NCBI GenBank assembly: GCA_022509065.1
Contig: JAFLTY010000019.1
Coordinates: forward strand, 1-46,536
Length of the DNA stretch: 46,536 nucleotides
Direction: 5' to 3'
From: Muribaculaceae bacterium
Lineage (GTDB): Bacteria > Bacteroidota > Bacteroidia > Bacteroidales > Muribaculaceae
The stretch's first letter is position 1. Every line of letters starts with the position of its first letter. The translations under genes were made by a program, and so were the position numbers. Below are positions 1 through 46,536 of this stretch, piece after piece. A model generated the notes under the pieces. That model was not told where the DNA came from and made no database searches. It worked only from the letters and a program-made list of their open reading frames with translations.

Positions 1-461
1 GTGTACTTGTTGGCTTTCGACTCTATTTTGGTACCGTCGATATACTCCACGTCGAGCGTGATAAATCCTTTCTCGGCAAGCACCAGCACCAACTGGGTGA
101 ACACTGCGTTTATCTCATCCTTGACACGGTTGCGGAAGCGGTTGATCGTGTTGTGGTCAGGCTTCTCATACCCTGCAAGCCATATGTAATGAATGTCGCG
201 CTTCAGTGCCGCCTCTATCTTACGACACGAATAAAGGTTGTTCATGTAGCCGTAGACAATGACCTTGAGCATCATCTTGGGATGGTAAGGACAACGACCT
301 TGCTCCTTATACAGTTTTTTGAAATTGTCAAGCCGCAACTCATCTATAACGGCGTCAACGACTCTCACAGGATCGTTTTCTGCGATGTCTTCATCCAGTC
401 TCTGCGGAAAAAGCAGATTTTGTTTGGGATTGTACGGGCGAAAGTGTAACTTTGTATGCAT
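1..461 (-). CDS. IS1182-type transposase, N-terminal part (truncated by window edge)
   Basis: An open frame reads on the minus strand from an ATG at 461 to the left edge with no stop, giving about 153 residues that begin MHTKLHFRPYNPKQNLLFPQ. Early motifs include FRPYNPKQ, then PYHPKMMLKVIVYGYMNN near residue 60, then RKIEAALKRD, and DHNTINRFRNR near residue 105. These are typical of the N-terminal DUF772-type region of IS1182/IS5-like transposases, which lies before the DDE catalytic core. The core itself lies outside the window. An inverted-repeat-like end sits 5' of the gene at 572-598. Family assignment is from motif recognition; whether the element is intact cannot be judged here. Confidence 0.82.
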   Translation of the reverse strand, partial: MHTKLHFRPYNPKQNLLFPQRLDEDIAENDPVRVVDAVIDELRLDNFKKLYKEQGRCPYHPKMMLKVIVYGYMNNLYSCRKIEAALKRDIHYIWLAGYEKPDHNTINRFRNRVKDEINAVFTQLVLVLAEKGFITLDVEYIDGTKIESKANKY

Positions 462-506
462 TTAATTATTTGTTTGTCATAAAGTTACAAAAACTTTTTG
501 ACATGG

Positions 507-538
507 CAAAGCCCCGGCTTGGGAAAGTCGAGGCTTTG
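507..538. other. Hairpin in the transposase leader
   Basis: CAAAGCC (507-513) pairs with GGCTTTG (532-538), and CGGCTT (515-520) pairs with AAGTCG (525-530), leaving a 4-nt loop. The hairpin lies between the probable IS end and the transposase start. Such hairpins in IS leaders can block read-through transcription from outside, but that function is inferred. Confidence 0.55.
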
Positions 539-727
539 TTCTATGTTTTACAACATGTTAGCTATCAAAAAGAGGGCGCCTCATTTTGAAACACCCTCAG
601 CAGATGGTTTAACATCAGATGCTTATTTATTGTTGGTTGTTTGAATATTTTTAAGGCAAGCCCCCGTTTCTTCAACGAGTGCTCTTTCAATGAAAAAACT
701 GTTAAGAGCAATAGCTATATTTCATTT

Positions 728-1180
728 TTATTGAATAGTGGCTCCATGAATTATTACAATATCAATCTTCGTATCTCCCGATTCTATTATAGCCATCCCA
801 ATACTTTTACCCTTTTCCTTTTTATCATATAAGTTATAAATCTCAGAAGTTTCCCCATTCTCCTCCGACTCAATCATCACCACAGCGTTATATTGTTTTA
901 ATATTTCATCTATTTTAATTTTGATAGAAGGAGTGAGCGAAGCGTTTTCGCAACTATACATCTCAATCCCTTGAATATCACCCGTCATACCTTCATAATT
1001 GAATGTTTCTTTTTTGTTTTGCACTCCCATATTAACAAGTGCTTTATTAATATATAATTTCTCTACACCATTGCCTGAAGGTAAATCCGCGAGGATTCGC
1101 GATTGAGCACAAGCATTTAGAGGTATACAAATAGAAATGAAAATGAAAGCGATAATTAAATTGCAAATTTTTTTTTCCAT
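728..1180 (-). CDS. DUF4252-like secreted or lipoprotein
   Basis: The protein has 150 residues. It starts with a charged n-region (MEKK), then a hydrophobic stretch, then LNACAQS, which could be a lipobox (Cys near residue 24) or a signal peptidase I site after ACA. The mature part has short beta/alpha segments and ends in IDIVIIHGATIQ. Size, export signal and position third behind an ECF sigma factor and a membrane protein match the DUF4252 proteins of Bacteroidota, whose role is unknown. It starts 3 nt after the stop of the upstream gene, so they are almost certainly co-transcribed. The assignment rests partly on context; the sequence is divergent. Confidence 0.55.
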   Translation of the reverse strand: MEKKICNLIIAFIFISICIPLNACAQSRILADLPSGNGVEKLYINKALVNMGVQNKKETFNYEGMTGDIQGIEMYSCENASLTPSIKIKIDEILKQYNAVVMIESEENGETSEIYNLYDKKEKGKSIGMAIIESGDTKIDIVIIHGATIQ

Positions 1181-1183
1181 AAT

Positions 1184-1873
1184 TTATATCTTTTTAAATA
1201 CGTTATCCAATAGTTCGTTTAAGTCAGGCACATTCTGCCTGGCATTGATACCTCTTTCCAATAATGCAACAAGCTTCTCATTTATTTCCTCCATAAGTAA
1301 GTTTGCCTCCTTTTCATTGGTTATTTCAATATAACCATCCTGAATTGTTGAATCGGCAACGGACTTCTCTGGGTTTGTTTGAAATTCCGACCTTGGAGGA
1401 GTGGTACTAATAATTTTTGTAGTTTTGCCAACATGGGCCAAACTTTGCCCCTCATTTTTGATTTTAACCACCGAATCTTTTTCCGCTTGTTCTTTTAATT
1501 CATTAAAAGGTTTCACGGAAATTGTATCAGTAGTTATTTGAGATAATATTCTAGTCTTGGGAGAGGTTAATTCACCAAATTTTGAGATAAGAGCTGCAAA
1601 CACGACAATAATAGTAATACAAACGGCTGCACCATAGAAAGCGAAACGTTTGTAGAACGGTTTTTTAGATACAATGGTTGGTTTCGAGTATGCAATCTTC
1701 TGTTCTATACCCATTATAACTTTGGTTTCATTTATAAGGGCAGAGTCTTTATCCGTCTTAAGAAGGACATAATAAAGTTCCGTTTCTTCAAGCACGGACA
1801 GTTTGCATTCGATATAAAGATTGCAAAGAGTTTCAAGCTCTCCAACCGAAAGTTCAATATTTTTATCCTTCAT
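1184..1873 (-). CDS. Single-pass membrane protein, probable anti-sigma factor
   Basis: The protein has 229 residues. Residues 1-70 are hydrophilic and presumably cytoplasmic. A single strongly hydrophobic segment (FYGAAVCITIIVVFAALI, about residues 78-95) follows a basic patch (KKPFYKRF). Beyond it is a Ser/Thr/Lys-rich, probably periplasmic tail without a recognisable fold. The start overlaps the stop of the sigma-factor gene by 4 nt (ATGA), a sign of translational coupling. Sigma gene followed by single-pass membrane protein is the usual layout for an ECF sigma/anti-sigma pair. No zinc-binding HxxxCxxC motif is present, so it is not a classical ZAS-type anti-sigma factor. The role is inferred from architecture and position. 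Confidence 0.55.
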   Translation of the reverse strand: MKDKNIELSVGELETLCNLYIECKLSVLEETELYYVLLKTDKDSALINETKVIMGIEQKIAYSKPTIVSKKPFYKRFAFYGAAVCITIIVVFAALISKFGELTSPKTRILSQITTDTISVKPFNELKEQAEKDSVVKIKNEGQSLAHVGKTTKIISTTPPRSEFQTNPEKSVADSTIQDGYIEITNEKEANLLMEEINEKLVALLERGINARQNVPDLNELLDNVFKKI

Positions 1874-2346
1874 ATATCATTTCTTTTAAGGTTACATTGA
1901 ATCTTTTTTCTAATCCGGCATATTTCTGTTCTAATCGATTCGACACTTCTACCTGTCAGTCGGGCCACCGTTTCATATTCCATACCCTCCTGAACTACAT
2001 AACGATAGATTTGCCGTTGTCTTTCTGAAAGATCTGAAATAAGGAATCGTTCGTAGCCGGGAATGTCTACATCTATATAGGTTTCAACTGATTCGTCGGC
2101 TTCTTCAAGCAATAGATTTTGATGTTTCTGTTGCCGGAGAATGTCGATACAACGATTTTTCAACGCTCTGAAGAGCTTATTCCGTGCTTCGGAATCCGAC
2201 TTAATCTGATTTCTCGACCACAACTTTAAATAAGTGTCCTGCATCGCATCTTTGGCGTCTTCCTCGTCTTTGAGGAACCCGATGGCACTGCGAAAAAGTT
2301 TCTCGCGTAACGCCAAATATGAATGTGTCAGAAAGTCAGATTTCAT
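1870..2346 (-). CDS. ECF-type RNA polymerase sigma factor
   Basis: The protein has 158 residues. Region 2 is visible as FLKDEEDAKDAMQDTYLKLW (about residues 24-43), the DAxDxxQxxFxxxW-like core-binding and -10-binding helix. It continues into ARNKLFRALKNRCIDILRQ. Region 4 follows as LSERQRQIYRYVVQEGMEYETVARLTGRSVESIRTEICRIRKKI, a helix-turn-helix that would contact the -35 element. It heads a three-gene minus-strand unit with a membrane protein and a DUF4252-like protein. A TATTTTTG (-7-like) box on the minus strand at 2497-2504 could be its promoter, but no -33 box is evident. The trigger and regulon cannot be read from the sequence. Confidence 0.88.
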   Translation of the reverse strand: MKSDFLTHSYLALREKLFRSAIGFLKDEEDAKDAMQDTYLKLWSRNQIKSDSEARNKLFRALKNRCIDILRQQKHQNLLLEEADESVETYIDVDIPGYERFLISDLSERQRQIYRYVVQEGMEYETVARLTGRSVESIRTEICRIRKKIQCNLKRNDI

Positions 2347-2794
2347 ATACCGCGAAAGTTGTATGCCGCTATAACATGATTTAATTAAGTTGCTTCTGTC
2401 TTAGATACGATTCGGATGCCGAAACATAACATCGAAAGCTGAAAAAAATCACGAAAACATTAATTCATAACAAAACAGGCCATAATATAGCCGATACAAA
2501 AATAAAAAACAAGATACTGTCTAAAGCGCTAAGTTCTTCCTTGTACCCTCTTATAGCGTGGTTGACGTGGGCAGCTATGGATACGGAAAGAGGATGCCCA
2601 AAAACACTTTATTTTGAGACAGCCTGTTTGACTTTATTGCAGCGCGCAGCGTACAGTGCCAATATAACTTTAGAGCCGGTTCGACAATTAACAATTATTG
2701 TCGAATAAGCTCTTACTCTAAACGAAATGTGGAGCCGGTTCTATTAGTAGCGCGATCGTTACTCTCATCTCCAATCAATACGTTTGGCGAATCT
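2347..2794. other. Intergenic region with an IS-end-like remnant and hairpin
   Basis: No convincing gene is seen in these 448 bases. At 2605-2630 the segment TTTATTTTGAGACAGCCTG resembles the IS end at 572-598 (ATTTTGAAACACCCTC) in the same orientation, so it may be a solo IS end. A 44-nt hairpin follows at 2671-2714, and a second copy of the GAGCCGGTTC motif is at 2731. The left part should carry the sigma-operon promoter. Confidence 0.5.
2671..2714. terminator. Hairpin between uvrC and the sigma operon
   Basis: TCGACAAT (2681-2688) pairs perfectly with ATTGTCGA (2697-2704), and an outer AGAGC (2672-2676) pairs with GCTCT (2709-2713). It lies 80 nt downstream of the uvrC stop on the minus strand. 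There is no strong T-run on either side, so termination is plausible but not typical. Its left arm carries the dispersed TTAGAGCCGGTTCGACAA motif. Confidence 0.45.
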
Positions 2795-4615
2795 TTATTT
2801 CAAAGCCTCTTTGACCAAACGGGCTTTTGCCGGTCCGATGATAGTGGCTACTTCCGGTAAGGACGCCTCGCGGATTCGTGCAACGCTTTTGAAGTGGCGT
2901 AACAAAGTGGTCGCTGTAGCGGGACCAATACCCTTAATATTGTTTAATTCGCTGTTAATCTGTGACTTGGAGCGTAAATCCCGGTGGAAAGTGATACCAA
3001 AGCGGTGGGCTTCATCGCGAAGGTGTTGAATAACTCGTAATGATTCACTGGTCTTGGATATGTATAGAGGCACCGAGTCGCCCGGAAAGTATATCTCTTC
3101 GAGTCGCTTGGCGATACCGACTACCGATATGACGCCGCGCAAACCTATGGCGTCGAGAGCCTCGACAGCAGCACTTAATTGCCCTTTGCCGCCATCTACG
3201 ACGATGAGCTGGGGCAAACCCTCTCCCTCTTGCATAAGTCGCGTGTAGCGGCGTGTGAGCACTTCGCGCATCGATGCGAAATCATCTGGTCCTTCGACAG
3301 TTTTTATTTTGAAGTGTCGATAGTCTTTCTTACTCGGTTTGCCGTTCTTGAAAACAACACACGATGCCACAGGATTGCTCCCCTGAATATTTGAATTGTC
3401 AAAACATTCAATATGTCGTGGCAGGTCAGGCAAACGAAAATCGGACTGCATGCGTTTGAGCAGTTGTTCGGTACGTTCCTCAGGGTTATGTTTCTCCATG
3501 TGCTTAAGGTCGTCAATACGTGCTTGACGGGCGTTGCGCTGTGATACCTCGAGGAGTTTGGCTTTATCTCCCCGTTGAGGAACAGTGAATGTCACGTCGG
3601 TCATCTCTATTTCGGGCACTGTCTCGACGATAACCTCGTCATATTTTATGCCGAATGTGGTGCGTATCTCTTCCATGGCAAGAGCGAGCAACTCGGCCAA
3701 ACTCTCTTCCAATCTGCGTTTGTATCGCAGTGTGACAGACCGTACGACGGCACCTCGACGCACATGCATGTAGTTGATATAGACGTCGCGGTCATCATCC
3801 TCAACGCCGAATACATCGATTTCGTTGATGGTTTGCGAGACAATGACGCTGCGACTTCGATAATTCAGCAACAAGTCATAGCGTTGCTTTACCATCTGTG
3901 CCTCTTCAAATCGCAACTCCAATGATAGTTTCTCCATCTCGGCTTTAAGATGATCGAGAAGTACATGTACATCGCCTCGAAGTATGTGTTTAATCTCGTC
4001 GATATATCTGTTATACTCCGTCGGAGATATTGCGCCGGTGCAGCATCCCGCGCATTTCTTGATATGATATTTTAGACACAGTCTACCCTTCCCTTTGCTG
4101 ATATATTCCTCCGTAATAGGTAGACGACATGTGCGTATGGGATATAGCTCCTCGATGAGTTTTAGCACCGTTTTAGCCACAGAGACATTTGTGTAGGGCC
4201 CGTAGTATTTTGTGCCGTCCTTTGTGTACTGGCGCGTCAGATAAACGCGTGGGTACGTCTCGTTGCTCACAGCTATCCATGGGTAGGACTTATCGTCCTT
4301 CAGCAATACGTTGTAGCGTGGCTGATGCTCCTTTATCATAGAATTTTCAAGATTAAGGGCATCCTGTTCCGTCGGCACCACGATATAGCTTAAATCGGCA
4401 ATCGCGCGCACTAACAGATTGGTACGCAGGCTGTCATGTGTCCGATTGAAGTATGACGATACACGTCGCTTAAGATTTTTAGCCTTACCGACATAGATAA
4501 TCTTACCCGACGCATCATAGTAGGTGTAAACACCCGGTGTGTCAGGCAGAAAAGATATTTTCTCTTTCAGCTCCGGTGATTTGTCATGCTTTGCCACATT
4601 ACCTCCAAACTTCAT
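2795..4615 (-). CDS. uvrC: Excinuclease ABC subunit C
   Basis: UvrC makes the two incisions around bulky DNA lesions in the UvrABC complex. The 606 residues match the family length. The GIY-YIG nuclease domain is at about residues 22-100 (TPGVYTYYDASGKIIYVGKAKNL). A UVR helix pair that binds UvrB is near residues 208-240 (LELRFEEAQMVKQRYDLL). The RNase H-like domain has the catalytic residues D406 (FDNSN), D474 (VVDGGKGQ) and H544 (GITFHRD). A C-terminal helix-hairpin-helix pair covers about 550-606 (IKGIGPATATTLLRHF). The ATG at 4615 gives about 20 residues before the GIY domain, which is normal. apt lies upstream on the same strand with a 137-nt gap, so co-transcription is possible. Nothing is missing. 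Confidence 0.97.
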   Translation of the reverse strand: MKFGGNVAKHDKSPELKEKISFLPDTPGVYTYYDASGKIIYVGKAKNLKRRVSSYFNRTHDSLRTNLLVRAIADLSYIVVPTEQDALNLENSMIKEHQPRYNVLLKDDKSYPWIAVSNETYPRVYLTRQYTKDGTKYYGPYTNVSVAKTVLKLIEELYPIRTCRLPITEEYISKGKGRLCLKYHIKKCAGCCTGAISPTEYNRYIDEIKHILRGDVHVLLDHLKAEMEKLSLELRFEEAQMVKQRYDLLLNYRSRSVIVSQTINEIDVFGVEDDDRDVYINYMHVRRGAVVRSVTLRYKRRLEESLAELLALAMEEIRTTFGIKYDEVIVETVPEIEMTDVTFTVPQRGDKAKLLEVSQRNARQARIDDLKHMEKHNPEERTEQLLKRMQSDFRLPDLPRHIECFDNSNIQGSNPVASCVVFKNGKPSKKDYRHFKIKTVEGPDDFASMREVLTRRYTRLMQEGEGLPQLIVVDGGKGQLSAAVEALDAIGLRGVISVVGIAKRLEEIYFPGDSVPLYISKTSESLRVIQHLRDEAHRFGITFHRDLRSKSQINSELNNIKGIGPATATTLLRHFKSVARIREASLPEVATIIGPAKARLVKEALK

Positions 4616-4752
4616 TTCCCCGACGTTGTCATCGAGGTCAATAATTGTTTCTCAAATTATGGATATTGAATTTCCTTAATTATGAGAACGTAAGTTGCTC
4701 AGATTTATTATCGAGATGTATGAAGTTATTATAAATAAGCAAGATAGGTGCT

Positions 4753-5271
4753 TCAATATGTTATCAGCGAAGTAATCTCAGCGTCCTTGGGCAGTATGTC
4801 GCGTCCTTTGAGAGCGGAAAGTTCGATTATGAAGTTGATATAAATCTTTTTGGGATTCATTGATTTGACCAGTTCATAAACGGCGGCCATAGTTCCTCCG
4901 GTAGCCAAGACATCATCGTGCAGTACAACAATATCATCTTCTGTAATTGCATCGCGATGAATCTCGATGACATCTGTTCCATACTCCTTTTTATATTCTG
5001 CGCGTACAGTGTCGGCGGGCAGTTTACCGGGCTTACGTGCGGGAACAAAACCTGCGCCGAGTTCAAAAGCCAGTATTGAACCACCGATAAAACCTCGCGA
5101 TTCAACACCTACGACCTTGGTCACTCCTTTGTCTCGGTATAGTTGACCCAAGTCCCATCCGATGATGTGAAGGGCACGAGGATCCTTAAAAACTGTTGTA
5201 AGATCCTTAAATACGATTCCTTTTGAGGGAAAATCTTCTACGTCGCGTACTCTTTTCTTTACGTATTCCAT
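4753..5271 (-). CDS. apt: Adenine phosphoribosyltransferase
   Basis: The enzyme converts adenine and PRPP to AMP and pyrophosphate in cytoplasmic purine salvage. The 172 residues match the family. The start has the typical DFPSKGIVFKDLTTVFKDP segment (residues 13-31). ESRGFIGG (57-64) and PARKPGKLP (77-85) are family signatures. The PRPP loop is VVLHDDVLATGGTM (115-128) with the paired aspartates D119 and D120. It sits between uvrC and a 593-bp repeat-rich region. No clear promoter box was found immediately upstream. Confidence 0.97.
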   Translation of the reverse strand: MEYVKKRVRDVEDFPSKGIVFKDLTTVFKDPRALHIIGWDLGQLYRDKGVTKVVGVESRGFIGGSILAFELGAGFVPARKPGKLPADTVRAEYKKEYGTDVIEIHRDAITEDDIVVLHDDVLATGGTMAAVYELVKSMNPKKIYINFIIELSALKGRDILPKDAEITSLITY

Positions 5272-5296
5272 TTTGTGTGTTGTTATTTAATTTATG

Positions 5297-5380
5297 TTGT
5301 GATTATACGATTGGATTTGTTGATAATATACGATGGGTTTTTGTGATTATACGATTGGATTTGTTGATAATATACGATGG
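5297..5380. repeat. 40-bp direct repeat, period 44
   Basis: Positions 5297-5336 and 5341-5380 are identical over 40 bases, starting TTGTGATTATACGATTGG and ending ATATACGATGG, with a 4-base spacer. Each copy contains one TGTTGATAA. Confidence 0.9.
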
Positions 5381-5432
5381 TTTTCTAATTAGCAGTAAGA
5401 TTTCTAATATGAAAAATGTTAGCAGAATGCCT

Positions 5433-5540
5433 ATTCATATTAAAAAGCTTATTCATATTAGAATGCTAAATCATATTAAAATGTCTATTCATATTAAAAT
5501 GCTCAATCATATTAAAAGTCTATTCATATTAGAATAATAG
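5433..5540. repeat. Six tandem 17-18-bp iterons
   Basis: Units start at 5433, 5451, 5469, 5487, 5505 and 5522 with consensus AWTCATATTAAAATGCTM. The first base pairs alternate between ATTCATATTA and AATCATATTA. Spacing of 18 bp is close to two helical turns, so bound proteins would lie about the same face. There are no spacers of the CRISPR kind. Confidence 0.88.
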
Positions 5541-5633
5541 CTCTTTATAAATGTTGATAACTATTATTTAATCTCATGATGTCGATGACGAAATAGGTGT
5601 AATCAACTGAAATTATATTCATTATAATAGAAT

Positions 5634-5649
5634 TGTTCCACGTGGAACA
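5634..5649. promoter_or_regulatory. parS-like ParB-binding site 1
   Basis: TGTTCCACGTGGAACA is a perfect 16-bp palindrome. It differs from the widely conserved parS sequence TGTTTCACGTGAAACA only by symmetric changes at positions 5 and 12, a variant compatible with known ParB sites. It lies in non-coding DNA about 216 bp from the mnmG stop. Confidence 0.75.
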
Positions 5650-5864
5650 GGGAATGGTTGCTGTAATTTTACAATAAAAAATATAAAATCCATTATATAG
5701 TTTCCAATTCTCGTTTACGTTCAAGAACCTTGTTTAGCCTCAAATTCTATAAGTTTTATTGCTCTATTGGTATGTTTTGAGGATTCTTAAGTTAATAATT
5801 GAGATGATAATCTTATATTATCGCTTTTAAATGGCGTATTTTTGATGTAATATCTCGTTGTGAT

Positions 5865-7745
5865 TTAGCGACCATGTAAAAGAAGCAAGATGTTAATATC
5901 TGCCGGAGATATGCCTGGAATGCGTGACGCTTGACCTATATTGGTAGGGCGATGGCGTTCCAGTTTCTGTCTGGCTTCCGTACTCAGAGAGTGCAGGTTT
6001 GAGTAGTCTATATCAGGCTTAATTCGCACATTCTCAAGCCTCATCAGCTTTTCTGCATTTTGTTTCTCTCTTTCGATATAGCCTTCGTATTTTAACAGAA
6101 TCTGGACAGCTTCAACTACTTCTTCCCTTATATTAACCGGGATAGAATCGATTTTATGTCTTAATTCTGTCAAATGTAAGGCCAATAAATCTATGGTTAT
6201 TTGAGGTCTGAGAACCAAATCTACTATTTTAACACCTTGTTTCAGTGGTGTAGAATTTACTTTTGCGAGAATGTCGTTTACTTGCTCAGGTTTGACAGAT
6301 GTTTCGCGGATAAATTTAATTAATTCGTCTCTATGAGACAGTTTTAACCTTAGGTTATTCATCCTTTTATCATCTACCAAGCCAAATTCGTAGCCAATAG
6401 GTGTCAGCCTTGCGTCCGCGTCATCCTGCCGTAACAGTATCCGATATTCCGCCCTGCTGGTAAACATACGATACGGTTCGTCAACGCCTTTTGTTATCAA
6501 ATCGTCGATTAGTACTCCTATATAAGCTTGGTCGCGGCGTAGTATCAGTTCTTTTTTGCCTTGCACCTTAAGTGCTGCGTTCGCTCCCGCTATAAGACCT
6601 TGACCTGCAGCTTCTTCGTAACCGGTTGTGCCGTTTATCTGTCCGGCAAAGTATAATCCATCAACGAGACGGGTTTCGAGTGTTGCTTTCAGATCGCGCG
6701 GGTCAAAGAAATCATATTCGATAGCATAACCCGGACGGTATATGCGGACGTTCCTCAGAGCAGGAATTGTTTTGAGCGCTTCTACCTGTATGTCAATAGG
6801 AAGTGAAGAGCTGAATCCGTTAAGGTAGTATTCCTGAGTGTTTTCGCCTTCGGGCTCAAGGAATAACTGGTGCTCGTTTTTATCAGCAAACGTTACTATT
6901 TTGGTTTCTATTGAGGGACAATATCTTGGTCCAATGCTTTGAATCTGCCCATTGTATAGAGGAGAGTCAGGCAACCCGCGTCTCAATACCTCATGTGTCT
7001 GAGGATTAGTGTATATAATATGACAGGGACGTTGTTTTAGACTTCTTTTAATTTCAGGGTCGAAGCTAAAACCATGATAATCACCATCGTCTCCTTGTTG
7101 TTCTGTTGTCAGAGTCCAATCTACCGAACGTCCGTCAATGCGTACAGGTGTTCCTGTCTTCATACGGTCGGCATGGAAACCTAATTGCACCAGTTGTTGT
7201 GTTAATCCGTGAGACGCAGGTTCGGACACTCGACCACCTTCTATCATAGTGCGGCCTATGTGCATCAATCCATTGAGAAAAGTTCCATTTGTGAGCACGA
7301 CAGCATTGGCTTTGATAGTGATGCCGTTGCGTGTCTTGACTCCTTGAACTTGCTTATTTTCAACGATTAGCTCTGTAACTTCGTCCTGCAGGATGTCAAG
7401 GTTTTCGGTGTTTTCGAGAATCTCACGCCATGCTATAGAAAATTTCACTCTGTCAGATTGAGAGCGCGGACTCCACATCGCAGGGCCTTTGGAACGGTTC
7501 AGCATACGAAATTGAATAGCTGTTTTATCGGTGACTTGTCCCATAAAACCACCGAGCGCGTCTATTTCGCGTACAATCTGACCTTTAGCTATTCCCCCTA
7601 CGGCCGGATTACAGCTCATCTGAGCTATCTTGTTCATATCCATCGTGATAAGGAGAGTATGTGCTCCTACACGAGCAGCCGCAGCGGCTGCTTCACACCC
7701 GGCATGACCGGCACCTACGATTATGACATCGTATTTTAATGTCAC
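5865..7745 (-). CDS. mnmG: tRNA uridine-5-carboxymethylaminomethyl modification enzyme MnmG (GidA)
   Basis: MnmG works with MnmE to install the carboxymethylaminomethyl group on wobble uridine 34 of certain tRNAs, using FAD, NADH and a methylene-THF-derived carbon. The 626 residues match the family. The FAD-binding motif is [18 protein letters not shown] (about 11-28). Other signatures are [22 protein letters not shown] (about 45-66), [28 protein letters not shown], the [21 protein letters not shown] segment and [15 protein letters not shown]. The C-terminal helical MnmE/tRNA-binding part ends in [19 protein letters not shown] canonical promoter lies about 135 nt upstream (7888-7918). In many bacteria gidA adjoins the replication origin. 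Confidence 0.97.
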
Positions 7746-7887
7746 TTTAAGTCTTTGATTTGGTGTGTATTAGTTAACTAAAAAAGATAAATGTATGTGT
7801 TTTCAATCGAATTAGTTTACTGTTAATTTATTAGCAGTAAATCAGTGAGTTATGCATTCTAATAGGCAAAATGAAAACAAATACCTA

Positions 7888-7918
7888 CAAATTTACAATG
7901 ATTTTTTGAAATTAACAA
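7888..7918 (-). promoter_or_regulatory. Promoter for mnmG
   Basis: On the minus strand a TTG (7918-7916) is followed after 20 nt by TAAATTTG (7895-7888), matching the Bacteroidota -33/-7 pattern. The predicted start of transcription is near 7881, giving a leader of about 135 nt. Confidence 0.65.
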
Positions 7919-7975
7919 ACACCCAAACCAGCCTAATTTCAACCTACTTTCAGCAAACATTTCTGGCTCAACTCG

Positions 7976-8109
7976 ACATCTATCCAGCCAGCCTTAAACA
8001 CGAAAACTGAGTACAGTGAACAGCTATCCACCCAACTTTAAACACACAATCCTGATTACACAGAACAGCTATCCAGCCAACTTTCAAACGACAATCCTGC
8101 TATATAAAG
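7976..8109. repeat. Three degenerate 45-bp tandem repeats upstream of mnmG
   Basis: Units begin at 7976, 8020 and 8065. Each opens with ACAKCTATCCA[C/G]CCA, followed by a CTTTMAAAC-like stretch and then ACAATCCTG in the second and third units. Weaker similar pieces extend on both sides (CCAGCCTAATTTC near 7928; ATCTATCAGCC near 8115). CTATCCACC resembles a DnaA box at its core. The array lies between the mnmG promoter and the ybeY stop. The rest of the 491-bp gap (7746-8236) shows no gene. Confidence 0.7.
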
Positions 8110-8236
8110 CTAAATATCTATCAGCCTCTTCACGTATCCGCGCTATTTACAAAGCCGTTATTCAACTCGCTAACATAGAGCCAAATACACTATGATCTTT
8201 TTTGTCAAATTGGGGTTATCTTGACAACGTAGCGAA

Positions 8237-8656
8237 TTATTGTTGAGGCAAAAGCGCAAGAGCCTCGTTTTCATGGGCTTCCATTATCTCTCTTTCGCCC
8301 GGAGCCTTGTCGTTGATGCCACACAGATGCAGAACGCCATGAATGATGACTCGCATTAATTCTTGTCCATAATCGACATTCTGGAGTTCGGAGTTGGACT
8401 TCACTGTGTCAACTGAAATATACATATCGCCTGAAATAACACCCCGTTTTGAATAGTCAAAAGTTATAATATCAGTGTAGTAATCGTGTTGAAGGAACTG
8501 GCGGTTAACATTAAGAATGTTATCGTCGTCAGTGAAGATATAGTTTAATGTTCCAACCTTTTTGTTATGCGCCTCAGTTACCTTTATAATCCAGTCTGCA
8601 ACCCTGGATTGGTTAAAGTCGGGCATTGTGGTGTTTTCAGTATTAAATATTATCAT
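8237..8656 (-). CDS. ybeY: Endoribonuclease YbeY, Bacteroidota form
   Basis: YbeY is a metal-dependent endoribonuclease in 16S rRNA maturation and ribosome quality control. The 139 residues match the short Bacteroidota form. The motif HGVLHLCGINDK (about residues 109-120) gives two of the usual zinc-ligand histidines. The third His of the textbook HGxLHLxGYDH motif is replaced by NDK, as I recall for other Bacteroidota members. The DIITFDY segment (about 64-70) is the family's D-x-x-T-F-x-Y signature. It sits between mnmG and the spmAB-like gene on the same strand. Confidence 0.9.
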   Translation of the reverse strand: MIIFNTENTTMPDFNQSRVADWIIKVTEAHNKKVGTLNYIFTDDDNILNVNRQFLQHDYYTDIITFDYSKRGVISGDMYISVDTVKSNSELQNVDYGQELMRVIIHGVLHLCGINDKAPGEREIMEAHENEALALLPQQ

Positions 8657-8702
8657 AACCTATTTATTGTTGAAGCGGCTCTAATTATCAATACTTTTTT
8701 TG

Positions 8703-9932
8703 TCAGAAGAAAATATATGCGGCAAATACTCCGGCTATAGAACCCACAATGTCTGCCAGAAGTGCGTAACCGACAGCATAGCGAGTGTAGCGCACACCCA
8801 CAGAACCAAAATAAACCGCTATTACATAGAACATTGTGTCCGTAGAACCTTGGATGGCAGCTGATACGCGAGCCACAAAAGAATCGGGACCGTATGTACT
8901 CATCAAATCCACCATCATGGCGCGTGACCCGGAGCCGCTTAGCGGTTTCATTATTGCTGTGGGTATAGCTTCGACCCAATCGGTATCTATACCTAATGCC
9001 CCAATAGCCGAGCATAGCGCGTCAGTCAATATATTCAAAGCTCCGGAAGCGCGTAACATACCGATGGCTACCAATATGGCCACAAGATAAGGTATTATCA
9101 TAACTGCAGTGCGGAACCCCTCCTTAGCACCTTCTATAAAAGCGGAGTACATATTGATTCGGCGGCTGAAACCGACAACAAGGAAAAGCATCACCACACA
9201 GAACAACAAGCAGTTAGCGATAAAAGATGAATATAGCTCGACTTTATGAGGCGGTAAAGATGTGAATAACCATACCATCCCGGCTATGAAAGCGCCGATG
9301 CCGAATAACCAAGCCAGGAGAATCGGATCGGACAGTCTGATGCGTTGTTTGAGACACAACGCTATAATGCCCACGAGCGTCGATATAAAGGTGGCCAGCA
9401 ATATGGGCATAAACACGTCCGTAGGATTGTTAGCGCCGGCTTGCACGCGGTACATCATGATGCCTATTGGGATGAAACACAGACCAGATGCGTTGAGCAC
9501 CAGGAACATTATCATGGAGTTTGAAGCTGTGTCCTTGTTCTTGTTGAGGTCTTGTAGTTCCTTCATGGCTTTCAGCCCAAGAGGCGTGGCTGCATTTTCG
9601 AGCCCCAACATATTGGCACTGAAGTTCATAAAAATGGAACCCATTGCCGGATGGTTCTTAGGGATGTCAGGGAAAAGCCGCGAGAAAAGCGGAGATACCA
9701 TGCGGCCGAACATACGAATCACCCCACCCTCTTCGCCGATCTTCATAAGACCCATCCAAAGAGCCAACACACCCGTCAGACCGATTGATATTTCGAAAGC
9801 TGTTGAAGCCGATGCGAACGATGCGTTCATTACATCCGTCCATATCGATACATCGCCATCGATGACAGATATGGCGCAACAAACCACAAAGGCTATTGCG
9901 AACATCGCTATCCAGATGTAATTTAGAACCAT
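8703..9932 (-). CDS. Fused SpmA-SpmB nucleoside-recognition (Gate domain) membrane protein
   Basis: The polytopic membrane protein has 409 residues. The N-terminal half carries SpmA-type features: an early Gate-like helix and MNFSANMLGLENAATPLGLKAM (about 98-119). The C-terminal half carries SpmB-type features: MKPLSGSGSRAMMVDLM, then VSAAIQGSTDTMFYVIAVYFG and SVGVRYTRYAVGYALLADIVG. In Bacillus, SpmA and SpmB are separate proteins needed for spore-core dehydration; fused copies occur in non-sporulating Bacteroidota, where the substrate is unknown. About ten hydrophobic segments are visible. Divergent promoters separate it from the 10262 gene. Confidence 0.88.
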   Translation of the reverse strand: MVLNYIWIAMFAIAFVVCCAISVIDGDVSIWTDVMNASFASASTAFEISIGLTGVLALWMGLMKIGEEGGVIRMFGRMVSPLFSRLFPDIPKNHPAMGSIFMNFSANMLGLENAATPLGLKAMKELQDLNKNKDTASNSMIMFLVLNASGLCFIPIGIMMYRVQAGANNPTDVFMPILLATFISTLVGIIALCLKQRIRLSDPILLAWLFGIGAFIAGMVWLFTSLPPHKVELYSSFIANCLLFCVVMLFLVVGFSRRINMYSAFIEGAKEGFRTAVMIIPYLVAILVAIGMLRASGALNILTDALCSAIGALGIDTDWVEAIPTAIMKPLSGSGSRAMMVDLMSTYGPDSFVARVSAAIQGSTDTMFYVIAVYFGSVGVRYTRYAVGYALLADIVGSIAGVFAAYIFF

Positions 9933-10261
9933 TCGGGAAAGACTAAACTGTTAGTTTTAATTCTATGCTGGAGGCGGTCAATATGAAAATGACCCCGGCG
10001 AGGAATATTTTTCAAAGTTACTGAATTTTTTTATACTTTTGTAGTGTCACGAAAAAGGGGTGGCCTAATATTAAAGACAAGAAATTTTTTTCGAGATTTT
10101 TGATTAATAAATAAAAATGCCTTAAAAGGTTGAAAAACAACAATAAACGCGACATTAAGGCCTCTGAGAATCAAAAAAATCAAAGCATCCCTACAAGTGA
10201 CCGTAAGAAAAGCCACTCACGGCGACTTAATATTAAAAAGATTTAACATTACATCAAAATA
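9933..10261. promoter_or_regulatory. Divergent intergenic region with back-to-back promoters
   Basis: A plus-strand TACTTTTG (10034-10041) and a minus-strand TAACTTTG (10020-10013) are only 13 bp apart, facing outwards. Neither has an obvious TTG at -33. The plus transcript would have an AT-rich leader of about 215 nt before the gene at 10262, including short complementary pieces such as AGGCC/GGCCT. No small gene was recognised. The gene-strand switch of the window falls here. Confidence 0.55.
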
Positions 10262-11242
10262 ATGTTAATTTTCAAAATTGCACCAAATTTAGACTATCCC
10301 GACACCTGTCTTCAGGAAAGAGGGGTAGAAGTGCAACTTGTGGCACCATCAATTTTTTCTTTCCTTACGTCCGTGAGGATTTCGAGCCAAGCAAAAAAAA
10401 AAATACCGGATGCGATTTTTGTGTACACCGTAAAAGAGGCGCTTTCGGCTACCTCGGCTCGACGCCTCCTCAACGGCTTTGATGAACCTCAAAAAAAACA
10501 TTACACTGAGGTAAGTCAACACGGCCAACACTCGGGACGAAAAATTATTTCCCCACTGCCTATTGTCTTCTTTGTGACCAGTGAGACCAAATGTCCACTA
10601 TCGATACCTGCCGAAGTATGTGAAGGAATAGATGCCATAGTGTTTGACAACGAAACTACCCGGCAGAAATGGCATCAAGTAAAAAACATCGAAAAGATAA
10701 AAAGACAGGAACTGATTGTCCGGCCTGCAATCGAAAGAACACTTCCTGACAAAACATCTACCCGAGCAAAGTATGAGATAGCGGATAATAAAACAGTTAT
10801 AGAGTTTATTGGTAATCTAAACACATCCGTCAATCTGCGAAAAGCTTTGGACAACCTGGTCAAGACGAGAGAAGCTGAAAGATTTGCTATCCGTATATGC
10901 GGCACGGCAAAACCAGGCAACGTCATGCCACTGGTAAAGCGCATGAGAGGCACAGGTGTGGATGTCAAGTGGTTAGGAGAAGATTATATTCTTGCTGACG
11001 AATTGGCGCTTGCAGACGCTTTTATACAATCGGAGGCCTCTCCTGACGAAAACGAAATATTTCTGCTTTCGCGGGGAATACCTTCAATACCCCCGAACAG
11101 CTTTAGCGAGGTAGTTATGACTACACGTCAAGAGTCGCCAAGTAAGGAAAATAATGAAGATGAGAAGTCACAGTTGACCGACTTGTACTCCCCTGCCGGG
11201 TATGCGGACAGAGTGTTGAATCTTATTGAACAACTGAGATGA
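10262..11242 (+). CDS. Glycosyltransferase-like protein (GT-B/GT4-like, divergent)
   Basis: The cytoplasmic protein has 326 residues and no signal peptide or membrane span. Near residues 98-104 the chain has IVFFVTSET, then a segment ending QELIVRPAIER (about 150-160), then VIEFIGNLNTSVNLRKALDNL (about 178-198) and FAIRICGTAKPG. This order, an N-terminal Rossmann-like half, a linker and a second Rossmann-like half with FIGNL, resembles GT4-type glycosyltransferases. The canonical EX7E donor motif is not clear. The stop overlaps the start of the WaaP-like kinase by 4 nt, so the pair probably acts together on an envelope glycan. The function is a weak call from fold pattern and partner. Confidence 0.5.
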   Translation: MLIFKIAPNLDYPDTCLQERGVEVQLVAPSIFSFLTSVRISSQAKKKIPDAIFVYTVKEALSATSARRLLNGFDEPQKKHYTEVSQHGQHSGRKIISPLPIVFFVTSETKCPLSIPAEVCEGIDAIVFDNETTRQKWHQVKNIEKIKRQELIVRPAIERTLPDKTSTRAKYEIADNKTVIEFIGNLNTSVNLRKALDNLVKTREAERFAIRICGTAKPGNVMPLVKRMRGTGVDVKWLGEDYILADELALADAFIQSEASPDENEIFLLSRGIPSIPPNSFSEVVMTTRQESPSKENNEDEKSQLTDLYSPAGYADRVLNLIEQLR

Positions 11243-12018
11243 AGACACGCGTTCATATAAATCCGAAATACGAAAGCAAGTACGGCGATTTTGTACGCAG
11301 ACTGGCCAATGAAGGAATGCCTTCGAGAGCCGAAAGCCTATATTCCGGACGCAACCATATATATAAAATTCCAATAGGCGAAGAAGCGGTCAATGTGAAA
11401 TCTTTCCGACGACCCTCTGTTTTCAACTCATTGGTGTACACTAATTTTCGTAAAAGTAAAGCCAGACGTTCATACGAAAACGCACTATACTTAATCGCTC
11501 ATGACCTCCCTACCCCGGCTCCAATTGCGTGGATAGAAAAGAAAAGCGGTGGACGTTTAAGCGAGAGTTATTACATTTGTGAACAGTCCCCCTATGAAAA
11601 CAATCTGCGAATATGGGAGAAGTGGGATGAGGCAACGAGAGATAAAGTTTTGTATAAATACGCCCGTCTGATGGTAAAGATACACGAGGCAGGGGTGTGG
11701 CATCACGATCTGTCACCCGGCAACATTTTATGGACAGATACCGCTGATGACGACATCAAATTCCATATAGTGGATTTGAACCGTATGACGCTATTGAATC
11801 GCCCACTGAATACCAAAGAGCGATTCTCTAACTTCAGAAATATCAACCTCGTAAGCGCTGAGACAGCACGACTGGCACGACACTATGCGGACGCAGTGGG
11901 CATGAGCCCAGACAAGGCCGAACAACTTGCTGTCAAGACCCTCGCCGACGACAGGAAAAGGAAGGAACGACTCCATAAAATAAAGAAAATCATTAAAATG
12001 TTTCACGTGAAACGTTAA
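11239..12018 (+). CDS. Lipopolysaccharide kinase family protein (WaaP/Kdo kinase-like)
   Basis: The protein has 259 residues and a protein-kinase-like fold. A probable ATP-anchoring Lys is K54 (AVNVKSF). The catalytic loop is HHDLSPGNILW, with D157 and N162. The metal-binding Asp equivalent to DFG is D179 in FHIVDLNRM. Family members phosphorylate Kdo or heptose in the inner core of LPS at the inner face of the cytoplasmic membrane. It overlaps the upstream glycosyltransferase-like gene by ATGA, supporting a shared pathway. The C-terminus is Lys-rich (KRKERLHKIKKIIK). Its last codons, encoding MFHVKR and stop, contain a parS-like palindrome (11999-12014). Confidence 0.8.
   Translation: MKTRVHINPKYESKYGDFVRRLANEGMPSRAESLYSGRNHIYKIPIGEEAVNVKSFRRPSVFNSLVYTNFRKSKARRSYENALYLIAHDLPTPAPIAWIEKKSGGRLSESYYICEQSPYENNLRIWEKWDEATRDKVLYKYARLMVKIHEAGVWHHDLSPGNILWTDTADDDIKFHIVDLNRMTLLNRPLNTKERFSNFRNINLVSAETARLARHYADAVGMSPDKAEQLAVKTLADDRKRKERLHKIKKIIKMFHVKR
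11999..12014. promoter_or_regulatory. parS-like ParB-binding site 2, inside the 3' end of the kinase gene
   Basis: TGTTTCACGTGAAACG matches the conserved bacterial parS sequence at 15 of 16 positions and has a perfect 14-bp palindromic core (12000-12013). It lies 6.4 kb from the other parS-like site at 5634-5649. Two such sites near each other fit an origin-proximal partition region. Confidence 0.82.
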
Positions 12019-12095
12019 TGACAGTATATAACTGACGCATTTAACACCATTGCTCCTCAAGAAAGATGGCAACCTGAATAATCAACAGTAAAAAT

Positions 12096-13787
12096 ATGAT
12101 AATCAAAAGACAAACCCCCAACGAACTGATAGAGCTCCATATCACCAATCTTGACAAGACCATTGAAGTGGAGGGAGGCATAACCCTTCTTGAGGTAGCC
12201 AATCACCTGCAGACCGAATTAGGGTTCGAGCCCATAATGGCGTGTGTGAACAATAAGTACGAAGGGCTCCATTATCAGGTCTATGGACCAAAAAAAGTAG
12301 AGTTTCTCTCTAAAAATACCGAAGCGGGACGGCGCGTATATCTGCACAGCCTGTGCATGATGCTTTATTACGCACAGACCAAGACCTTCAGTGGCGCCAG
12401 CATGCGCATAGAGCACTATGTTTCGAACGGCCTTTTCGTTACGATAACTGGCGTTGAACCCACCGAGGACAACGCACTTGTACTTTCGGCAGTGATGCGT
12501 CGGCTGGTACAAAGCAATAAGCCTTTTGTTTATCATATAGCGTCGCTGACGAAAGCCATGGAGATATTCGAGAAACAAGGCTTGACCTCGAAAGTGATGT
12601 TGTTGAAGACCATTGACGAGATTGAATGGAACTACTATACCCTTGACGATGTGGCCGACAGTTTTTACGGCTGCCTGGCGCCACGCACCGGCATGATAGA
12701 CACCTTCTCGTTCAGCGCCTATAACGGCGAGGGATTTTTGCTGAAATCGTTCGATCCGGCCAATCCTACTACCGTACCACCCACAATACAGGAGCCACTG
12801 ATGTACCGTGCCTTTAAAGACTATTTGAAATTCAATAAAATAGTCGGGGTGAGCAATGTAGGGGAAATGAACCATGTCGTACTGAAAGGAAGACCGGCCG
12901 ACCTTATCAATGTTGCCGAGACCCTCCATAACCACTGGATCAGTTCGATAGGGGAGCGCATAGCCGAAAGATATAAAAAAGGCGAGGCACGTGTTGTTCT
13001 TGTCGCCGGCCCATCGTCGTCCGGTAAAACGACCACCACAAAGCGACTGGCAGTACAGTTGATGGCCAACCTGCTCAAGCCTGTCATTATCAGTCTTGAT
13101 AATTATTTCGTAGATAGGGAACACACACCGCGCGATGAAAAAGGCGACTATGATTTCGAACATATCAACGCTCTTGACATGGAGTTATTGAATGCCGACC
13201 TTAACCGTATACTCGCCGGAGAAGAAGTTGCGTTACCCACCTATAATTTCGAGACAGGCAAACGCACCTATCGCGGCAACACCATCCGTCTTGACGAAGG
13301 TTCGGTGCTGCTTATCGAGGGTATTCACGGCCTCAACGACATGTTGACATCGCAGATACCGGACAATATGAAATTCAAGCTATATGTATCGGCGCTGACG
13401 ACTCTTTCTATTGACAATCACAACTGGATATCGCCTACCGACAACCTGTTGCTTCGCCGCATAGTGCGCGACCATCGTTACCGCGGCATAAGCGCTCGCG
13501 AGAGCATCCGACGCTGGCCGTCGGTATGTCGAGGCGAGGACAGGTGGATATTCCCCTTTAAGGAAAATGCCGACGCCATGTTCAACTCGTCGCTGCTTTT
13601 TGAGCTGGCGGTGATTAAGGACTATGCCGAGACCTTATTGTCAGAGGTGCCGTCGAACTGTGCCGAGTATGCCGTGGCCTATCGGCTACGCAGGTTCCTG
13701 CGGTATTTCAGGCAGATAAGACCGGATGCAATACCTCCGACATCGCTGTTGCGTGAGTTCCTGGGTGGCTCGTCATTTAAGTATTGA
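12096..13787 (+). CDS. Nucleoside (uridine) kinase with TGS/threonyl-tRNA-synthetase-like N-terminus
   Basis: The protein has 563 residues. Residues 1-60 look like a TGS domain (TIEVEGGITLLEVANHLQ). Residues about 60-230 resemble the second additional domain of ThrRS/AlaRS, with an HSL...MMLYYA helix. The C-terminal half is a P-loop kinase of the uridine kinase/phosphoribulokinase family: Walker A GPSSSGKT at 305-312, SLDNYFVDREHTPRDEKGDYDFEHINALD as the nucleoside-binding and DFD-like stretch, and VLLIEGIHGLN. Such fusions are common in Bacteroidota and Clostridia and are presumed to phosphorylate uridine or cytidine; the synthetase-like half has no demonstrated job that I know of. It starts 77 nt after the kinase gene. 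Confidence 0.88.
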   Translation: MIIKRQTPNELIELHITNLDKTIEVEGGITLLEVANHLQTELGFEPIMACVNNKYEGLHYQVYGPKKVEFLSKNTEAGRRVYLHSLCMMLYYAQTKTFSGASMRIEHYVSNGLFVTITGVEPTEDNALVLSAVMRRLVQSNKPFVYHIASLTKAMEIFEKQGLTSKVMLLKTIDEIEWNYYTLDDVADSFYGCLAPRTGMIDTFSFSAYNGEGFLLKSFDPANPTTVPPTIQEPLMYRAFKDYLKFNKIVGVSNVGEMNHVVLKGRPADLINVAETLHNHWISSIGERIAERYKKGEARVVLVAGPSSSGKTTTTKRLAVQLMANLLKPVIISLDNYFVDREHTPRDEKGDYDFEHINALDMELLNADLNRILAGEEVALPTYNFETGKRTYRGNTIRLDEGSVLLIEGIHGLNDMLTSQIPDNMKFKLYVSALTTLSIDNHNWISPTDNLLLRRIVRDHRYRGISARESIRRWPSVCRGEDRWIFPFKENADAMFNSSLLFELAVIKDYAETLLSEVPSNCAEYAVAYRLRRFLRYFRQIRPDAIPPTSLLREFLGGSSFKY

Positions 13788-13843
13788 TTGAGACGGTTCC
13801 GATTGGAACATAGAGATAACGATAATCAATAAACTGTTAACCG

Positions 13844-16630
13844 ATGAATGATAATAATTTAGCAGATATAGAAAGTGGTGTTACAGAAATAACCACAAAT
13901 ATAACCGAACGAAAGCAGTCAAAAGCCGGTCAAAAGCCTGTTTTACTCGACGGCGAGCATGTTCGCAGGAAGTTGGCCGAGACGCCACGCCGGGTCAAAG
14001 AGTCATTCAAGTCGTCGCAGGTTTGGGGCTTTTTTGTCTCGCTTGCCGTTATGGCGCTTGTGTCGATGGCATTCTTTTACCCAGACAATTTCCGCGGCAA
14101 CAGTCTCGCGCAATACGACATGGTTCAAGGCATGGCCAACGGCCAGGAAGGTGTGGAATACTATAACGAGACCGGGGAGAAAGCATTGTGGACAAACGCT
14201 TTGTTTTCGGGGATGCCCACTTTTCAGATATCGCCGGAATATCCCTCCAACAGCCTGTTCACCTGGATAAACAGTGTTTACGGCCTGGGGTTGCCTGCTC
14301 CGAGCAATCTTATGTTCATGATGATGTTCGGTTTCCTCATCATGTTGTACTGCTTGCGGCTTCGCTGGTGGTACGCGCTTATAGGAGCGTTGGCATGGGG
14401 TCTTTCGAGCTACTTCGTGATAATAATCGGCGCAGGACATCTTTGGAAGTTTATCGCTTTGGCCTACGCGCCGCCCACCATCGGTGCCCTCATAATGATT
14501 TACCGCGGCCGTTATGTCACCGGGGCAGCTATATTGGCTCTTTTCATGATGCTTGAACTCAACGCCAACCATCCCCAGATAACATATTATTTCGCTTATC
14601 TCATTATACTGCTTGCTGTTGCCTTCTTTATAGAAGCATGTATGAGGAAGACGTTGAAAAAATGGCTTGCGGCGAGCGTCACCGCTGTTGTCGCATGTGC
14701 TCTTGCATTCGGCGCCAACCTCCCATCGTTGTACAACACCTACGAGTACTCCAAAGAGACTAAACGTGCGGCCAGTGAGCTCACGCCCGTGGAAAGCGCC
14801 CAGGAAGACGGAGCTGTTGCCGAAGCACCCACCGGCGGACTGCCCAAATCGGAGATAGGCGGATGGGCCAATCTACCGGAGGAATCGTTCTCGTTGCTTA
14901 TTCCCAACATAAAGGGTGGGGCAACCATCAAACCTATTGGAGGACGACCGGTAGCGCAGACACTTGACAACAACCCCCACTTCGACTATCGTATGGCGGC
15001 TTCCGAGCCGTATGTGCGCACACCTGACGGCCAAGAAGGGACAATACCTCTCTTCCAGTCGATGACCGAGTACTTTGGAGGCAAAGGAACGACCAACGGC
15101 CCCTTTTATGTCGGAGCGTTGATTTTCTCGCTTTTTATTCTTGGCTGTTTTATTGTCCGCGGGCCAATCAAATGGGTATTGCTTATCACCACAGTGTTCT
15201 CTGTATTCCTTGCGATGGGCAATTACTTCGGTTTGCTGACTGACTTCATGATATATAATGTGCCGCTTTTCAATAAGTTCCGTGCCGCCGAAACGGCACT
15301 GGTGCTTGCGTGCCTGTGTATGCCATTGTTGGCCATCCTTGCTCTGAACAAACTCTTCACACTACATAACCCGTTAAAAGACAAGCAGATTCAACTCGGT
15401 CTGAGCGTGGCTTTTATCTTTCCTCTTTTTGTTTGTGTTGTAGCTTATGTCAGTCCGTCGGTTTTCGGTAGCGCACTGACTCCGGACGAAGCCAATTACC
15501 TTGCCACACTGCCACAGCAGTTCGATTCGGCCGGTTACAGCTATGACCCAGCCCAAATCCAAGCGACAGCCGATAACATACAGGCTCTGCGGTATTCGAT
15601 AGTGAGCGATGACGCCCTGAGGTCGATGATTGTTCTGATAATTGGCTCGGCAGTAATTCTATTATCACTTAAATACCGCATCAACAAGGCTTTGGCATGT
15701 CTGGGTGTAGGCATAGTCATTACTGTAGATCTGTTTGCCGTCGACAAGCGTTATGTTGACCATGACAGTTTTGTCGTACGTACAGCCAATACAAACACCA
15801 TAGTTGCCGATGAGGCCGACAAGGCGATAATGGCCGACACGTCGTATTACCGCGTGGCCGATCTTGAAGGATTCACAAAAGCAGAACGCTCATATTTCCA
15901 TCACATGGTGGGAGGTTATCACGCCGCGAAACTCAACCGGTACAATGACCTTCTGGAGAGGATGATGTACCCCGAGATAAATAACATCTACAAATCGCTT
16001 GCCCGCGACATTATGTATGGTGAAACTCCTACCGGTCCGATATGGAATGTTCTTTCAATGCTCAACACCAAGTATATCATATATCCGTTGGAGGGGGGCA
16101 GTGACGTTTATGTCAACGCTGGCGCCCTGGGTCCGGCTTGGCTTGTGGACGATATAAAATATGTCGACAACGCCGACGCAGAGATGGCTGCTTTGCAGAC
16201 CCTCGACCCATCTACGACCGCCGTTGCCGACAGGCGTTTCAGAGATTTGTTGGGAGACCAACCCATAGCCCGTTCGCAAGGCGATTATATAAGACTTGTC
16301 AAATATACGCCTAACGCAGTGACCTATAGCGTTGATACCCGTAACGGTGGACTTGCAGTTTTCAGCGAGGTGTGGTTCCCGTGGGGTTGGCACGCCATTG
16401 TGGACGGTCAAGAGATGCCTTTGGGACGCGTAAACTATGTTTTGCGTGCCATGCGTCTGCCTGCCGGCAAACATACAGTCGAACTTGTGTTTGACCCCCA
16501 GTCCATCCATGTCACCTCGGCTATCGCCTATACCTGTATAACACTTATTTATCTGCTTTGCGCACTGGCATTGTTCGTTGTGGCGATAAGTAACGAGCGC
16601 CCCAAGAACGATGACGAAGATCGGCTCTAA
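13844..16630 (+). CDS. YfhO-like polytopic membrane protein
   Basis: The protein has 928 residues. A hydrophilic N-terminus of about 60 residues precedes the first span (VWGFFVSLAVMALVSMAFFY). At least a dozen further hydrophobic segments follow, with a large soluble part before the last one (FVVRTANTNTIVADEADKA to VHVTSAIAY). The loop NSLAQYDMVQGMANGQE after the first span is characteristic of Bacteroidota YfhO proteins. YfhO belongs to the GT-C-like group, which uses lipid-linked sugars outside the membrane; in Firmicutes it glycosylates lipoteichoic acid. The substrate here is unknown. Only 6 nt separate it from the next gene, so the two are co-transcribed. Confidence 0.82.
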   Translation: MNDNNLADIESGVTEITTNITERKQSKAGQKPVLLDGEHVRRKLAETPRRVKESFKSSQVWGFFVSLAVMALVSMAFFYPDNFRGNSLAQYDMVQGMANGQEGVEYYNETGEKALWTNALFSGMPTFQISPEYPSNSLFTWINSVYGLGLPAPSNLMFMMMFGFLIMLYCLRLRWWYALIGALAWGLSSYFVIIIGAGHLWKFIALAYAPPTIGALIMIYRGRYVTGAAILALFMMLELNANHPQITYYFAYLIILLAVAFFIEACMRKTLKKWLAASVTAVVACALAFGANLPSLYNTYEYSKETKRAASELTPVESAQEDGAVAEAPTGGLPKSEIGGWANLPEESFSLLIPNIKGGATIKPIGGRPVAQTLDNNPHFDYRMAASEPYVRTPDGQEGTIPLFQSMTEYFGGKGTTNGPFYVGALIFSLFILGCFIVRGPIKWVLLITTVFSVFLAMGNYFGLLTDFMIYNVPLFNKFRAAETALVLACLCMPLLAILALNKLFTLHNPLKDKQIQLGLSVAFIFPLFVCVVAYVSPSVFGSALTPDEANYLATLPQQFDSAGYSYDPAQIQATADNIQALRYSIVSDDALRSMIVLIIGSAVILLSLKYRINKALACLGVGIVITVDLFAVDKRYVDHDSFVVRTANTNTIVADEADKAIMADTSYYRVADLEGFTKAERSYFHHMVGGYHAAKLNRYNDLLERMMYPEINNIYKSLARDIMYGETPTGPIWNVLSMLNTKYIIYPLEGGSDVYVNAGALGPAWLVDDIKYVDNADAEMAALQTLDPSTTAVADRRFRDLLGDQPIARSQGDYIRLVKYTPNAVTYSVDTRNGGLAVFSEVWFPWGWHAIVDGQEMPLGRVNYVLRAMRLPAGKHTVELVFDPQSIHVTSAIAYTCITLIYLLCALALFVVAISNERPKNDDEDRL

Positions 16631-16636
16631 GATATA

Positions 16637-17083
16637 ATGGACTTGTTAAGGTTTCTTTCCGGCTGCCGTCACGGGTTAGGGTTCGGGGTGCATTCTCCGC
16701 TTGCCTATGATTTGATAACGACCACGTTGCGCGACCGACCACGTTATTATGCCGACAATGATATCGAGAGACTTTATGACAGTCGGCGAAGGCGCAGGGT
16801 AGGGCGCATCGCCTTCCGACTGACGGCACGTTTCAAGCCCGCTACCGTGTATGACGAAGCCGGCCTAAGAGATTCTATTCTGTTGGCGGACAATAATATA
16901 GTTTTTGTCGACCGGGAGGAAGTCGCCGATATGTCAGCAAGTACCGACGGCTGTTATACGGTTTTCATAATAGGACATCCCGACGAAGGAGTCGGACCGG
17001 TTACACTTGATAATTTTCGGGACATGCGCATCGTAATTTTTCGCCGAGGATTATCGCAGACCAATATAAATGTAAGATTTTAG
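16637..17083 (+). CDS. Degenerate SAM-methyltransferase-like protein
   Basis: The protein has 148 residues. The start HGLGFGVHSPLAYDLITTTLRDRPRYY matches the HSPFVFDLI-type opening of Bacteroidota class I methyltransferases, which are usually about 230-260 residues. Here the following strand reads RFKPATVYDEAGLRDSILLAD, where intact relatives have an ILEIGTGxGxST-type SAM-binding loop. The glycine-rich loop is absent, and the chain ends about 90 residues early in a clean stop. It is therefore unlikely to bind SAM. It lies between the YfhO-like gene (6-nt gap) and the TPR gene (4-nt gap). Either it is a decayed gene kept for translation coupling or a repurposed protein. Confidence 0.55.
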   Translation: MDLLRFLSGCRHGLGFGVHSPLAYDLITTTLRDRPRYYADNDIERLYDSRRRRRVGRIAFRLTARFKPATVYDEAGLRDSILLADNNIVFVDREEVADMSASTDGCYTVFIIGHPDEGVGPVTLDNFRDMRIVIFRRGLSQTNINVRF

Positions 17084-17087
17084 ACCT

Positions 17088-17813
17088 ATGCGACATTTCA
17101 TAGCACTACTGACCTTTATTATCGCCATTGCCGGGCAGGGAATAGCTCAATCGGACTACCAACGTATAGAAAGCAAAGCGTCCCGTTTTTTCGCCAATGA
17201 GGAGTGGTCGAGCGCCAACGCTATGTATATTCTGATGTTGGAACAGCATCCCCGCGAAACCGATACCTATGCACGTGCCATTGTGTCGTACTATATGAGC
17301 GGCGATACCGTTCGAGCCGTCAACATATTGCCTGCGGCACTGTCATTTCGCGTGCCGGCCGACTCTTTGCTTACCGAAGTGCGCAACATCAGTTTCGGTC
17401 TGGGTCGCGGTGACTTGTATGAGAATTACCTGATGCGGCTCCAGGAATCATTTCCATGGTTCAGTCGTGTTGCGGACAACTACCTGATGCAGTATTACGC
17501 GTTCAGACAGAACGGACCGGAACTTATACGCTATGCCCACACGATGTTGGCCGGTTTGCCCGACAATAGGAATTTTCTGCGCATGCTTGCTACCGGTCTG
17601 TTGCTTGTAGGTGACACGCAGGGTGCTCTTGAGGCTTGGCGTCGTGTTGTGGGGTTGTATCCCGACGATTATGACACTATTTTGGATCTGGCCAATTGTT
17701 ACGATGCCATGAACAATAGAGGGGAGGCTCTCGAATGGATGCGTCGGGCGTATGCGTTAAAACCTACTCCGTATGTCGGCTCTCGCATAGATGCTCTGAC
17801 GGGAAGCAAATAG
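17088..17813 (+). CDS. Exported TPR-repeat protein
   Basis: The protein has 241 residues. A signal peptide covers residues 1-21 (FIALLTFIIAIAGQGIAQS, likely cleaved after GIAQ or nearby). Helical repeats follow. At least four TPR-like units are visible: residues 25-60 (ASRFFANEEWSSANAMYILMLEQHP), 62-95, 165-197 (ATGLLLVGDTQGALEAWRRVVGLYPDD) and 198-232 (ANCYDAMNNRGEALEWMRRAYAL). TPR proteins act as scaffolds; this one would lie in the periplasm. It is the last gene of the 13844-17813 unit, starting 4 nt after the degenerate methyltransferase. The partner is unknown. Confidence 0.8.
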   Translation: MRHFIALLTFIIAIAGQGIAQSDYQRIESKASRFFANEEWSSANAMYILMLEQHPRETDTYARAIVSYYMSGDTVRAVNILPAALSFRVPADSLLTEVRNISFGLGRGDLYENYLMRLQESFPWFSRVADNYLMQYYAFRQNGPELIRYAHTMLAGLPDNRNFLRMLATGLLLVGDTQGALEAWRRVVGLYPDDYDTILDLANCYDAMNNRGEALEWMRRAYALKPTPYVGSRIDALTGSK

Positions 17814-17889
17814 TTTGAAGCGGATAGGCAAAAGGCTAATGTGAATATAACTCCGTCTTGGCAGACTTTCTATATTAGTCCAAAAAATA

Positions 17890-17916
17890 TCGGCCGAGGT
17901 GCTTTACCTTGGCCGA
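17890..17916 (-). terminator. Intrinsic terminator, minus strand
   Basis: TCGGCCGAGG (17890-17899) pairs with CCTTGGCCGA (17907-17916) around a 7-nt loop. Read on the minus strand, the hairpin is followed by TATTTTTTG, so it fits a terminator for the minus-strand gene at 18174-18536, with a 250-nt 3' untranslated region. It may also slow plus-strand transcription leaving 17813. Confidence 0.65.
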
Positions 17917-18009
17917 CTCCATCAAAATCTATTGTTAATAAATATCCTCGCGGACTTTTGTCGTTTTTATGCTCATCACTGAGCCTAAACTTTGTTTTTG
18001 TCAGATAGT

Positions 18010-18168
18010 TGATTGTCAAATGATTGGTTGGCTAAATGCCGGTTTATATTCTCACTTTGTCAATGATTGGGTTTATTATGCAAATTTTCGCTTCGATTGT
18101 CAGGATTGGTTGGTTTTAACAGCAAGCAGAGGTTAACTGATTGGTTATACTATAGGGTTGGTTGTCAG
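18010..18168. repeat. Degenerate GATTGGTTGG repeats
   Basis: Copies of TGATTGGTTGG or close variants occur at 18021, 18064, 18103, 18138 and 18155, several preceded or followed by TTGTCA. They are irregularly spaced and lie in the 3' untranslated region of the minus-strand gene. No gene is seen in the 360-bp gap 17814-18173. Confidence 0.45.
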
Positions 18169-18173
18169 ATTTT

Positions 18174-18536
18174 TCAGCAAGCTATAGGCGAGCGAAACAT
18201 TCTGGATATACGGTCACCGAACGACTGGTGGACGGGTTTGATGTCGATAACCACTTTCGAATTCTTGCGGTTAAGAAAAAGTATCGAGGAGTGCATAACC
18301 ACGGCAACCCATTCTTCAAAACCGAGAATTGCGTTTATACGGTCGAGGGGGAGGGTATGGAAGGGTGATTTAGGGTCAATAGAACCGAAGGTGATGGTAT
18401 TGTCTTCAGGGTCAATCATTATGTCGTGGTGTATTGCTGTTTCGTCGAAAAGAGTAGCGAGATCGAGCTCGTCAATGCTTTCGGGAGTATTTTTGTATTT
18501 GCGGTAGATTTCGTTTATGTTGTCGCGTGTAATCAT
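18174..18536 (-). CDS. Conserved-looking hypothetical protein, 120 residues
   Basis: I do not recognise this protein. It is soluble, with no signal peptide or membrane span. The N-terminus is acidic and helical (NINEIYRKYKNTPESIDELDLATLF). The middle has a beta-rich part with DPEDNTITFGSIDPKSPFHTLPLDRI, followed by a hydrophobic helix and strand (WVAVVMHSSILFLNRKNSKVVIDI). The C-terminus is basic. It stands alone on the minus strand with untranslated DNA on both sides and a terminator 250 nt downstream. Balanced codon use and a sensible fold pattern support a real gene. Confidence 0.65.
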   Translation of the reverse strand: MITRDNINEIYRKYKNTPESIDELDLATLFDETAIHHDIMIDPEDNTITFGSIDPKSPFHTLPLDRINAILGFEEWVAVVMHSSILFLNRKNSKVVIDIKPVHQSFGDRISRMFRSPIAC

Positions 18537-18787
18537 TTTGTGTGTTTTTTAGTGTTGTGAGTAGAGAGATTTTTGTTTTGAGTTGTTGTCAGCAGGCGTT
18601 TTGTGGTCGCCTTTCGTAATGTATAACCACAGGTTTGCATAAAAGGTTTTGCCGAAAAACAAAAAACACAACATTGTAACATTTTTGTCACAAATGTGTA
18701 AAATAATAGGCTGAAAAACGCTTAAAACGGCCCTTTTAACTGTTATTAACACACTAAAAAGACCGCAAAAATTAATAGAGGGGAGTT

Positions 18788-18826
18788 AAGAGCCGGTACG
18801 AAAATGAATTTTAAAACGGCTCTAAC
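18788..18826 (-). terminator. Hairpin at the end of the CMP-sugar synthase gene
   Basis: On the minus strand TAGAGCCG (starting inside the stop codon region) pairs with CGGCTCTTA after about 20 nt. The two arms are copies in opposite directions of the dispersed TTAGAGCCGG motif. There is no T-run, so efficiency is uncertain. Confidence 0.5.
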
Positions 18827-19550
18827 GATGTTCTTCGGGAATCGGCAGTGATATTTTGCCTCGTGACACGAGATATTCCAGATAGTCGTAATCCTCAGGC
18901 TCATCGAGATCGAAACAGATGTGAGGCATTACGTAAACCAACGAGCGGTCGGTAACAGCACGAGGGTTAGTACGATCTAGAGCTTCGCGCCGATATACAT
19001 ATATCGAACCGTTCATATCATACACAGCCGGCGATGTCTGGCGCGAGGTGAAATTACCCTGTTTTACCAAGCCATAGAAGCCGTTGGATTTTTCTTCGAC
19101 CACGCAGAAGTAAGGATTTCTCGCGCAAGGGTTGACCGAGAAGACAGTCAGAGCCTCCGGACTGTCTTCAAGCAAACGGACGCAACATTCAATGTCGTCA
19201 AGAGTGCGTATGGGTGACGTCACGTCAAGGTCAAGAACAGCGTCATAGCGGACTGCGTATTGTTTCTCAGCCCATAACATTACATCACGGATAGCGTCCG
19301 GTTTGCCGACAGTATCGTTGGCAAGGCTGTCGGGACGCGAGTATGGACAGTCAAGGCCGTAGAGGCGGCACACTTCTTTTATCTGTTCGGAGTCGGTGGA
19401 CACGACGATACGACAGCCGTGACGGTCGGCAAACTGCTTTGCGGCAGCGATAGTGTAGCCGATAAGGGGCACACCGCACAGTTCTTTGATGTTCTTGCCA
19501 GGGATGCCTTTCGAGCCTCCGCGGGCGCAAATAGTTAGCAATAAATTCAT
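18822..19550 (-). CDS. Acylneuraminate-type cytidylyltransferase (CMP-sugar synthase)
   Basis: The protein has 242 residues. The nucleotide-binding start is ARGGSKGIPGKNIKELCGVPLIGYTI (about 8-33), the CTP-binding motif of CMP-sialic acid and CMP-Kdo synthetases. Other signatures are VSTDSEQIKEV (about 50-60), RPDSLANDT and DLDVTSPIRTLDDI, followed by a NGSIYVY motif (about 193-199). It would transfer CMP from CTP to a nine-carbon sugar such as Neu5Ac, legionaminic or pseudaminic acid. No synthase or epimerase for such a sugar is nearby. It starts 19 nt after the aldo/keto reductase, so the two form an operon. The exact sugar cannot be told from sequence. Confidence 0.82.
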   Translation of the reverse strand: MNLLLTICARGGSKGIPGKNIKELCGVPLIGYTIAAAKQFADRHGCRIVVSTDSEQIKEVCRLYGLDCPYSRPDSLANDTVGKPDAIRDVMLWAEKQYAVRYDAVLDLDVTSPIRTLDDIECCVRLLEDSPEALTVFSVNPCARNPYFCVVEEKSNGFYGLVKQGNFTSRQTSPAVYDMNGSIYVYRREALDRTNPRAVTDRSLVYVMPHICFDLDEPEDYDYLEYLVSRGKISLPIPEEHR

Positions 19551-19569
19551 GACCGGAAAGGGGTAGGGG

Positions 19570-20571
19570 CTATTTGACTATACTGTCAATTAACTTGAGC
19601 TCTTCAGTGGTAAAGGCCGTATTGTCAATGGCTTTGAGATTATCGGCCAATTGGGCCACCGAGCTGGCGCCGACCAGGACACTTGTCACCAATTCATTTT
19701 TCAGTAACCACGCCAGCGACATTTCGGCGAGCGTCTGACCGCGACGCATCGCCACCTCGTTAAGGCGTTCGATTTTTGTCATCATGTCGGGAGTAAGCGC
19801 CTCTTTCTTGAGGTATCCTCCACGAGCAACACGAGAATCGCCGGGGATTCCGTCCAGATAGCGGTTGGTAAGTAAGCCTTGTGCCAAAGGCGAGAAAGCG
19901 ATAAAGCCAACACCGTTGTGTCGGGCGCTTTCGAGTTGACCGTCGGTCTCGTTCATACGGTCGAGAATGTTGTACCGACCTTGGAAAATAAGACACGGCA
20001 CGTCTCGTTCGGCCAGATACCCGTATGCATAACGGGCGATTTCGTCGGGATACTTTGAAATGCCGACATATAAAGCTTTGCCCGAACGGACAATATCAAC
20101 GAGAGCCTGTAATGTCTCTTCGACCGGAGTTGTCGGGTCGTACCGATGGGAATAGAAGATGTCGACATAGTCAAGGTTCATGCGACGTAGACTTTGGTCG
20201 ATGCTGGTCATAAGGTTTTTGCGCGAACCGCCGTCGCCATAGGGGCCGGGCCACATGCTATGACCGGCTTTCGTCGACACGATGATTTCGCTACGGTATG
20301 GATGGAGATTTTTTTTCATTATGGCGCCGAATGTCTCCTCGGCCGAGCCGAACGACGGCCCGTAGTTGTTGGCAAGGTCGAAATGAGTCACGCCGTGGTC
20401 GAAAGCGTACAGAACCTTGCGGTTGGATTCGGCGAAAGTGTCCACATCGCCGAAGTTGTGCCAAAGGCCTAAAGAGATTTCGGGTAACACAATGCCCGAA
20501 TTGCCGCAACGGCGATATTTCATTCGACCGTCATAGCGATTGTCGTCTGCGCGGTATACCTGGTTTATCAT
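19570..20571 (-). CDS. Aldo/keto reductase, YghZ/Gpr type
   Basis: The NADPH-dependent reductase has 333 residues and a TIM-barrel fold. The catalytic tetrad is readable as D65 (FDLANNYG), Y70, K101 (VSTKAGH) and H141 (FYSHRYDP). The sequence WPGPYGDGGSRKNL after the Lys, and GISKYP, are features of the YghZ (L-glyceraldehyde-3-phosphate reductase) and Kv-beta-like branch. Near the C-terminus SVLVGASSVAQLADNLKAI is the usual cofactor phosphate-binding segment. The first 16 residues are extra; an alternative start at M17 (MKYRRCGNSG) would fit the family's usual N-terminus. It is the first gene of an operon with the CMP-sugar synthase. Confidence 0.88.
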   Translation of the reverse strand: MINQVYRADDNRYDGRMKYRRCGNSGIVLPEISLGLWHNFGDVDTFAESNRKVLYAFDHGVTHFDLANNYGPSFGSAEETFGAIMKKNLHPYRSEIIVSTKAGHSMWPGPYGDGGSRKNLMTSIDQSLRRMNLDYVDIFYSHRYDPTTPVEETLQALVDIVRSGKALYVGISKYPDEIARYAYGYLAERDVPCLIFQGRYNILDRMNETDGQLESARHNGVGFIAFSPLAQGLLTNRYLDGIPGDSRVARGGYLKKEALTPDMMTKIERLNEVAMRRGQTLAEMSLAWLLKNELVTSVLVGASSVAQLADNLKAIDNTAFTTEELKLIDSIVK

Positions 20572-20777
20572 GGCTAAGTGTTATTTAGAGTTAGTGACTG
20601 AAAAGTAATTCGTGGCTCGATAAAGAACAGTCACAAATGTCGCTAAAAATTTTGAAACAACCACAAAACCACAGGCACAAACCACCACAGAAAGCATTAT
20701 AGTTAATTTTAAATAGAAGTGATGAAGCGAAATATAGCAGTAAAATTAAAAAATTTCATTAAAAAATGAAATTTTAT

Positions 20778-20785
20778 TATTTTTG
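20778..20785 (+). promoter_or_regulatory. -7 promoter box for the CotH-like gene
   Basis: TATTTTTG matches TAnnTTTG. A TTG -33 element is not evident. The predicted start of transcription is near 20792. This gives a leader of about 45 nt to the ATG at 20836. Confidence 0.5.
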
Positions 20786-20835
20786 CGAAATATATTGCCA
20801 ATAAATAAATTAACAAGGTGAAAAAATATTACATT

Positions 20836-23088
20836 ATGAAGAAATTGATTTTGACACTATTAAAGAAAACTGTCATCGCGCTTACAACTTTTGTTTTTGT
20901 TGAAGGCCATGCCGAGATGTTTCCGAACCAGGGGATTGAAGTTACGGGGACTCTACCGGTGATATACATCAATACAATAGACAATACTGTAATAGATCAG
21001 AAAGAAGTATATATAGACGCCACAGCGTGGATTGATGACAATGGAACCGGTAAATGCGGAAACGTTGGAAGTGCCGATGAGCCTTTGATATTAGGAATCC
21101 GTGGCCGTGGGAATGCCAGTTGGAATGCAGAAGGGCCAAAACCATATAAGTTGAAGTTTGATAAAAAACAATCTTTTTTTGGACTTACCAAAAACAAGCA
21201 TTGGGTTCTGTTACCTGTGTCGACCTATTCGGAATATTATAACAATAAAATAGGACTTGAGATTGGACGACGCTTAGGTATGAACTATTTGCCACAGCGT
21301 TTCCCTGTCGAGTTGGTACTGAACGGTGTAAACGTTGGGATGTATCAATTAAGCGAACATATACGGGTTGACGAGGGTCGTGTCGACATTTACGAGCAGC
21401 CCGATCTCAATGAAGATGAAACGACAATACCTTACGGATGGTTAGTCGAGATAGACAATTATACGGATCCATGTCAAATACAGATTCCTCGGCCCGATGT
21501 TGCAGATGCATTCACAAGAATCACTTATCATACGCCGGAGATTCTGAGTCCTCAACAGGAAAAATGGCTTTATGACCAGTTCAACAGCCTTGCACAGGCT
21601 GTATACACCACCAACAAACTTGACAGGGGTTGGGAGTCGATTGTAGATATTGATGATCTCGTAAAGTATTTTCTTGTGCAAGAGATAATACATAATTTCG
21701 ATGCGTTTGTCGGCAGTTGTTACCTCAATAAAGATATAGAAGAAGAAAAGTGGCACTTCGGCCCACTTTGGGATTTAGGATGGTCATTAGATCGCGAGAT
21801 TTCGACTCTGGTTTCAGAAGGCGACTTGGATAGGCAACAACAATATATTTGCGAGATTATTAAGTTTCCTCATTTTCGTAAACTCGCACAAGAAAAATTC
21901 AATCAATATATTGAAGAAAACCCATCAGATTGGGTAAAGAGTTTCACCGATTCGTTATATGTGGAGGTAAAGGCTGCCATGAATCAGACAAAGTTAATAT
22001 GGCCAGAACTCAAACCGGTGAATGACGGTAGCATTGCTTCAGGTTTTTACAATTCGAATATTGAGTTTTTAAAGAATTATTTTAGTAAAAACTTTAATGT
22101 CCATACTTTAAGAGTTGATGTGCAACATATAACCGCCGCCGGTCAGCTTCCAGATAAAATGCGTGATGGTTCAGTACTTATCAATGGTCTTGAACTAAAC
22201 GAAGTTGATGTAAATACAGGAGAGAGCCTTACTTTGCAGTTTGTGACACATTATGGGAAATCCGTTGAAGAAGTAACGATAAATGGAGTTGATATGTTAA
22301 AGCATATCAAGGGTAATGAGCTTCTGTTGGATAATATTGACGAAGATATGGATATTGTTGTGGTGTTTGGATTGGCGCCGGATTCGGATGCTGTCGGGGA
22401 AGAACCTGGGGATGAAAGCGCAACAATCAAAGACCGTCTGTATTTGGATCCTTTTATGAATTTAAATATTTTGGACATGTATAATATCACGGATGTTGAA
22501 CGTTGGACCAGTTCAAAATCGAATATCTTGCCTGTCAGCTCGAGCGGTGTGTTAAGGGCGCTGGGATATGGCGAAAGCGTTATCCGCGCAAAAAATGCTA
22601 ATGGTGAAACATTGGCTCTATTAGAGGTATATGTATGTCCTCGGATTTTCATAGAGAGTGGCAATGGTCTTGTTTCTTCGTTACCGGTTCTTTATAACTC
22701 TCGTCCGGACATATATTTGCTTTCATCGTCTGAATATCGTATTGCCGGAGTTGTGCACGATGGAGTCGATGTCACACGCAATGTAATAGCCCATAATGGC
22801 ATTTACTCATTAGATGAGCCTGTATGTGCAGATACTCATATTAACGTTAGTCTGGAACGAAATGACGGGACTTATGCCGCAGTTTCCACAACCGGCATAA
22901 AGGTATTGGTGGACGGTCATACGGTAACTATCCTGGGAGCACAGCCAGGAGCGTTGGTGACTATTGTAAACGCCGCAGGGCACACAGTGGAGAAAGGACG
23001 GAAGACAACTATCCTTTTAAATGAGGCAGGCGTATATATGCTTACCATAGAGGGTGTGCCCACTAATTACAAAATTATGGTGAGGTAA
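20836..23088 (+). CDS. CotH-kinase-like secreted protein with sorting-like C-terminus
   Basis: Counted from the ATG at 20836 the protein has 750 residues; a GTG at 20818 would add six. The ATG is preferred because it gives a regular signal peptide (MKKLILTLLKKTVIALTTFV). The CotH domain covers about residues 75-400: GRGNASWNAEGPKPYKLKF, then KHWVLLPVS, then NGVNVGMYQLSEHIRVDEGRV, and LVKYFLVQEIIHNFDAF with WHFGPLWDLGWSLDR, where the paired acidic residues are expected to bind metal. Two or three beta-domains follow (about 430-690). The last 70 residues (VDGHTVTILGAQPGA to NYKIMVR) resemble a type A type IX secretion sorting domain. CotH proteins are atypical kinases of secreted proteins in spore formers; the target here is unknown. 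Confidence 0.82.
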   Translation: MKKLILTLLKKTVIALTTFVFVEGHAEMFPNQGIEVTGTLPVIYINTIDNTVIDQKEVYIDATAWIDDNGTGKCGNVGSADEPLILGIRGRGNASWNAEGPKPYKLKFDKKQSFFGLTKNKHWVLLPVSTYSEYYNNKIGLEIGRRLGMNYLPQRFPVELVLNGVNVGMYQLSEHIRVDEGRVDIYEQPDLNEDETTIPYGWLVEIDNYTDPCQIQIPRPDVADAFTRITYHTPEILSPQQEKWLYDQFNSLAQAVYTTNKLDRGWESIVDIDDLVKYFLVQEIIHNFDAFVGSCYLNKDIEEEKWHFGPLWDLGWSLDREISTLVSEGDLDRQQQYICEIIKFPHFRKLAQEKFNQYIEENPSDWVKSFTDSLYVEVKAAMNQTKLIWPELKPVNDGSIASGFYNSNIEFLKNYFSKNFNVHTLRVDVQHITAAGQLPDKMRDGSVLINGLELNEVDVNTGESLTLQFVTHYGKSVEEVTINGVDMLKHIKGNELLLDNIDEDMDIVVVFGLAPDSDAVGEEPGDESATIKDRLYLDPFMNLNILDMYNITDVERWTSSKSNILPVSSSGVLRALGYGESVIRAKNANGETLALLEVYVCPRIFIESGNGLVSSLPVLYNSRPDIYLLSSSEYRIAGVVHDGVDVTRNVIAHNGIYSLDEPVCADTHINVSLERNDGTYAAVSTTGIKVLVDGHTVTILGAQPGALVTIVNAAGHTVEKGRKTTILLNEAGVYMLTIEGVPTNYKIMVR

Positions 23089-23238
23089 TAATAAGAATTG
23101 ATATTTAAGGCTAAGAAATGAAGTCTATATTATTTATGTTGTAGCCATAATGTAATACAGGTGGATGCATCGTGGTAAGGCTCGGGCTTCTTTCGGGACA
23201 TTATGAAAAATTTTTATGAAAAAAGTTGGGCGATTTTA

Positions 23239-23268
23239 TTGACATTCAAAAAATTATTTTTACCTTTG
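23239..23268 (+). promoter_or_regulatory. rpsA promoter
   Basis: TTG (23239-23241), 19 nt, then TACCTTTG (23261-23268). This is a near-perfect Bacteroidota housekeeping promoter. Transcription should start near 23274, about 80 nt before the rpsA ATG. Confidence 0.8.
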
Positions 23269-23284
23269 CACCACTAAAAAACCA

Positions 23285-23321
23285 GGGAAGCACTTTTGCC
23301 AATGGCGAGGTGCCTCTTCCC
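23285..23321 (+). promoter_or_regulatory. Hairpin in the rpsA leader
   Basis: GGGAAG (23285-23290) pairs with CTTCCC (23316-23321), CAC (23291-23293) with GTG (23310-23312), and an inner GCC (23298-23300) with GGC (23304-23306). It lies in the short 5' untranslated region. Ribosomal-protein leaders often carry autoregulatory structures; a role in S1 feedback is an inference. Confidence 0.5.
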
Positions 23322-23355
23322 GTATGATTCAATTAACTTAATTATTAACAATTTA

Positions 23356-25146
23356 ATGACTGAACTTAAAAATTCCCCTATCGAAGATTTCGATTGGGAA
23401 GCCTATGAAAGAGGCGAAACAGTAGGTGAGAAATCGCGCGAAGAACTCACCAAGACTTATGACGAATCGCTTAACACCGTCAAAGACAAGGATGTAATCG
23501 AAGGTACCATCATCTCGCTCAACAAACGCGAAGCAGTGGTTAACATCGGCTACAAGAGCGATGGTATCATACCCATGAACGAATTCCGTTACAACCCCGA
23601 CATCAAAGTAGGTGACGTTGTGGAAGTGTTCATTGAAAATCAGGAAGACAAGAAAGGTCAGCTTATCCTTTCGCACAAAAAAGCTCGCGCATCGCGTTCG
23701 TGGGATCGTATCAACGAAGCCCTCAATAACGACGAAATCATCAAAGGTTTCATCAAATCGCGCACAAAAGGCGGCATGATAGTCGACGTATTCGGCTTCG
23801 AAGCATTCCTGCCCGGTTCGCAGATCGATGTTAAACCCATACGCGACTATGACAACTATGTCAACAAGACAATGGAATTCAAGATTGTCAAGATCAACCA
23901 GGAATTCAAAAACGTTGTCGTATCGCACAAAGCTCTTATCGAGGCTGAACTCGAAGCACAGAAAAAAGAAATCATTTCGAAACTCGAAAAAGGTCAGGTA
24001 CTCGAAGGTGTCGTCAAGAACATCACCAGCTACGGTGTGTTTATCGACCTTGGCGGTGTTGACGGTCTTATCCACATCACCGACCTGTCGTGGGGCCGCG
24101 TAAGCCATCCGGGCGAAGTTGTCGAACTCGACCAGAAACTCAATGTTGTCATACTTGACTTTGACGACGAAAAGAAACGTATCGCCCTGGGTCTGAAACA
24201 GCTCTTCCCGCATCCTTGGGATGCCCTCAACCCCGACCTTAAAGTCGGTGACCATGTCAAGGGTAAAGTGGTTGTTATGGCCGACTACGGCGCATTCCTC
24301 GAAGTTGCTCCCGGTGTGGAAGGTCTCATCCACGTCAGCGAGATGTCATGGAGCCAGCACCTGCGCAGCGCACAGGACTTCATGCAGGTTGGCGACGAGG
24401 TAGAAGCAGTTGTGCTCACTCTCGACCGCGAAGACCGCAAGATGAGCCTCGGTATCAAACAGCTCAAAAACGACCCGTGGGAAAATATCGAAACAAAATA
24501 TCCCATCGGCAGCCGCCACACAGCAAAGGTTCGCAATTTCACCAACTTCGGTGTGTTTGTTGAAATCGAAGAAGGCGTTGACGGACTTATCCACATCAGC
24601 GACCTTTCATGGACAAAGAAAATCAAACACCCCAGCGAATTCACCAAAATCGGTGCTGACATCGAAGTCGAAGTACTTGCCATCGACAAAGAGAACCGTC
24701 GCCTGAGCCTGGGTCACAAACAGCTCGAAGAGAATCCTTGGGATGTATTCGAAACTATCTTTACAGTAGGTTCGGTTCATCAGGGAACTATCGTTGAACT
24801 GTTCGACAAAGGCGCTGTTGTTTCGTTGCCTCACGGTGTTGAAGGTTTCGCTACTCCCAAACACCTTGTTAAAGAAGACGGCACAACAGCCGGCGTTAAC
24901 GAGACTCTTGATTTCAAGGTTATCGAGTTCAATAAAGACAGCAAACGCATCATTCTGAGCCACAGCCGTATATTCGAAGACGAAGCTCGCGCTGAAAAAG
25001 CTGCCGAACGTAAGGCTAAACGCGCTACCAAAGCCGAAAAGCCCAAAGCAGAGGAACCCGCTCAGATCAATGCTCCCATGGAAAAAACCACCCTTGGTGA
25101 CATTGAAGCTCTTGCCGCTCTCAAAGAAAAACTCGCTGAGAAATAA
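23356..25146 (+). CDS. rpsA: 30S ribosomal protein S1
   Basis: S1 binds mRNA on the 30S subunit and helps initiate translation, important in Bacteroidota because Shine-Dalgarno sequences are weak. The start at 23356 (MTELKNSPIEDFDWEAYERG) gives 596 residues. An upstream in-frame ATG at 23296 is rejected because it would run through the leader hairpin. Six S1 domains are visible, at about residues 44-110, 128-195, 212-282, 297-367, 384-454 and 470-540. Domains 3-5 have the classic YGVFIDLGGVDGLIHITDLSW pattern. An Ala/Lys/Glu-rich tail follows. Codon use is strongly biased, as expected for a highly expressed gene. A strong promoter and a terminator frame it as a single-gene unit. Confidence 0.97.
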   Translation: MTELKNSPIEDFDWEAYERGETVGEKSREELTKTYDESLNTVKDKDVIEGTIISLNKREAVVNIGYKSDGIIPMNEFRYNPDIKVGDVVEVFIENQEDKKGQLILSHKKARASRSWDRINEALNNDEIIKGFIKSRTKGGMIVDVFGFEAFLPGSQIDVKPIRDYDNYVNKTMEFKIVKINQEFKNVVVSHKALIEAELEAQKKEIISKLEKGQVLEGVVKNITSYGVFIDLGGVDGLIHITDLSWGRVSHPGEVVELDQKLNVVILDFDDEKKRIALGLKQLFPHPWDALNPDLKVGDHVKGKVVVMADYGAFLEVAPGVEGLIHVSEMSWSQHLRSAQDFMQVGDEVEAVVLTLDREDRKMSLGIKQLKNDPWENIETKYPIGSRHTAKVRNFTNFGVFVEIEEGVDGLIHISDLSWTKKIKHPSEFTKIGADIEVEVLAIDKENRRLSLGHKQLEENPWDVFETIFTVGSVHQGTIVELFDKGAVVSLPHGVEGFATPKHLVKEDGTTAGVNETLDFKVIEFNKDSKRIILSHSRIFEDEARAEKAAERKAKRATKAEKPKAEEPAQINAPMEKTTLGDIEALAALKEKLAEK

Positions 25147-25212
25147 TCCTTTTAACGCTACGTCAATCGAAAGCCGGGTTGTTTAACCGGCATCCGATTC
25201 GCACAATAACGA

Positions 25213-25247
25213 AAGGCTGTCTGATATCACATCAGGCAGCTTTTTTT
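25213..25247 (+). terminator. Intrinsic terminator of rpsA
   Basis: GCTGTCTGAT pairs with ATCAGGCAGC (one mismatch) around a short loop, followed by seven T (25241-25247). A smaller hairpin (GCCGGGTT/AACCGGC, 25173-25191) precedes it without a T-run. Confidence 0.9.
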
Positions 25248-25248
25248 C

Positions 25249-25265
25249 TTAGAGCCGGTACGACA
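25249..25265 (+). repeat. Copy of the dispersed TTAGAGCCGGTACGACA motif
   Basis: It lies directly after the rpsA terminator T-run. Similar copies are at 2670-2687 and 18787-18802 on the plus strand and at about 8661-8681 on the minus strand, with shorter versions at 2731-2743 and 18811-18826. All sit in non-coding DNA or at gene ends. Confidence 0.5.
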
Positions 25266-25528
25266 AAGTAAAGGAGTGGGGAATATAGTGCCGGGAACTA
25301 AGCAAATATATTTGCCGGATGGCAGATGCAAGAAACTTGCACCCCACAGCAGACAGATAATCAGCAATATTCAATGTTGGAGGAAAGAGTTTTATGTCCA
25401 TTAAATTCAATGAGAGTGCGCGTAACTACTCATTGATAAACAGTTGGTTGAAGATATTAGAAATGGGGAATAGTGGATGTCAATAAAATAATTTTTGACT
25501 TGAAGGAGTAAAGTATGAATAATTTATG

Positions 25529-25536
25529 TAAATTTG
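25529..25536 (+). promoter_or_regulatory. -7 promoter box for the DUF4836-like gene
   Basis: TAAATTTG lies downstream of an ATG at 25515, so transcription starting near 25543 would exclude that ATG and favours the internal starts at 25566 or 25575. The TTG at 25500-25502 is 26 nt away, farther than usual. Confidence 0.5.
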
Positions 25537-25565
25537 TGGCTATAAGTAATATTAATCCTAATTCA

Positions 25566-27203
25566 ATGATAAAGATGAAAACCGTTAGCAAACATTTTGT
25601 TAAGATTCTGGCGTGCGTTGCCTTCGCGTTAACGCTGTATTCGTGCGGTGGAGGTGAGCGCTCTGTGTCTTCTCGTATTGACAACGTGGTGCCCGACAAC
25701 GCCGATTTAATATATGCCGGAAACATCCAGCGAGCTTTCGACCAGCTTGACATCAAGGTTTCGGGAGGCAAGTTGGTTCTTCCCCAGTACATGTGGGACA
25801 TAATCGATGTGGCAGGCCGTAACATGTCCGACCAGGTAGAGGACCGCCTCGAGGAGTTCAAAGGCATCGATTACAACAGCATAGTTGTGGCTGCACGGAA
25901 GAAAGGTGACGACGTCAATGTCATCGTCAACTTTGGAGTAAGCGATGTCGACGCCCTTTATGATTTTGTCAGTGAATACTCCCCGATGATCGATCTTGAC
26001 CGTACCGAGGGTTACCAGACATTGGGAACTTCGGATGGCGAAATCCTCATCAAAGACGGCGAGGCTTACGTAGTCATTCAGGATGGCGAGGCTCTTAGCG
26101 GCAAACACGCCGTACGCGCCGTAGAACGCTGGATGAGCGACGCATCAGAGAAACCGCTGGCAACGTGGAAACGCGACTATCTGACCCGACAGTCTGTCAG
26201 CGCACTGTGGGTGTCGAGCAATTTCCTCCAGGCTGTCTTGCCGTCTTACACTTGGAAAGAAATGTCCAAAACCTTTGACAACATCCCCGGTGTATCGCTA
26301 AAGAACCTCAGTTTGGGTCACAGTGCCGATTTGGATGGTGATAAGGCTACGGCCAATATCACGGTGTTCAACGGCGACAAGGTGATGAAAACGCCTGTGG
26401 GAGGCACTTTTGACACCGATTTGCTCAAATACGCCTGCAAAAAAGACATGTTGGCGTTCGGATGCGCAGCCAATACCCTGGCTTTCAATCTTATCCGTAG
26501 CTCTTTGAACGACGAGTTCGACAGTTCGATAAATTATTACCGCCAAGAACTTGACGAAGCCAATGAACGCGCGCAATACATGGACGAGGATGATTATTAT
26601 TCGTATTACTACACACCGCAATATATTGAAGAAAATCTGCGTATATACACATCGTTACGCGAAGCCATAAACAACCTTATGGATTGTCTGAGTGGCTCTG
26701 CCATTATCACGATGGGACCGACCACCGATGATATGGAATTGTTCGTAAACAATCCGCAGGAAAACCTTCATGTGTGCATCGCCGGAGCCTGTAAGCCCAA
26801 CAAGGCCAAACAGGCTGTAGATGCCGCATTCGACATATTGCAGAATAGTTTCGACAAAGAGTATTTCTGGAAACTGCCCGACGGATTTAAACTTAGTGTC
26901 GAAGACGAAACGGTGTATTTTCAGGCTGACGGTAACAATATAGTTATCAACTACGGCGAAAGAGAAGGCGCCGGTGACGGCAAATTTGACAAAAGTGTGT
27001 TTGCCGACTCGTGGGTAGCCGGACAATACCTCATGCCCGAAAAGACCGAACTTATGAATGGTATAGAGCTGCCCTTTGGAGTCAGCGCTTGGGGTAAAGG
27101 CAACGAGATGTCGTTCGATTTTGAAATGAAACTGAACGGAGCCAAAGGCAATTTCGTTCCCGCAATTGTCAATGCCGCGCTCGAAGTGATGCACAACTTC
27201 TGA
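25566..27203 (+). CDS. DUF4836-like lipoprotein
   Basis: From the start at 25566 (MIKMKTVSKHFVK) the protein has 545 residues; 25575 is equally possible. An ATG at 25515 is less likely because a promoter box overlaps the codons after it. The lipoprotein signal ends in FALTLYSCGGGE, with the lipidated Cys near residue 27. The mature chain opens with RIDNVVPDNADLIYAGNIQRAFDQLDI, a pattern seen in DUF4836 proteins of Bacteroidota. Long mixed alpha/beta stretches follow, including an acidic Tyr-rich loop (YMDEDDYYSYYYTPQY). No catalytic motif is seen. It is anchored in the inner or outer membrane and its role is unknown. A 12-bp hairpin terminates it. Confidence 0.72.
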   Translation: MIKMKTVSKHFVKILACVAFALTLYSCGGGERSVSSRIDNVVPDNADLIYAGNIQRAFDQLDIKVSGGKLVLPQYMWDIIDVAGRNMSDQVEDRLEEFKGIDYNSIVVAARKKGDDVNVIVNFGVSDVDALYDFVSEYSPMIDLDRTEGYQTLGTSDGEILIKDGEAYVVIQDGEALSGKHAVRAVERWMSDASEKPLATWKRDYLTRQSVSALWVSSNFLQAVLPSYTWKEMSKTFDNIPGVSLKNLSLGHSADLDGDKATANITVFNGDKVMKTPVGGTFDTDLLKYACKKDMLAFGCAANTLAFNLIRSSLNDEFDSSINYYRQELDEANERAQYMDEDDYYSYYYTPQYIEENLRIYTSLREAINNLMDCLSGSAIITMGPTTDDMELFVNNPQENLHVCIAGACKPNKAKQAVDAAFDILQNSFDKEYFWKLPDGFKLSVEDETVYFQADGNNIVINYGEREGAGDGKFDKSVFADSWVAGQYLMPEKTELMNGIELPFGVSAWGKGNEMSFDFEMKLNGAKGNFVPAIVNAALEVMHNF

Positions 27204-27240
27204 GGCTCATCCTTTTATAATAGAGAACATAACAGCTAAA

Positions 27241-27276
27241 GAATGCCTGACCTTATGCTTTAATGGTCAGGCATTC
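27241..27276. terminator. 12-bp-stem hairpin after the DUF4836-like gene
   Basis: GAATGCCTGACC (27241-27252) pairs perfectly with GGTCAGGCATTC (27265-27276) around a 12-nt loop. There is no T-run, so it may terminate weakly or protect the 3' end of the message. Confidence 0.65.
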
Positions 27277-27342
27277 TGCGTCGTTATGCAGCTAAGATAA
27301 TTGGATGATAAGGGTAGGGAAAGATTGAAACAAATCGTCGAA

Positions 27343-27372
27343 TTTGGTATATAACAGAAAATTATTAACTTT
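27343..27372 (+). promoter_or_regulatory. Promoter of the structured RNA
   Basis: TTTG (27343-27346), 18 nt, then TAACTTTG (27365-27372). It fits the Bacteroidota pattern. It predicts a start near 27379, about 350 nt before the next gene. Confidence 0.7.
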
Positions 27373-27378
27373 GCGTCA

Positions 27379-27683
27379 CTTACCGCCCACGGTGCCTCTT
27401 TATTGCAGGTTCCGGGACGAGGATGTTACATAAGAAGCGTTTATCGCGCTTATTCTTGACGATTCGAAATCTTGCAGTTTCAAATTCAGATCAAGGGTAG
27501 GGCAACGGTAGGCGCCTGCAGTGATATGATTATTTCATGACTGAACACTTAGCATAGGTGTTCAGTTTATTGGTATGTCATATCAGCGTGAGGCTCCAGT
27601 TGCTCGTTCCAATCTGAATGGGCAAGCCAGAGCCTCGAATCGTGGGAGCGAGCAATGATAAAAGGCTCTCACGCTTCTTTTTT
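27379..27683 (+). ncRNA. Structured RNA ending in an intrinsic terminator: small RNA or attenuator leader
   Basis: About 305 nt between a good promoter and a terminator, with no convincing gene inside. Elements from 5' to 3' are: GGTGCCTC opposite GAGGATG; an AAGCG/CGCTT hairpin near 27440-27465; GATATGA (27523-27529) pairing with TCATATC (27578-27584), which encloses a perfect CTGAACAC/GTGTTCAG hairpin (27541-27565); and a long terminator whose AGCGTGAG (27585-27592) pairs with CTCACGCT (27668-27675) and TTGCTCG (about 27600-27606) pairs with CGAGCAA, followed by TCTTTTTTT. The tail is 47 nt before a surface-protein gene that has no other promoter box. RNase P, tmRNA and SRP signatures were not found; a 6S-like or cis-regulatory role remains open. 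Confidence 0.65.
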
Positions 27684-27730
27684 ACCAATCATTTGATATA
27701 GAGAGTCATATCAATGTAGCCGATTACCCA

Positions 27731-30700
27731 ATGAAACTTTATTCTCTCTTGGCGTGTTGCCTTCTGGCATTAGGAATCACTGCCACCGCCGAAACCGCCC
27801 GTCTGACCGTAACTCCGGGACAACTCAAAGCGCAGCTTTTAAGCTACGATGGTGAACCCGACGAACTTATCCTTTCGGGCTCCCTCAACTCAGCCGACCT
27901 GACATATATAAATGAAGGTAGTGGAAAAATGGCAATGGTGAATTCGATAGACCTGTCAGCAATAACTCTGAGTTATGACAATGGTTACTACGCCAAAATA
28001 GGCGGCTATCCTTATGATGGTGATATTAATGGCACATGGGTGGAAAATTACTACCTATCAGAGATAAACTACAGTGATACTGTATATAATACCACGCCGC
28101 TTGGTCTTATGCAAGTGGTAGTGACTACGGGTAGCAACAATCTTGCCGCATTACTCAGTGGCAATCAGAATATTAAAAAGATTGTCTTTCCGAATGCAAT
28201 TACAGAGTATGGCGCCGGTATTTGTTTTTCTTCTATAGTGGAGGAGGTAACATTGCCGGATGCAACCACTTCAATACCTTTTAGAGCATTTGAAAGATGT
28301 GATATCAAGACCCTGCACATTAAAGAAATTAAATCTGTCGGCGAATTTGCTTTTTATCAGGCAAAACTGACAAACTTTGATTTCAGTCATGTAAACGAAT
28401 TGGGCTATCGTGCATTTAGCAGATGCATTCTTCCCGTCGATGTGACATTGTCAGGCGGAGTCAAAGTTATTGATGAAGAATGTTTCTCGCGTTCAAATAT
28501 CGAAACTTTGGTCATCGGCTCCGGAACGAAAGAAATAGGTGTGAGCGCATTTGCAAATTGTCAGTTAAAAACAGTGACATTGCCCGAAGGATTGGAAAAA
28601 ATCGGCCAATATGCTTTTGACGGAAATAACGCGCTCACCCGGTTGAATTTTCCGTCAACACTAACCGAAGTCGGAGCAAAAGCATTCCCGGAGAACTTTA
28701 TGAACAACGTTGCCGCCGAGAACGGAGTGGTTTATATTGGTAAGAACGCTTATGCACTTGCCTCAAACAACGGGACTATAAAGATTAAGGAAGGTATAAC
28801 GGCTATTAGTGACGGTTTTGACACCAATGCAGGCAAATATGCTTCTACTGTTACAAAAATCACCCTTCCGTCAACACTCGAAACAATCGGTATATTATCT
28901 CAGAATATTACGTCGTATTATAACAGTTCAAACAACGAAGCTTTAGGAGCGTTTTCCAATTGTTCAAATCTCTCCGAAATTGAATTCGCCACAAATTCCC
29001 GGTTAAAAATTATCGGTGACGAAAGTTTTCTCAACTGTGCTATGTTAAAATCAGTCACCATACCGGAAGGAGTCACGACAATCGGAGATTTTGCTTTTTT
29101 GGGTTGTAAGGATGTCGACTTTACCCTGCCTCAATCCTTACAGATTATAGGAAAAGAAGTTTTCGGTGATTACTATAGTTCCAAAAATAATGTGACAATT
29201 AAAAATATACCGTCCGGTTTAATGTATATCGGAGATTCTGCGTTTCGTTGGTGTCGATTGCCATCCACTGTCGAATTAGGTCAGAGTATTCGTGAAATTG
29301 GGAGTGCCGCATTCGGTGGTTGCACCGGAGTATATCAGGTAAAGATAAATTTGAACAAAGATTGTAAGGTTCAATCTCCGTTTTCCCAAACCGGTATTGA
29401 CATGTTGACAGTAGAAGCAGGCTGTACTTATGTCCCCGGAAGCTTGTTTCAGAACAATACAACACTTAGTATAATTAAATTTGAAGAACCGGATGCAACC
29501 ACTCCCCCTCTGACTATCGGGGACTATGCTTTTTCAAAATGTACGGCTTTGACTTTAGATGAGTTGCCGATGCGGGTTGACAGTATAGGATCTCGGGCTT
29601 TCGAATATGTTAAGTTACCGCAGGAATTTAGCACAGGCAACGTTCGTTATATAGGATCTGAAGCGTTCTATGGAGCGACCGGGATTGAGACTTTGGTTAT
29701 GGCCGAGCCATTGGAATATTGTGGGTCTCGCGCGTTTGCCTATATAACATCGTTGACAAACCTAAAATTACTGTCTCATAATCTACAGTATGCAAATGGA
29801 TGTTTTAAGGAGCCACAAACGTTGTCAGTTTTTGTCGGACAGAATGTGCAAAGAATTCCCAAAGATTTCTTTAGTTCACTTGGAACCGGCAATAATCATA
29901 TAACATTTGAATCGCGCGCCGAAACTCAGACACCTCTTACTATCGAAAGTGATGCTTTTGCCTTCTGTTTTTTTAGCAAGATAATCTTTCCGGATACTAA
30001 AACAATAATTGAAGATAGTGCCTTTATGTATAGTTATGTCGATGGCGTACAGTTAGGAAAAGGCACGGAGAGTATCGGATACAGAGCCTTTTTTACAGCT
30101 TTTAATGTTAATGAAATAAATATACCCGCAAGTGTCACAACAATTGGAGACGAAGCATTCAAGCAAGTAGTAGCGTTGGGTATGTCAAGCAATGGCATTG
30201 AGAATATTACATTTGAGTCGCGTGACGAAACAAAGACACCGCTTACCATCGGCAAACAAGCTTTTTATTATACTGCGATACGCTCTCTCGAATTACCCGA
30301 TACAGAGACATACATCGGCGATGAGGCATTCAGCACTCACGGTGATAAGAATGTCATGTCGACTCTACGACTGGGCATCGGCACTAAAAGTATCGGAGCA
30401 GCAGCTTTTTCAAGCAATAGGTTGAGTTACATTAATGTTCCTTCGACAGTCAGTTTTCTGGGTCAAGGTGCGTTTCCCGGAGGCATACCTGTGGTGTTCT
30501 ACTCTGAGACGGCGCCTACAATCGACAATCCGAGCCGTTTCATGGATGGAAGGACAGTATTTGTGCCACAAAGCGGATTAGATTCTTATACCAGATTACT
30601 TGGTACCAACAATGTTATACCTTATGGTGACGATATAATGAGTTTCGAATCTGACCATATAAAAGTTGATGAAAACAAAACGAAAGATATTCATCTTGCT

Positions 30701-31831
30701 TTTGATTTGCCCAAAGAGATGGAGGATATGTCATGGAAAGTGGAAAGCTCCGATCCTGAAATCGTAACGGCTACAAAGTTGGATAATTATGTTTTTATCG
30801 ACCTTGTCAAAAACGGAACAGTCCGACTTGTGGGTAAGAAAGAAGGGACTGCGACTGTGACGGCTTATCTGGAATATAATCCGGACATCAAGGCGGAATG
30901 TACAGTGTCGGTCGGCGATTTTTCCACTCTTTCAAAATTTGAGTTCGAGCAGTCGGAAGTCTATGTTGAGATAGATAGAAGTAAACAACTCAATCTCATC
31001 ATCGAGCCCGAAGGTGCTGAATATGAAGCAATAAAATATACCAGTTCGGATCCAGAAACCGTTTTTGTATGGTCTAACGGTATGGTATCTGGTGAAAAAC
31101 CGGGTACGGCAACCATTACCGCCATAAGCGGGAAATACACTGCAACATGTCAAGTGACTGTGACAGAGCCTATATCATTAAGCCTTAACGTTGACTATGC
31201 AGAAGTTTTCGTAGGCGAAACATTGCAGATGACTGTCACTATAACACCAAAAGAATATGTCAATGAACCCATAGAATGGGAAAGTTCGAGCCCACAAATA
31301 GCTACTGTTGACCAAAACGGTCTTGTAACGGGAGTGACACAGGGAGGGTTAGTGTCTATAATTGCCAGTTTGACCGATAATCCGAACCGTTACGCAATGG
31401 CATTCATAAACGTTCTTAATATCGAACCTACAAGTATCAATATATCACCGGATGGTGGTATCATCAAGGTAGGTGAGTCAATTCAACTTACGGCTATAGT
31501 CGAACCGACCAATGTGACCGTCCCTATTACTTGGCGAGTGGACAATCCCGAGGTTGCAAATATAACGGAAGACGGATGGCTAACCGGTCTGTCGGTAGGT
31601 GAGACTTACGTTGAAGCGTGGTGTGGGTATTTAGGAACAGGAACTATCTTCAGGGTAGTTGACATGGACGGCGTCGATGATATCATGGCCGACAAGGACA
31701 ATATCGTGTCCGTTTATACTGTCGACGGCATATTGCTCAAGAAAGACTGCACTGTCGATGACTTAAAGTATCTCGCTAAGGGCATATATATCATTGTCTC
31801 CGGAACCGAGAGATTCAAGGTGAGTCTGTAA
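27731..31831 (+). CDS. BspA-type leucine-rich-repeat surface protein with Ig-like domains
   Basis: The protein has 1366 residues. The signal peptide is MKLYSLLACCLLALGITATA. LRR_5 (BspA-type) repeats run from about residue 130 to 950, with many units of the form IGxxAFxxCxxLxxVxLPxxxxxIG. Examples are TTIGDFAFLGCKDVDFTLPQ and TKSIGAAAFSSNRLSYINVP. From about 965 to 1300 there are four bacterial Ig-like (Big_2) domains, each with a WxSSxPxxxxVxxxGxVxGxxxGxxxI pattern. The last 50 residues (NIVSVYTVDGILLKKDC to GTERFKVSL) resemble a type A sorting domain of type IX secretion. BspA proteins bind host or bacterial surfaces. Base composition is more AT-rich than the neighbouring receptors. Expression probably depends on read-through of the upstream structured RNA. 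Confidence 0.9.
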   Translation: MKLYSLLACCLLALGITATAETARLTVTPGQLKAQLLSYDGEPDELILSGSLNSADLTYINEGSGKMAMVNSIDLSAITLSYDNGYYAKIGGYPYDGDINGTWVENYYLSEINYSDTVYNTTPLGLMQVVVTTGSNNLAALLSGNQNIKKIVFPNAITEYGAGICFSSIVEEVTLPDATTSIPFRAFERCDIKTLHIKEIKSVGEFAFYQAKLTNFDFSHVNELGYRAFSRCILPVDVTLSGGVKVIDEECFSRSNIETLVIGSGTKEIGVSAFANCQLKTVTLPEGLEKIGQYAFDGNNALTRLNFPSTLTEVGAKAFPENFMNNVAAENGVVYIGKNAYALASNNGTIKIKEGITAISDGFDTNAGKYASTVTKITLPSTLETIGILSQNITSYYNSSNNEALGAFSNCSNLSEIEFATNSRLKIIGDESFLNCAMLKSVTIPEGVTTIGDFAFLGCKDVDFTLPQSLQIIGKEVFGDYYSSKNNVTIKNIPSGLMYIGDSAFRWCRLPSTVELGQSIREIGSAAFGGCTGVYQVKINLNKDCKVQSPFSQTGIDMLTVEAGCTYVPGSLFQNNTTLSIIKFEEPDATTPPLTIGDYAFSKCTALTLDELPMRVDSIGSRAFEYVKLPQEFSTGNVRYIGSEAFYGATGIETLVMAEPLEYCGSRAFAYITSLTNLKLLSHNLQYANGCFKEPQTLSVFVGQNVQRIPKDFFSSLGTGNNHITFESRAETQTPLTIESDAFAFCFFSKIIFPDTKTIIEDSAFMYSYVDGVQLGKGTESIGYRAFFTAFNVNEINIPASVTTIGDEAFKQVVALGMSSNGIENITFESRDETKTPLTIGKQAFYYTAIRSLELPDTETYIGDEAFSTHGDKNVMSTLRLGIGTKSIGAAAFSSNRLSYINVPSTVSFLGQGAFPGGIPVVFYSETAPTIDNPSRFMDGRTVFVPQSGLDSYTRLLGTNNVIPYGDDIMSFESDHIKVDENKTKDIHLAFDLPKEMEDMSWKVESSDPEIVTATKLDNYVFIDLVKNGTVRLVGKKEGTATVTAYLEYNPDIKAECTVSVGDFSTLSKFEFEQSEVYVEIDRSKQLNLIIEPEGAEYEAIKYTSSDPETVFVWSNGMVSGEKPGTATITAISGKYTATCQVTVTEPISLSLNVDYAEVFVGETLQMTVTITPKEYVNEPIEWESSSPQIATVDQNGLVTGVTQGGLVSIIASLTDNPNRYAMAFINVLNIEPTSINISPDGGIIKVGESIQLTAIVEPTNVTVPITWRVDNPEVANITEDGWLTGLSVGETYVEAWCGYLGTGTIFRVVDMDGVDDIMADKDNIVSVYTVDGILLKKDCTVDDLKYLAKGIYIIVSGTERFKVSL

Positions 31832-31858
31832 GGGTTAAAATACATAATCGATAATAAT

Positions 31859-31892
31859 ACACAGGGGCGCGACACAGTTCGCGTCCCTGTGT
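31859..31892 (+). terminator. Terminator of the BspA-like gene
   Basis: ACACAGGGGCGCGA pairs with TCGCGTCCCTGTGT (one G/T pair) around a 6-nt loop. Only GTTAAAA follows, so the T-run is weak, but the 14-bp stem is very stable. Confidence 0.75.
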
Positions 31893-31988
31893 GTTAAAAT
31901 GAAAGGAAATGTTGTTAAATAAAAGTGTTAAAACGAGATATATAAAAATAAACAAATAGCAGTAATGTCATAATTCGATTTTATTTAT

Positions 31989-32113
31989 TACTTTTGTAGG
32001 TGATATGTTACTTAGGATGCCTTCCCGAGGAGACAAACACGTCTATGGTGGTGCGCAGCATGATTGATGTTGCGACATTGCCGCTATTCATAACATTTTG
32101 ATTTTTAGCTTTG
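31989..32113 (+). promoter_or_regulatory. Two promoter boxes and a structured leader before the first TonB receptor
   Basis: TACTTTTG (31989-31996) and TAGCTTTG (32106-32113) are both -7-like; no ideally spaced -33 TTG was found. The upstream box would give a leader of about 195 nt. In it CGCAGCAT pairs with ATGTTGCG around GATTG (about 32055-32075). The downstream box would give a leader of about 75 nt. The rest of the 364-bp gap 31832-32195 holds the terminator of the previous gene and nothing else recognised. Confidence 0.5.
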
Positions 32114-32195
32114 TAGACTGTTGGGAAAGACTCAAAACCCGAAAAGAAAAAACTAACAATATTAACTTAAATCCTTATTTTACCAATCAAAAAGT

Positions 32196-34952
32196 ATGAG
32201 ACTTAAACTATTCTTGCTGGTGCTTTTGACAGCTTTTTTGCCGTCTTTGGCACAGACTTCGAATGTGGTCGGAGTCGTTTTGAATGGTTCGACAGGCAGT
32301 CCGGTCAGCGGAGCCTACGTAAGTCTGCGTGGTGCTGACAAAACGGTTCAGTCGACCTTCTCAGGTAATTTCGCACTTTCGGCCGAGGCCGGAGGGTCGG
32401 ATTATCTCGTTATCACCTGCGACGGTTTCGAGGCGGCCGGTTTGGACATCAATCTGACACCCGGTACTGTCAATGTAGGCGAGATTCGTCTAGTGACAGC
32501 CGACTACGCCACCGACTTCTATGGCGATGACGACGATATCATTTACGACGAGGCAATGCTCGAGGACGAGGAAGGCAACTCGCAAGGCATAGCCGCGCTC
32601 ACCGGTGCCAATGACAATATTTATTACAACACCGCAAGCTATAATTTCGGTCCCATGTACTTCCGTTTCCGCGGTTTGCAGAACGAGTACCAGAAAATAT
32701 ACATCAACGGCGTTGACATGAACGACCCCATCCGCGGTAACTTCAACTTCAACTCTTTGCTGGGTATGACAAGCCGCGCTTTCCGTAACAAGACAACAAC
32801 CGTGGGTATGGACGTTGCCAACTACGGTTTTGGTGGTCTTGCCGGTTCGACAAGTTACAACACCATTACTGACACATACGCTCCTGGCTTCAACGGTTCG
32901 TTGGCTTACACCAACTCAAACTATTACCTTCGCGGCATGGTGACTTACGCCACCGGCCTTAACAGCAAGGGATGGGCAGTGACGCTCAGTGCCATAGGCC
33001 GTTACTCCAACGAAGGTGTCGTCGAGGGAACATTCTACCACTCGGGAGGTTTCTTCCTGTCGGTCGAAAAGCTTCTGAACGCCCAAAACTCGCTGACACT
33101 GACGGCATGGGGCGGTCCCACACAGCGCGCCAATTCGTCAGCAACTTATCAAGAGGCTTACGATCTGGTGGGATCAAACCTGTACAATCCCAACTGGGGA
33201 TGGTTCGAGGGTAAGAAACGCGCTGCCCGTATTGTCGAAAGCTTCGACCCGACCGCCATGCTCACATGGCTGTACAAGGGTGACAAAACAACCCTTAACA
33301 CGACAGCGTCGGTACGCTGGGTCAATTACTGTCAGTCGGCATTGCAGTACTACAAAGCCAACGACCCCAATCCCACCTACTATCGTTACCTTCCCAGCTA
33401 TTACAAGGATGACGCCGAACAATATGACCTGTACTATGGTCTGTGGACATCAAAAAATCCCAACGTCACCCAAATCAACTGGGACAACCTCTACATGGTC
33501 AACGCCCTGAACAACATTCAGAACCAAGACCTTCCCGACGCCCAGAAGAAAGGCGCATCGTACATTCTCGAGAACCGTCACAGCAACCAGTTCAACGCCA
33601 TGTTCAACAGCTACATCAACCATCGTATCACCAACACGATGAGTCTGCAGGCCGGTGTCTCGTTCAACTATACCAAAGCATCTTTCTACAAAACCATACG
33701 CGACCTGCTCGGCGGTCAGTTCTGGGTAGATATCGACCCGTTCTCGGACCGCGACATAACAATCGCTCCGGACAATCTCCAGAACGACCTTGACCATCCC
33801 AACCGTCGCGTCTACAAAGGCGACAAATTCGGATACAACTACGACTTCTATTTCCTCCGTGGTAACGCATGGTTGCAGAACACCATCACATCACGCCACT
33901 GGGACGTAAACTACGGCGTTCAGATGACTTACACCCAGTACAATCGCGAGGGTCACATGCGCAACGGACGCGCTCCTCAGAACTCGCTGGGCAAGAGCAC
34001 AACACTGCGTTTCGACGATGTCAGCGCCAAGGTTGGTGCAACCTATAAGGTTGACGGCCGCAACTTCTTTATCGCACATGCCGAATATGGCACACGCGCT
34101 CCTCTCGCCGACCAGGTGTTCATCGCTCCCCGCGTGAAAAACACAATTGTGAATGATGTTGAGAGCGAACGCGACCTCAGTGTCGACCTCACCTACCAGT
34201 GGAACTACCGTCGCTTCCGCGGTGCCTTGACAGCATACTACATCGATGTCAACAACGCCATTGAGCGCACCGGTTTCTACGACGACCGTTATTCGACCTA
34301 CGCCATCTACGTACTGCAGGGCGTCCGCCGTGTCAACAAAGGTCTCGAACTGGGCATGTCATATAAAATAACCCCCTCGATAACAGCTACTTTCGCCGGC
34401 ACATGGGCTAAGTATCAATACAAAAACAACCCCAACGGCACACGCTCGTTCGAAAACGGCCTGTACGCCGACACCACCCAGACTGTTTACCTCAAGAACT
34501 TCTACGTAGGCTCGACACCCCAGACAGTGTTTAATGTAGGTATCGACTATGCAGCTCCCAAGAACTGGTTCTTCAACGTCAACGCAACCTGGCAGGGCGA
34601 CGCATACGTCAACCTGTCGCCGGCTTACCACGAAGAACTTCCCGACCTGTGGAAAAAAGTCGACACCATTGATGAACTTCAGGCTTGGATTGAAGACCTT
34701 TCCACTCAGGACAAACTCAAAAACGCATGGTCGCTCAACCTTTCGATAGGCAAGGTGCTTTATCTGAGCCGATCGGTCTCGATGAACATCAACCTAAATG
34801 TCAACAACATACTTAACAACCGCAATGTAGTCACCTATGCGTACCAGCAGGGTCGTCTCGATACGACAAACTACGAGCGAGGCACATACCCCAACCGCTA
34901 CTCGTACGCCCAAGGTGCTCGCGTGTTCCTAAACATTGGCATACGTTTCTAA
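32196..34952 (+). CDS. TonB-dependent receptor with carboxypeptidase-regulatory-like domain
   Basis: The outer-membrane receptor has 918 residues. The signal peptide is MRLKLFLLVLLTAFLPSLAQ. A carboxypeptidase-D regulatory-like beta-sandwich is at about 23-100 (VVGVVLNGSTGSPVSGAYVSLRG). An acidic linker follows (FYGDDDDIIYDEAMLEDEEG). The plug domain is at about 125-240 (FRFRGLQNEYQKIYINGVDMND). The 22-stranded barrel fills the rest and ends ARVFLNIGIRF with the terminal Phe typical of barrel assembly. Such receptors import large ligands using TonB energy. There is no SusD-type partner; instead two DUF5689 lipoproteins follow with gaps of about 43 nt. Strongly biased, C-ending codons suggest high expression. 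Confidence 0.92.
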   Translation: MRLKLFLLVLLTAFLPSLAQTSNVVGVVLNGSTGSPVSGAYVSLRGADKTVQSTFSGNFALSAEAGGSDYLVITCDGFEAAGLDINLTPGTVNVGEIRLVTADYATDFYGDDDDIIYDEAMLEDEEGNSQGIAALTGANDNIYYNTASYNFGPMYFRFRGLQNEYQKIYINGVDMNDPIRGNFNFNSLLGMTSRAFRNKTTTVGMDVANYGFGGLAGSTSYNTITDTYAPGFNGSLAYTNSNYYLRGMVTYATGLNSKGWAVTLSAIGRYSNEGVVEGTFYHSGGFFLSVEKLLNAQNSLTLTAWGGPTQRANSSATYQEAYDLVGSNLYNPNWGWFEGKKRAARIVESFDPTAMLTWLYKGDKTTLNTTASVRWVNYCQSALQYYKANDPNPTYYRYLPSYYKDDAEQYDLYYGLWTSKNPNVTQINWDNLYMVNALNNIQNQDLPDAQKKGASYILENRHSNQFNAMFNSYINHRITNTMSLQAGVSFNYTKASFYKTIRDLLGGQFWVDIDPFSDRDITIAPDNLQNDLDHPNRRVYKGDKFGYNYDFYFLRGNAWLQNTITSRHWDVNYGVQMTYTQYNREGHMRNGRAPQNSLGKSTTLRFDDVSAKVGATYKVDGRNFFIAHAEYGTRAPLADQVFIAPRVKNTIVNDVESERDLSVDLTYQWNYRRFRGALTAYYIDVNNAIERTGFYDDRYSTYAIYVLQGVRRVNKGLELGMSYKITPSITATFAGTWAKYQYKNNPNGTRSFENGLYADTTQTVYLKNFYVGSTPQTVFNVGIDYAAPKNWFFNVNATWQGDAYVNLSPAYHEELPDLWKKVDTIDELQAWIEDLSTQDKLKNAWSLNLSIGKVLYLSRSVSMNINLNVNNILNNRNVVTYAYQQGRLDTTNYERGTYPNRYSYAQGARVFLNIGIRF

Positions 34953-34995
34953 TTGACAACAGGTTTTACCATAAACAATATATAAGATTACACAC

Positions 34996-36753
34996 ATGAA
35001 AAAGTCACATATATTTCTTCCGGCCATTGCACTCGGTATTGCCGCCACAACGCTTCTTGCGTCGTGCGACAACAACTGGGAGTATCCACCGATGGTAGTA
35101 CCCGTTGCCACCATCGAGGCCAACACAACAATCGAGGACCTCAAGACCGACTTCTTCCAGCCCGGTGTTTACAACTACAGCACCGTAGTGGGCGAGAAGG
35201 CGGACGGTAGCCATTACATCATTGAAGGTTACGTAACGTCGAACGACGAGTCGGGCAACATCTTTAAGAAAATATACATTCAGGACGCCACCGGCGGCAT
35301 ATACATCGGCATCGACGCATACGACCTGTATGAATCGTACAAGCCCGGACAGAAAGTTGTCGTTGACGTGACCGGTCTTGCCATCGGCGGATACGGTGGC
35401 GCGATGAACATCGGCGAATACAACGCCTCCGGCGCTCCCAACCGCCTCTCAACCGATGTGGCCGACAAATATGTACAAGTCGACGGACTCCCCGGAGCCG
35501 CCACTCTTGTCGAACCTCTTGTTCTTGATCTTACCGAACTGCCTTCGTCTCCCCTTACTGTCGAGGCTCTTACCTACCAGAACCGCTTGGTGCGCATCAA
35601 TGGTGTCACTTTCGATAACGCGGGACGTCAGACCCTGTCGACAAGCGGTAGTAGTGGCGTAAGTCAGAGCTTTGGTACTGCTGCACGCAAGATTGTGCTT
35701 TACACCAGCGGTTACTCTGATTTCTGGGATTACTATTGTCCCGTAGGCGAAGGCGATGTCATTGGCATACTTAGCTGCTACGGCAATACCTGGCAACTCG
35801 TCCTCAACGACATCGACGACCTACTTGATTTCGAAGAGTTGGCGAAAGACCCGACCGCAGGCAGTGTGCCGGATCCCGGAGATGCCGATCTTAACCCCGA
35901 CGCAAACGGTGTTTACACAGTAGCCGGCGCTTTAAATCTTATCAATACAAACGCCATCCCCTCCGAGCCTGTTAAAGTTCGCGGCATTATTTCATCCATA
36001 ACCGAACTGAGCACTTCATACGGTAACGCTACCTACGAAATAAAGGACGATCTCAGCAATAATTACTCCCTGACCGTTTACCGCGGCAAATGGCTCGACG
36101 GAGCAAGCTTCACTTCTGAGAATCAGATCGAAGTCGGTGGCACTGTCGTTGTCGAAGGAACACTCAAACTTTACAACAGCACTCCCGAATTAGACACCAA
36201 CAATAAAATTCTCAGCTACACCGACCCTGAAGGCAATACTGTGGGCGGTGACTCATCCGACAAAGTTGAAGCAGTAACTTCTCTCGCTGAGGATTTCGAG
36301 GCAGGAGTGGTTCCCGCCGGATGGACGCAGGTACAGGTTGCCGGCGACAAGGCATGGTATGTCACATCGTTCAGCGAGAACTATTACATTGCTATGACCG
36401 GCTACAAAGGCACAGCTCCCTTCGACCAGTATCTCATCACTCCCCCCATTGACATGGATAAGGCGGATGCCAAAAACCTCACTTTTGAAACACAGGTTAA
36501 CGGCTACGGCTCAAAGACAAGCAAGTTCGAAGTCTATGTCATTACCGACCCCACTAAACCCGCTGAAAACGCCACAAAACTCGAACCCGCTCTGCCCACA
36601 GCTCCCGAAAGCGGTTACAGCTCGTGGGTGAAATCGGGCGAATTGGACTTGTCAGCCTTTAAGGGCATAGTCTACATTGCCTTCCGTTATTCGGCAACCA
36701 GCGATGCAAACTACGCCACATGGTGTCTCGACAATGTCGGCATTAACCAGTAA
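34996..36753 (+). CDS. DUF5689 surface lipoprotein with OB-fold-like and choice-of-anchor-J-like domains
   Basis: The protein has 585 residues. The lipoprotein signal ends TTLLASCDNNWEYPP (Cys near residue 24), and the acidic residues after the Cys may favour surface export. DUF5689 covers about 40-275 (ATIEANTTIEDLKTDFF, then HYIIEGYVTSNDESGNIFKKIYIQD). A second OB-fold-like unit covers about 305-410 (VRGIISSITELSTSYGNATYEI). The last part, about 425-585 (EDFEAGVVPAGW, then YLITPPIDM, then YIAFRY), is like choice-of-anchor J/jelly-roll domains. DUF5689 proteins often accompany TonB receptors and secreted nucleases in Bacteroidota. It likely captures a ligand for the 32196 receptor. This is inferred from the operon. 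Confidence 0.82.
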   Translation: MKKSHIFLPAIALGIAATTLLASCDNNWEYPPMVVPVATIEANTTIEDLKTDFFQPGVYNYSTVVGEKADGSHYIIEGYVTSNDESGNIFKKIYIQDATGGIYIGIDAYDLYESYKPGQKVVVDVTGLAIGGYGGAMNIGEYNASGAPNRLSTDVADKYVQVDGLPGAATLVEPLVLDLTELPSSPLTVEALTYQNRLVRINGVTFDNAGRQTLSTSGSSGVSQSFGTAARKIVLYTSGYSDFWDYYCPVGEGDVIGILSCYGNTWQLVLNDIDDLLDFEELAKDPTAGSVPDPGDADLNPDANGVYTVAGALNLINTNAIPSEPVKVRGIISSITELSTSYGNATYEIKDDLSNNYSLTVYRGKWLDGASFTSENQIEVGGTVVVEGTLKLYNSTPELDTNNKILSYTDPEGNTVGGDSSDKVEAVTSLAEDFEAGVVPAGWTQVQVAGDKAWYVTSFSENYYIAMTGYKGTAPFDQYLITPPIDMDKADAKNLTFETQVNGYGSKTSKFEVYVITDPTKPAENATKLEPALPTAPESGYSSWVKSGELDLSAFKGIVYIAFRYSATSDANYATWCLDNVGINQ

Positions 36754-36796
36754 TTGAATTTTTAACAGAACACATTAATTGTACAGACAATATAAT

Positions 36797-39700
36797 ATGA
36801 AAACTTTCAATAAAATAGGTGCCGGCATCCTTTGCGTTCTCGCTACGCTGACCGGGCTGACCGCGTGTCAGGAGTTCGACACCCCGGTGCTTAACGCGCC
36901 GGTGGCCTCAAACCAGGCCAACACCACCATATTGGAGCTTAAGCAGGCTTTCTGGGACGATGCCACCAACTATATATGGGGCACCGCCGATAAGGAAGAC
37001 GCAACGCCTGCCGCTGTGCCTGTCAAAGAGGACGGCTCACATTATATAATCAAAGGTACCGTAGTATCGTCCGACGAGGCAGGTAACGTCTTCAAAAGCC
37101 TCGTCATTCAGGACGAAACAGCAGCCTTGGCTATATCCATCAACTCATACAACCTTTACCTGAAATACCGCCGCGGACAGGAGGTCATCATTGACGTCAC
37201 CGGCATGTATATAGGTAAATACAACGGTCTGCTCCAACTGGGCATGCCCGAATGGTATGCCAACGGCAACGCTTGGGAAGCCTCGTTCATGTCTCCCGAA
37301 TTTTTCCAGAGTCACGTCGAACTTAACGGCTGGCCCGTCATAGCCAACGTCGACACCATCGAGGTCAACACCTTCAGCGAGCTGTCGTCAGACCCCGACG
37401 GATTGATGAAGTGGCAGAGCCAACTCGTACGTTTCAATAACGTCAGCTTTGCTAACGGCGGTGTGGAAAAATACTCCGAATACCACTCGAGCGGTGTCAA
37501 CCAGTCGCTCATGGACTCGGAAGGCAACAGCCTGACAGTGCGCACCAGCGGTTATTCAAACTTCTGGAACCAAACCCTCCCCGAAGGTAAATTCGACTTT
37601 GTATGTATCGCATCTTACTACGGCACAACCGGCTGGCAGCTCATCATGATAGATGCCGATGCCGTCATCAACCTGGGCAATCCTACCGAGTCACCCGGTG
37701 TCGAAAGCAAACCGTGGAGCGTTGACGAAGCCATAACCGAAATCAATGCCGGCCGCACACCGTACGGTTGGACTCAAGGTTACATCGTTGGTGCTGTCGC
37801 TCCCGAAGTTTCCGAAGTGACAAGCAATAACGATATCGAATGGACGGCTACGCCAATCCTTGGCAATACCCTTGTCATCGGACAGACACCCGACACTAAA
37901 GACATAGCTCATGCCCTTGTCATCGAGTTGACACCCGGCAGCAAGTTCTACACCCTCGGCAACCTTGTCGACCATCCCGAAAACTACGGCAAGCAAATCA
38001 ACGTCCAGGCAACCCTTGGCAAGTATCTTGGCACCTACGGTCTTATCGGTAACCGAGGCACCGCCGGCACCTTCAAGATCGAAGGCGTCGAGGACAACAC
38101 CGAACTCAAGGAAGGAGACGGTACCGAGACATCGCCTTACACCGCCAACCAGGTCATCGCCCTTGCCAAAACAGACGCTTCCACTGCATGGGTAGTCGGC
38201 TATATCGTCGGTTCATCGCCCGGTATGAGCGCTTCTGACTTCGTTCCCGGCGCCGACGGTGCTTCAGGCACAAATATCTTCATTGCCAACAATCCCGACG
38301 AAACCGATTACATGAAGTGTGTTCCCGTACAGTTGCCTACAGGTGCAGTCAGAACTGCCCTCAACCTGGCGTCCAATCCCGGCCTTGTCGGTGCTAAAGT
38401 GACACTCTACGGCACTCTCGAAAAATACTTCGGCCAGTCCGGTCTTAAGAACGTCAGCGACTACGTTCTTGACGATAATGCCGGTTCGGGCGGTGGCACA
38501 GACACTCCCACTCCCGACGTACCGGGTACCGGAACAGGTACCGAAGCCAACCCCTATTCGGCAACACAGGTTGTCAATGGCACAGGTACCGGTACAACAG
38601 CTTGGTTTGAAGGCTACATCGTTGGTTCGTCACCCTCGTCGTATGCTTCCGACATGACATCGGCTACCGGTGCGAGCGCCTCGGCTTCGAACATCTTCGT
38701 GGCCGCTAACGCCGGCGAAACCGACTACACCAAGTGTGTCCCCGTGCAGCTTGTCAGCGGAACCACTCCCCGCTCAGCACTTAACCTTAAGGACAACCCC
38801 GGCAATCTCGGCAAAAAAGTCAAACTGTACGGAAGCCTCGAAAAATACTTCGGCCAAAACGGTATGAAGTCAACGAGCGAGTATCAGATAGATGGCGGTG
38901 GTGGTAACACCCCGTCAAACCCCGACACCCCGTCCAATCCCGGTACACCCGGCGCTGACGGCGTTTATTCGGTGGCTGCCGCTCTTAGCCTTATCGCGTC
39001 GGGCAACATACCCTCAGGCAACGTGCAGGTGCGCGGCATCATAGCGTCAATTACCGAAGTAAGCACTTCCTACGGCAATGCGACATATATCATTAAAGAT
39101 CAACTCAGCGATGCCACAGGTCTTACCGTCTATCGCGGTTACTATATCGACGGCGCCAAATTCACCTCGGCCGACCAGATAGCTGTCGGTGGCACCGTAG
39201 TCGTCGAAGGCGAACTGGTCAACTACATGGGCAATACTCCCGAGTTCACCACCGGCAACCACATCGTCAGCTACACCGCCCCCGGTGGCAGCACACCGTC
39301 AACACCCGATACTCCCGATGTGCCCGACACCCCCCAGACTCCTACTGGCGACTTTAAAGGAGACTTCAACAGCTTCAACGGTGGCAAAGCTACTGCAAGC
39401 CCCTACGGCACATACAGCAACGCAACAGGCTGGGTGGCAACTAACTCTATCGTGCTGGGTGGAACAACCAACAGCAGTGCAAGCAATCCTTACTTCACCT
39501 TTATCGGTGGTGACGGCGTCCTCGCACCCACTCTTAACGGTAAAGTCGGAAGCGCCGGCACCCTGACATCGCCCACTCTTGCGGGAGGCATCGGAACACT
39601 GACCTTTGACTATGGTTTCGCTTTCGCCGAGACCAAATGCTCGTTCACCGTCACCGTAAAAGACGCCTCAGGCACCGTTGTCAAGACCGACACCGTCGAC

Positions 39701-39853
39701 CTCGATACCATCCAGCAGAAGACAGCCTACCACTATAGCCTGGCCGTCAACCATTCCGGTAATTTCGTTATCGAGATTGTCAACAACTGCAAGACCCAAA
39801 ACTCCGGCAATAAAGACCGCGTTTCAATCTGGAACCTGACCTGGACAAACTGA
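36797..39853 (+). CDS. Large DUF5689 lipoprotein with three repeated OB-fold-like (DUF6359-type) modules
   Basis: From the ATG at 36797 the protein has 1018 residues. The signal ends LTGLTACQEF (Cys near 24). DUF5689 spans about 40-290. Three related modules follow at about 300-440, 445-565 and 580-700. The second and third are clearly a tandem duplication (both contain GYIVGSSP, CVPVQL and LEKYFGQ). An OB-fold-like unit at about 715-830 (VRGIIASITEVSTSYGNATYII) is a close copy of one in the preceding lipoprotein. A jelly-roll-like C-terminal domain covers about 860-1018. Linkers are rich in Pro, Thr and Asp. An in-frame TTG at 36779 is not needed. It is the last gene of the operon and is followed by a terminator. 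The ligand is unknown. Confidence 0.8.
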   Translation: MKTFNKIGAGILCVLATLTGLTACQEFDTPVLNAPVASNQANTTILELKQAFWDDATNYIWGTADKEDATPAAVPVKEDGSHYIIKGTVVSSDEAGNVFKSLVIQDETAALAISINSYNLYLKYRRGQEVIIDVTGMYIGKYNGLLQLGMPEWYANGNAWEASFMSPEFFQSHVELNGWPVIANVDTIEVNTFSELSSDPDGLMKWQSQLVRFNNVSFANGGVEKYSEYHSSGVNQSLMDSEGNSLTVRTSGYSNFWNQTLPEGKFDFVCIASYYGTTGWQLIMIDADAVINLGNPTESPGVESKPWSVDEAITEINAGRTPYGWTQGYIVGAVAPEVSEVTSNNDIEWTATPILGNTLVIGQTPDTKDIAHALVIELTPGSKFYTLGNLVDHPENYGKQINVQATLGKYLGTYGLIGNRGTAGTFKIEGVEDNTELKEGDGTETSPYTANQVIALAKTDASTAWVVGYIVGSSPGMSASDFVPGADGASGTNIFIANNPDETDYMKCVPVQLPTGAVRTALNLASNPGLVGAKVTLYGTLEKYFGQSGLKNVSDYVLDDNAGSGGGTDTPTPDVPGTGTGTEANPYSATQVVNGTGTGTTAWFEGYIVGSSPSSYASDMTSATGASASASNIFVAANAGETDYTKCVPVQLVSGTTPRSALNLKDNPGNLGKKVKLYGSLEKYFGQNGMKSTSEYQIDGGGGNTPSNPDTPSNPGTPGADGVYSVAAALSLIASGNIPSGNVQVRGIIASITEVSTSYGNATYIIKDQLSDATGLTVYRGYYIDGAKFTSADQIAVGGTVVVEGELVNYMGNTPEFTTGNHIVSYTAPGGSTPSTPDTPDVPDTPQTPTGDFKGDFNSFNGGKATASPYGTYSNATGWVATNSIVLGGTTNSSASNPYFTFIGGDGVLAPTLNGKVGSAGTLTSPTLAGGIGTLTFDYGFAFAETKCSFTVTVKDASGTVVKTDTVDLDTIQQKTAYHYSLAVNHSGNFVIEIVNNCKTQNSGNKDRVSIWNLTWTN

Positions 39854-39877
39854 TTGTTCAGCAAAAACACTATAAAA

Positions 39878-39908
39878 GAGAGACCGCCTGATTCCCAGAC
39901 GGTCTCTC
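39878..39908 (+). terminator. Terminator of the receptor/DUF5689 operon
   Basis: GAGAGACCG (39878-39886) pairs with CGGTCTCTC (39900-39908), with an inner CTG/CAG. TGTCTT follows, a modest T-rich tail. Confidence 0.8.
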
Positions 39909-39977
39909 TGTCTTAAACTCCCAAAACTCTATTCCGCATGCTATGGATGCCCACATCCGCACAACGAATTCATATAT

Positions 39978-40008
39978 TTGCAGAATTGCCCGAAAATGCA
40001 TATTTTTG
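39978..40008 (+). promoter_or_regulatory. Promoter of the 40083 gene
   Basis: TTG (39978-39980), 20 nt, then TATTTTTG (40001-40008). The predicted start near 40015 leaves a leader of about 68 nt. It shows that this gene is transcribed apart from the upstream operon. Confidence 0.75.
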
Positions 40009-40082
40009 TGACTGAGTGAACAAGTCGTCTATCGAGTGATTGTATCGCGAGAGACAAGAAAACGTATATCATCCAATTTGTT

Positions 40083-41153
40083 ATGAAACATCTGATATCA
40101 GTATTTGCTTTTATGGCTTGTGTGAACGTGTTTGCACAGTCCGGTTCCAACAGTACCTCCACCGTATCCAATCTTCCCGATGTCGGCTATCCTGTAACTC
40201 ACGTTATTGGCGACCATACCCCTTTCATATTTTATGTTCAGGGTGCCGAGACTAAAAATTGGTGCCTTGCTACACCCGATGGCAACGATTTCAAGGTCGT
40301 TTACGGTACATTGACTCCCACGGCCGCGTCGGTCGATTCACTCATAGTCAAAAGTTCAGCTCTTAGATGGGGTATTGATAACTTTCAAAACGTCTACACC
40401 GCCGATCGCGCCGCCACCCCCGCAGGCACGATGCGCAGTGTCACCGTAAGGGGTACCAATAATGTCACCGTGACTGCCGACGCTATAAACCCCGACAATT
40501 ACGATGCCGCAACAGCGACCAATATCAACGATTTGTATTACACCCTCTTTTGGTTGGCTAACGAGAAGAATCGCACGAACATAGCTTCGCCCGCCAATCT
40601 GACGGTAACAAAAAGCGCGCTTGACCTAAAACCGGTGTATGAACACCGTGACAAGGGTTTCTATGGCGCTGTCGAGGGATCTTTCGCTTATTCTTTCGGC
40701 CATGGTTTTCACCCCGATACCAAAGACCATAACTGCACTTTTTTAGAACTTGACGCTGTCGGCGGTTGGAAATTCTCCGAGCGTCTTGGCATTGGCTTGG
40801 GGCTGGGCATTCGAAAATATTTTCTGACACAAAAAATGTTCGCACACTCCTGGGGAATGCCCGTTTATATCGATTTGCGCGGCAACTTTATGTCATATAG
40901 GATATACAAACTCGTGCCGTTCTGGATTATGGACTTGGGTTACACCGTTCCCGACGGCTTTATGTTCCGTCCGCAGTTTGGTTTCAAATTCGGACAGCCG
41001 CATCAGTTCACCGTATCGCTGGGATATGTGGGTCAGTTCATGCGCAAGTACAACTACATCATTAACGGTATCGGAAACGAGACGAACGTTTACGACGGTT
41101 TCAAACGCGTACTCTTCTCGTCCATCAGCATCAAGATTGGCTACGAGTTCTAA
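40083..41153 (+). CDS. Predicted outer-membrane beta-barrel protein, unknown function
   Basis: The protein has 356 residues. The signal peptide is MKHLISVFAFMACVNVFAQ. Residues about 25-185 form a Ser/Thr/Asn-rich domain with no family I recognise (HVIGDHTPFIFYVQGAETKNWCLATPDG). From about 195 onward there are alternating amphipathic strands (FYGAVEGSFAYSFGHGF, GGWKFSERLGIGLGLGIRKYFL, MPVYIDLRGNFMSYR, PHQFTVSLGYVGQF), and the chain ends SISIKIGYEF with a terminal Phe. This fits an eight- to ten-strand OmpA- or PorT-like barrel. It has its own promoter and precedes the phosphatase gene by about 130 nt, which also has its own promoter. Confidence 0.65.
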   Translation: MKHLISVFAFMACVNVFAQSGSNSTSTVSNLPDVGYPVTHVIGDHTPFIFYVQGAETKNWCLATPDGNDFKVVYGTLTPTAASVDSLIVKSSALRWGIDNFQNVYTADRAATPAGTMRSVTVRGTNNVTVTADAINPDNYDAATATNINDLYYTLFWLANEKNRTNIASPANLTVTKSALDLKPVYEHRDKGFYGAVEGSFAYSFGHGFHPDTKDHNCTFLELDAVGGWKFSERLGIGLGLGIRKYFLTQKMFAHSWGMPVYIDLRGNFMSYRIYKLVPFWIMDLGYTVPDGFMFRPQFGFKFGQPHQFTVSLGYVGQFMRKYNYIINGIGNETNVYDGFKRVLFSSISIKIGYEF

Positions 41154-41217
41154 CCATCAGTGAGCCAACCACAAACGGCCTCCGATGGTAAAAGTATGTA
41201 AAAAATCGACTGCTTTA

Positions 41218-41250
41218 TTGTTAAGAATTGAAAAAATATTTCTACCTTTG
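41218..41250 (+). promoter_or_regulatory. Promoter of the acid-phosphatase-like gene
   Basis: TTG (41218-41220), 22 nt, then TACCTTTG (41243-41250), with a start near 41256. Because it lies downstream of an in-frame ATG at 41185, it supports translation from 41284. Confidence 0.7.
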
Positions 41251-41283
41251 CAGCCGAAAACACTGAACACACATTCTCAAAGT

Positions 41284-42234
41284 ATGCGTTCTTTTCTTAA
41301 ACCATTGGCCATCTGCGCGGCGTTGATGACTCTCCCTGTTGCTAACAGTCAGGAAATCGACCGCGGAGATGTTAATTTTCTAATAGTTAGTGATTTGGGG
41401 GCTTTCGGAGGTGCCGACCAGAAAGTGGTGGCTCAGACTCTCGGCGAGACGGCCGAACAGTATCACCCCACGGCGATTCTCAATCTGGGAGACACTTTTC
41501 ATTTTTGGGGTGTGGAAAGTGTCGACGACCCGGGATGGAAATCCAATTTCGAAGACATTTACACCAACCCCTGGTTACACAGCCTTTGGTATTGCGCGTT
41601 GGGAAACCACGACTACCAAGGCAATACACAGGCTCTTATCGATTATACTGACCGCAGCCGTCGCTGGAACATGCCGGACCATTATTTCACCAAAACCTTC
41701 AAGGGCAAAGGCACTGAGGTTGAGGTGATTTTTATTGACAGTACCCCATATCTCGACCGTGCCCAGTCACAGCCCGAAATCTATCCCCACGCTTGTCTCC
41801 AGGACACAGCCGCCCAGACCGCGTGGCTGGCCGAAAAACTGGCACGCAGCAGCGCCGACTGGGTGATTGTGGCCGCTCATCATCCCGTTTATTCAAGCCG
41901 TCCCGACAATTCGCGTCAGCGCAAAAACATTTTTGAACACCTCGCGCCCGTTTTAATGCAACATCGTCCCGATATTTATATCAGTGGCGATGTTCATTGC
42001 TTTGAACACTTCGCCTTTGACGGCGACCCGACCGACTACATTACCTGTTCGTCGGGCTCCGAGGCTTATCCCGTGGCTAACCCCCACGCAAATACACTCT
42101 TCACTTCGGGGTTGTCCGGTTTCTGCACTATGTCGGTGTCTAAAGACAAAATTGACATATCTATGCTGGACAAAAATGGCCGCATTCTCTATCAGTACAC
42201 CAAACACAAAGACAACACCACGGCAAAACCATAA
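41284..42234 (+). CDS. Exported purple-acid-phosphatase-like metallophosphoesterase (TRAP/ACP5 type)
   Basis: From the ATG at 41284 the protein has 316 residues; the signal peptide is MRSFLKPLAICAALMTLPVANS. Metal-site motifs run in order: SDLGAFGG (first Asp near residue 36), LNLGDTFHFWGV, CALGNHDYQGN, VAAHHPVY, and SGDVHCFEHF. The segment GNTQALIDYTDRSRRWNMPDHYF matches tartrate-resistant acid phosphatases closely. These enzymes use a two-metal centre to hydrolyse phosphomonoesters at low to neutral pH; this one would act in the periplasm or outside. A 62-nt gap without a promoter box or terminator links it to the following TonB receptor, so the two are probably co-expressed. This suggests phosphate-compound uptake. 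Confidence 0.85.
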   Translation: MRSFLKPLAICAALMTLPVANSQEIDRGDVNFLIVSDLGAFGGADQKVVAQTLGETAEQYHPTAILNLGDTFHFWGVESVDDPGWKSNFEDIYTNPWLHSLWYCALGNHDYQGNTQALIDYTDRSRRWNMPDHYFTKTFKGKGTEVEVIFIDSTPYLDRAQSQPEIYPHACLQDTAAQTAWLAEKLARSSADWVIVAAHHPVYSSRPDNSRQRKNIFEHLAPVLMQHRPDIYISGDVHCFEHFAFDGDPTDYITCSSGSEAYPVANPHANTLFTSGLSGFCTMSVSKDKIDISMLDKNGRILYQYTKHKDNTTAKP

Positions 42235-42296
42235 GCCGACAGCTATACACGCCCATTAATAGTTCCCTAATATTTTATAACCAATCAAATTTTTCT

Positions 42297-45200
42297 ATGA
42301 GACAAACTATTACGTTCACATCCGTCACAAGATGGATTATGACGTTTATGCTCATGGCCGTTGTCAGCCTGGGCATGAACGCTCAGATTACCACCTCGTC
42401 ATTGTCCGGTCAGGTCACCGAACCCGACGGCGAACCTATTATCGGCGCCTCGGTAGTTGCCATACACACACCTTCCGGTACTCGTTACGCTACAGCGACC
42501 AACATTGACGGTTACTACTCCATCGAAGGTATGCGAACCGGTGGTCCGTACTACATCACCTACAGTTATGTCGGCAAACAGTCCGTCGTTATTGACGACA
42601 TAAACCTTGAGCTGGGTCAGGACACTCGCCTCGACATCTATCTGGAGGATAACGTCACCACTCTCGACGAAGTTGTGGTACGTGGCAAAGGCTCAAACTT
42701 CATTCAGGCCAAAACAGGCGCCACCACCAACATCTCCGGCTCGATGATTCAGTCGATGCCCACCATCGACCGTCGAATCTCAGACATCACCAAACTCTCG
42801 CCCTATTCAAACGGTATGAGCTTTGCAGGTGCTGACGGCCGTAGCACAAACTTCACCATTGACGGTGCTAATTTCAACAACAACTTCGGTCTGTCGTCAA
42901 ACCTCCCCGGTGGCGGTAACCCCATCTCGCTCGACGCTATCGACGAAATGCAGGTTGTAATATCGCCCTTCGACGTACGCCAGACAAACTTTATCGGTGG
43001 TGGCATCAACGCAATCACCAAATCAGGTACAAACACCGTCAAAGGATCGGCCTATCTTTACTATACCGATCAGACTTTCCGCGGCAACCGCATCGACGGT
43101 ACCGAACTCGGCACACGTGCCGATGCTTCCCGTACAATATACGGTTTCACAGTCGGTGGCCCCATCATCCGCAACAAACTCTTCTTCTTCGCTAACTACG
43201 AACACGAAGGACACCCCGGTCAGGTTATCAACTACATGGCTTGCGCTCCCGGTATGACACCCGGCGGTAACGTTTCGCGTACAACAACCACCGACATGCA
43301 GCGTGTTTCCGACCACCTCATGAGCAAGTACAACTACAATCCCGGTTCGTACACAAGCTTCCCCGGCGACGAATCAAACAACAAGTTCCTTGTGCGTCTT
43401 GACTGGAACATCACCGATAAACACCGCGCTGCTTTCCGTTTCAACTACACAAAGAACGTCGCTTGGGTAGGCCCCAACGGTAACTCGGCTGACACCGGTT
43501 ACCGTCTTAACAACACATACCGCGTGGGTACACAGTCTATGGCATTCGCTAACTCGATGTACTCAAACAACAACGCTGTGACTTCGTTCTCGCTCGACCT
43601 CAACAGCCGTTTCAACGACAAAATATCCAACCAGTTGCTCGCCACCTATACATACATCAACGACATGCGTGGCTCCAACTCGAGCGTTTTCCCCTTCATC
43701 GACATCATGGCCGGCTATAACGCCGATGGAAACCCCATCCTCGAACCCTACATGAGCGCCGGTTACGAACTGTTCACATACAACAACGGTGTCCAGAACA
43801 AAGTGCTCTCTATCACCGACAACGTAAAATGGCTCCTTGGCGCGCACCAGCTCACCGCCGGTCTCAACTACGAGCACCAGATGGCATCAAACGCTTACAT
43901 GCGTAACGGTACTGGTTACTACCGTTACAACTCGGTCGACGACTTCATCAACGGAGCGGCTCCCGAATCGTTCGCTCTCACTTACGGCTTCAACGGCGAC
44001 AAGAACCCATCGGCTGACGTCGTGTTCAACCAGTTCGGCCTCTATGTTCAGGACGAATGGAACATAACTCCCCGTTTCAAACTCTCTTACGGTATCCGTC
44101 TTGACGAACTCATCTTCGACAACAGCGCACTGCAGCGTAACACCGCTATCTACGACCTTGACTTTGGCGGTAAACACATCGACACCGGTCTATGGCCTAA
44201 AAACCGTCTCCAGGTATCGCCTCGCGTAGGTTTCAACTGGGACATACTCGGCGACAAGACTCTTACCGTACGCGGTGGTACCGGTATATTCACCGGCCGT
44301 CTCCCCCTCGTTTTCTTCACCAACATGCCCACAAACGCCAACCTGGTGCAGAACAGCGTGACATTCCAGACTACTTACAAGGATGGCATACCCGTCAGCC
44401 ACGATGCCCGTCTTGACCAGCTCGCCGGCGGTATGATTACCGACATGGACGAAGTCATCAAGAAGTTCAACCTCCCCACTACTAACGACAAACACGTGGC
44501 TTCCAGCAAGATATCCGGTGTAGATTCCGACTTCAAGATGCCCCAGGTTTGGAAAACATCCGTTGGCGTTGACTATAAGATACCCGTCGACTTCCCCCTC
44601 TATGTAAGCGGCGAACTTATCTACATGCGCAACTTCAACTCGGTCAACATCACCAACTGGAACATCAAACCCATCGACGAATGGAGCAAGGTTGAACGCT
44701 TCGCCGGTCCCGACAACCGCGTCATCTATCCCTCCGACAAGTCATATCAGTACTATCCCGGTACCAACGCCGTCGTGCTTACCAACTCAAGCAAAGGCCA
44801 CGGCCTGATTGAAAGCTTCACCGTCAACGCCCGTCCCATCGAGAACCTCAAACTCATGGCCTCGTACACACACACCGTCAATACCGAAGTTACCGGTATG
44901 CCCGGTAGTGACCCCGTATCGACATGGCAGGGTCTGGTCACAATCGACGGCCCCAACTTCGCAGACGTGCAGTGCTCGCAGTATGTCGTGCCTAACAAAG
45001 TCATCGCTTCGGCCGACTGGACAATACCTTTCAACTACAAAGGCCTTGCACGTGACACTCACATCAGCCTCTTCTACAGCGGTTACAGCTACAACGGCTA
45101 CAGCTACGTTTATTCTAACGACATGAACGGCGACGGTATCAACCTCGACCTCATGTACATCCCCCGTAACGACAGCGAAATCAACTTCAAGTCTGAAGAA

Positions 45201-45608
45201 GACCGCGCTGCCTTCTGGAAATTCGTCGAACAGGATTCTTACCTGCGCAACCACAAAGGCCAGTATGCCGAGGCATACAGCGCTCGCGCTCCTTGGGTAC
45301 ACACCTTCGACTTCCGTCTCATGGAAGACTTCCACTTCAACGTCGGTAGCGCTAAACACTCTATACAGATCAGCTTCGATATAATGAACATCGGCAACCT
45401 CCTCAACTCAAAATGGGGTGTGGCTCGCAACAACGCTATCTGTAACAATAGCGCCATCCTCAAATACGAAGGCATGAACGACAGCCGTCAACCCGTCTTC
45501 TCAATGAACAAGGTAAACGGCGAATATCCCACTAAGAGCTACGACTTTATCCGCGCCAACACCCAGTGCTGGCAGGTTCAGTTCGGCATCAAGTACATCT
45601 TCAATTAA
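42297..45608 (+). CDS. Oar-type TonB-dependent receptor
   Basis: The protein has 1103 residues. The signal peptide ends near VVSLGMNAQ (about residue 30). A carboxypeptidase-regulatory-like domain covers about 35-115 (SSLSGQVTEPDGEPIIGASVVAI). A TonB-box-like stretch is TTLDEVVVRG (about 121-130). The plug is at about 140-260 (GRSTNFTIDGANFNNNFG, ending FIGGGINAITKSGTNTVKG). The remaining 840 residues form the barrel, ending FGIKYIFN. The QTNFIGGGINAITKSGTN segment and overall order are those of Oar-like outer-membrane proteins. Codon use is heavily C-ending (AAC, ATC, TAC, GGC), suggesting very high expression. It probably shares a transcript with the upstream phosphatase. A strong terminator follows. 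Confidence 0.93.
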   Translation: MRQTITFTSVTRWIMTFMLMAVVSLGMNAQITTSSLSGQVTEPDGEPIIGASVVAIHTPSGTRYATATNIDGYYSIEGMRTGGPYYITYSYVGKQSVVIDDINLELGQDTRLDIYLEDNVTTLDEVVVRGKGSNFIQAKTGATTNISGSMIQSMPTIDRRISDITKLSPYSNGMSFAGADGRSTNFTIDGANFNNNFGLSSNLPGGGNPISLDAIDEMQVVISPFDVRQTNFIGGGINAITKSGTNTVKGSAYLYYTDQTFRGNRIDGTELGTRADASRTIYGFTVGGPIIRNKLFFFANYEHEGHPGQVINYMACAPGMTPGGNVSRTTTTDMQRVSDHLMSKYNYNPGSYTSFPGDESNNKFLVRLDWNITDKHRAAFRFNYTKNVAWVGPNGNSADTGYRLNNTYRVGTQSMAFANSMYSNNNAVTSFSLDLNSRFNDKISNQLLATYTYINDMRGSNSSVFPFIDIMAGYNADGNPILEPYMSAGYELFTYNNGVQNKVLSITDNVKWLLGAHQLTAGLNYEHQMASNAYMRNGTGYYRYNSVDDFINGAAPESFALTYGFNGDKNPSADVVFNQFGLYVQDEWNITPRFKLSYGIRLDELIFDNSALQRNTAIYDLDFGGKHIDTGLWPKNRLQVSPRVGFNWDILGDKTLTVRGGTGIFTGRLPLVFFTNMPTNANLVQNSVTFQTTYKDGIPVSHDARLDQLAGGMITDMDEVIKKFNLPTTNDKHVASSKISGVDSDFKMPQVWKTSVGVDYKIPVDFPLYVSGELIYMRNFNSVNITNWNIKPIDEWSKVERFAGPDNRVIYPSDKSYQYYPGTNAVVLTNSSKGHGLIESFTVNARPIENLKLMASYTHTVNTEVTGMPGSDPVSTWQGLVTIDGPNFADVQCSQYVVPNKVIASADWTIPFNYKGLARDTHISLFYSGYSYNGYSYVYSNDMNGDGINLDLMYIPRNDSEINFKSEEDRAAFWKFVEQDSYLRNHKGQYAEAYSARAPWVHTFDFRLMEDFHFNVGSAKHSIQISFDIMNIGNLLNSKWGVARNNAICNNSAILKYEGMNDSRQPVFSMNKVNGEYPTKSYDFIRANTQCWQVQFGIKYIFN

Positions 45609-45630
45609 TCGAAGAAATAACACACAAACA

Positions 45631-45661
45631 AAAAAGCGCGCCGTTCGGTGCGCTTTTTTTG
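45631..45661 (+). terminator. Strong bidirectional terminator after the Oar-type receptor
   Basis: AAAAAAGCGCGCCG pairs with CGGTGCGCTTTTTTT around TT. The A-run on one side and the T-run on the other allow it to work for both strands, including for ferritin transcripts on the minus strand. Confidence 0.92.
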
Positions 45662-45670
45662 TTTCCTACC

Positions 45671-45731
45671 ATTAGCTACCATAGCTATCAGCTACTATAG
45701 CTACTTTAGCTAATATAGCTACCTTAGCTAT
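45671..45731. repeat. AGCTA tandem repeat
   Basis: About six units of 10-11 bp with core TAGCTAYYWT, from ATTAGCTACC to CCTTAGCTATT. AGCT is itself palindromic, so the array can be read the same way on either strand. It lies between the terminator and the ferritin stop. Confidence 0.7.
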
Positions 45732-45749
45732 TTCATCTCGTCCGCTCTC

Positions 45750-46271
45750 TTACTCGTTGGTGGCCAGAGGCGACGGCTCGGTGTAGGTGCGAGCCCCCAG
45801 TTCGGTGTCAAGGGTGTACATAGCCAAACCGTTGTCCCCGATAAGTTTGAGACGGTCTATAATGGTACGGGCTGTTTCCTCTTCCTCAACCTGCTCGCTC
45901 ACGAACCAGTCAAGACGACCGCGTGTGGCATAGTCGTGTTCGCTCTCGGCGATGCTGTAAAGGTTGTTTATCATAGCAGTTACCTTCTCCTCGTGTGCCA
46001 GAACAGCTTCGAAAGCGTCAAGCTCCGATTTCCATTCCGTCGGTACCGAGTCTATAGCTTTAAGTAACACACGTCCTCCGCGGCTGTTAAGATAGTTAAT
46101 AAGGATCTGAGCATGAGCTTGTTCCTCTTTGAACTGAATGTCAAACCAGTTCGCTAAGCCCTGACGGCCATTGGCATGAAAAAACTGAGCCATAGACAGA
46201 TAAAGGTAAGCCGACCAGAATTCAGCATTTATCTGATTGTTGATGGCTTCCTGTACTTTGTTAGAAATCAT
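45750..46271 (-). CDS. ftnA: Ferritin
   Basis: The non-haem ferritin has 173 residues and stores iron in a 24-subunit shell in the cytoplasm. The ferroxidase ligands are all present: E17, E50, H53, E94, Q127 and E130, with the conserved Y24 next to them. The four-helix bundle and the short fifth helix (LAMYTLDTELGAR) are intact. It has no haem-binding Met of the bacterioferritin type. A TATATTTG box on the minus strand (46328-46321) lies about 50 nt upstream. No clear Fur or PerR box was recognised. It is convergent with the Oar-type receptor gene. Confidence 0.95.
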   Translation of the reverse strand: MISNKVQEAINNQINAEFWSAYLYLSMAQFFHANGRQGLANWFDIQFKEEQAHAQILINYLNSRGGRVLLKAIDSVPTEWKSELDAFEAVLAHEEKVTAMINNLYSIAESEHDYATRGRLDWFVSEQVEEEETARTIIDRLKLIGDNGLAMYTLDTELGARTYTEPSPLATNE

Positions 46272-46320
46272 AAACTTAGAATGTTATTACGGTTAGTGAA
46301 AAATTTGTCAGTTGTGCCTG

Positions 46321-46328
46321 CAAATATA
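46321..46328 (-). promoter_or_regulatory. -7 promoter box for ferritin
   Basis: Minus-strand TATATTTG, predicted start near 46314, leader about 43 nt. The -33 position has no TTG, which may mean activator control. Confidence 0.5.
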
Positions 46329-46400
46329 CATATAAAAAATCTATTGTGAAACACCCCAATCCCAAAGCCACCCCCAATAAAGACCCATGTTCAAACCAAC

Positions 46401-46450
46401 GGCAGCATCGCTGCCTTCTTTGTCATAGCGGTCGGTCGCTTGCGACCGAC
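46401..46450. other. Two adjacent perfect hairpins
   Basis: GGCAGC-ATC-GCTGCC (46401-46415) and GTCGGTCGC-TT-GCGACCGAC (46431-46450). They stand between the ferritin promoter and the outward promoter at the right edge. Neither is followed directly by a T-run on the plus strand, though T-rich DNA lies about 12-40 nt beyond. Confidence 0.55.
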
Positions 46451-46498
46451 ACTTCCACATCTTTTTTACTCTTTCTATATCTTTTTTTGCATTTTATT

Positions 46499-46528
46499 TT
46501 GTCATTTTGAAAATTATTACTAACTTTG
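46499..46528 (+). promoter_or_regulatory. Promoter facing out of the window
   Basis: TTG (46499-46501), 19 nt, then TAACTTTG (46521-46528), a good Bacteroidota promoter for a gene beyond the right edge. Confidence 0.7.
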
Positions 46529-46536
46529 CATCGTTA

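Follow-up and report, generated by a model that had tools for sequence, protein, structure and literature searches.

The window, i.e., the whole stretch of DNA analyzed (46,536 nucleotides on contig C11 of genome G000, a Muribaculaceae bacterium), contains a conserved chromosomal gene cluster, ybeY-mnmG-apt-uvrC. Within this cluster, a 593-bp gap (5272-5864; 74% A+T) is bordered by apt on one side and by mnmG on the other. A preliminary description had presented the gap as non-coding, AT-rich, and full of repeats, and these features were confirmed with small corrections. A mechanically called 104-aa ORF overlaps it, but had no Pfam match at E ≤ 0.01, and the idea of a peptide encoded in the repeats was therefore dropped. 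A structured RNA or tRNA was also rejected, as the window gave neither an Rfam match at the gathering threshold nor a tRNA match. The features of the locus are as follows:

2795..4615, minus strand: uvrC (Pfam UvrC domains)
4753..5271, minus strand: apt, downstream neighbor of the gap (Pfam Pribosyltran; name from the preliminary description and gene order)
5223..5537, plus strand: 104-aa ORF call overlapping the gap
5297..5384, no strand: 44-bp direct repeat in two copies (5297-5340 and 5341-5384), 98% identical, with one TGTTGATAA each
5318..5326, minus strand: DnaA-box-like TTATCAACA, exact 9-mer, in the 44-bp repeat
5362..5370, minus strand: DnaA-box-like TTATCAACA, exact 9-mer, in the 44-bp repeat
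5425..5535, no strand: six AT-rich 18-bp direct repeats (iterons), from TRF and core positions
5552..5560, minus strand: DnaA-box-like TTATCAACA, exact 9-mer
5634..5649, no strand: parS TGTTCCACGTGGAACA, perfect 16-bp palindrome, predicted ParB-binding site
5865..7745, minus strand: mnmG (gidA), upstream neighbor of the gap (Pfam GIDA, E 2.6e-162)
8237..8656, minus strand: ybeY (Pfam YbeY)
11999..12014, no strand: second parS-like site TGTTTCACGTGAAACG, one mismatch to TGTTYCACGTGRAACA
24068 and 24587: exact DnaA boxes TTATCCACA, inside an S1-domain gene

The core of the iterons, TCATATTA[AG]A, starts at 5435, 5453, 5471, 5489, 5507, and 5524. The six units described earlier are thus present, but the phasing claimed for them holds for four spacings of 18 bp and fails at the last one, which is 17 bp. 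TRF reported the array at 5426-5535 (period 18, 6.2 copies, 76% matches), and the lag-18 periodicity observed was reached by none of 3000 dinucleotide shuffles of the gap. The direct repeat was likewise found, with a length of 44 bp instead of the 40 bp first given. As noted before, TGTTGATAA occurs three times in the window, all within the gap (5318, 5362, and 5552); because two of these sites sit in the duplicated 44-mer, only two are independent. The shuffled gaps never contained three copies, contained two copies twice and one copy 78 times. Window-wide, 13 DnaA-box matches with at most one mismatch were counted versus 11.9 expected, i.e., no enrichment. The boxes of the gap lie between parS and the start of apt, and their 9-mer TTATCAACA is also present in the modules predicted as origins of relatives (see below).

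The perfect 16-bp palindrome reported earlier was recovered exactly at 5634-5649, where TGTTYCACGTGRAACA is matched without mismatch. It shares 14 of 16 letters with the consensus TGTTTCACGTGAAACA for the chromosomal parS of ParABS systems in the consulted part of PMC10197239, and the change is symmetric. As the palindrome is a canonical parS, the gap is most likely a partition locus. No other copy of TGTTCCACGTGGAACA was found at up to one mismatch in the 2.28-Mb assembly of G000 (91 contigs, completeness 95%). The second parS-like site of the window is placed 6.4 kb from the first, within the final 20 bp of a Kdo/WaaP-kinase-like ORF (11239-12018).

The position of the site was surveyed in 49 genomes forming one computed genus-level group, using TGTTYCACGTGRAACA with up to one mismatch and the reversed pattern as control. 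Sites were found in 46 of these genomes, and 40 of the 46 had exactly one; G004, G035, and G037 had none at one mismatch. The control gave no match in G000 and seven over all 49 genomes. Without exception, the 46 site-bearing genomes carry the site directly 3' of mnmG. It starts 1-15 bp past the mnmG stop in 39 of 44 genomes, the five exceptions being G008 (-12 bp), G014 (49 bp), G042 (77 bp), G011 (205 bp), and the window itself (215 bp). The corresponding distances are 27 bp in G032 and 9 bp in G047. These two genomes have many parS-like sites (10 and 6, respectively), several of them inside long ORFs, and a second site is present in G011 as well, at a distance of 4.9 kb from the first one there and in a different place from that of the window.

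The same arrangement was observed in a broader set of 80 related mnmG loci, which were the best 80 of at least 587 by mnmG similarity. Their titles are nearly all Bacteroidales and include Bacteroides, Parabacteroides, Porphyromonas, Alistipes, Paludibacter, and Carboxylicivirga; among the matches listed, the nearest mnmG relatives are 67-71% identical and spread over several families. The site starts between -30 and +120 bp from the mnmG stop in 72 of the 80 loci (median 8 bp). This slot of 151 positions held 77 sites and the rest of the 1.0 Mb held 24, with none for the reversed control; it was empty in eight loci (L060, L063, L070, L083, L087, L101, L103, and L106).

G000 encodes both a chromosomal-type ParA and a chromosomal-type ParB. 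One ParB_N protein was found, on contig C4 (E 9.5e-36), and its gene adjoins that of a ParA-type ATPase and lies near one for an MltD-like transglycosylase. The N-terminal and helix-turn-helix parts of the protein align with chromosomal ParB/Spo0J chains of solved structure, and it contains what we take to be the GERR and ENIQRED motifs. Boxes of the TTATCAACA type also precede the predicted start of parA by 68-127 bp, both in G000 and in each of the five family genomes inspected (L148-L153); four of these five have them as pairs spaced 20 bp apart. This sequence pattern suggests that DnaA may act on parAB.

Local GC skew across the 46-kb window was too noisy for use. Because G000 is split into 91 contigs, the relation of parS to the skew minimum was read from relatives. 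Sampled GC skew in G112, a single contig, rises from -0.098 at 1.32 Mb to +0.076 at 1.41 Mb, next to parS (1.42 Mb); it reverses again between 2.98 and 3.10 Mb, approximately at the antipode. Against this, gene orientation in the G112 samples lacked the usual leading-strand excess, and the skew of G130 was noisy. The cumulative GC-skew minimum lies 43 kb from parS in G112, 14 kb in G111, and 32 kb in G060, taken as the minima of fetched stretches of 120-185 kb in 1-kb steps. All 20 of the 16S genes found in five complete or near-complete family genomes (1 to 5 contigs) point away from parS, where one orientation in G111 assumes that the main contig closes into a circle. The origin module introduced below shares a contig with parS in 9 of 16 module-bearing genomes, at distances of 11-116 kb; the two are on different contigs in the other seven, including G000. 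By skew, 16S orientation, and distance to the module, the parS locus is origin-proximal in relatives. The earlier statement that mnmG lies near origins holds in relatives at the scale of 11-116 kb. Both parB and dnaA are distant from parS: G112 has parB at 0.45 Mb and dnaA at 0.78 Mb, and G130 (3.34 Mb) has dnaA within the first kb, with its parS located at 1.74 Mb.

In G112, G111, and G060 alike, one gene pair is located near the skew minimum, consisting of nadA, identified by translation and Pfam search, and a partner that we take to be leuS. A search for nadA gave matches in 44 of 48 genomes. Of the 30 genus loci taken for reading, 27 entered a first reading of boxes and spacings. In 23 of the 30, nadA is preceded by an AT-rich block of ~400 bp that contains similarly spaced TTATCAACA-type boxes and an element TTATTAACTTTGCA; the box at the end of the block is followed by ATTATTATT or a variant of it. 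A profile of this module was trained on the 23 loci, leaving out L231, L234, L240, L242, L246, L247, and L248, where the module was absent by eye. Profile matches at 1376767-1377114 in G112, 2944518-2944916 in G111, and 1183115-1183518 in G060 lie within ~1.5 kb of the skew minima (1377000, 2946000, and 1184000, respectively); nadA had been chosen for its nearness to these minima, so the agreement in G060 and G111, and to a lesser degree in G112, is partly by construction. The modules of G111 and G060 are directly upstream of nadA, and the fuller match of G112 coincides with the minimum, at a distance of 3 kb from nadA.

An alignment (A1) comprised 22 of the 23 training loci plus G060, L065, and G111, with L221 omitted as a near-duplicate of L220. 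A model, R1, was run on 14 genomes, seven without a module at nadA and seven others. It matched 13 of the 14 at E ≤ 6e-14, including G017 and G028, which had supplied training sequences, while the best match in G020 (82% complete) was no better than E 0.15. R1 gave two matches 3 kb apart in G112, one at the skew minimum (1376968-1377150) and a partial one upstream of nadA (1380028-1380153; profile E 2.8e-11, model E 8.2e-14), and the module of this genome may be split or part-duplicated.

The nadA gene of G000 has no upstream module. This first suggested that the origin had moved from nadA to the gap, an idea that was dropped when the module was found on C43, an 11.5-kb contig. The match there (C43:368-578, E 5.9e-14) is AT-rich and lies at the contig end (L262, L270); the next match had E 0.25, and nine matches at E ≤ 10 included none on C11, with 150 of 872 first-look candidates scored. 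A sequence that by eye resembles a tRNA 3' end directly precedes the C43 module. When R1 was run directly on the window, nothing was found at E ≤ 10, and the same run recovered the C43 module. A second, wider profile, which included the C43 module itself, gave a best window match of 25 bp at 27350-27374 (E 0.05) and nothing above noise in the gap, where the best match was 13 bp (5549-5561, E 14). The module on C43 is thus most likely the replication origin of G000, as far as its sequence tells. A likeness in box spacing, 190 + 44 bp in the gap and 190 + 43 bp at the nadA locus L232, was considered as possible homology and set aside as coincidence, because the boxes, taken in that order, have the opposite strand, and no match is given by the models.

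The repeats of the gap behave differently from parS when relatives are compared. A search of the gap in the 47 other genus genomes gave matches mostly around parS (query 355-398); among the matches listed, the best one outside parS was 24 bp within the 44-mer (G025, E 0.0012 for one genome), others were weaker, and the iterons and the 44-bp repeat had short chance-level matches alone. The iterons were thus not seen in relatives with conserved apt-mnmG synteny, and G000 itself showed no further copy of the arrays among the matches listed. Gap length ranges from 53 to 593 bp in the genus, and is 53-112 bp in 40 of the 43 other genomes measured. To judge from these comparisons, the iterons, the 44-bp repeat, and the three TTATCAACA are apparently private to the lineage. 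A separate 45-bp tandem repeat (2.8 copies) is present at 7976-8099, in the gap between ybeY and mnmG.

Taken together, we favor, with a probability of roughly 0.88, the explanation that the gap holds a parS centromere located tens of kb from the origin, that the origin is most likely the module on C43, and that the repeats are a lineage-specific expansion. ParB, encoded elsewhere together with ParA, would load on the palindrome and would spread across the ybeY-mnmG-apt-uvrC neighborhood, and ParA would then separate the newly copied origin regions. We infer this course of ParB binding, segregation, and replication start at C43 from the observed sequences, their conservation, and the skew and 16S orientation of relatives. 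The role of partition locus proposed in the preliminary description agrees well with the canonical parS, its fixed place beside mnmG in the genus and in the related loci, its nearness to the origin of relatives, and the presence of ParA and ParB. Its other proposal, origin function, is not supported: it would have the gap itself serve as replication origin, with iterons and TTATCAACA loading DnaA and opening the AT-rich DNA beside parS. The gap does have the composition, the iterons, and three boxes of the form seen in relatives' origin modules, and the genus-type module is missing upstream of nadA in G000. However, that module is present on C43, the origin models find nothing above noise in the gap and R1 nothing in the window, the repeats were not seen in relatives, and the skew minima of three relatives are found 14-43 kb from the locus, next to a different, conserved DnaA-box module. 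We therefore regard an origin in the gap as very improbable. An even slighter chance is given to the palindrome being a site for Noc or another regulator instead of parS. By E-value, the NCBIfam family that the ParB protein matches best is indeed TIGR04285 nucleoid_noc, but the score of 244.5 is below the cut-off of 315, whereas TIGR00180 parB_part scores 181.9, above its cut-off of 58.45. Moreover, the single ParB_N protein found in this 95%-complete assembly is encoded beside ParA, no separate Noc protein was found there, and the palindrome is at most two mismatches from the parS consensus in the part of PMC10197239 consulted.

As for the repeats, the simplest reading is neutral expansion around a working parS. 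That they are neutral minisatellites in an enlarged gap, in which parS alone matters, is compatible with the parS-centromere explanation and in our judgment probable. Further non-coding tandem arrays occur in G000 at 7976-8099, 45672-45730, and L280:4058-4153 (123 kb examined), and gap length varies within the genus. Against this stand the clustering of three arrays within 3 kb around mnmG, with seven of the nine stretches examined free of any array, and the match of the boxes to the DnaA-box form of the lineage. Since the boxes have the form of the lineage's predicted origins, they might bind DnaA, and the cluster of TTATCAACA and iterons could be a lineage-specific DnaA-binding site for regulation or titration, acting for example on apt or on the coupling of initiation and segregation. 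Such a role would fit the box clustering, which exceeds that of the shuffles, the position of the boxes between parS and the apt start, and the similar boxes upstream of parA. We nevertheless consider it unlikely, given the chance-level short matches alone in the other genus genomes (among the matches listed), the origin of two of the three boxes in one duplication, and the minisatellite in another nearby gap (7976-8099). More doubtful still is that DnaA, by binding the TTATCAACA/iteron array, would create a joint DnaA-ParB site linking replication start with segregation, or a second, incipient origin.

Origins of iteron plasmids consist of phased direct repeats of ~18 bp in AT-rich DNA, and the gap is similar to them in both respects. 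It differs in its setting within a chromosomal gene cluster, in having repeats not seen in relatives, and in the lack of a Rep initiator gene among the neighbors tested, the nearest being ybeY, mnmG, apt, and uvrC. The palindrome resembles the chromosomal parS of ParABS systems, with which the site shares the 16-bp palindrome, the origin-proximal position in relatives, and the accompanying ParA and ParB. Unlike that system, the main site here is fixed directly 3' of mnmG, and parB and dnaA are distant in G112 and G130.

A Hi-C study of the OMM12 community, including Muribaculum intestinale and Bacteroides caecimuris, used parS and skew to locate the origins of 12 gut bacteria and, in the part consulted, reports that dnaA is not always at the origin (PMC10197239). 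Nearness of parS to the origin is common to those bacteria and to the present locus, whereas the consulted text, unlike the present work, mentions neither mnmG nor an origin sequence module. For Prevotella intermedia OMA14, the corresponding part of PMC4755523 describes a predicted oriC with DnaA boxes that lies at a skew transition and far from dnaA, and states that oriC is commonly far from dnaA in Bacteroidetes; that region is the origin itself, unlike the gap. A position of mnmG beside parS is absent from the consulted text of both papers, and no published statement of an order-wide parS position was found in the open-access literature searched.

Little has been described of chromosome biology in Bacteroidales, a major group of gut bacteria. 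With the parS at the mnmG stop (72 of 80 loci, median 8 bp) as a cheap landmark, the likely centromere can be located in draft genomes. The origin module linked to it indicates where replication is likely to start, which is useful when growth rates are estimated from read depth, a task in which dnaA would mislead. The locus also illustrates that a repeat-rich gap adjoining gidA may resemble an origin without being one. Module matches were also seen ~5 kb beyond mnmG in L065 (Prevotellaceae; 12811-13213) and L070 (Paludibacter; 12183-12453), hinting at a linkage of origin and parS that reaches beyond the family; L065 itself was part of the wider profile, and both loci had matched the first profile too. 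Finally, 25 extra PF00308 matches in G112 were traced to a repeated 262-aa ATPase, probably an insertion-sequence helper, whose weak DnaA-domain matches inflate searches for DnaA.
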